Assembly: GCA_029932915.1 (NCBI GenBank)
Contig: JAOZPE010000001.1
Span: forward strand, 1 to 32,221
Source: Candidatus Krumholzibacteriia bacterium
GTDB lineage: Bacteria; Krumholzibacteriota; Krumholzibacteriia; JAJRXK01
DNA: 32,221 nucleotides
Direction of reading: 5' to 3'
The notes beneath the pieces are model-generated. The model was not told the DNA's origin and did no database searches. It worked only from the letters and a program-made list of their open reading frames with translations. A program made the translations under genes and the position numbers. Of this stretch, positions 1 to 32,221 are shown piece after piece; within the stretch, counting starts at the first letter, position 1, and each line of letters starts with the position of its first letter.

Positions 1-1
1 G

Positions 2-235
2 CCGGTCGAGGAGCAGCCGGTCGAGGTGGAGGAGACCACCCAGCAGGCCGCGGCCGAAGAGGCCGTGGAGGAGACGGCGGAGGGTTCGGAGGCTGCGGCC
101 GAGGCGACGGTCGAGAGCGCCGAAGCCGCCGAGGAGACGGCCGGAGAGGATGCCGCATCCGCCCCTGCATCCTCCGATGAGGAGGCCGTCGAGCCCGATT
201 CGGAGCCGGACGACTCCAAGGAGAAGGACGCCTAG
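2..235 (+). CDS. C-terminal acidic Ala/Glu-rich tail of a protein that begins upstream (partial)
   Basis: The frame is open from the first complete codon at base 2 and ends with TAG at 233-235, so the gene begins before the window. What remains is about 77 residues made almost entirely of Glu, Ala, Val, Thr, Asp and Ser, ending in DDSKEKDA. It has no hydrophobic stretch and no recognisable fold, so it is a disordered, highly acidic tail. Such tails occur on several ribosomal and ribosome-associated proteins in GC-rich bacteria, but nothing here identifies the parent protein. A hairpin and a possible extended -10 follow before the next gene. Confidence 0.6.
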   Translation, partial: PVEEQPVEVEETTQQAAAEEAVEETAEGSEAAAEATVESAEAAEETAGEDAASAPASSDEEAVEPDSEPDDSKEKDA

Positions 236-251
236 GCGCCTTCTTCGGTCA

Positions 252-260
252 TGGTATAGA
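252..260 (+). promoter_or_regulatory. Possible extended -10 promoter element
   Basis: TGGTATAGA fits the extended -10 pattern TGnTATAnn (4 of 6 bases of TATAAT). It lies 49 bases before the membrane-protein start at 310. No convincing -35 is seen 17 bases upstream, so this is a weak call. Confidence 0.3.
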
Positions 261-265
261 CTCGG

Positions 266-285
266 GGGGCGTCGGTGGGCGCCCC
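266..285 (+). terminator. Hairpin between the acidic-tail gene and the membrane-protein gene
   Basis: GGGGCG (266-271) pairs with CGCCCC (280-285) around an 8-base loop and is followed by TCTCTTCG, which is only moderately T-rich. It could terminate the upstream gene, or it could be a structured leader of the gene at 310. Confidence 0.35.
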
Positions 286-309
286 TCTCTTCGTCGCCGG
301 GAGGTCTCG

Positions 310-1032
310 ATGTCGAAAGCCCAGGACCATCCCCTGCCCTGGCCGGTGGCCGCATCCCGCTTTGCTCCATCCACCCACCGGCGTCTCCTGTGGTTGACGG
401 TCTTCGCCGTGGCCATGGCCCAGATGGAGGCCGCTGTCGTGGTCTACCTGCGGGCTCTGCTCTATCCGGAGGGATTCGCATTTCCCCTGCGACTCATCAC
501 CGGTCGGATCGCCTGGGTGGAGATCGCCCGTGAACTGGCGACCATGTTCATGATCCTGGCCGTGGCCCGTCTGAGCAGCCGTGACCCGTGGCGGCGCTTC
601 GCGGGCTTCCTGTTCATCTTCGGGATCTGGGACATCTTCTACTATATCTGGCTGTGGGTGATGCTGGCCTGGCCTCCGAGCTGGTTCACCTCGGACATCC
701 TCTTCCTCATTCCCATGCCCTGGGTGGGACCGGTCTGGGCTCCCATCCTCATCTCGGTGTGCATGGTGGCCGCTTCGGTCACCATCTATTCCCTCCGCGA
801 CCGCTATCATCCCATCCGGGTCTACCGCTGGGAATGGACGGTGGTGGGCCTGTCGGCCATGGTCCTGATCGGCATCTTCATCTGGCCCGCTTCGACCATT
901 CTCGACGGTGGCCTGCCGCCCACCTTTCCCTGGTTGCTCTTCCTGATGGCCCTGGCCCCCGGGGTGGGTGTGGCAGTGAGGGTGTGGAACCGGGCGGAGA
1001 GGCCGCGTCATCCCTCCCGTTCATTCCCCTAG
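310..1032 (+). CDS. Six-helix integral membrane protein of unknown function
   Basis: I do not recognise the family. The 240-residue product has a basic N-terminus and about six hydrophobic segments (roughly residues 26-50, 68-88, 98-120, 138-160, 174-194 and 205-225). They are separated by short charged loops such as SSRDPWRR and SLRDRYHP, so it should sit in the cytoplasmic membrane. Aromatic residues are frequent in helix 3 (WDIFYYIWLW). No transporter or enzyme motif is visible. The ATG at 310 is preceded by GGGAGGT at a suitable distance, which supports this start. The aminotransferase gene begins only 6 bases after the stop, so the two are probably cotranscribed. Confidence 0.85.
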   Translation: MSKAQDHPLPWPVAASRFAPSTHRRLLWLTVFAVAMAQMEAAVVVYLRALLYPEGFAFPLRLITGRIAWVEIARELATMFMILAVARLSSRDPWRRFAGFLFIFGIWDIFYYIWLWVMLAWPPSWFTSDILFLIPMPWVGPVWAPILISVCMVAASVTIYSLRDRYHPIRVYRWEWTVVGLSAMVLIGIFIWPASTILDGGLPPTFPWLLFLMALAPGVGVAVRVWNRAERPRHPSRSFP

Positions 1033-1038
1033 ACGCGC

Positions 1039-2220
1039 ATGCAGCTTCCTCAACTCGACTATCTGCGCTGGATCCGCCAGCCCGCCACCCACGAGGGCGT
1101 GCGCTGCTCGCTGGTGCTGAGCGGGATGCCCACGCCCGATGCCTCCTTCCTGGAGGACATTCCCCCCGCTCGATGGCTCGATGCGGTGGGCGTGGATCAT
1201 CCTCCCCTGGCTCAGCGGATGGCCACCGAATGGGGTCTCTCCCCTCGTCAGGTCCTTCTGCAGCCGGGCAGCCATTGGAACATCCTGCTCGCCGTCGCCA
1301 GCCATCTGCGCCGCAGGTGGGGGCCGGTGATCGTCGAGGAACCCGCCTACGAGCCGATGCGCCGTATCCCCGCTGCACTGGGCGCTCCTCTCCTGCGTCT
1401 GCCCCGACGGGTCTCCGACGGCCGCCGACTCGATCTCGCCGCGCTGGAGAGCCTGGGAGAGGACTCGCCCAGCCTCCTCGTGTTCAGTCATCCACACAAT
1501 CCGAGCATGGCCACGCTCTCCGAAGAGGAGATGGAGGCGGTGGCGACGTGGTCCCGCGCCACCGGCTGCGCCGTCCTCAGTGACGAGGTGTATCTGGAGT
1601 TCCTGGACGACCCGGAGGCGTCGACCATGCGCCGGGTCCTTCCCGAGGCGGCGGTCATCCGTTCGTTCACCAAGGTGATGGGCCTGGGGTCGATCCGTGC
1701 CAGCGTGTTGATCGGTCCGGAGGAATGGATCGCCTCGGCCGCGGCGCTCAGCGACTACGGACCGGGTTTCCTGCCTGCGCCGAGCCTGGCGGCGGCGGAG
1801 GCGGCCTGGGACCGTCGCGAGGAACTGTGGAGGCGGGCCCGCCGGCTGGGGGCCGACCGACGGCCGCAGGTACGGCGTTGGGCCGAGGAGATGCGCGACA
1901 TCCTCGAGGTGGAGCTCAACGACGCGGGCATCATCGCCTTCTGCCGGCTCCACCCGGAGGCGGCTCGTGCCGCGGCGGCCTTCGCCCGCCGCCGGGGCAT
2001 CCAGGGAGATTTCGGTTTCTCCCTGGACGGTGATCCGGACTCGTCCATCTGGTGGATCGAGGATCTGCGCCGACGCGACGGCGTGCTGGTCACTCCGGGG
2101 GCCTTCTTCGAGGAACCCCAGGGGTTCCGCTTGGGTTTCGGAGTGGAGGAGACGACCTTGGAGGACGGCCTCGCGCTCCTGTCGCGCTATCTGCGCGAGG
2201 CGACGGCCCCGCCCGCCTGA
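1039..2220 (+). CDS. PLP-dependent aminotransferase, class I/II (fold type I)
   Basis: The 393-residue product has the normal length and motif order of class I/II aminotransferases. HPHNPS carries the cofactor-ring Asn (N154). SDEVY carries the Asp that holds the pyridine nitrogen (D182) and the Tyr for the cofactor O3' (Y185). SFTKVMGLGSIRAS carries the Schiff-base lysine (K212) and a phosphate-binding Arg (R220). FRLGFG near the C-terminus holds the carboxylate-binding Arg. It should be a cytoplasmic enzyme that transfers an amino group between an amino acid and a 2-oxo acid. The substrate cannot be read from the sequence, and a lyase or decarboxylase of the same fold is possible. Only 6 bases separate it from the membrane-protein gene before it. 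The ribosome-binding site is weak, which fits translation in an operon. Confidence 0.88.
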   Translation: MQLPQLDYLRWIRQPATHEGVRCSLVLSGMPTPDASFLEDIPPARWLDAVGVDHPPLAQRMATEWGLSPRQVLLQPGSHWNILLAVASHLRRRWGPVIVEEPAYEPMRRIPAALGAPLLRLPRRVSDGRRLDLAALESLGEDSPSLLVFSHPHNPSMATLSEEEMEAVATWSRATGCAVLSDEVYLEFLDDPEASTMRRVLPEAAVIRSFTKVMGLGSIRASVLIGPEEWIASAAALSDYGPGFLPAPSLAAAEAAWDRREELWRRARRLGADRRPQVRRWAEEMRDILEVELNDAGIIAFCRLHPEAARAAAAFARRRGIQGDFGFSLDGDPDSSIWWIEDLRRRDGVLVTPGAFFEEPQGFRLGFGVEETTLEDGLALLSRYLREATAPPA

Positions 2221-2235
2221 GCCGGTGAGCGGTGC

Positions 2236-2264
2236 TTGCGCCGGGAGAAGGGGTGGCCTAGTCT
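2236..2264 (+). promoter_or_regulatory. Housekeeping-type promoter for the fabH-ABC operon
   Basis: TTGCGC (2236-2241) and TAGTCT (2259-2264) are separated by exactly 17 bases. Transcription would start near 2271, about 26 bases before the fabH ATG. The same TTGnnn-17-TAnnnT layout occurs before other genes in this window. Confidence 0.5.
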
Positions 2265-2296
2265 GAGCCAGCGCATTCATTCCATTGGGGGGGAAC

Positions 2297-3331
2297 ATGA
2301 GCCAGAAGACGCAGGCCGAGATGAAGGTCGGGATCACCGGGGTGGGCATGCACGTGCCCGAGAAGATCCTGACCAACAAGGACTTCGAGAAGATCGTCGA
2401 CACCAGTGATGAGTGGATCGTCGAGCGTACGGGCATCCGCGAACGCCACGTCGTCGAGCCCGGGACGCCGGCCAGCGCGCTGGGCGCGCCGGCGGCACTG
2501 CAGGCGCTGGAGATGGCCAAGGTCGATCCCATGGAGATCGGGGTCATCATCGTTCCCACCGTCACCCCGGACATGCTCTTCCCGTCGACCGCCTGCATCA
2601 TCCAGGAGAAGATCGGTGCGAAGAACGCCTGGGCCTTCGACATCCTCGGCGCATGCAGCGGTTTCACCTATTCGCTGGGCCTGGCCGACAGCCTCATCCG
2701 TTCGGGCGCCCACGACACGGTCCTGGTGATCGGGGCGGAGATCATGACCTCCATCGCCGACTACACCGACCGCAACACCTGCATCCTCTTCGGTGACATG
2801 GCCGCGGCGGTCGTGGTGCAGCGTCTGCGCGACGATCTCGATGGCTTCCTGGCCTGGGAGAACGGGGCGGACGGTTCGGGGGCCAAGTATCTCTACATGA
2901 AGGGCGGAGGCAGCCTGCATCCGGCCACCCATGAGACCGTCGATGCCAAGATGCACTACCTGTGGCAGGACGGCAAAGCGGTGTACAAGGTGGCGGTCGA
3001 GGGCATGGCCCGGATCAGCGAGCGCGTGCTGGAGAAGGCGGGCTTGACCGGTGAGGACGTCGATCTGTTCATTCCCCATCAGGCCAACCTGCGCATCATG
3101 GACTACACCCGGCGCAAGCTGAAGATTCCTCCGGAGAAGATGATGGTCACCATCGACCGCTACGGGAACACCACCTCGGCCACCATCCCCGGTGCCCTGC
3201 GGGTGGCCTACGACGAGGGCAAGCTGCACGAGGGCGATACGCTCCTCTTCGCCACCTTTGGCGCGGGCTTCACCTTCGGCGGCGTCGTGGTGAAGTGGAC
3301 GCCCGCGGGAGGGTACAAGACCCCGGCATGA
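2297..3331 (+). CDS. fabH: Beta-ketoacyl-ACP synthase III (FabH)
   Basis: KAS III condenses an acyl-CoA starter with malonyl-ACP to begin fatty-acid synthesis in the cytoplasm. The product has 344 residues, close to the usual length. It has the thiolase-fold catalytic triad Cys120 (ILGACSGFTYSL), His261 (IPHQANLRI) and Asn291 (YGNTTSATIPGAL), and the N-terminal DEWIVERTGIRER motif typical of FabH. ATG 2297 is preferred over the in-frame TTG at 2285 because a G-run lies just upstream of it and homologues begin here. The stop overlaps the ABC ATPase start (ATGA at 3328-3331), so translation of the two is coupled. Being first in an ABC-transporter operon, and not in a fab cluster, is unusual. 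It may supply lipid precursors or act on a special acyl starter, which is inference. Confidence 0.95.
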   Translation: MSQKTQAEMKVGITGVGMHVPEKILTNKDFEKIVDTSDEWIVERTGIRERHVVEPGTPASALGAPAALQALEMAKVDPMEIGVIIVPTVTPDMLFPSTACIIQEKIGAKNAWAFDILGACSGFTYSLGLADSLIRSGAHDTVLVIGAEIMTSIADYTDRNTCILFGDMAAAVVVQRLRDDLDGFLAWENGADGSGAKYLYMKGGGSLHPATHETVDAKMHYLWQDGKAVYKVAVEGMARISERVLEKAGLTGEDVDLFIPHQANLRIMDYTRRKLKIPPEKMMVTIDRYGNTTSATIPGALRVAYDEGKLHEGDTLLFATFGAGFTFGGVVVKWTPAGGYKTPA

Positions 3332-4275
3332 TCGAGGTCCAGGATCTGCACCATCGTTACGGTCCTCTCACCGCGGTGGAAGACCTCAGCTTCCGTGTGC
3401 AGAAGGGGGAGGTGCTCGGTCTGCTGGGCCCCAACGGGGCGGGCAAGAGCACCACTCTTCGCGCGATCGTCGGCCTGCTCACGCCCACCCGGGGCCGGGT
3501 GATCGTCGAGGGCGAGGACATGGCCACCGATGCGGTCGCGGCGCGGCGCCATCTGGGTTTCCTGCCCGAGGCGGTCGAGCTCTACCGCGAACTGCGCGTG
3601 GACGAGATGCTCGCGGGCTTCGCCCGGATCAAGGGTGTTTCCGCCCGCCAGGTGGATGCGGAGATCGACCGGGTGGTGGAGATCTGCTCGCTGCAGGAAG
3701 TACGCCGGCGGCTGATCGGTTACTGCTCGCGGGGCTACCGCCAGCGGATCGGTCTGGCCCAGGCCCTGTTGGGCGATCCCGAGGTCCTGGTCCTGGACGA
3801 GCCCACCGTGGGTCTGGATCCGGCCCAGGTGGTGGACATCCGCCAGCGCATCGCCGAGCTGGCCCGCACCAAGGCGATCATCCTCTCCACGCACATCCTT
3901 TCAGAGGCCCAAGCTCTCTGTGATCGCGTCCTCATCCTCAACCGGGGTCGCTGTGTGGCCGAGGACCGGCCGGAGGTGCTGGAGGGGCGTCTGCGCGGCG
4001 GGACCCTCCTGCGCCTGGTGACGGTCGACGCGCCCGGTGATTTCCTCCGGCGCCTGGGTGAACTCGAGTTCGTGCAGGCTGTACGGGCGGTGGAGTCTGC
4101 GCCGGGCGGTGCTTCCCGCTCGCAGGTCTTCCAGGTGGAACTCGATCGAAGCCAGTCGGCGGCCGCCCTGAGCGCCGTGGTGGTGGAGATGGGGGCGGGA
4201 TTGCTGGAACTCTCGCCCGAGCATCTGGGTCTGGAAGAGGTCTTCCTGCGCCTGGTCCGAGAGGAGGGGCAATGA
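3328..4275 (+). CDS. ABC transporter ATP-binding protein, GldA-like
   Basis: The 315-residue product is a cytoplasmic ABC ATPase of the ABC-2 export type. It has Walker A GPNGAGKS (34-41, Lys40), a Q-loop region reading GFLPE, the signature SRGYRQR (134-140) where LSGGQ would be, Walker B LVLDE (154-158), D-loop GLDP and switch His189 (STHIL). The Pro in place of the Q-loop Gln and the KGYRQR-like signature are typical of GldA and related ATPases. The last 90 residues form the extra domain usual in this group. ATG 3328 overlaps the fabH stop and the gene's own stop overlaps the permease start at 4272, each by 4 bases. The partners are the permease and the GldG-like and DUF4340 proteins. The cargo is unknown. 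Confidence 0.93.
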   Translation: MIEVQDLHHRYGPLTAVEDLSFRVQKGEVLGLLGPNGAGKSTTLRAIVGLLTPTRGRVIVEGEDMATDAVAARRHLGFLPEAVELYRELRVDEMLAGFARIKGVSARQVDAEIDRVVEICSLQEVRRRLIGYCSRGYRQRIGLAQALLGDPEVLVLDEPTVGLDPAQVVDIRQRIAELARTKAIILSTHILSEAQALCDRVLILNRGRCVAEDRPEVLEGRLRGGTLLRLVTVDAPGDFLRRLGELEFVQAVRAVESAPGGASRSQVFQVELDRSQSAAALSAVVVEMGAGLLELSPEHLGLEEVFLRLVREEGQ

Positions 4276-5048
4276 ACGGCATCGTAGCCCTGGCCCGGCT
4301 GGAGGCGCGCAGGAGTTTCCGCACTCCGGTCGCCTTCGCAGTGATGGGCCTGTTCCTGCTCGTGCACGGCACGTACTTCGTCTCGCTCATGGAGAACTAC
4401 ACCAGCTCGAGCATGACTGCGATCGCCTCGGGTCAGACCCCCGACCGGCTCAATCTCATCGACCTCGTGCTGCAACCGTTGGCCTCGGCCGACACCTTCC
4501 TGCTGCTCCTGCTGCTGCCGGGCATCAGCATGCGGCTGTTGTCCGAGGAGTGGCGCAGCCGGACCAGTGAACTCCTGTTGAGCCTGCCCCTGAGCGAGGC
4601 CGAGGTGGTCTGGGGGAAGTTCCTGGGCGCGGCGCTCCTGCTGACGGCGCTCCTGTTGCTGGGGTTGCTGGCCCCGCTGAGCGCGGCCTTCTTCGGCACG
4701 GTCGAGTGGTGGACGGTGCTCGCCCAATGGCTGGGCCTCTTCTTCTTCGGTCTGGCCGGTCTGGCCGTCGGACTCTTCTACTCTTCGATCACCGGCAGCC
4801 AGATCCTGGCCTACGGGCTCACCGTGGTCACCCTCTTCGGCTCGTGGCTGTTGGGATGGTGGGGCCGGGCCCTGGATGGGACGGCCGGCGCGGTGGTGAG
4901 CTGGATGTCCATGGCCACCCACTTCAACCCATCGAGTCTGGGCATCCTGCGGCTGAGCGATCTGGTGTTCTTCGTCGGAGTGATCCTGGGCGGCCTGCAT
5001 CTGGCCGCCGGGGTGCTCCAGTCCCGCCGCTGGAGGAAGGCCCGATGA
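4272..5048 (+). CDS. ABC-2 type permease, GldF-like
   Basis: The 258-residue product is an integral membrane protein with about six hydrophobic helices. It carries the family hallmark after the second helix, an amphipathic SEEWRSRTSELLLSLPLSE segment followed by VVWGKFLGA, which matches the EExxGTxExLLxxP-(x)n-GK pattern of ABC-2 permeases. It should form the membrane channel driven by the ATPase encoded just upstream. Its ATG overlaps the ATPase stop (4272-4275) and its stop overlaps the next start (5045-5048), so all three are translationally coupled. In gliding Bacteroidetes the GldA/F/G set serves motility. In other phyla the same gene order has no proven role, so I do not infer motility here. 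Confidence 0.9.
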   Translation: MNGIVALARLEARRSFRTPVAFAVMGLFLLVHGTYFVSLMENYTSSSMTAIASGQTPDRLNLIDLVLQPLASADTFLLLLLLPGISMRLLSEEWRSRTSELLLSLPLSEAEVVWGKFLGAALLLTALLLLGLLAPLSAAFFGTVEWWTVLAQWLGLFFFGLAGLAVGLFYSSITGSQILAYGLTVVTLFGSWLLGWWGRALDGTAGAVVSWMSMATHFNPSSLGILRLSDLVFFVGVILGGLHLAAGVLQSRRWRKAR

Positions 5049-6556
5049 GCGGGGGCAAGCCGCGCTCGTCGCCTCCGCGGGCCGTCCTGTGGCTGGTGCA
5101 GACCGTTCTGTGGCTGGCGGTGTTCCTCGTGGCCGGTGCGCTCACCACCCGTCACGACCTGCGGGTGGACCTCTCGTGGGGCGAACGGCGCAGTCTGGCC
5201 CCGCAGACCGTACAATTGTTGAAGAAGCTCGATCAGCCGGTGAAGGCGGTGGCCTTCTTCGCCGAGGCACCCCAGGAGCGCCGGATGACCCAGCGCCTTC
5301 TCGAACGCTACCGCCGGCACAGTCCCTTCTTCAGCTACGAGTTCGTCGATCTCGACCGTCATCCGGAGATGGCCGACACCTATCAGGTGAGCCTGAACCG
5401 CACGGTGGTGCTGGTCAGTGGTGATCTGCAGATCCGGCTGCACGAGCCCAGGGAAGCCGAGTTGAGTGGTGCCCTGCTGAGGATCCTCGATCGCGATCCG
5501 GCCCAGGTGCTGTTCATCACCGGACACGGCGAGGCCTCCATCGAGGACGCCGGTGGCAAGGGCGTGAAGAAACTGGCCGAATCCCTGCGCCATCAGAACT
5601 ACCGGGTGGGCGAGCTCAATCTCCCCTCGACCTCGTCCGTGCCCTCCACCGCCGACGTGTTGGTCCTGGCCGCGCCGGAGGGTCCCATGGCCCCTCGCGA
5701 ACTCGACCTTCTCACGGACTATCTCATGGGGGGCGGCCGGCTGATGGCCATGCTGGAGGTCGGAGGATCGAGCTCGGCCGATTCGCTGGTGGAGATCTTC
5801 GGGATCCATCCCGAGCGGGCCTTCGTGATCGATCCCTCCGAGGAGCAGCGCAACGTCACCGGCGGGGCCAGCCGGCGCATCGCCATGGCGCGTGGAGCCG
5901 ACGGCCAGCATCCGGCCACCCGAGGCTTCACCTACGTCACCGTCTATCCCATCGCCCGCCCGCTGTCCTCGGTGCAACCGCCGCCGCCGGGCGTGAAGGT
6001 GACACCATTGGTGCGCACCGGAGCGGAGGCGTGGGGAGAGACCACCCTCGATCAGTTGGGTGATCCCGCCGCCCGCTACGACCCGGGGGTCGATCGCAAG
6101 GGACCGATCACCCTGGTCTATGCGGTCGACGCCGACCTGAGGATCTTCCGGCCCGACTGGCGCGAGCATCCCGGCGGGATCGACGAATCCCTGCGCGAGC
6201 ACAACGTACTCCATGCGGGCAGCGAGGGTGCCCTGGGCACGACGGTGGTGACAGGCGATTCCCTCACTTCGCGGCCGCGCATCCATGCCCGCCTGGTGGT
6301 CACCGGGGACGTCGACTTCGTCGACAACGCCAACATCGGCGCGTGGGGCAACGGCGATCTCTTCCTCCAGTTGCTCTCGTGGCTGAGTGACGCCGAGGAC
6401 CGTCTGGCCTTCGCGCCGGGGCCGAGGCTGTACCAGCCGGTGGTCCTGACCATGCGTCAGCTCCGCTGGTTGCGCATCCTGGGCATCGCCGTGATCCCGG
6501 CCCTCTTCTTCGCGGCGGCCGTGGTGGTGGCCTGGAGGCGAAGGAGTTGGGTGTGA
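5045..6556 (+). CDS. GldG-like ABC auxiliary protein
   Basis: The 503-residue product has one N-terminal helix (about 15-35), a large extracytoplasmic domain and one C-terminal helix (about 476-497) ending in a basic tail. The sequence after the first helix, DLSWGERRSLAPQT followed by LLKKLDQPVKAVAFF, matches the start of the GldG / IFT52-like ABC-auxiliary domain. The FITGHGEASIED segment is the conserved THGE-like turn of that family. I chose ATG 5045 because it overlaps the permease stop, although the frame stays open further upstream inside the permease gene. Its stop overlaps the GTG of the DUF4340 gene (GTGA at 6553-6556). It probably works with that protein on the outer face of the membrane next to the ABC permease. 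Confidence 0.88.
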   Translation: MSGGKPRSSPPRAVLWLVQTVLWLAVFLVAGALTTRHDLRVDLSWGERRSLAPQTVQLLKKLDQPVKAVAFFAEAPQERRMTQRLLERYRRHSPFFSYEFVDLDRHPEMADTYQVSLNRTVVLVSGDLQIRLHEPREAELSGALLRILDRDPAQVLFITGHGEASIEDAGGKGVKKLAESLRHQNYRVGELNLPSTSSVPSTADVLVLAAPEGPMAPRELDLLTDYLMGGGRLMAMLEVGGSSSADSLVEIFGIHPERAFVIDPSEEQRNVTGGASRRIAMARGADGQHPATRGFTYVTVYPIARPLSSVQPPPPGVKVTPLVRTGAEAWGETTLDQLGDPAARYDPGVDRKGPITLVYAVDADLRIFRPDWREHPGGIDESLREHNVLHAGSEGALGTTVVTGDSLTSRPRIHARLVVTGDVDFVDNANIGAWGNGDLFLQLLSWLSDAEDRLAFAPGPRLYQPVVLTMRQLRWLRILGIAVIPALFFAAAVVVAWRRRSWV

Positions 6557-7938
6557 GACGCCGTCTCCTCCTTCCCCTCCTGGTCCTGGCCGTCCTGGCC
6601 TCGGCGCTCTTCGTGTGGGATCTGCCGCGGCAGGAGGATCGGCAGCGGGAAGATCTCCAGGCGCGTCGCCTCAGTCACCTCGATCCGGCGCTGGTGGACA
6701 CCCTGCGTCTCATCCAGGGCCAGCAGCAGCTGGTCGTGGCGCGCAACGCCGAGGGCTGGCGTCTGCTCGCTCCGGTGGACGAACCGGCCAACGAGAGCGC
6801 GGTACGCGGAATGATCGCGGCCTTCTGCCACGCCGTCGAGTCGAAGCTGATCGATGCGCAGGCCGACACCACCGCGCTGGAGGCCTACGGTCTCGGTGGG
6901 CTGAGGCGGGCCGACCATCGGGTGGAGCTGATGGCTGCAGGCCACCCTCCGGTGATCTACGAGTTCGGACGCTCCAATCCGTCGGGCCGCGGCCACTACC
7001 TGCGGGTGGTGGGCACCCGGCGCATCCGTCTGGTGGACAATCGTCTGGAGGCCTTGAGCCGCACCTCCTACCAGGCCCTGCGCATCTACGATCTCTTCTC
7101 CTTCGATGCGGCCCAGGTCGACAGCATCGCACTCGATCGCAACGGACTGCACCTGCAGGCGGTCCGGGATTCCCGGGGGCTGTGGTTCACCCGGGAGGAT
7201 CCCCCGCGCCAGCTCAAGCGGCGCGATCTGTACACCATGGCCTACGACCTGTGTGAGATGAGGATCCAGCGCTTCGTGGTCGATGACGCCGACGACGAGG
7301 CGTTCTCCATGTATGGATTCGCCTCGCCCACCCTCGATCTGCGCTTCCGTGCGCGGGGTCATCGCCACCGTCTGCGTCTGGGGGACGACGCGGGAGAAGG
7401 GCTCAACTTCGCCCGCCGCGACGAGGAGACGAGCGTGCTCGAGGTGGACTCGCAGTTGCTGGAGAGCACCGACAAGAGCCTCCAGGAGCTGCTGGAGACC
7501 AACCCCGTCCCGGACAACTACGCCCGGCTGGACAGCGTGGTGGTGAGCTGGCACACCGGAGGGACGGTCACCGCCATCGCCCGGGGGCTACGGCGTCAGT
7601 GGGACCTGCGGCCTCCACGGGGTTTCGCCGGACCGGCCGATTCCTTCCAGGTGGCGGCCCGCAACCTCGTCTACGGGCTCGAGGAACTGGAATCGACCGA
7701 GGTGGTCGACCTCCCCGACGAGGAGGCCGCGTCGCGCTACCTGAAGGTGAAGAAGATCGGCTACGTGCTCTACTGGCCCGACCGGACGGTCCGGGTCGAA
7801 CTCGGCTGGCGCAGGGGAGAGGACGCCCATTGGTTGCATGTGGTCGGCGAGAAGCGAGTGTACCGGATTCCCCGCGATCTCTTCTTCCGTCTGCGGGCCG
7901 CCCTGCTCATCACCGGGGCCATCGATCCCCATTCGTGA
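6553..7938 (+). CDS. DUF4340 domain protein, last member of the Gld-type ABC operon
   Basis: The 461-residue product has a basic start and one N-terminal hydrophobic helix (about 5-21), then a long mixed alpha/beta region with repeated modules such as EGWRLLAPVDEPAN. Those modules are typical of the DUF4340 family that accompanies GldG-type proteins. It is probably membrane-anchored and extracytoplasmic. The start is GTG 6553: AAGGAG (6541-6546) sits 6 bases before it, whereas the in-frame TTG at 6547 would touch the Shine-Dalgarno sequence. The GTG also overlaps the upstream stop by 4 bases. The molecular role of the family is unknown, and gene order is the main clue that it belongs to the ABC complex. 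Confidence 0.85.
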   Translation: MRRRLLLPLLVLAVLASALFVWDLPRQEDRQREDLQARRLSHLDPALVDTLRLIQGQQQLVVARNAEGWRLLAPVDEPANESAVRGMIAAFCHAVESKLIDAQADTTALEAYGLGGLRRADHRVELMAAGHPPVIYEFGRSNPSGRGHYLRVVGTRRIRLVDNRLEALSRTSYQALRIYDLFSFDAAQVDSIALDRNGLHLQAVRDSRGLWFTREDPPRQLKRRDLYTMAYDLCEMRIQRFVVDDADDEAFSMYGFASPTLDLRFRARGHRHRLRLGDDAGEGLNFARRDEETSVLEVDSQLLESTDKSLQELLETNPVPDNYARLDSVVVSWHTGGTVTAIARGLRRQWDLRPPRGFAGPADSFQVAARNLVYGLEELESTEVVDLPDEEAASRYLKVKKIGYVLYWPDRTVRVELGWRRGEDAHWLHVVGEKRVYRIPRDLFFRLRAALLITGAIDPHS

Positions 7939-7939
7939 T

Positions 7940-7957
7940 CGGCCCCGGGTCGGGCCG
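7940..7957 (+). terminator. Hairpin just after the fabH-ABC operon
   Basis: CGGCCC (7940-7945) pairs perfectly with GGGCCG (7952-7957) around a 6-base loop, starting 2 bases after the DUF4340 stop. There is no T-run, so it is only a possible intrinsic terminator or 3'-end stabiliser. Confidence 0.35.
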
Positions 7958-7990
7958 TATGGGTGGGGGAGGGCGACCGGCCCGTCCCCG

Positions 7991-8019
7991 TTTCCCCCCG
8001 TCCGACTTTCCCATATATT
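7991..8019 (+). promoter_or_regulatory. Promoter candidate before the exported-protein gene
   Basis: TATATT (8014-8019) matches 5 of 6 bases of the -10 consensus and stands out in GC-rich surroundings. TTTCCC (7991-7996) lies 17 bases upstream but is a poor -35. Transcription would start near 8026 and leave an 84-base leader that contains a small hairpin (8036-8051). Confidence 0.45.
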
Positions 8020-8109
8020 GAAGCTCGTCGTGGAAGGCCCGCAGGAGGGCCGCCCGCGCTGCATCCGTCCTCGCTCGCTTCGCCCCCCGGGGGGAGAAGG
8101 AGGCCTTCC

Positions 8110-9123
8110 TTGAACCGCCGCTGGATCGTCCTGGCCCCCTTGCTGCTGGTCCTGGCCACCACCGGGTCGACCTGCTCGAATTCCCAGACCGGACCCGAAT
8201 ACATCCGCGAGACGGGAGTTCGCGTGGAGCCCAGCGGATTCTGGCCGCTGGTCTCCGGGCAGGGCTTCTATGAGATCTGGCTGGGGGTTCCCGCGGTGGA
8301 GGTGGGCGAGGGAGAGGATCCCTGGCAGGTCGAGCAGCAGTGGACCGCGGCGGCCGCCTTCCGGGTGGGTGGGGACGGCAAGGTCTACGATCTGGCGGGC
8401 CATCTCGACGACTTCTTTCCCCTGCCCGGCGAGCTCGACACGGACCGGATCGCCCGCGGCATCATCACCTACCAACCCGCCTCCGATGTGGGAGCTCCCC
8501 ACCCGATGGGCATGCCCCTGGCCATCGGCGACTTCACCGCTCCGGGCGGCACGATCACCACGACCCTGCACTGGGACGACGACGAGGTCTTCCCCAAGGA
8601 TCTGCGCGAGATCTCCGGTCACTTCCGGCTCCGCGTGGAGACGCTCGAAGAGGGTCTCGCTCTGCCGCATGGGGTGTGGTTCTTCGACCCCGGGATGATG
8701 GACGCACCCTCCCTGCAGTTGGGAACGCCTCTGCCCGAGGGCTTCATCTACCAGGCATGGGCCTTCCAGCGCGACAGCCTGAGCAGCCTGATCCCCTTGC
8801 AGATCTTCTCGCTGGGGCGCTTCTCCCAGGCCATCGGAGCGGACAGCGACGGTGCCGGTCCCTACGCCTCGCCGGGCATCGAGGGTCCGCCCTTTCCCGG
8901 TCAGGACTTCGTGCAGGACGTCGTCGTCGACCTCAACGACGGAAGCTGGTGGGTCATGGTCACCATCGAACCGGTGGACGACCCCTCGCCGACGGTGCCC
9001 ACGAGTCTGCGGGTGCTCGAACGCGACATCCTGCAGACCGACGGGGTCGACGTGCCCATCACCCTGGTCAACCGCGCCCAGCACGACGGTCTACCCCAGG
9101 CCTTCGTGACCGTGGTCCGCTGA
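8110..9123 (+). CDS. Exported protein of unknown function, possible lipoprotein
   Basis: I do not recognise this 337-residue protein. The start is a TTG at 8110 with GGAGG (8099-8103) 6 bases upstream; the frame stays open further upstream but without a comparable site. The N-terminus has RR and then a hydrophobic run, LAPLLLVLATTGSTC, which is a signal peptide. Cys22 could be lipidated, but the residues before it (GST) are a poor lipobox. The mature part is rich in acidic and aromatic residues, with a duplicated-looking layout of strands. It ends in a domain reading WWVMVTIEPVDDPSP and VPITLVNRAQHDGLPQ, which suggests a beta-sandwich surface protein. An amino-acid permease gene begins 5 bases downstream, so the two are probably cotranscribed. 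A substrate-sensing or envelope role is only a guess. Confidence 0.75.
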   Translation: MNRRWIVLAPLLLVLATTGSTCSNSQTGPEYIRETGVRVEPSGFWPLVSGQGFYEIWLGVPAVEVGEGEDPWQVEQQWTAAAAFRVGGDGKVYDLAGHLDDFFPLPGELDTDRIARGIITYQPASDVGAPHPMGMPLAIGDFTAPGGTITTTLHWDDDEVFPKDLREISGHFRLRVETLEEGLALPHGVWFFDPGMMDAPSLQLGTPLPEGFIYQAWAFQRDSLSSLIPLQIFSLGRFSQAIGADSDGAGPYASPGIEGPPFPGQDFVQDVVVDLNDGSWWVMVTIEPVDDPSPTVPTSLRVLERDILQTDGVDVPITLVNRAQHDGLPQAFVTVVR

Positions 9124-9128
9124 GCGGC

Positions 9129-10445
9129 GTGGACACGGAGCCCATCGCCGGGCGGATCGGCCTGTCGCGCAGCATCGGCCTCGGCCTGGCCGCCGTCGTG
9201 GGTTCGGGCATCTTCGTCCTGCCCGCCTATGTGGCCCGGCAGCTTCCCGCCCCCCGTGACTTCCTCCTGATCTGGCCTCTCGGGGCGCTCGTGGCCCTGG
9301 CCTCGGCGCTGAGCTACGCCGAACTGGCTGCCGTCTTCCCCCGCACCGGCGGCTACGTCGTCTACCTGCGGCGCATCTGGGGACGCCAGGTGGCCTTCGT
9401 GTACGGCTGGGCCGCGATCCTCGTGCTCTATCCGGCGAGCATCGCCGCCCTGGCCCGCATCAGCGGCCGTTCGGCGGCCGCTCTGCTCTCCCTCCTCGGC
9501 GGGGACGGCCGTCTCGCCGCCCTTGCCGTCCTCGTCGCCGTTGCCGTCAACCTGGCCCGCGTCCGGATCAGCAGCCGGGTGCAGGGCGTCCTCGGAGGTC
9601 TCAAGCTCGCGGCTCTGCTGGCACTGGGGGTGGCCGGCCTGTGGCTGAGGGCGGCGCCACAGGCCGCCGATGCCACGTTGCGATCGGCGGCGGAGGTGGC
9701 TGGAGGGGGAGTGGGAGCGTGGGCACTGGCCCTGGTGGGTGTGCTCTGGTGCTACGAGGGTTTCCTGGAGATCGTGGTGGTCGCGGGCGAGATCGACCGC
9801 CCGGCGCGGACCGTGGTCCGGGCGCTGGTGACGGTGGTCGTCGCCGTCGGGGTGGTCTATGCGATCTATACCTTCGCGCTGGTGAAGGTCCTCGGCGTGG
9901 GAGCGATCGCCAGCTCGCCGACCGTCGCCGCCGAACTGGCCCGCAGCGTGTTCCCCGTCGGTGGGGAGGTGATGATCCATCTGCTGGTGGCCGTGGCCAC
10001 CTTCTCGGCGGCGCAGGCCCTTCTCTTCAGCGCGCCGCGGTTGCTGGTGGGCCTGGCCGAGGAGGGCGTGATCCCCGCTGCACTGGGGCGCTGGAGCGGT
10101 CGCCACCGTATCCCCCGCGTCGCCATCCTCCTGTGTGCCGCGGTCAGCCTGGTCTACACGGCCACGGGCAGTTTCGAGGAACTGGTGAAGTACTTCGCAT
10201 TCGCGACGGGTCTGTTCTCCGCGCTCATCCTGGCCGGAGGACTTCGCCTGCGGATGAGCGGTGCGGTGGCCGCCGGACTGCGGCGCATTCCCCTGTGGCC
10301 GCTCCCACCGCTCCTGGCGATGGCGGCTTCGCTGGCCGCCACCGGCTGGGTGCTCGTCGATCAGCCCCGCTCCTCGCTCGTCGGCCTGGCGATCATGGCC
10401 CTGTCGTGGCCGCTGTCGTCGCTCGTCGGCCCGCACCGGCGATGA
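9129..10445 (+). CDS. APC-superfamily amino-acid permease
   Basis: The 438-residue product has about 12 hydrophobic helices. It carries the helix-1 substrate-binding motif GSGIF (25-29) inside GLAAVVGSGIFVLPAY, and the helix-2/3 signature SYAELAAVFPRTGGYVVYL, both diagnostic of APC-family amino-acid transporters. It should import, or exchange, an amino acid or polyamine across the cytoplasmic membrane, driven by ions. The specificity cannot be read. GTG 9129 places the GSGIF motif at the usual distance from the N-terminus. The frame is open far upstream but only as a shadow of the previous gene. The ribosome-binding site is weak, and the gene follows the exported-protein gene after 5 bases, so it is probably translated from the same message. 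Confidence 0.9.
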   Translation: MDTEPIAGRIGLSRSIGLGLAAVVGSGIFVLPAYVARQLPAPRDFLLIWPLGALVALASALSYAELAAVFPRTGGYVVYLRRIWGRQVAFVYGWAAILVLYPASIAALARISGRSAAALLSLLGGDGRLAALAVLVAVAVNLARVRISSRVQGVLGGLKLAALLALGVAGLWLRAAPQAADATLRSAAEVAGGGVGAWALALVGVLWCYEGFLEIVVVAGEIDRPARTVVRALVTVVVAVGVVYAIYTFALVKVLGVGAIASSPTVAAELARSVFPVGGEVMIHLLVAVATFSAAQALLFSAPRLLVGLAEEGVIPAALGRWSGRHRIPRVAILLCAAVSLVYTATGSFEELVKYFAFATGLFSALILAGGLRLRMSGAVAAGLRRIPLWPLPPLLAMAASLAATGWVLVDQPRSSLVGLAIMALSWPLSSLVGPHRR

Positions 10446-10530
10446 TGGGTTTGCCCGCCAGCAGGATCGACGTATCCTCGCCGGCGCGAGGCGCCCACCT
10501 CGTCCGCCCACGGTCTTTGGAGGCTTGCCC

Positions 10531-10914
10531 ATGGTTCGTCTGATGTCCATCGCCGTCGGGGGCGCCGCCGGCGCGCTTCTCCGCTACCTGGTCTCCGGGT
10601 GGGTGCACCGGGGCATGGGCGCGGCCTTTCCCTGGGGAACCCTCGTGGTGAACGTGGCCGGCTGTCTCTTCATCGGTCTGATGGGAGCGGTCATCACCGG
10701 TCCGCTGCTGCTGCGGGGCGATCTGCGCGTGGGCATCCTCGTGGGCCTGCTCGGTGCGTTCACGACCTTCAGCACCTTCGGTTGGGAGACGCTCATGCTG
10801 GTCAATGACGGCCGCTGGGCCCTGGCCACCGGCAACCTGCTGTTGAGCAACGGTCTCGGCCTGGCCGCGGTCTACTTCGGCTACCATCTGGCCCAGCGCA
10901 TCTGGGGGGTGTGA
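10531..10914 (+). CDS. crcB: Fluoride ion channel CrcB/Fluc
   Basis: The 127-residue product has the usual Fluc length and four helices. The three family signatures are present: GGAAGALLRY near the N-terminus, GTLVVNVAGCLFIG in helix 2, and GLLGAFTTFSTFGWE in helix 3, which lines the fluoride pathway with the Phe box and the STF segment. It acts as a dual-topology dimer in the cytoplasmic membrane and lets toxic fluoride leave the cell. ATG 10531 has GGAGG (10519-10523) 7 bases upstream. A DUF190 gene starts 1 base after the stop. The 85-base leader contains a small hairpin (10463-10478), but I could not fit it to the fluoride-riboswitch consensus. Confidence 0.95.
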   Translation: MVRLMSIAVGGAAGALLRYLVSGWVHRGMGAAFPWGTLVVNVAGCLFIGLMGAVITGPLLLRGDLRVGILVGLLGAFTTFSTFGWETLMLVNDGRWALATGNLLLSNGLGLAAVYFGYHLAQRIWGV

Positions 10915-10915
10915 G

Positions 10916-11281
10916 ATGCATTCGATCGAACCCATTCCCGAGAAGGCCTGGCTGCTGCGGATCTTCCTGGGCGAAGGCGACCGCTACGACCACAAGCCCC
11001 TGTACGAGGTCATCGTGAAGCGGGCGAAGGAGCTGGGTCTGGCCGGCGCCACCGTCCTGCGCGGATCGATGGGTTTCGGCGCGCAGAGCCGCCTGCACAC
11101 CGCGCGGGTGCTGCGCCTGTCCGAGGACCTTCCCATGGTCATCGAGATCGTCGACGAGCGGGAGAAGATCGACCGCCTCCTGCGGGAAGCGGTCGAGGTG
11201 CTGGCGGGCGGTCTGGTGACCCTCGAGCAGGTCACCGTCGTCCACTACCGTCCGCACGGGGAGAAAGCAGTCGAGGACTGA
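10916..11281 (+). CDS. DUF190 family protein (CrcB-associated)
   Basis: The 121-residue soluble product matches the DUF190 family: an opening LLRIFLGEGDRYDHKPLYE, then GLAGATVLRGSMGFG and a later LPMVIEIVDEREKI. The fold is thought to resemble PII signal proteins (ferredoxin-like). DUF190 genes often neighbour crcB, or are fused to it, so a role in fluoride tolerance or in regulating the channel is likely but unproven. Its ATG follows the crcB stop by 1 base (TGAGATG), which implies translational coupling. A strong hairpin ends the transcript 10 bases after its stop. Confidence 0.92.
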   Translation: MHSIEPIPEKAWLLRIFLGEGDRYDHKPLYEVIVKRAKELGLAGATVLRGSMGFGAQSRLHTARVLRLSEDLPMVIEIVDEREKIDRLLREAVEVLAGGLVTLEQVTVVHYRPHGEKAVED

Positions 11282-11291
11282 GCCGGCGGCG

Positions 11292-11321
11292 GCCGTCGCC
11301 TCCCGTGGGGGAAGCGACGGC
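11292..11321. terminator. Bidirectional terminator hairpin between convergent genes
   Basis: GCCGTCGC (11292-11299) pairs with GCGACGGC (11314-11321). The stem continues inward after one mismatch (TCCC with GGGA) to a short loop. It lies between the DUF190 stop and the S41 protease stop, which face each other. A second perfect 10-base inverted repeat, CGCGCGGCAG (11325-11334) with CTGCCGCGCG (11356-11365), overlaps the end of the S41 gene. Confidence 0.65.
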
Positions 11322-11351
11322 GGACGCGCGGCAGCTCAGCCCTCGCGGCGC

Positions 11352-14300
11352 TCACCTGCCGCGCGGGTAGGGAGGCCGCGGCGGCCACGGCTTCTCCTGC
11401 TTCAGCTCCTGGAGGATCACCTCGACGGCCTTCTCCAGTTGGGGATCGCGTCCCTTCGCCACCAGGTCGGGACGGTTGTCCACCTCGATGTCCGGATCGA
11501 CGCCGTGGTTCTCGACGATCCACTCGCCTCCGTTGGCCGGTGTCCAGAACGCGATCTCCGGGGCGGTCACCCGGCCGCCGTCGATCAGCGGGATCTGGCG
11601 CGAGATGCCCACCAGTCCGCCCCAGGTGCGCATGCCGATGACCGGTCCGATTCGCTCCTGCTGGAAGTACCAGGGGAAGGCGTCGCCGCCGCTGCCGGCG
11701 AACTCGTTGGCGATGAGCACCTTCGGCCCGTAGATGGTGCGCGGCGGCCAGGGGGTGTCCTCACCGTTGCGGGGGCTGATGAAGTTCAGCAGTCCCTTCT
11801 TGAGCTTGTTGGTGTAGAAGTCGGGAATCATGCCGCCGGCGTTGAAGCGTTCGTCGACGATGAGGGCCTTCTTGAGCACCTGCCCCTGCAGGTACTTGTC
11901 GAACTCCCTCAGGCCGGCGATCGAGGTGTTCGGCACGTGCATGTATCCGACCTTGCCGTCGGTGGCCTTCTCCACGAAGGCCCGCTTGCTCTCCACCCAG
12001 TCCAGGTAGCGCAGACCCCGCTCGCTGGTGATGGTGGTCACGAGGATCTCGTGCGCGCCGTCGCGGCTGGGCTTGTCGTTGACCAGCAGGTTCACCTCGC
12101 GCTCGCCCTTGCCCTGGAAGTAGGCGTAGGGATTCGCGTCACCAGGGATCTCCACTCCGTCGACGGCGATGAGATAGTCGCCTTCGGCCACCTTCAGACC
12201 GGGCTGGGCGAGGGGGGCCAGGCGGTCCTCGTCCCAGTCCTCACCGCGGTAGATGCGGGCGATCCTCCAGTACTTCTCTCCACCGGCGAAATCGACGCCC
12301 AGCAAGCCCACGCTGACCCGCTTGCCATGGGGAAGGTCGCCGCCGCCCACGTAGGAGTGCGAGGTGGCCAGCTCACCGATGAGCTCGCCGATGAGGTAGT
12401 TGAGATCGTTGCGATGGGCCACCCACGGCAGCAGCTTCGCGTAGCGCTCGCCGATCTTCTTCCAGTCCTTGCCGCCCATGTCCGGGTCCCAGAAGAAGTC
12501 GCGCTCGATGCGCCAGGCCTCGTGGAAGATCTGCGCCCACTCCTGGCGGTAGTCCACCCGCGCGGAGAGACCGGAGAAGTCGAGCGTGCCGTCCCCGGGC
12601 TTCTGGCCCTTGGCCGCGTCGACGATGGCGTAGGATCCCTTGGCAGAGCGGTAGAGCAGCTTCTTGCCCTCGGCATCGAGCATGAAAGCGCTGATCTCGC
12701 CGAGGACGGTGTTCTCCTCCCGCTCGTCCATGTCGAAGACCTTCAGCTCGAACCCCCGGGGCGCGTCGGGCCGGGCCGCCTGCTGCGACTCGAAGGCGAT
12801 GCTCCCGTAGAAGAGCTTGCCCTTGCCTGCCTGCAGGTTGGTGTAGCTTCCCGCGGGGACGGGCAGGGCCACCACCCGGGCGGAGATGCCCTCGAGGTCG
12901 ACCACGATGGGTTCGACGCCTTCATCCCCTTCGTCCTCGTCCTTCCCGGCCTTGTCGTCCTTCCCGTCCTTCTTCCCGCTGTCCTTCTTCGCGTCGTCCT
13001 TCTTCGCCGCGCCGTCGTCCTCTTCTCCTTCCTCGTCGCTCTTGGGCGCGAAGGGAGAAGGCTCGCTGCGGTCGAGGATCACGGCGAAGAGGCCGTCGGT
13101 CTGGTAGTAGCCGAAGTGCCAGTCCAGGGCGTCCCCGCTGGGGTAGAAGGAGCGCGACGAGCCGAAGTACAGGTACTTGCCATTCAGGTCGAAGGTGGGC
13201 TGGAAGTCGTTGTAGAAGCCGTCGGTGACCCGGCTCTTCGAATGGTCCTGCTCCGACCACAGCCAGATCTCCTGGTTGCCGTAGCTCTCGTTTCTCTCGT
13301 AGGCGAGCCAACGGCTGTCCGGTGACCACGAGGGGTTGGACACCCCGCCCCGTATCGGCGAGGAGTCGACGAGGACGCGCTTCTTCGAGTCGACATCGAC
13401 GCACCACAGGCGGGTCATGCTGTCCCAGTAGACGATCCTGCTTCCGTCGGGCGAGAAGATCATGCCGAAGGGATAGGCCTGATCCTTGGTGTCGATGAGC
13501 TTGGTCTCCTCGCCGCCCTTCTGGTCCTGAAGGAAGATCGACCATTCACCGCCGCGGTCGCTGAAGTAGGCGATGCGATCGCCGGAGGGCGACCACACTG
13601 CGTCGCGCTCGAAGACCCCGCTGCTGTGGGTGAGCTGACGGGTGGGCCCGTCCTCGGCCGGAACGGTGAAGATCTCACCGCGCGCCTCCACCACCACCCG
13701 CTTGGCGTGGGGGCTGATGGAGACCGAGTGGATGTTCTTCTTCAACGGGATCGTCTTGGGCCGGGCCACCAGCAGTTCACTGCGCACGGAGATGGACACC
13801 GGGTGTTCCTTCCGGGTCTTCAGGTCGAAGACGTGCAGGATGCCGCCGTTCTCGAAGACGATCGCGCCGGGGCCCAGGGCGGGCCACTTCACGTCGAACT
13901 CGGTGAAGTGGGTGAGCTGTTCGGCCGACTTCTCGCCGGGCTTCCAGCGCCACAGGTTCAAGTGACGATCGCGATCGGAGGCGAAGTAGATGCCCGTCTC
14001 GTCCCACATGGGCCAGAAGTCGTTGGCCTCGGTGCGCGGAACCTCCTCGTAGCTCTCGTCCTTCAGGTTGAACAGGGCCACGTAGCCGGTGCGCCCTCCC
14101 CGGTAGCGCTTCCAGGTGCGGGTCTCCCGCGCGCGCGGGTCGTAGGCGATCGATGTGCCATCGGGCGAGTAGGAGGCCGGTCCACCGTGGGGGATGGGCA
14201 GCATCTCGGGCATTCCGCCGCCGTCGACTTGGATCTCGAAGTAGCGGGGATAGCGTGCGGGCGCGCTGTAGCGGGGCGACAGGAACAGGATCTTCTTGCC

Positions 14301-14663
14301 GTCGGGACTCCAGTCGGCCACCAGGTCCCAGGAGGGGTGGAAGGTGAGACGCCGCGGCGTGCCTCCTTCGGCCGGTATGACGTAGACATCGCTGTTGCCG
14401 TCGTACGAGGCGGTGTAGGCCACCCACTTCCCGTCGGGGGAGAAGTGGGGAAGGATCTCCTCGCCCTCGTGACTGGTGAGACGCCGGGCGTCGCCTCCTC
14501 CACGGGGAGCGATCCATAGATCGCCGGCGTAGACGAAGACGATCTCATCGGCGGAGATGTCCGGGTAGCGGAGGAGTCTGGTTCCGGAATCGGCCGCCTC
14601 GGCGGCGGTGACCGCGGTCACCAGCAGGGTGAGCAACAACAGGGAGATGACACGTTCTTTCAC
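11352..14663 (-). CDS. Tricorn-like serine protease, peptidase family S41B, exported
   Basis: The 1103-residue product has a signal peptide (SLLLLTLLVTAVTAAEA) and then two beta-propeller regions with repeated SPDGKWVAY-like motifs. A PDZ-like part follows (VAEGDYLIAVDGVEIPGD) and then the S41 catalytic core. The tricorn catalytic residues are present at matching spacing: His769 (ELATSHSY), nucleophile Ser991 (EFAGSGGDAFPWYF) and Glu1051 (WIVENHGVDPDIEV). It probably degrades peptides in the periplasm. A hydrophilic Lys/Asp/Glu/Gly-rich insert (about residues 540-585) separates the two propeller parts. The start is GTG 14663, which gives a clean signal peptide. The frame is open 27 codons further upstream but that part looks non-coding, and the ribosome-binding site is weak. 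A 163-base gap with no clear promoter separates it from the upstream peptidase gene. Confidence 0.92.
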   Translation of the reverse strand: MKERVISLLLLTLLVTAVTAAEAADSGTRLLRYPDISADEIVFVYAGDLWIAPRGGGDARRLTSHEGEEILPHFSPDGKWVAYTASYDGNSDVYVIPAEGGTPRRLTFHPSWDLVADWSPDGKKILFLSPRYSAPARYPRYFEIQVDGGGMPEMLPIPHGGPASYSPDGTSIAYDPRARETRTWKRYRGGRTGYVALFNLKDESYEEVPRTEANDFWPMWDETGIYFASDRDRHLNLWRWKPGEKSAEQLTHFTEFDVKWPALGPGAIVFENGGILHVFDLKTRKEHPVSISVRSELLVARPKTIPLKKNIHSVSISPHAKRVVVEARGEIFTVPAEDGPTRQLTHSSGVFERDAVWSPSGDRIAYFSDRGGEWSIFLQDQKGGEETKLIDTKDQAYPFGMIFSPDGSRIVYWDSMTRLWCVDVDSKKRVLVDSSPIRGGVSNPSWSPDSRWLAYERNESYGNQEIWLWSEQDHSKSRVTDGFYNDFQPTFDLNGKYLYFGSSRSFYPSGDALDWHFGYYQTDGLFAVILDRSEPSPFAPKSDEEGEEDDGAAKKDDAKKDSGKKDGKDDKAGKDEDEGDEGVEPIVVDLEGISARVVALPVPAGSYTNLQAGKGKLFYGSIAFESQQAARPDAPRGFELKVFDMDEREENTVLGEISAFMLDAEGKKLLYRSAKGSYAIVDAAKGQKPGDGTLDFSGLSARVDYRQEWAQIFHEAWRIERDFFWDPDMGGKDWKKIGERYAKLLPWVAHRNDLNYLIGELIGELATSHSYVGGGDLPHGKRVSVGLLGVDFAGGEKYWRIARIYRGEDWDEDRLAPLAQPGLKVAEGDYLIAVDGVEIPGDANPYAYFQGKGEREVNLLVNDKPSRDGAHEILVTTITSERGLRYLDWVESKRAFVEKATDGKVGYMHVPNTSIAGLREFDKYLQGQVLKKALIVDERFNAGGMIPDFYTNKLKKGLLNFISPRNGEDTPWPPRTIYGPKVLIANEFAGSGGDAFPWYFQQERIGPVIGMRTWGGLVGISRQIPLIDGGRVTAPEIAFWTPANGGEWIVENHGVDPDIEVDNRPDLVAKGRDPQLEKAVEVILQELKQEKPWPPRPPYPRGR

Positions 14664-14826
14664 GGCCTCGACGCTTCCTTGGGTTGGAGGGTTGGGTTGA
14701 AGGGAAGAGAACGAAGTGCGGATGGAAAAGGGCCGCAGCCGCACCGACTACGGGGAATCGCCCCGAAGAGTTTCTCCCGCCGGTCCCGATTTTCCCAGAA
14801 CAACTCCGCTCGCCTCGTCCCAAAGG

Positions 14827-17800
14827 CTAGAACCCTCGCTCGCGTACCCGCTGAAGGTCGAGGCCGGCGGCGGTGAAGCATCGACGCAGGGCGTCCTCGT
14901 CGAGGACCGGCGGCAGGGGCGTCGCCGGATCGGCCAGGCGCCGGAGGGCGTCGGCCAGCAGGGCGGCCGAGCGCGCCAGGCCCGCCGGATCGAGTTCCTC
15001 CAGGCGGTCGGCCGCGGTGTGGATCCGATCCAGGGCGCCGGGGCTGCGATGGCAGGCCAGGGTGAAGGAGGGCAGGCCGGTCAGCACGAAGGGCATGTGG
15101 TCGCTGTAGAGGTCGAGGATCTCCTGGACCCCGCCATCGAGCTTCCACCGGCGGAACTCGAGCAGGCTCGCCCGCAGGGGGGCACGCAGGGAACGGCCGC
15201 AGTGGATGACGAAACCGGCCGGATCCTCGGGCATCTCCAGATTGACCACGAGCGACGGCAGGGCCTCCTCGCCCCGCTGGGCCGCCTCCAGGTAGGCACG
15301 GCTACCCTCCAATCCCCGTTCCTCGCCGGTGAACACCACGAAGCGCAGGGGACGGGTGGAGGACTCCCTCAGGCGGGCATCGGCGGCGAGCCGGCGCGCG
15401 GTCTCCAGCAGGACGGCGACGCCGGCCGCGTTGTCCAGTGCCCCCTGGCCCAGGGACCAGGCGTCCAGGTGGGCGCTCACGAGGATGGGCCGTTCGCCCG
15501 GGCCCAGGGGCCGCAGGTCGGCGATACCGTTGTGCGAGGAAACTTCGATCCAGGCCCCTCCGGCGCCCTTCGCGGAGGCGATCTCCAGACTCACGGCCGC
15601 GCTCGTCCGCAGGGCCTCCAGCAGGGGCCGGCCCTGCGCGGTGCTGAACACCGGCAGGGGGGAGGGAGCCTTCCATCCCACCACGCCCTGGACCTCCTCG
15701 CCCTCCGCGCCCAGGAGGATCAGGGCGGCCGCCCCGGCTCGCCGCGCCGCCGCCACCTTCTCCAGGCGGTGGATGGGACGCGCTTCGGTCGGGGGGCTGC
15801 CCTCGCGGGCCAGGAGGATGCGGCCTGGGGCGAGCACGGCATTCGTCACGATCTCGGCCGGGGTGCCCCAACCCACCTCCAGCAGGCGGTGGGTGCCGGT
15901 GAGCTCCCCTCCGCTGCCGGCGAGCGCGTGCAGCATGAGGGTCCGGGTGCGGCCCGATGCATCGGTCCATCGCGCCGGCAGAGCTTCGATTTCCCAGCGG
16001 TGGGCGCGTACCGGCTGGAGATGCCAGTCGCAGCCGAGCGCCTCCATCCTCTGGCCCACCCACTGCAGGGCATGGCGGTAGCCCTCGGTGCCGGGCACCC
16101 GTGGCTCCCCCTCGCACAGCGCCTGCAGGGTGGTGGAGACCGAGACCGTGGCGTCTTCGCTCCGCAAGGTGGCGTCGGATGGTGTCGCTGCCGCTTCGGC
16201 CCGGGCGGCGGTCTTCGACCCGGCCGGGGCTGCTGTGGCCTCGCTTCCGTCCGCGCTCGGGGGCAGGGCCACCGCGCCCAGCACGAGGAGAAGGCTGAGC
16301 AGCAGCTCGACGATTCCGCGCGTGCCGTCCACCCTCAGGCGCCGGGCCCGGGACAGGCGCTGCCGGGCCCGGGGCAGGATCACCGCGGGCAGATGGTGCT
16401 CACGGGCCAGGACCGCGGCGTGTCCCAGCAGGCTCCCGCTCTCGCAGACCAGGGCCGCGCAGCGCTCGAAGACCAGGGCGTCGGCGGGCACCACCGAGGG
16501 CACGACGAGGACCTCTCCCGGCCGGGGTCCGCCTTCGGCCTGGGCCGAGGGCAGGGAACGCACCGGGCCTTCGGCCGTTCCCGGCGAGAGGGGGAAGCCC
16601 ACCACGCGTTCCCCGGCCTCCGCCGGCGGCGCCCATTCGGGATGCCGGCGGGCGAAGGAGGCCTCCCAGCGCAGCAGGAGCCTCTCGCCCCGCGTCCGCG
16701 CCCGCCGCCATCGTTCCTCCCCGGGCGCTTCGATCATCGCTTCCACGTCCTCGGGCAGCAGATCGAGGATCTCCGCCTGCTCCGCCTCCGGGTGCAGCCA
16801 GCCCTGGAGATCGAGCGCGGCGGCCCGGAAGAGGGCGTAGGCCCGTCCGAGCAGTTCGTCGTCGTCCTCGAGGGCGGCCAGGGCCCTGCCGGCCACGAGC
16901 CGCCAGCTCTGCCGCTCGTCCGCTTTGGACGGCGATGCGCGAGGTGGTGTCGGTTCCGAGGGAGGAAGCCCACGGGCCCGCCTCTCCACTTCGGCGATCA
17001 GCGGTGTGGGGTCTTCACTCCAGGGGACGGCCCGTCCGTCCCAGCCGCCCGGGGCGTGGTGGCCATGGCGGCTGAGGAAGTCCTCCAGCGCCTGCTCTCG
17101 CGCCGGATCATCGTGGGGATGATCGGCCCAGGATCGGGCCAGCGCATCCAGATCCCGTTTCCTGCGCTCGGCGGCCGTCTCCGGCAGGGGCGGTGGCTCG
17201 GTGTCCCCCAGGCGCTGCAGGGCCTCGAGCAGACGGTGGGTGAGCCGGCGCAGACGGTGACTGCTGCCGTCGTAGTAGTGCTCCTGCCAGCGCAGCCAGG
17301 CGGTGGTGAAGGGCCCCCAGCTCGAAGGTGCGGGCAGCGGATCGTAGCGGCGGCGCAGCGAATCGAGGCCCGTCTGGAGGCGGGGCAGGTGTTCCTTCTC
17401 CCACTGTTGGAGAGCGTGGTCGACCGCGTGCGCGGCGGCCCGGGCCTCGGCCTCCGCGCTCGGCTCGCCGGCCGCCCGGCCTTTCTCCTCGTCCTCCGGC
17501 TCGACGCGGTCGTGCCAGCGCCCGTCGATCAGGCGGGAGGGATGGCGGGGTCCCTTGGCACGGATCCAGCGCAGGAAGAGTCCGGCCAGCAGGGGGCAGA
17601 GCGGTGCCGAGGCGTGCTCGGCGTCCAGTTTCCAGCTCTCGTCCCGATCGCTCTCGAAGAGAGGGAAATCGGCCAGGGGGGGCTCTTCGCGGGGGGGTGG
17701 CGGGGCGGCCTGGACGACCGGGCGCCGCTGGAGCAGCCGGGCCCGTCCTCCTTCCACGCCGATCTCCAGCAGCCATGGGCCCGTGCGGTCACGAAGGGCC

Positions 17801-18405
17801 GCTCGCGCCAGCGACAGGATCTCGCTCCACCCCTTCCCCGCAATCTCCTTCGCGCTCGCTTCTGCCGCTTTGGCCGGAACCTGCAGCCAGAGGGGCAGAC
17901 GGCCCCGCGTGGTGGTGCGCCATCCCTCCACCAGCAGGAATTCCGCATCGCCTCCCTGGACCGTGCACCAGGCATCGAGTTCGAGCCGGGGCTGGGCCAG
18001 GACGGCGAGGGACAGTTCCTCACCGGGAGGGACGCCCACCATCTCGCGCAGTTTCTCGTCCCGTATGGTGGAGGCCATGCGGCGCAGTGCCCGTACGACG
18101 GCGTCCTCGCGGGCCGCGCAGGAGACGGTGGGGAACAGACCGGCCGCGCTGGAGGAAGGACGGTCCTCCCAGGGGGAGGATGAGCGCAGGAGCAGACGGT
18201 CGGCCTCGGGGATCGAGCGCAGGAGTTCAGCCGCCGCTTCCCGGGCGCGTGCTTCACTCCCGGCCAGCTCCGGGAGCGCCTCGGTGTCGAGGACCCACGA
18301 GGGCGGAACGGGCAGGCCTTCTGCGAGGGCCAGTGCCAGCTCCGCCGCCTTGCCGCCGTAGCGTTCCACTTCATGGGGGTCGATGGCGTCGAGGGCGGTC
18401 CACAT
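14827..18405 (-). CDS. Fusion of a rifampicin-phosphotransferase-like dikinase and an M28 zinc peptidase
   Basis: One uninterrupted frame of 1192 residues has two unrelated halves. Residues 1-690 look like a PEP-synthase / rifampicin-phosphotransferase type enzyme. The ATP-grasp part has GGKAAEL (Lys19), LLLRSSSPWED (Arg74, Glu80, Asp81) and LLQRRP (Gln226, Arg228). A middle domain of unknown specificity (about 245-600) follows, then a swivel domain with the phospho-accepting His662 in GSLLGHAAVLARE. Residues 698-714 are hydrophobic (IVELLLSLLLVLGAVAL). Residues 755-1192 are an M28 peptidase with metal ligands His979, Asp991, Glu1029, Glu1057 and His1129 and the catalytic Glu1028. ATG 18405 has GGAGG 6 bases upstream; the GTG at 18411 would touch it. 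The M23 gene ends 21 bases upstream. No well-placed ribosome-binding site supports a separate internal start (GTG 16332). A lost stop codon or an assembly error remains possible. Confidence 0.85.
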   Translation of the reverse strand: MWTALDAIDPHEVERYGGKAAELALALAEGLPVPPSWVLDTEALPELAGSEARAREAAAELLRSIPEADRLLLRSSSPWEDRPSSSAAGLFPTVSCAAREDAVVRALRRMASTIRDEKLREMVGVPPGEELSLAVLAQPRLELDAWCTVQGGDAEFLLVEGWRTTTRGRLPLWLQVPAKAAEASAKEIAGKGWSEILSLARAALRDRTGPWLLEIGVEGGRARLLQRRPVVQAAPPPPREEPPLADFPLFESDRDESWKLDAEHASAPLCPLLAGLFLRWIRAKGPRHPSRLIDGRWHDRVEPEDEEKGRAAGEPSAEAEARAAAHAVDHALQQWEKEHLPRLQTGLDSLRRRYDPLPAPSSWGPFTTAWLRWQEHYYDGSSHRLRRLTHRLLEALQRLGDTEPPPLPETAAERRKRDLDALARSWADHPHDDPAREQALEDFLSRHGHHAPGGWDGRAVPWSEDPTPLIAEVERRARGLPPSEPTPPRASPSKADERQSWRLVAGRALAALEDDDELLGRAYALFRAAALDLQGWLHPEAEQAEILDLLPEDVEAMIEAPGEERWRRARTRGERLLLRWEASFARRHPEWAPPAEAGERVVGFPLSPGTAEGPVRSLPSAQAEGGPRPGEVLVVPSVVPADALVFERCAALVCESGSLLGHAAVLAREHHLPAVILPRARQRLSRARRLRVDGTRGIVELLLSLLLVLGAVALPPSADGSEATAAPAGSKTAARAEAAATPSDATLRSEDATVSVSTTLQALCEGEPRVPGTEGYRHALQWVGQRMEALGCDWHLQPVRAHRWEIEALPARWTDASGRTRTLMLHALAGSGGELTGTHRLLEVGWGTPAEIVTNAVLAPGRILLAREGSPPTEARPIHRLEKVAAARRAGAAALILLGAEGEEVQGVVGWKAPSPLPVFSTAQGRPLLEALRTSAAVSLEIASAKGAGGAWIEVSSHNGIADLRPLGPGERPILVSAHLDAWSLGQGALDNAAGVAVLLETARRLAADARLRESSTRPLRFVVFTGEERGLEGSRAYLEAAQRGEEALPSLVVNLEMPEDPAGFVIHCGRSLRAPLRASLLEFRRWKLDGGVQEILDLYSDHMPFVLTGLPSFTLACHRSPGALDRIHTAADRLEELDPAGLARSAALLADALRRLADPATPLPPVLDEDALRRCFTAAGLDLQRVRERGF

Positions 18406-18426
18406 GGTCACCCTCCCCGGGGGAGA

Positions 18427-19794
18427 TCAGCGTCCGGCGGCGTCGGCCTCGGTGGTCTGTCGTTCGAGGACCAGGGTCTCGTCACGGCTGTCGGCGATGC
18501 GCTCGAGTTCGGCCTGCAGTTCGTCGCGCCGTTGGATGAAGCGGGCCATCCGCTCGGCCTCGATCGGGGCGGCCGGGGGAAGGTCGAGCTTGCGTGGATT
18601 CAACCACTTGCCGTTGTGCTTCACCCGGTAGTCCAGATGCGGGGCGGTCGCCGTACCGGTCATGCCCACGTAGCCGATGAGATCGCCCTGTTTGACCTTC
18701 TGGCCCACGTGCAGCCCGCGCGCGAAACGCGAGAGGTGGAGGTAGTAGGTCTCGTAACCGTTTCCGTGACGCAGGTGCACGTAGTTGCCGTTGCCCCGCC
18801 GGCGTTCCCGGTTGACGACGGTGCCATTGGCGGTGGCGTACACCGGCGTGCCCGTCGGAGCCGCGTAGTCCACCCCGTAGTGGGGCCGGTAGACGTGATA
18901 CACCGGATGCAGACGGTGCAGTGAGAAATTGCTGCTGATGCGGCTGTATTTCAGGGGAGCGCGCAGGAACTGCTTCTCCAGACTGTTTCCGTTCTCGTCG
19001 TAGTAGGCGGGGAAACCCAGCTTGTTCTCGAAGAGGAAGGCCGAGTACTCATGACCCCGGTTGACGAAGCGCGCGGCGAGGATGCGTCCGTCCCGGACGC
19101 GGCGTCCCTCGCGGGTGAACTCCTCGTAGAGCAGGGTGAAGCGGTCGCCCTTGCGCAGGTCGCGGAAGAAGTCGATGTCCCAGCCGAGGATCTCGCTCAA
19201 CTGGGTGGCCAACTGCGGATCGGCGCCCTCTTCCACGAGTGCCTCGAATAGGCTCGACTTGATCTCCCCCTTCACGCCGCGCACGGTCCGCTCCAACTGA
19301 TAGGCGCCGATCTCGGTCTGCCACGACGAGTCGCTCCGGGTGGCGATGAGGTAGTGCTCGGCGTCGAGTTCGGCATGGAAGGCAGTGAGCGCGCCGTCCT
19401 CGTTGCGCTCGATCCGGAAGACGTCGCCCGACTGGACGCGCCGGAAATTCGAGTAGGGCTTGCAGGCCTTCACCAACTGCATCACGTCTTCGTGGGAGAC
19501 GCCGGCGCCGGTCATGGCCACGTAGAAGGACTGGCCGCGTCCGATCTCCACGCTCTCCCACCGGTCGCCGTCACCGGCTGCGGCTCCTTCGTCCGTCAGG
19601 GAGTCGACGGTCTCGGAGGTGGCCGGTGCCGAGATCCCATCATCCGGCGAGGGGGCCTCTTGCTCCACCCGGGCGAGTTCGGTGGAAGCGTCCGGCTTGG
19701 ATCCGACTTCCGGGGAGGGGCCGAAACCGCCCAGCCGGGCGTAGATCCAGCCGGTGGCGATCAGGACCACGAGGATACCCAGATAGCGTCGCAT
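18427..19794 (-). CDS. M23 family peptidoglycan metalloendopeptidase, Csd3/MepM-like
   Basis: The 455-residue product has an N-terminal membrane anchor (LGILVVLIATGWIYA), a disordered acidic linker (about 25-75), an OapA/Csd3-type regulatory region (about 78-280) and the M23 catalytic domain (about 283-400). It should cut peptide cross-links in the periplasmic murein. His305 and Asp309 (HYGVDYA) are zinc ligands, and His353 (YLHLS) and His386 (APHLDYR) complete the active site. The usual HxH motif reads HLD here, so Asp388 stands where the third zinc-ligand His is expected. A charged coiled-coil-like tail follows (about 408-450). ATG 19794 has GGAG 5-6 bases upstream. The leader carries an 18-base palindrome. 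The dikinase-M28 gene follows 21 bases after the stop, so the two probably form one operon. Confidence 0.92.
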   Translation of the reverse strand: MRRYLGILVVLIATGWIYARLGGFGPSPEVGSKPDASTELARVEQEAPSPDDGISAPATSETVDSLTDEGAAAGDGDRWESVEIGRGQSFYVAMTGAGVSHEDVMQLVKACKPYSNFRRVQSGDVFRIERNEDGALTAFHAELDAEHYLIATRSDSSWQTEIGAYQLERTVRGVKGEIKSSLFEALVEEGADPQLATQLSEILGWDIDFFRDLRKGDRFTLLYEEFTREGRRVRDGRILAARFVNRGHEYSAFLFENKLGFPAYYDENGNSLEKQFLRAPLKYSRISSNFSLHRLHPVYHVYRPHYGVDYAAPTGTPVYATANGTVVNRERRRGNGNYVHLRHGNGYETYYLHLSRFARGLHVGQKVKQGDLIGYVGMTGTATAPHLDYRVKHNGKWLNPRKLDLPPAAPIEAERMARFIQRRDELQAELERIADSRDETLVLERQTTEADAAGR

Positions 19795-19820
19795 GGAGAC
19801 TCCACGGGAAGCGTTCAGCG

Positions 19821-19838
19821 GACAGGCACATGCCTGTC
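19821..19838. promoter_or_regulatory. 18-base palindrome, candidate operator
   Basis: GACAGGCA and TGCCTGTC form a perfect inverted repeat of two 8-base arms around a central CA. It lies between the predicted start of the M23 transcript (near 19845) and its ATG at 19794, so a protein bound here could block that operon. As RNA it could also fold, but a 2-base loop does not favour a hairpin. Confidence 0.45.
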
Positions 19839-19851
19839 GACGATCGGGCCC

Positions 19852-19880
19852 ACCCTAGTCGCAGGCCTGCCCGGGTGCAA
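19852..19880 (-). promoter_or_regulatory. Promoter for the M23 / dikinase-M28 operon
   Basis: On the minus strand, TTGCAC (19880-19875) and TAGGGT (19857-19852) are separated by exactly 17 bases. Transcription would start near 19845, just before the palindrome at 19838-19821. Confidence 0.45.
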
Positions 19881-19909
19881 GCGAGAACAATCGTTCACGC
19901 AGAGCATGG

Positions 19910-19938
19910 TTGGAGCCTTCCCGGCGGTGGACTATCGT
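19910..19938 (+). promoter_or_regulatory. Promoter candidate for maeB
   Basis: TTGGAG (19910-19915) and TATCGT (19933-19938) are 17 bases apart, which predicts a start near 19945 and a 23-base leader. Each hexamer is only a moderate match, and support comes mainly from the correct spacing and position. Confidence 0.4.
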
Positions 19939-19967
19939 TGCCGTGTCCTTAGGCAGGAGGCCGTTCG

Positions 19968-22238
19968 ATGACTACCCGCAAGCATTTCTCCGAAGCCCTC
20001 GACTACCACCGTCGAGGCCGTCCGGGCAAGATCCAGATCCGTCCCACCAAGCCCACCGCCACACAGCACGATCTCAGCATGGCCTACACACCGGGCGTGG
20101 CCGAGCCCTGCCTGGAGATCCAGAAGAATCCCCACGATGCGTTCCTGTACACGAACCGCGCCAACCTGGTGGCGGTCGTCTCCAACGGAAGTGCGGTGCT
20201 GGGTCTGGGCAACATCGGAGCGCTGGCGGGAAAGCCGGTGATGGAGGGCAAGGCGGTCCTGTTCAAGCGCTTCGCCGACATCGACGTCTTCGATCTCGAA
20301 CTGGCGACCGACGATCCCGACGAGATCATCCGCACCTGCGAACTGCTCGAGCCCACCTTCGGGGGCATCAACCTCGAGGACATCAAGGCGCCCGAGTGCT
20401 TCTACATCGAAGAGACCCTGAAGAAGAAGCTGGAGATCCCGGTCTTCCACGACGACCAGCACGGGACGGCCATCATCGCCGGTGCCGGTCTGTTGAACGC
20501 CTGTGAGGTCACCGGCCGCAAGCTCGAGGACGTCAAGTTGGTGGTGAGCGGTGCCGGTGCCGCGGGCATCGCCTGTTCACGTTTCATGGTCGAGTTGGGC
20601 GTGCGCAAGGAGAACGTCCTGCTGTGCGATTCCAAGGGCGTCATCCACAGCGGACGCGACGACCTGAACTCCATCAAGCAGGAGTGGGCGGTCGAAACCG
20701 AAGCCCGCAACCTGGCCGATGCCATGGTGGACGCCGACGTGTTCCTCGGCGTCTCGGTGAAGGATCTGGTGACCAAGGACATGGTCCGCAGCATGGCCCC
20801 TCGCCCCATCATCTTCGCCCTGGCCAATCCCGACCCGGAGATCAGCTATGAGGACGCCAAGGAAGCGCGGCCCGATTCCATCGTGGCAACCGGCCGCAGT
20901 GACTACCCCAACCAGGTGAACAACGTCCTGGGATTTCCCTTCATCTTCCGCGGCGCTCTCGACGTGAAGGCCAAGGGCATCACCGAGACGATGAAGGTCG
21001 CGGCCTCGCAGGCCCTGGCCCGTCTGGCCAAGGAGGACGTGCCCGATTCGGTGTTGAAGGCCTACAACCTCGAGCATCTGGAGTTCGGCGAGGACTACGT
21101 CATTCCCAAGCCCTTCGATCCGCGCGTGCTGTGGTACGTCGCTCCGGCCATCGCCAAGGCCGCCACCGAGGAGGGCATCGCCCGCGAACCGCTGGACGAC
21201 CTGGACGCCTACGCCGAGGCCCTGCGGGCCCGCTTCCAGGCCTCGTACAATCTCATGCAGGCGGTGCGGGTGCGCGCGCAGCGCAAGCCCCAGCAGGTGG
21301 TCTATCCCCACGGTGCGGACATCCGCTTCATCCGGGCCGCCCGCCGGGTCGTGGACGAACAGATCGGCCTGCCCATCCTGCTGGGCCGGGAGGAGGAGAT
21401 CGAGAAGCTCGCGGCCGAGCGCAACATCTCCCTCGGTGGCATCGAGGTGCACGATCCCAGGTTGAAGGACGAGTGCCATGTCGAGTTGGCCGAGAACCTC
21501 TTCCATCTGCGCGCACGCAAGGGCATGACCATCGAGGACGCCCGGCGCGCCCTGCTCGAACCGAACATGCACGCGGCGATGATGTTGCACTCGGGCAAGG
21601 CCGACGCGGTGGTGGGAGGTCTGACCACCTACTATCCGGAGACCATCCGGCCTGCCCTGCAGGTCCTTCCCATGGCTCCCGGACGCACCACGGTGATGGC
21701 CGCCTACGTGGTGCTGATCGGACAGCGGCCCTACCTGCTCGCCGACTGTGCGGTGAACCGCGAGCCCACTGCCGAGCAACTGGCCGAGATCGCCATGGCC
21801 GTGGCCGATGTCGCCCGTGAGCTGCAGATCGAGCCCCGCGTCGCCATGCTCAGCTACAGCAACTTCGGCAGCGCCCAGGGTGGGGAGGTGGACAAGGTGC
21901 GTCGGGCGGTGCAGATCTGCTGGGAGAAGGCTCCCGACCTTCCGCTGGACGGGGAGATGCACGCCGACACCGCGGTGGTGAAGGAGATCCTCCAGGAGCG
22001 CCATCCCTTCAACCGCCTGGGTCGCCAGGCCAACTGCCTGGTCTTCCCCAACCTGTCGGCAGCGAACATCGCCTACAAGCTCCTGCACCGTCTCGGCGGC
22101 GGCGAGATCATCGGTCCCATCCTCAACGGTCTGTCGCGCTCGGTGCACGTGCTGCAGAGGGACGCCGAGGTGGGCGACATCGTCAACCTCACCGCCATCG
22201 CGGTACTCGACGCGCAGCGCAAGGCGGCTCGGCGCTGA
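19968..22238 (+). CDS. maeB: NADP-dependent malic enzyme with phosphotransacetylase-like C-terminal domain (MaeB type)
   Basis: This cytoplasmic enzyme oxidatively decarboxylates malate to pyruvate and makes NADPH for biosynthesis. The 756-residue length matches the large bacterial MaeB proteins. The malic-enzyme half (1-430) has Tyr40 ([10 protein letters not shown]), Lys95 (MEGKAVLFK), metal ligands Glu137/Asp138 and Asp162 ([10 protein letters not shown]), and a dinucleotide-binding SGAGAAG loop (194-200). The C-terminal half (about 430-756) is a phosphotransacetylase-like domain, which in MaeB enzymes binds acetyl-CoA for regulation and is not thought to be catalytic. ATG 19968 has GGAGG 8 bases upstream. 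The gene is divergent from the M23 operon and is followed by a stable hairpin, so it is probably transcribed alone. Confidence 0.96.
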
Positions 22239-22248
22239 GCGTGGCCTG

Positions 22249-22267
22249 CCGGCCCCTCGCGGGCCGG
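22249..22267 (+). terminator. Hairpin after maeB
   Basis: CCGGCCC (22249-22255) pairs with GGGCCGG (22261-22267) around the loop CTCGC. The stem can extend to flanking CGTGG/CCACG with a bulge. It begins 10 bases after the maeB stop. It lacks a T-run but is the likely transcript end. Confidence 0.5.
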
Positions 22268-22321
22268 CCACGGCGGTCGAATGGGCGAAATCGGTCGATT
22301 CACGGACCAAAGCCTGGAAAC

Positions 22322-22337
22322 GGGCAGGCTCCTTGCT
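22322..22337 (+). promoter_or_regulatory. Sigma-54 type (-24/-12) promoter candidate before the FG-GAP gene
   Basis: GGGCAGGCTCCTTGCT aligns with the sigma-54 consensus TGGCACG-N4-TTGCW. The invariant GG and GC are present at the exact spacing, with 10 of 12 defined bases matching. The start would be near 22348, leaving a 70-base leader that contains a CCGCGG hairpin (22363-22381). An extended -10-like TGGTATGCA lies just downstream and is a weaker alternative. Confidence 0.45.
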
Positions 22338-22417
22338 CAATAATGGTATGCAGAGGGATCGTCCGCGGTGTCTCGCCGCGGCCGATTGCGCCCAGATCCA
22401 TCCAGACGGGAGTTGCC

Positions 22418-24388
22418 ATGAGTCGCCGTCACACCGCTCGAACCGTCGTCTTCGCCCTGATCCTCGCGGGTCTGCTGACCGCGACGGCTGCCTTCGTCTC
22501 GGCCCAGACCATCTCCTCGGCCCTGTCCGCGCCGAGCGCCGCCGCCGGTGGGCTCTACGGCCAGTCGGTCAACGACGCTGGCGATGTCAACGGCGACGGC
22601 CTTGCCGACCTCATCGTCGGTTCGCCGGGCGACAGCCGCAATGGGATCAATCTGGGCAGCGCCACCATCTTCTTCGGCGGCAGCGGCGACCGTCTCTACC
22701 TGGAGGGAAGTCTGGGGCGGGAGGCGTTCGGCTGGTCCGTGGCCGGAATCGGCGACGTCAACGGCGACGGCTATGACGACGTGGCCGTCGGCGCGCCCCT
22801 GAACAACGCGGTAGGGACGGAACAGGGTCGCGTCTACGTGTATTACGGTGGAGCATCCATGGACGCCACGGCCGATCTCGTCCTGGACGGGGAACTGCCC
22901 TATGACCACTTCGGCTGGTGTGTGTCGCGCGGCGGCGACCTCGACGGCGACGGCCGGCCGGACTTCCTGGTCGGAGCGCCGATGGCCAACGCCGGGGCCA
23001 GTGACAACGGGGCGGTCTATCTGTATCTGGGCGACAACGGCGACCCTTCGACCGACTATGCCAAGCGTTTCGAGGGAGAGATCGGTGGCGACCAGTTCGG
23101 CTACTCCGTCAGCGACGTGCCCGACTACAAGGGCGACGGTACGCCGGCCTTCGTCGTGGGCGCGCCCTACGTCGACCAACCGGTGACCAATGGCGGCCGC
23201 GCCTATCTCTTCTTCGCCGGTTCCGGGGGCAACCTGCCCTCATCCACCGCCGACGTGGTGTTCAAACCGGATAGCGGCGATCCGTCCGACATGAACCTGG
23301 GATGGTCGGTGAGCCAGGCCGGTTTCTTCAACGCCGACGCGCGGACCGACGTGGTCATCGGGGCTCCGGGCTACCTGGCAGCCCGAGGTCTGGCCGCAGT
23401 CTTCTACGGGGAAGCGGATCCGAGCGCGGAACCCTCGCCCGATCAGGTCATCCTCGGTGAGACCGGCGGCGACAGCCTGGGGGTGAGTGTGGCCGACGTC
23501 GGCGACGTTCTCGGCAGCGATCGCACCGAGATCGTCGTGGGCGCGCCGTCCCGCGACGTTCCCGGCGAGAACGCCGGCATGGTCTATCTCTTCGAAGGAG
23601 GCTCGACCTACACGAGCGCCTCCCAGGGGATCGTCGTCGAGCGGGGCGGGCTGGCCTTGATCGCGCCGGCAGGCGACCGCCTCGGTGTGTCGGCCAGCTA
23701 TGCCGGTGACCTCGACGGCGATGGCGTCGCCGACTTCGCCCTGGGTGCCCCCGTGGGCAACAACGCCCAGAACGCCCTGACCGGCTATGTGGGCATCGTC
23801 TCCTCCAGTGGGGTGCCGGTGCCGGTGATTCCCGTCCGGATGGATCAGCGCCCCCTGGCCGATGACCGCTGTCGCCTGGAGTTCCGCGGGCCGGTGGTCG
23901 ATGCGCCGCTGGTCTCCCTGTGGTCGGTGGAGACGGGGGGAGGGCGGCTCCTCGCCGACCTCCACGAGGGACTCGTCCACGAGGGCGACGCGCTGGTCGC
24001 GGTTCTCTCGTCGGCCCTGCTCAGGGAGATGGAGGAAGTCGAGCTGCGGTGGACCACGGCCGAAGGTCTGCAGGAGGTCGAGCGCTTCGCTCTGCCCACC
24101 TTGCCCGCCCTGCACTTCCGCCTGCTTCCCCCTTCGCCCAATCCCTTCAACCCGGCCACGGTGGTGGGCTTCGAGTTGCCTTCGGCGATGCACGTGAGCC
24201 TTCAGGTGCTGGATCTGCGGGGAAGGGTGGTGCGCACCCTCCTGAACGGGCCGGCCGGCCCCGGCCACATGGACCTGCGTTTCGACGGACGGGACGAGGA
24301 GGGCCGGATCCTGGCCAACGGGGTCTACCACTTCCTCCTGAAGGGCCATGGAATGCGGGCCACCACACGGGCGGTCCTGGTGAAATAG
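22418..24388 (+). CDS. Secreted seven-bladed FG-GAP (integrin-alpha-like) beta-propeller protein with FlgD-like C-terminal module
   Basis: The 656-residue product has a signal peptide (basic MSRRHTART, then a hydrophobic run to FVSA, with cleavage before Gln30). Seven FG-GAP repeats of about 55-65 residues follow (about 45-455), each ending in a VGAP-like motif. Calcium-type DxDxDG loops are intact in repeats 1, 2, 3 and 7 (for example GDVNGDGLAD) and degenerate in 4, 5 and 6. After a linker domain, the last 85 residues begin PPSPNPFNPATVVGFELP and hold VLDLRGRVVRTLL and ANGVYHFLLK. That is the FlgD-like fold often found at the C-terminus of secreted proteins in FCB-type bacteria, where it may act as a sorting signal. 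A cell-surface adhesive role is likely but inferred. ATG 22418 has GGGAG 5 bases upstream. A sigma-54-like promoter lies in front. Confidence 0.9.
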   Translation: MSRRHTARTVVFALILAGLLTATAAFVSAQTISSALSAPSAAAGGLYGQSVNDAGDVNGDGLADLIVGSPGDSRNGINLGSATIFFGGSGDRLYLEGSLGREAFGWSVAGIGDVNGDGYDDVAVGAPLNNAVGTEQGRVYVYYGGASMDATADLVLDGELPYDHFGWCVSRGGDLDGDGRPDFLVGAPMANAGASDNGAVYLYLGDNGDPSTDYAKRFEGEIGGDQFGYSVSDVPDYKGDGTPAFVVGAPYVDQPVTNGGRAYLFFAGSGGNLPSSTADVVFKPDSGDPSDMNLGWSVSQAGFFNADARTDVVIGAPGYLAARGLAAVFYGEADPSAEPSPDQVILGETGGDSLGVSVADVGDVLGSDRTEIVVGAPSRDVPGENAGMVYLFEGGSTYTSASQGIVVERGGLALIAPAGDRLGVSASYAGDLDGDGVADFALGAPVGNNAQNALTGYVGIVSSSGVPVPVIPVRMDQRPLADDRCRLEFRGPVVDAPLVSLWSVETGGGRLLADLHEGLVHEGDALVAVLSSALLREMEEVELRWTTAEGLQEVERFALPTLPALHFRLLPPSPNPFNPATVVGFELPSAMHVSLQVLDLRGRVVRTLLNGPAGPGHMDLRFDGRDEEGRILANGVYHFLLKGHGMRATTRAVLVK

Positions 24389-24395
24389 CGTCGCC

Positions 24396-24410
24396 CCGGC
24401 GGAGCCGGGT
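24396..24410 (+). terminator. Short hairpin after the FG-GAP gene
   Basis: CCCGGC (24396-24401) pairs with GCCGGG (24405-24410) around GGA, 7 bases after the stop. An overlapping alternative pairs CCGGG with the downstream CCCGG. No T-run follows, so terminator function is uncertain. Confidence 0.35.
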
Positions 24411-24450
24411 TCCGGAGAGCCCGGCTGCTGCTCGATCTTCCCCCCGGGGG

Positions 24451-24466
24451 TGGCCTGCCCCTTGCA
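24451..24466 (+). promoter_or_regulatory. Sigma-54 type (-24/-12) promoter candidate before the HD-GYP gene
   Basis: TGGCCTGCCCCTTGCA matches TGGCACG-N4-TTGCW at 10 of 12 defined bases, with the invariant GG and GC exactly spaced. The predicted start is near 24477, giving a 59-base leader with a TCCGAG/CTCGGA hairpin (24484-24504) before ATG 24536. Confidence 0.55.
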
Positions 24467-24535
24467 CGCTGACCGGCTGTGACTCCGAGCCGCTCCCACT
24501 CGGATGATATCGAGCGCGAACTGGCTAGGACCGGT

Positions 24536-26020
24536 ATGCCGAAAACCGTTGACAACACACAACTTCCAGCTCTCCAAGGGGATGACGCGGAGAACTCCGG
24601 AGTCGTTCGTCCTACCCGCCTGATCTCGCTCACTGCCATGGTCTGCGGCGTATTGCGCAACAGTTCCCGTTTTTCCTGGTTGGACCGGGAGGTGTATCAC
24701 CAGACCGTCGTGCTCCAACAGGTGCTGGTGGATCTGGCGAAGGAGGAGCCCCTGACCCTCGAATTCACCCGTGACGGGCTCGTGCTGGGCGACGAGACGA
24801 TGACCGACATGCCCCGTGCGGTGCGTCAGTTCCACGCCATGGCCGCCCGCAAGTCCATCCGCCGCCTGGTCTTCACCAACGAGGTCACTTCGGCCGAGAT
24901 CATGACCCTGCTGCGACTCCTGCAGACCAAGAGCAGCCTGGTGTTCCTGGAAGACCGCAAGAAGATGCCGCACATCGAGATCTGCCACGACACCGGCGAC
25001 GACAGCATCGAATTGCCCGATCAGAACGGCTATCCCGCCATCCATCTCCGCGGGGGAAGCCGCTTCCAGCGCATGTTCGACGAGGGGGAGAAGGAAGGGG
25101 ACGCGGTGCGCGACATGGTCGCGGGCATCACCGATGCCATCGACGCGATCACCGCTGCCCGTCAGGAGAAGGAGAAGGTCTCCGGCGAGGCCCAACCCCT
25201 GGCCGACCTGGTGCACCACCTCGACCATGCCACCGAGGTGACCTTGATCCTGGCGAGCCTGCGTGCCCACGACTCGTACACCTACGACCACTCGGTCAAC
25301 GTGGGACTCTTGTCCATCGCATTGGCCCGCGCCATCGGCTGGAAGGGCAGCGACCTGTCCGAGTTCGGGGTGGCCGCGCTCATCCACGACGTGGGCAAGC
25401 TCTATACGCCCCTGGAGGTCTTGAACAAACCGGGCCGTTTCACTCCCCAGGAGTGGGTGCTGATGAAGCGGCATCCGGTGGACGGGGCGGAGATCCTCAA
25501 GGAAGCGGGCGTGGGCAGTGAGCTGGCGCAGAAGATCGCCCTGGAACACCACACCAATCCGGACGGCTCGGGTTATCCTCCGCTTCCCTACTCCGTCGAC
25601 GAACTGCAGACCGGTTCGAAGATCGTCAAGATCGCCGACTGCTACGACGCCTTCACCACCGTGCGTCCCTACCGCAGCCAGGCCCGACCGTTCGAGGTGC
25701 TCAAGATGCTGCAGAAGCAGAGGGGCACCCAGTTCGATCCGGAGCTGGTGGACGTCTTCGTGGAGATGATGGGCGTCTATCCCATCGGCAGCGTGGTGAA
25801 ACTGCGCAGCGGGTCGATCGACCTGGTGGTGCAGACCAACCTCACCTTGCGTGACCGCCCGGTGGTGCGCCTGCTCCAGGACGAGCAGGGACGCAAGCCG
25901 AAGGGCACCGTGCTCATCGATCTGTCCGAGAAGGACCCGGTCACCGGCGAGTACCTCGACGAGATCGTCGAGTGCATCGACCCGGTCATCCGCAACATCC
26001 CCATCGGCCGCTACGTCTGA
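24536..26020 (+). CDS. HD-GYP domain cyclic-di-GMP phosphodiesterase
   Basis: HD-GYP enzymes hydrolyse cyclic-di-GMP and so lower this second messenger. In the 494-residue product the HD-GYP domain spans about 225-415. It has His252 (TYDHSVNV), the HD pair His284/Asp285 (LIHDVGKLY), His313 (KRHP), His338/His339 and the GYP motif (HHTNPDGSGYP, 346-348), and Asp368/Asp371 (IADCYDAFTTVRPYR). All metal-binding positions are present, so it should be active. The N-terminal 200 residues are soluble, do not match a sensor domain I know, and include a hydrophilic stretch before the catalytic part. ATG 24536 (AGGA 5 bases upstream) is preferred over GTG 24479, because the sigma-54-like promoter would start transcription at about that GTG. 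The last 80 residues are the beta-rich tail common after HD-GYP domains. Confidence 0.93.
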   Translation: MPKTVDNTQLPALQGDDAENSGVVRPTRLISLTAMVCGVLRNSSRFSWLDREVYHQTVVLQQVLVDLAKEEPLTLEFTRDGLVLGDETMTDMPRAVRQFHAMAARKSIRRLVFTNEVTSAEIMTLLRLLQTKSSLVFLEDRKKMPHIEICHDTGDDSIELPDQNGYPAIHLRGGSRFQRMFDEGEKEGDAVRDMVAGITDAIDAITAARQEKEKVSGEAQPLADLVHHLDHATEVTLILASLRAHDSYTYDHSVNVGLLSIALARAIGWKGSDLSEFGVAALIHDVGKLYTPLEVLNKPGRFTPQEWVLMKRHPVDGAEILKEAGVGSELAQKIALEHHTNPDGSGYPPLPYSVDELQTGSKIVKIADCYDAFTTVRPYRSQARPFEVLKMLQKQRGTQFDPELVDVFVEMMGVYPIGSVVKLRSGSIDLVVQTNLTLRDRPVVRLLQDEQGRKPKGTVLIDLSEKDPVTGEYLDEIVECIDPVIRNIPIGRYV

Positions 26021-26103
26021 GCCGGCCGAGCGCCGTTCCTCTCCTTCTTCGCTGTCGTGCCTCGTCTGGAGGCCGGGAGGCCCCTCTCGGCCACCACCGC
26101 TGC

Positions 26104-26131
26104 TTGGCCCCGGCCGCGCTTGCCCTATGAT
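26104..26131 (+). promoter_or_regulatory. Promoter-like element close to the adenosine deaminase start
   Basis: TTGGCC (26104-26109) and TATGAT (26126-26131, 5 of 6 bases of the -10 consensus) are 16 bases apart. The -10 ends only 9 bases before ATG 26141, so a transcript from here would be nearly leaderless and would lack the GGAG at 26132-26135. Confidence 0.35.
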
Positions 26132-26140
26132 GGAGCGGCC

Positions 26141-27196
26141 ATGGTCACACCGCCTACCTCCGATCGCCGGCCCACCGCGCCGGACGCCTCTCCGTCGACG
26201 GTGTCCGGCCGCGGCGCTCTGCCTCCCCTGGTGGAACTGCATCTGCACCTGGAGGGCTGCCTGAGCGCGGACCGGGCCCGTGCCCTGTGGGCCGATCGCC
26301 CTCATCTGCAGGCCCCACCGACGGGGCGGTTGGGCCGGGACGGCTGGGAACTGGACGATCTGGGCTCCTTCCTGCGTCTCTTCGGGTGGGCCGGACGTCT
26401 GCTGGATGGTCCTGCGGCCTATCTGGAGGTGCTGGACGACACCCTGGACATGCTCGAGCGGCAGGGGATCATCTACGCCGAACTCTTCGTGGCGATCGGG
26501 ATGATGCACTACTTCGGGCACGACAGCGTGTCCATCGTCCGCGCCTTGGGGCAGAAGGCGGCCGAGCGTGCGAAGGCGGGAGGCGTGGATGTCCGCTTCA
26601 TCGCCGACGGGGTGCGCCAGTTCGGGGTGGAGGCAGCCGGCAGGGTGCTCGACGACGCGCTCGTTCTCATGGACCACCGTGTCGTGGGCTTCGGTCTGGG
26701 CGGTGACGAGGCGGCGATCCCCGCCGGTGACTTCCGGGAGCTGTACCAGCGGGCTCGGGAGGCGGGTCTGGGCACCTCGCTGCATGCCGGTGAGGGCGAC
26801 CGTCCCGAGGCGGTCGCCGAGGCGATCGATCTGGGGGTGGACCGCATCGGTCACGGCATCGCCGCCGCTGCCGATCCGGAGGTGTTGGGACGTCTGGCCG
26901 CTTCTGCGATCACCGTCGAGGTCTGTCCCACCTCGAACGAGCGGACCGGGGTCTGGCCCGCTGCGCGAGGCCCGCACCCGGTGGTCCGGATGGCCGCGGC
27001 CGGGGTGAAGGTATGCCTGGGCAGCGACGATCCGGCCTTCTTCGGCACCTCGTTGCGCCAGGAGTGGGAACGCTGCCGGCGGCGGGGGATCGCGGCCGAG
27101 GAACTCCGCCGTTGGAACGAGAACGCGGCGCGGGCGGCCTTCCTGCCCGCCGACGAACGGGATGTACTGCTGGAGAGAATCCGGGAGGGACGATGA
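26141..27196 (+). CDS. Adenosine deaminase family protein
   Basis: The 351-residue product is a zinc-dependent TIM-barrel amidohydrolase that removes an amino group from a purine nucleoside or base. All family residues are present: zinc ligands His34 and His36 (ELHLHLEG), His215 and catalytic Glu218 (SLHAGEGD), His238 (RIGHG), the CPTSN motif (262-266), and Asp296/Asp297 (GSDDPAFF), where Asp296 binds zinc. The substrate could be adenosine, adenine, or aminodeoxyfutalosine of the futalosine menaquinone route, and the sequence does not decide between them. ATG 26141 has GGAG 5 bases upstream and removes an unlikely extension from GTG 26057. The first 28 residues are a disordered Pro/Ser-rich lead. 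The stop overlaps the exonuclease III start (ATGA, 27193-27196). Confidence 0.9.
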   Translation: MVTPPTSDRRPTAPDASPSTVSGRGALPPLVELHLHLEGCLSADRARALWADRPHLQAPPTGRLGRDGWELDDLGSFLRLFGWAGRLLDGPAAYLEVLDDTLDMLERQGIIYAELFVAIGMMHYFGHDSVSIVRALGQKAAERAKAGGVDVRFIADGVRQFGVEAAGRVLDDALVLMDHRVVGFGLGGDEAAIPAGDFRELYQRAREAGLGTSLHAGEGDRPEAVAEAIDLGVDRIGHGIAAAADPEVLGRLAASAITVEVCPTSNERTGVWPAARGPHPVVRMAAAGVKVCLGSDDPAFFGTSLRQEWERCRRRGIAAEELRRWNENAARAAFLPADERDVLLERIREGR

Positions 27197-27963
27197 CGAA
27201 GCTGTACTCGTGGAACGTCAACGGTGCCCGTTCGGTGTACCGCAAGGGCTTCGTGGACTGGCTGGAGGCCAGACGACCGGACGTGCTGTTCCTGCAGGAG
27301 GTGCGGGCCGAACACGCCCAGGTGCCCGGTCCGATGGCCCACCCGCCGGGTTACCACGTGTGGTGGAATCCTTCGAAGACGAAGCGGGGGTATGCGGGAA
27401 CCGCGCTGTACTCGCGCGTCGAACCGCTCTCGGTGAAGTTCGGGACGGGGGTGAAGAAGTACGACGACGAGGGTCGGACCATCGTGGCCGAGTACGACGA
27501 GTACTGGGCCGTGGGCTGCTACTTCCCCAACGGCGGCAACGACCATGGCCGCGTTCCCTTCAAGCTGGGCTTCTACGCGGCCTTCCTGCGCATGTGCGAG
27601 CGTCTGCGCAAGACGAAGCCGGTGATCTTCTGCGGCGACGTCAACACCGCCCACCATCCCATCGACCTGGCCCGGCCCAAGGCCAACGAGAACACCACCG
27701 GCTTCTTGCCCGAGGAGCGGGCCTGGTTGGACAAGTTCGAGGCCAAGGGCTATGTCGATGCGTTCCGCGCCTTCCACCCCGACGAGCCCGAGCAGTACAC
27801 CTGGTGGTCCCAGAGGATGCGCGCACGGGACCGGAACGTCGGCTGGCGGATCGACTACTTCTGGGTCACCCGGGAATGGATGGATCACGTCGAGGACTGT
27901 TTCCATGAGCCCGAGGTCACCGGCAGCGACCACTGCCCGATCGGGCTGGTGGTGAAGGGATAG
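27193..27963 (+). CDS. xth: Exodeoxyribonuclease III / AP endonuclease
   Basis: This enzyme cuts DNA at abasic sites and trims 3' ends in base-excision repair. The 256-residue product has the exonuclease-endonuclease-phosphatase motifs in order: SWNVNG (Asn8), FLQEVR (Glu36, metal), Tyr110, CGDVNTAHHPIDL (Asp149, Asn151), WRIDYFWV (Asp221) and the closing SDHCPI (Asp246, His247). This matches the ExoA/APE1-like branch, not the longer E. coli XthA. GGGAGG lies just upstream of ATG 27193, and the start overlaps the deaminase stop by 4 bases, so the two are translationally coupled. The methyltransferase follows after 7 bases. Confidence 0.95.
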   Translation: MTKLYSWNVNGARSVYRKGFVDWLEARRPDVLFLQEVRAEHAQVPGPMAHPPGYHVWWNPSKTKRGYAGTALYSRVEPLSVKFGTGVKKYDDEGRTIVAEYDEYWAVGCYFPNGGNDHGRVPFKLGFYAAFLRMCERLRKTKPVIFCGDVNTAHHPIDLARPKANENTTGFLPEERAWLDKFEAKGYVDAFRAFHPDEPEQYTWWSQRMRARDRNVGWRIDYFWVTREWMDHVEDCFHEPEVTGSDHCPIGLVVKG

Positions 27964-27970
27964 CGGGTCC

Positions 27971-28723
27971 ATGCGGTGTCCGCTGTGCGGCGACGAGGGG
28001 GCGGCGTGCCTTCTGCCCGAACGGGCGGAGACCACAGGCCGTGGAGCGGACTCGTCCCGGCTGGGGGCCTACCGGCAGTGTCCGGTCTGTGGACTGGTCT
28101 TCCTTCCCCCGGCCTTCCATCCCAGCCGTGAACAGGAGCGGCGGCGCTACCTGGCCCACCGCAATTCGCTGGAGGACGAGGGCTACCGCGCACACCTGTC
28201 GAGGACCCTGGACCCCTTGCTCGAGGTGCTGGAGGCCTCGTCCCGCGTGGAGTCCTCCGGCGGCCGTGGGACCCTCAGGGGCCTGGACTTCGGCTGCGGG
28301 CCGACACCCGCGGTCGAGACCCTGCTCGCCGAGCGGGGATGGACGTGCGCCAGTTACGACCCCTTCTTCGCCGATCATCCGCAGCTGCTGGACGAACGCT
28401 ACGACTTCGTGGTGGCCATCGAGGTGGTCGAACACCTGCGCCGGCCGGCGGAGACCTGGGCCCTCTTCGACCGCCTGCTCGAAGCCGGAGGCTGGCTGGC
28501 GGTGGGCACGATGATCCTGAGCGGTGGAATCGACTTCGAGCAGTGGTGGTACCGGCGCGATCTCACGCACCTGTGTTTCTACCGGCCGCGGACGATGGAG
28601 TGGATCGCCCATCGTTTCGGCTGGACCATGCGTGAAGCGGGCGCGAATGTGCGCTTGTTCGGCAAACCACCGGAGGGTCGGGGCACCGGGCGCAGCGGCG
28701 GGGTTCCCCTTGCCCGGAGATGA
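27971..28723 (+). CDS. Class I SAM-dependent methyltransferase with N-terminal zinc ribbon
   Basis: The 250-residue product begins with a small zinc ribbon of two CxxC pairs (Cys3/Cys6 and Cys37/Cys40, in MRCPLCGDE and QCPVCGLVF). A class I methyltransferase domain follows: motif I LDFGCGP (105-111) binds SAM, then YDFVVAIEVVEHL (144-156) and DLTHLCFYRP later on. The substrate is unknown. It follows the exonuclease gene by 7 bases in the same operon. The C-terminus is odd: the last residues (VPLARR) are encoded inside the first unit of a 27-base tandem repeat, and the stop codon itself belongs to that unit. Units 2 and 3 carry CGA at that position, so an earlier form of the protein may have read through the repeats. 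Confidence 0.88.
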   Translation: MRCPLCGDEGAACLLPERAETTGRGADSSRLGAYRQCPVCGLVFLPPAFHPSREQERRRYLAHRNSLEDEGYRAHLSRTLDPLLEVLEASSRVESSGGRGTLRGLDFGCGPTPAVETLLAERGWTCASYDPFFADHPQLLDERYDFVVAIEVVEHLRRPAETWALFDRLLEAGGWLAVGTMILSGGIDFEQWWYRRDLTHLCFYRPRTMEWIAHRFGWTMREAGANVRLFGKPPEGRGTGRSGGVPLARR

Positions 28724-28792
28724 TGTGAGGTTCCCCTTGCCCGGAAGCGATGGGAGGTTCCCCTCGCCCGGAGGCGATGGGAGGCTCCCTGG
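28702..28792. repeat. 27-base tandem repeat, about 3.4 copies, at the end of the methyltransferase gene
   Basis: Three full units begin at 28702, 28729 and 28756, followed by a partial unit from 28783. The consensus starts GGTTCCCCTTGCCCGGA and ends GATGGGA. In the methyltransferase frame each unit encodes nine residues, VPLAR(R/K)RWE, but unit 1 has TGA where units 2 and 3 have CGA. Unit 3 folds into a hairpin (28759-28782) with a CGGA loop. The array separates two convergent genes. Confidence 0.85.
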
Positions 28793-28796
28793 TGGT

Positions 28797-28961
28797 TCAG
28801 AGCAGATTCTCCTGGACGAAGCGGCGGGCGAAGTAGTGTCCGATTCCGAATCCGATCAGACTCAGGAAGAAGGCCAGCCCCATGCCGCCCGGTTTTCCCA
28901 CGAACCAACCAAGCCAGCTTCCGGCTGCTCCCCCCATGATGGTGAGCATGTGATTCATCAT
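28797..28961 (-). CDS. Small membrane protein of 54 residues, unknown function
   Basis: The minus strand encodes a clean 54-residue protein. It starts MMNHMLTIMGGAAGSWLGW, continues with a Gly-rich turn (GKPGGMG) and a second hydrophobic segment (LAFFLSLIGFGIGHYFA), and ends ARRFVQENLL. Two short helices with a glycine-rich hinge and a basic C-terminal flank suggest a two-pass membrane miniprotein. Similar short Gly-rich proteins are common in bacteria but have no firm function. Start is ATG 28961 or ATG 28958. The ribosome-binding site is weak: GGGAGG lies 18 bases upstream, which is too far. Its stop abuts the 27-base repeat array. It could share the metG transcript, 190 bases downstream of that gene. 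Confidence 0.72.
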   Translation of the reverse strand: MMNHMLTIMGGAAGSWLGWFVGKPGGMGLAFFLSLIGFGIGHYFARRFVQENLL

Positions 28962-29032
28962 CGTTGACCGTCCCGTTTGCCTCCCGTCGTTTCACGCGGC
29001 AGCGAACGGTGGCACGCGACGGCGGGATCTTC

Positions 29033-29054
29033 CCGGATGGGCGAAGCCATCCGG
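29033..29054 (-). terminator. Perfect hairpin between metG and the small membrane protein gene
   Basis: CCGGATGG (29033-29040) pairs perfectly with CCATCCGG (29047-29054) around a 6-base loop. It lies about 100 bases after the metG stop and 70 bases before the small gene's start. No T-run follows on the minus strand, so it could be a weak terminator, a processing site or part of the small gene's leader. Confidence 0.4.
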
Positions 29055-29151
29055 CGGTGGGGACGCTGCATATTCCACGCCGTCTGATGCGATGCGCCTT
29101 CTCGCCTCGGGGGTGGGGCTCTTCGGTCAGGATGTGTGTGGGCAGCGGGGA

Positions 29152-30843
29152 TCAGGCCTCCAGCACTGCTTCCAGCCGCTTCTTCTCCGCTTCGATGCGC
29201 TCGTCGTCGATCTTGGTGAAGAGGATCCCCGGATTGCCGATGGGGTGTCCCTCGCTCAGCATCCAGTCGCCCCGGACCCAGCCGTGCTGCCACAGCTCCT
29301 CGTCCAGGTTCAGGGCGTCCCACAGCTTCTGCATCGAGAAGGGCAGGATCATCGCCCACAGGCCGGCGAAGGCCCGCAGGAACTGTGAGCACACGTACAG
29401 GGTGGTACCGCAACGGGCCATGTCACTCTTGCGTGTGGACCAGGGCTGTTCCTCGTCGAAGTACTGGTTGGCCCGCTTGCTCATCAACAGGAGGGTCTCG
29501 GCGGCGGCGCGCAACTGGAAGCTCTCCATCTGCTCGCGTGAGCGTTCGGCCGCCTCCTCGATGGCGGCCAGGGCCTGCCGGTCGTTGTCGTTCAGTTCGC
29601 CACGCGGGGGGACCTTGCCGTCGAAGTAGCGGGTGACGAAGGTCACCGTGCGGTTGACGAAGTTGCCGATGACGTCGGCCAACTCGTTGTTGTGGCGCGC
29701 CTGGAAATCGTCCCAGGTGAAGTTGGTGTCGCGCGACTCGGGAAGGTTGCGCGCGAGGCAGTAGCGCAGGCTATCGGGTTCGAAACGCTCGAGGTACTCG
29801 GGCAGCCACACCGCATAGCCGCGCGAGGTCGACAGCTTGCGCCCCTCCAGGTTCAGGAACTCGTTGGCCGGTACGTTGTCCGGCAGCACGTAGGGCTCAC
29901 TGTGCGCGTGCAGCATGGCCGGGAAGAGCAGCGCGTGGAAGACGATGTTGTCCTTGCCGATGAAGTGGATGAGACGGGTGCCCTCGTCCTGCCACCAGCG
30001 GCGCCACATCTCGGGGTCGCCCTGTCGCTGGGCCCATTCCCGGGTGGCCGAGATGTAGCCGATGGGTGCCTCGAACCACACGTAGAGCACCTTGCCGTCG
30101 TGGTCGGGCAGGGGAACGGGAACGCCCCAGTCCAGATCACGGGTGACGGCGCGATCGCCCAGACCGCGCTCGAACCAGCCGCGGCAGTAGTTCAGCACGT
30201 TCTCGCGCCAGTTCTCGTGGCCTTCGATCCACTGCTGCAGATAGGGCTGCATGTCGCCCATGGGCAGGAACCAGTGATCGCTCTCCTTCAGGCCGACCGG
30301 AGTGCCGTCGACCACGCTGTGTGGTTCGATCAACTTGTCCGGCTCCATCTGTGAGCCGCAGGCCTCGCACTGATCGCCGCGGGCACCCTCGGCTCCGCAG
30401 TAGGGGCAGGTTCCCTCGACGTAGCGGTCGGGCAGGAAACGCTGGGCCCGCTCGCTGTAGAACTGCAGGGTGGTCTTGCGCTTGAGGATGCCCTGCTCGT
30501 AGAGGTCGAGGAAGAAGGCCTGGGAGGTCTCGTGGTGGATGGGACGGCTGGTCTGCGAGTAGTTGTCGAAGAGGACCCCGAGCTTCTCGAAGCTCTCCTT
30601 CATCATCGTGTAGTTGCGGTCGACGAGCTGCTTCGGGGTGATGCCCTCCTTCTCGGCGGCGAGGGTGATGGGGACGCCGTGTTCGTCGCTGCCGCAGATG
30701 AACAGGACCTCGTCGCCGTGCAGGCGCTTGAAGCGCACGTAGATGTCGGCGGGAACATAGACGCCGGCCAGGTGGCCCAGGTGGATGGGGCCGTTGGCGT
30801 AGGGCAGCGCGGCGGTGACCAGGGTGCGTTGGAATTCGCTCAC
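29152..30843 (-). CDS. metG: Methionyl-tRNA synthetase
   Basis: The enzyme joins methionine to its tRNAs in the cytoplasm. The 563-residue product has the class I HIGH motif as HLGH (21-24), a single four-Cys zinc knuckle (Cys146, 149, 159, 162), KLSTS (336-340) in place of KMSKS, followed by GYAVWLPEYL, and the anticodon-binding helical domain (about 380-540). The KLSTSR variant is known in several phyla and in eukaryotic enzymes. There is no C-terminal tRNA-binding (EMAP-like) domain. GTG 30843 is the start, with GGAGGA 6 bases upstream. The TPR-zincin gene ends 23 bases upstream, so they probably share a transcript. Confidence 0.96.
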   Translation of the reverse strand: MSEFQRTLVTAALPYANGPIHLGHLAGVYVPADIYVRFKRLHGDEVLFICGSDEHGVPITLAAEKEGITPKQLVDRNYTMMKESFEKLGVLFDNYSQTSRPIHHETSQAFFLDLYEQGILKRKTTLQFYSERAQRFLPDRYVEGTCPYCGAEGARGDQCEACGSQMEPDKLIEPHSVVDGTPVGLKESDHWFLPMGDMQPYLQQWIEGHENWRENVLNYCRGWFERGLGDRAVTRDLDWGVPVPLPDHDGKVLYVWFEAPIGYISATREWAQRQGDPEMWRRWWQDEGTRLIHFIGKDNIVFHALLFPAMLHAHSEPYVLPDNVPANEFLNLEGRKLSTSRGYAVWLPEYLERFEPDSLRYCLARNLPESRDTNFTWDDFQARHNNELADVIGNFVNRTVTFVTRYFDGKVPPRGELNDNDRQALAAIEEAAERSREQMESFQLRAAAETLLLMSKRANQYFDEEQPWSTRKSDMARCGTTLYVCSQFLRAFAGLWAMILPFSMQKLWDALNLDEELWQHGWVRGDWMLSEGHPIGNPGILFTKIDDERIEAEKKRLEAVLEA

Positions 30844-30866
30844 GGAATCCTCCTCGAGGGTGAGGG

Positions 30867-31715
30867 CTATTCCAGGCCCATCTCCTCCATGTCCTCTTCG
30901 GTGAAGCCCAGGTAGTGGGCCAGTTCATGCCATACCGTCAGGCGGATCTCCTCCTCCAGGACGGCCTGGTCGGGACAGATGCGTTCGAGGTTCTTCTGGA
31001 AGAGAAAGATCACCCCGGCCTCCTCCACCGGGTTGAATACCGACTGGTCGAGACGGCTCGATCCCACGAACAGGCCGAGCAGGTCGGGGGGGAAGGGATC
31101 CTCGTCCCCGGCCAGCGGCTTGACCATCTCCCAGTCGGGGAGATCACGGACCGTCACCGGCACCTGGCCCAGGGCCTCGTGGAACTCGCTGGGCAGGTCA
31201 TGGACCGCTCGCTCGATCACCTGCTGCATCACTTCCTCGGAGATGCGGGTCGGCATGGGATAGATCTCCGCGGCCAGACGGGATGCCTCACGATAGCCTC
31301 GGCGGGCGCCGATCTCGTCGCCCAGGAACTCGCGGATCTGGGCGTAGAGGAACCATGCGTCGGCGAAGTCCTCCACCTCACGCACCAGCTCGGTGATGAT
31401 CGCCGACGCCTCGTCCATCTCCCACAGCCGGAAACGGCTGGATGCCACATAGAAACGCTGCAGATGGGGGCTGTCACAGCCGAGCTCCCCTGCGCGCAGG
31501 GCGGCCTCCAGGCAGTCGCGGCTGAAGCCGGCCTGATGCGCGGCGACGGCGTGGGCCAGGGCCACATCGCCGTCGTTGGGATGGGTTCTCTCCAGATCGA
31601 GGGCCAGTTCGAGCCCATCGAGAACCTCCCCCTCTTCCAGGGCGGCGTAGATGTTGGCCAGCTCCTCGGCGGGGGCCGGTCCATCGCCGGAGGGGGGATT
31701 CGTGTCGTCGAACAA
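30867..31715 (-). CDS. TPR-like protein with C-terminal zincin metallopeptidase domain (Zincin_1 family)
   Basis: The 282-residue product has helical TPR-like repeats (about 15-150) and a C-terminal domain of the Zincin_1 (DUF1025, MetA-like) type. That domain has IFLFQKNLERICPD and the zinc motif HELAH (263-267, with Glu264 as the catalytic base), followed by YLGFTEEDMEEMGLE. It lacks a signal peptide, so it is cytoplasmic. The substrate of the family is unknown. The start is TTG 31715, which has GGAG 5 bases upstream, and the promoter below fits it. The frame is open further upstream to 31808, but that would extend through the promoter. It is cotranscribed with metG and divergent from the SLC13-type gene. 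Confidence 0.88.
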   Translation of the reverse strand: MFDDTNPPSGDGPAPAEELANIYAALEEGEVLDGLELALDLERTHPNDGDVALAHAVAAHQAGFSRDCLEAALRAGELGCDSPHLQRFYVASSRFRLWEMDEASAIITELVREVEDFADAWFLYAQIREFLGDEIGARRGYREASRLAAEIYPMPTRISEEVMQQVIERAVHDLPSEFHEALGQVPVTVRDLPDWEMVKPLAGDEDPFPPDLLGLFVGSSRLDQSVFNPVEEAGVIFLFQKNLERICPDQAVLEEEIRLTVWHELAHYLGFTEEDMEEMGLE

Positions 31716-31739
31716 GGGAGCTCCTCTCGTGGAGCCGCT

Positions 31740-31768
31740 AGTGTAGGCCCCTGGGGCGGTGGCGGCAA
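31740..31768 (-). promoter_or_regulatory. Promoter for the zincin-metG operon
   Basis: On the minus strand TTGCCG (31768-31763) and TACACT (31745-31740) are exactly 17 bases apart. The start would be near 31733, giving an 18-base leader that includes GAGGAG before TTG 31715. Confidence 0.55.
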
Positions 31769-31874
31769 GCGGGGGCCCCGGGGGCTTCTCCCCGGCGGTG
31801 ACGGACACTTGTTCCGCCCCGGGGGGATTCCCTTCTGGCGGGCACAGGGGTGGGGAAGTTATGCTCGGCGGGTC

Positions 31875-32221
31875 ATGGAGCAGTACATCGTCTTCGCCAC
31901 CCTCCTGGGTGCGCTGGCCCTCTTCCTGTGGGGCCGGTGGCGGCCCGATCTGGTCGCCGTCGTGGCGCTGATGGTGCTGGCGTTGACCCGGGTGATCGAA
32001 CCCTCGCGCATCTTCTCCGGTTTCGGCAACGAGGCGGTCATCTCGGTGGCGGCCATCTTCATGATGGGTCGTGCCGTCGACCGGGCCGGCCTGACCGAAC
32101 CCCTGGCCCGCGGGCTGAAGAGGGTGGGAGGGGGCGTGGTGGGCCAGAACTTCGCCCTCTTCGGCAGCACGGCCTTCCTCTCGTCGACGATGAACAACAC
32201 CGGGGCTCTGGCCATCCTCAT
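31875..32221 (+). CDS. SLC13/DASS-type membrane transporter, N-terminal part (gene runs off the window)
   Basis: The visible 115 residues begin MEQYIVFATLLGALALFLWG. They form hydrophobic helices with short charged loops (GRWRPD, and RAVDRAGLTEPLARGLKRVGG) and reach STAFLSSTMNNTGALAIL. The STxxNNT-type motif, after a re-entrant segment, is the ion- and substrate-binding signature of the SLC13/DASS anion transporters and their TrkA-C-containing relatives (sulfate or dicarboxylate, usually driven by Na+). Whether a TrkA-C domain follows cannot be seen. ATG 31875 has only a weak GGCGGG upstream. A TATGCT hexamer (31860-31865) lies 9 bases before the ATG. The gene is divergent from the zincin-metG operon. 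Confidence 0.85.
   Translation, partial: MEQYIVFATLLGALALFLWGRWRPDLVAVVALMVLALTRVIEPSRIFSGFGNEAVISVAAIFMMGRAVDRAGLTEPLARGLKRVGGGVVGQNFALFGSTAFLSSTMNNTGALAIL

Follow-up and report, generated by a model that had tools for sequence, protein, structure and literature searches.

Why should a dikinase that needs ATP and a peptidase of exported type be encoded in a single reading frame, and what would become of the resulting chain? The question is raised by a locus of Candidatus Krumholzibacteriia bacterium (assembly GCA_029932915.1, contig JAOZPE010000001.1), which was analysed within a stretch of 32,221 nucleotides, the window (positions 1 to 32,221 of the contig). The answer favored here, with somewhat better than even confidence, is a lineage-specific in-frame fusion of two distinct genes, one for a rifampicin-phosphotransferase (RPH)-type dikinase and one for an exported M28 aminopeptidase; its product would probably place its two ends on opposite sides of the membrane. 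The features on which this reading is built are collected in Table 1.

Table 1. Features of the fused frame and of its neighbors, in window positions
Feature	Positions	Strand	Remarks
Upstream gene, M23 peptidase with Csd3_N2 domain	18427..19794	minus	same neighbor precedes sister dikinases
Shine-Dalgarno-like CGGGGAGGG	18411..18419	minus	5 nt spacing to ATG 18405
Fused ORF, 1192 codons + stop	14827..18405	minus	ATG at 18405; alternative GTG at 18411; ~129 kDa
ATP-grasp region	17707..18405	minus	P0001 residues 3-235
Central substrate-binding region	16612..17649	minus	RPH-like in C-terminal part
Swivel (PEP-utilisers mobile) domain	16300..16605	minus	last strand ends VELL, aligned with IEIL at RPH C-terminus
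Phospho-acceptor His codon	16420..16422	minus	His662 from ATG; 664 in P0001
Hydrophobic run LLLSLLLVLGAVALPP	16258..16305	minus	M28 signal-peptide core, probable signal anchor; Arg-rich swivel tail before it
N-terminal part of M28 protein	15532..16239	minus	includes weak PA-domain match 15706-15831
Peptidase M28 catalytic domain	14950..15525	minus	five metal ligands + catalytic Glu
Downstream gene, tricorn-type protease (PD40, Tricorn_C1, PDZ, S41)	11352..14744	minus	probable start GTG 14663, with signal peptide

The frame itself is not in doubt. It runs on the minus strand, a point on which the earlier note was silent. Its stop codon is 14827-14829, its ATG is preceded by CGGGGAGGG, a strong Shine-Dalgarno sequence (-11.5 kcal/mol), and an alternative GTG start lies two codons farther 5'. 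(A word on numbering: residues of the fused protein, P0001, are counted from that GTG, i.e., the ATG-based number plus 2, except where the ATG is named.) Codon-position base composition stays even from end to end of the frame, junction included, and the plus strand across 14827-18405 has no matching protein. The earlier note on this DNA had described one 1192-residue frame with His662, His979, Asp991, Glu1028/1029, Glu1057 and His1129, and all of these residues are found at those numbers when counted from the ATG. It had also proposed a search with three Pfam models. Two of them match the fused protein, the M28 model (PF04389, E 3e-28) and the swivel-domain model (PF00391, E 2e-12); the ATP-grasp model PF01326 (PPDK_N) matches weakly, at 24 bits under its cut-off of 27.

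What kind of enzyme is the first half? K21, R76, T95, E216, Q228 and R230 are the counterparts of ATP-site residues of RPH and PEP synthase; the first three correspond to RPH K22, R117 and T136, which RPH activity requires and which, together with E297, have been given roles in the RPH ATP site (PMC4844700). K21, R76, E216, Q228, R230 and H664 are invariant in the four dikinases compared (the fusion and three sister genes, to be described below), and T95 is Ser in the three sisters. Opposite the catalytic Glu667 of RPH the alignment places Glu515, and the Glu is conserved; Arg666 of RPH has no counterpart, the fusion having Leu there and the sisters other residues that are not basic, leaving the Arg-Glu pair (R666, E667) incomplete. 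A profile of the four dikinases matches the central and swivel domains of RPH structures 5fbs/5hv2 continuously (E 4e-17), ending at RPH residue 866 of 867, and the order of domains is that of RPH: ATP-grasp, substrate-binding, C-terminal swivel (profile against 5fbs). Against PEP synthases, the ATP-grasp and swivel parts of the profile match; in PEP synthase the His sits mid-protein, unlike the RPH order (PMC4844700). The earlier note had spoken of a rifampicin-phosphotransferase/PEP-synthase enzyme: the first designation stands as to kind, and the second is rejected, domain order and C-terminus both matching RPH. RPH itself belongs within a broad family of small-molecule dikinases (PMC12167813). 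On these alignments, the first half is an RPH-type enzyme and a predicted small-molecule dikinase, which would phosphorylate its acceptor at the expense of ATP to give AMP and Pi. Its substrate is probably not rifampin, because its score with the RPH equivalog NF041857 (61.5 bits) is far under the curated cut-off of 999. (An AlphaFold model of this half, made with three sequences, is of low confidence, with a mean pLDDT of 47, and was used for the swivel end only: in it, the final strand of the swivel spans 700-703.)

M28 peptidases of the kind found in the second half are normally exported from the cell. PF04389 matches this half with 99.2 bits against a cut-off of 21.3, and the two-metal ligand set and catalytic Glu are complete (H979, D991, E1028/E1029, E1057 and H1129, in ATG numbering). 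The closest match in the PDB is the aminopeptidase 2ek8, and a PA-like insertion is present. End to end, the half aligns with stand-alone M28 proteins of the phylum (for example, one of 521 aa in genome G026) at ~29-35% identity; nearly every one whose N-terminus is complete starts with a signal, of signal-peptide or lipoprotein type, spaced from the first conserved M28 block about as far as the hydrophobic run of the fusion is. The proposal that the frame carries a complete M28 peptidase of exported type is upheld by the metal ligands and by the signals of these relatives, and the second half is, as judged from the alignments, a complete M28 peptidase from a separate, presumptively exported family. 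Another long M28 frame of the phylum (L030 1-2217, plus strand) has its M28 domain followed by PDZ, and in the ~400 residues in front of the M28 domain Pfam gives no match at the cut-off applied.

The two halves are joined without any linker. RPH ends in ...RINGTEGYIEIL (866 of 867 residues); the dikinase half runs to ...RVDGTRGIVELL and then directly into LSLLLVLGAV, so that the linker has zero residues and the dikinase C-terminus is fully retained. A join exactly at the swivel C-terminus, as had been surmised, is borne out by this alignment to the end of RPH. In hydrophobicity, the segment that had been remarked on there (700-716) does exceed every other part of the protein (19-residue Kyte-Doolittle mean of 2.34; the best window elsewhere reaches 1.50), and it is equivalent to an M28 signal peptide: because stand-alone relatives carry their signals at the same distance, LLLSLLLVLGAVALPP is read as the putative M28 signal sequence, kept in place. 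The 25 residues that precede it have a net charge of +7, and the net charge of the swivel tail is +6 in the fusion as against +1, -5 and +1 in the sisters. A positive flank in this location is suggestive of the inside-facing side of a membrane segment, but the argument from charge is weak, because a second Arg-rich stretch of 25 residues with the same charge (+7) occurs at 567 in the same protein. The hydrophobic core is also short for a membrane anchor (~14-16 residues), and AVA at 713-715 is, by eye, a candidate signal peptidase site. Because the core is short, cleavage of the fused protein by signal peptidase would seem as likely as permanent anchoring.

On the favored reading of a lineage-specific fusion, then, the ribosome would make one chain of ~129 kDa. 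The dikinase would fold in the cytoplasm, use ATP to charge His662 (ATG numbering) and hand the phosphate on to a small molecule; the former M28 signal peptide would serve as an internal signal anchor that carries the M28 domain to the periplasm, from which signal peptidase may or may not release it. The dikinase would thus probably be inside, with the peptidase in the periplasm. The two predicted activities would share expression and membrane location, and the evidence does not indicate a shared substrate. Against this reading stand the single genome (a MAG), the short hydrophobic run, the Shine-Dalgarno-like sequences inside the frame (see below) and the zero-length linker, since a membrane tether of this kind might hinder a swivel domain that has to move between two sites.

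The ancestry of the two halves is separate. The earlier note had asked whether homologues in close relatives are always two genes: in each of the three remaining family members (G001, G002 and G003; Candidatus Krumholzibacteriota; records JAJDAC010000002.1 and JAJRXK010000062.1) the dikinase is a stand-alone gene, which argues against a conserved architecture. The sister proteins end near the swivel C-terminus, with tails of 0 to ~14 residues, and are 36-40% identical to the dikinase half across its whole length. In a search of 80 genomes of the phylum, this dikinase family was confined to the one family of four genomes; the dikinase-M28 fusion was not found in the 79 other genomes, nor in plasmid and phage collections, and a first scan of genome contigs with the whole fused protein as query gave no match. 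A search of the literature likewise found no described fusion of this sort, in keeping with the earlier statement that no protein of such architecture was known.

Synteny tells which state is the derived one. An M23/Csd3-type peptidase gene directly precedes the dikinase on the same strand in all four genomes. Behind the sister dikinases there is never an M28 gene (in two of the three there are amidohydrolases), and in G002 and G003 synteny resumes on the far flank (DUF4340 with neighboring genes, aminotransferase), so that the fused unit sits between blocks that are syntenic with the sisters. By gene order, then, the M28 and tricorn genes are newcomers to this locus, and fusion is the derived condition. 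Besides the tricorn-type protease of this locus, its genome encodes two paralogues of it, and the sisters encode several; in these genomes generally, the M28 and tricorn families are common and numerous. The constant neighborhood of an RPH-like dikinase behind an M23/Csd3-type gene (18427-19794 and 16300-18405, minus strand; L032, L033 and L034) is an observation in its own right, with a possible link to cell-wall recycling.

Is the join real, and is it used? The fusion is known from a single MAG (2.9 Mb in 98 contigs), and elsewhere in the family the dikinase gene stands apart, with no M28 gene adjacent: a false join, in the assembly or its consensus, of genes that are really separate would account for both facts. 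The sequence at the junction makes this unlikely. A one-base indel fails to give two genes, for in the other two frames there is no stop near the swivel end (the next is at codon 855, or there is none) and no start; two overlapping genes in different frames are rejected on the same grounds. One substitution that restores a stop (e.g., in GGA 16315-16317) leaves M28 without a start ahead of or inside its signal peptide, GTGs in the hydrophobic core apart. To obtain two normal genes at this place, two changes or more would be required. The 301-base junction sequence recurs nowhere else in the genome, apart from one 25-base match off the junction, and the contig is syntenic; a simple one-base error does therefore not explain the join, and a misassembly would need two false joins, the unit lying between syntenic blocks. 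The fusion by loss of a stop that the earlier note had offered as an alternative is too simple in its mechanism, because beyond the point where the dikinase would have stopped, no start codon that the M28 half could use is left. Stop, spacer and start must all have been lost, probably through an in-frame deletion. Candidate internal starts for M28 at GTG 694, CTG 703/704 and GTG 677 were rejected for their poor ribosome sites, and GTG 772 was rejected as a start that would drop the signal peptide. GTG 772 (window 16098, minus strand) does have a good ribosome site, the strong Shine-Dalgarno-like CGAGGGGGA; strong sequences of this type occur within the fused frame, and it is possible that such sites yield separate products from it.

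A genuine fusion need not be a useful one. The chain may be made and one of its halves (a tethered dikinase or a mistargeted M28) may no longer serve, or M28 may come mainly from internal initiation, the whole being recent and nearly neutral. The zero-length linker, the lack of relatives with the fusion and the restriction of a fast-evolving dikinase (34-40% identity) to one family speak for this reading. It is nevertheless unlikely: the catalytic residues are intact in both halves, the frame is free of stops with even codon composition along its length, the dikinase half has diverged from its sisters no farther than they have from each other (36-40% against 34-39% identity), and the swivel tail and signal core are without an internal start that has a good ribosome site. 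At the other extreme lies a two-sided enzyme, with phosphorylation in the cytoplasm and trimming in the periplasm serving one pathway, perhaps for peptidoglycan-derived peptides. The M23 gene that always lies ahead of the dikinase, the fusion of that dikinase to a peptidase here and the tricorn protease next to it lend this idea some color; however, the fusion is not conserved, and the M28 and tricorn families are so numerous in these genomes that proximity is weak evidence. It is therefore judged improbable, and the link between phosphorylation and peptide trimming that had been proposed for this protein is not supported. Equal doubt attaches to a membrane-spanning bifunctional enzyme, an ATP-driven dikinase in the cytoplasm with its moving swivel tethered to a periplasmic aminopeptidase, both reactions serving one route by which peptides or cell-wall fragments are taken up or recycled.

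If the lineage-specific fusion is real, it is an instance of a cytoplasmic enzyme caught in the act of being fused to an exported one by way of the latter's signal peptide. It would put to the test whether a signal peptide that follows a large folded domain, instead of heading the chain, still exports its passenger, and whether a swivel works when tethered: the domain that carries the join has to travel, in the course of catalysis, between two sites far apart (PMC4844700). The locus also points to a small uncharacterised family of RPH-like dikinases, always located behind an M23 cell-wall peptidase gene. The architecture is new relative to the collections searched, on the basis of one MAG, and each of its parts has recognizable kin. 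With RPH and the RPH-like dikinases (HpeHI, CreHI, PpsAB) the first half shares domain order, the C-terminal swivel with its phospho-His, ATP-site residues and the C-terminal strand (PMC4844700; PMC12167813), but its ATP-grasp and central regions are shorter, it has no counterpart of Arg666, and an exported peptidase is attached. With PEP synthase and pyruvate phosphate dikinase it has ATP-grasp and swivel domains in common; its swivel is C-terminal instead of mid-protein, and the PEP/pyruvate-binding barrel is missing. The second half shares metal site, PA-like insertion and signal sequence with M28 enzymes that have a PA domain (aminopeptidase 2ek8, YwaD, PGCP-like 3iib), and differs in that its signal sequence is internal, behind 700 dikinase residues, and in that Glu replaces Asp in the NLEM motif. 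The three sister dikinases are orthologues by sequence and by their M23 neighbor, and differ in being unfused and in having other genes (e.g., amidohydrolase) behind them.
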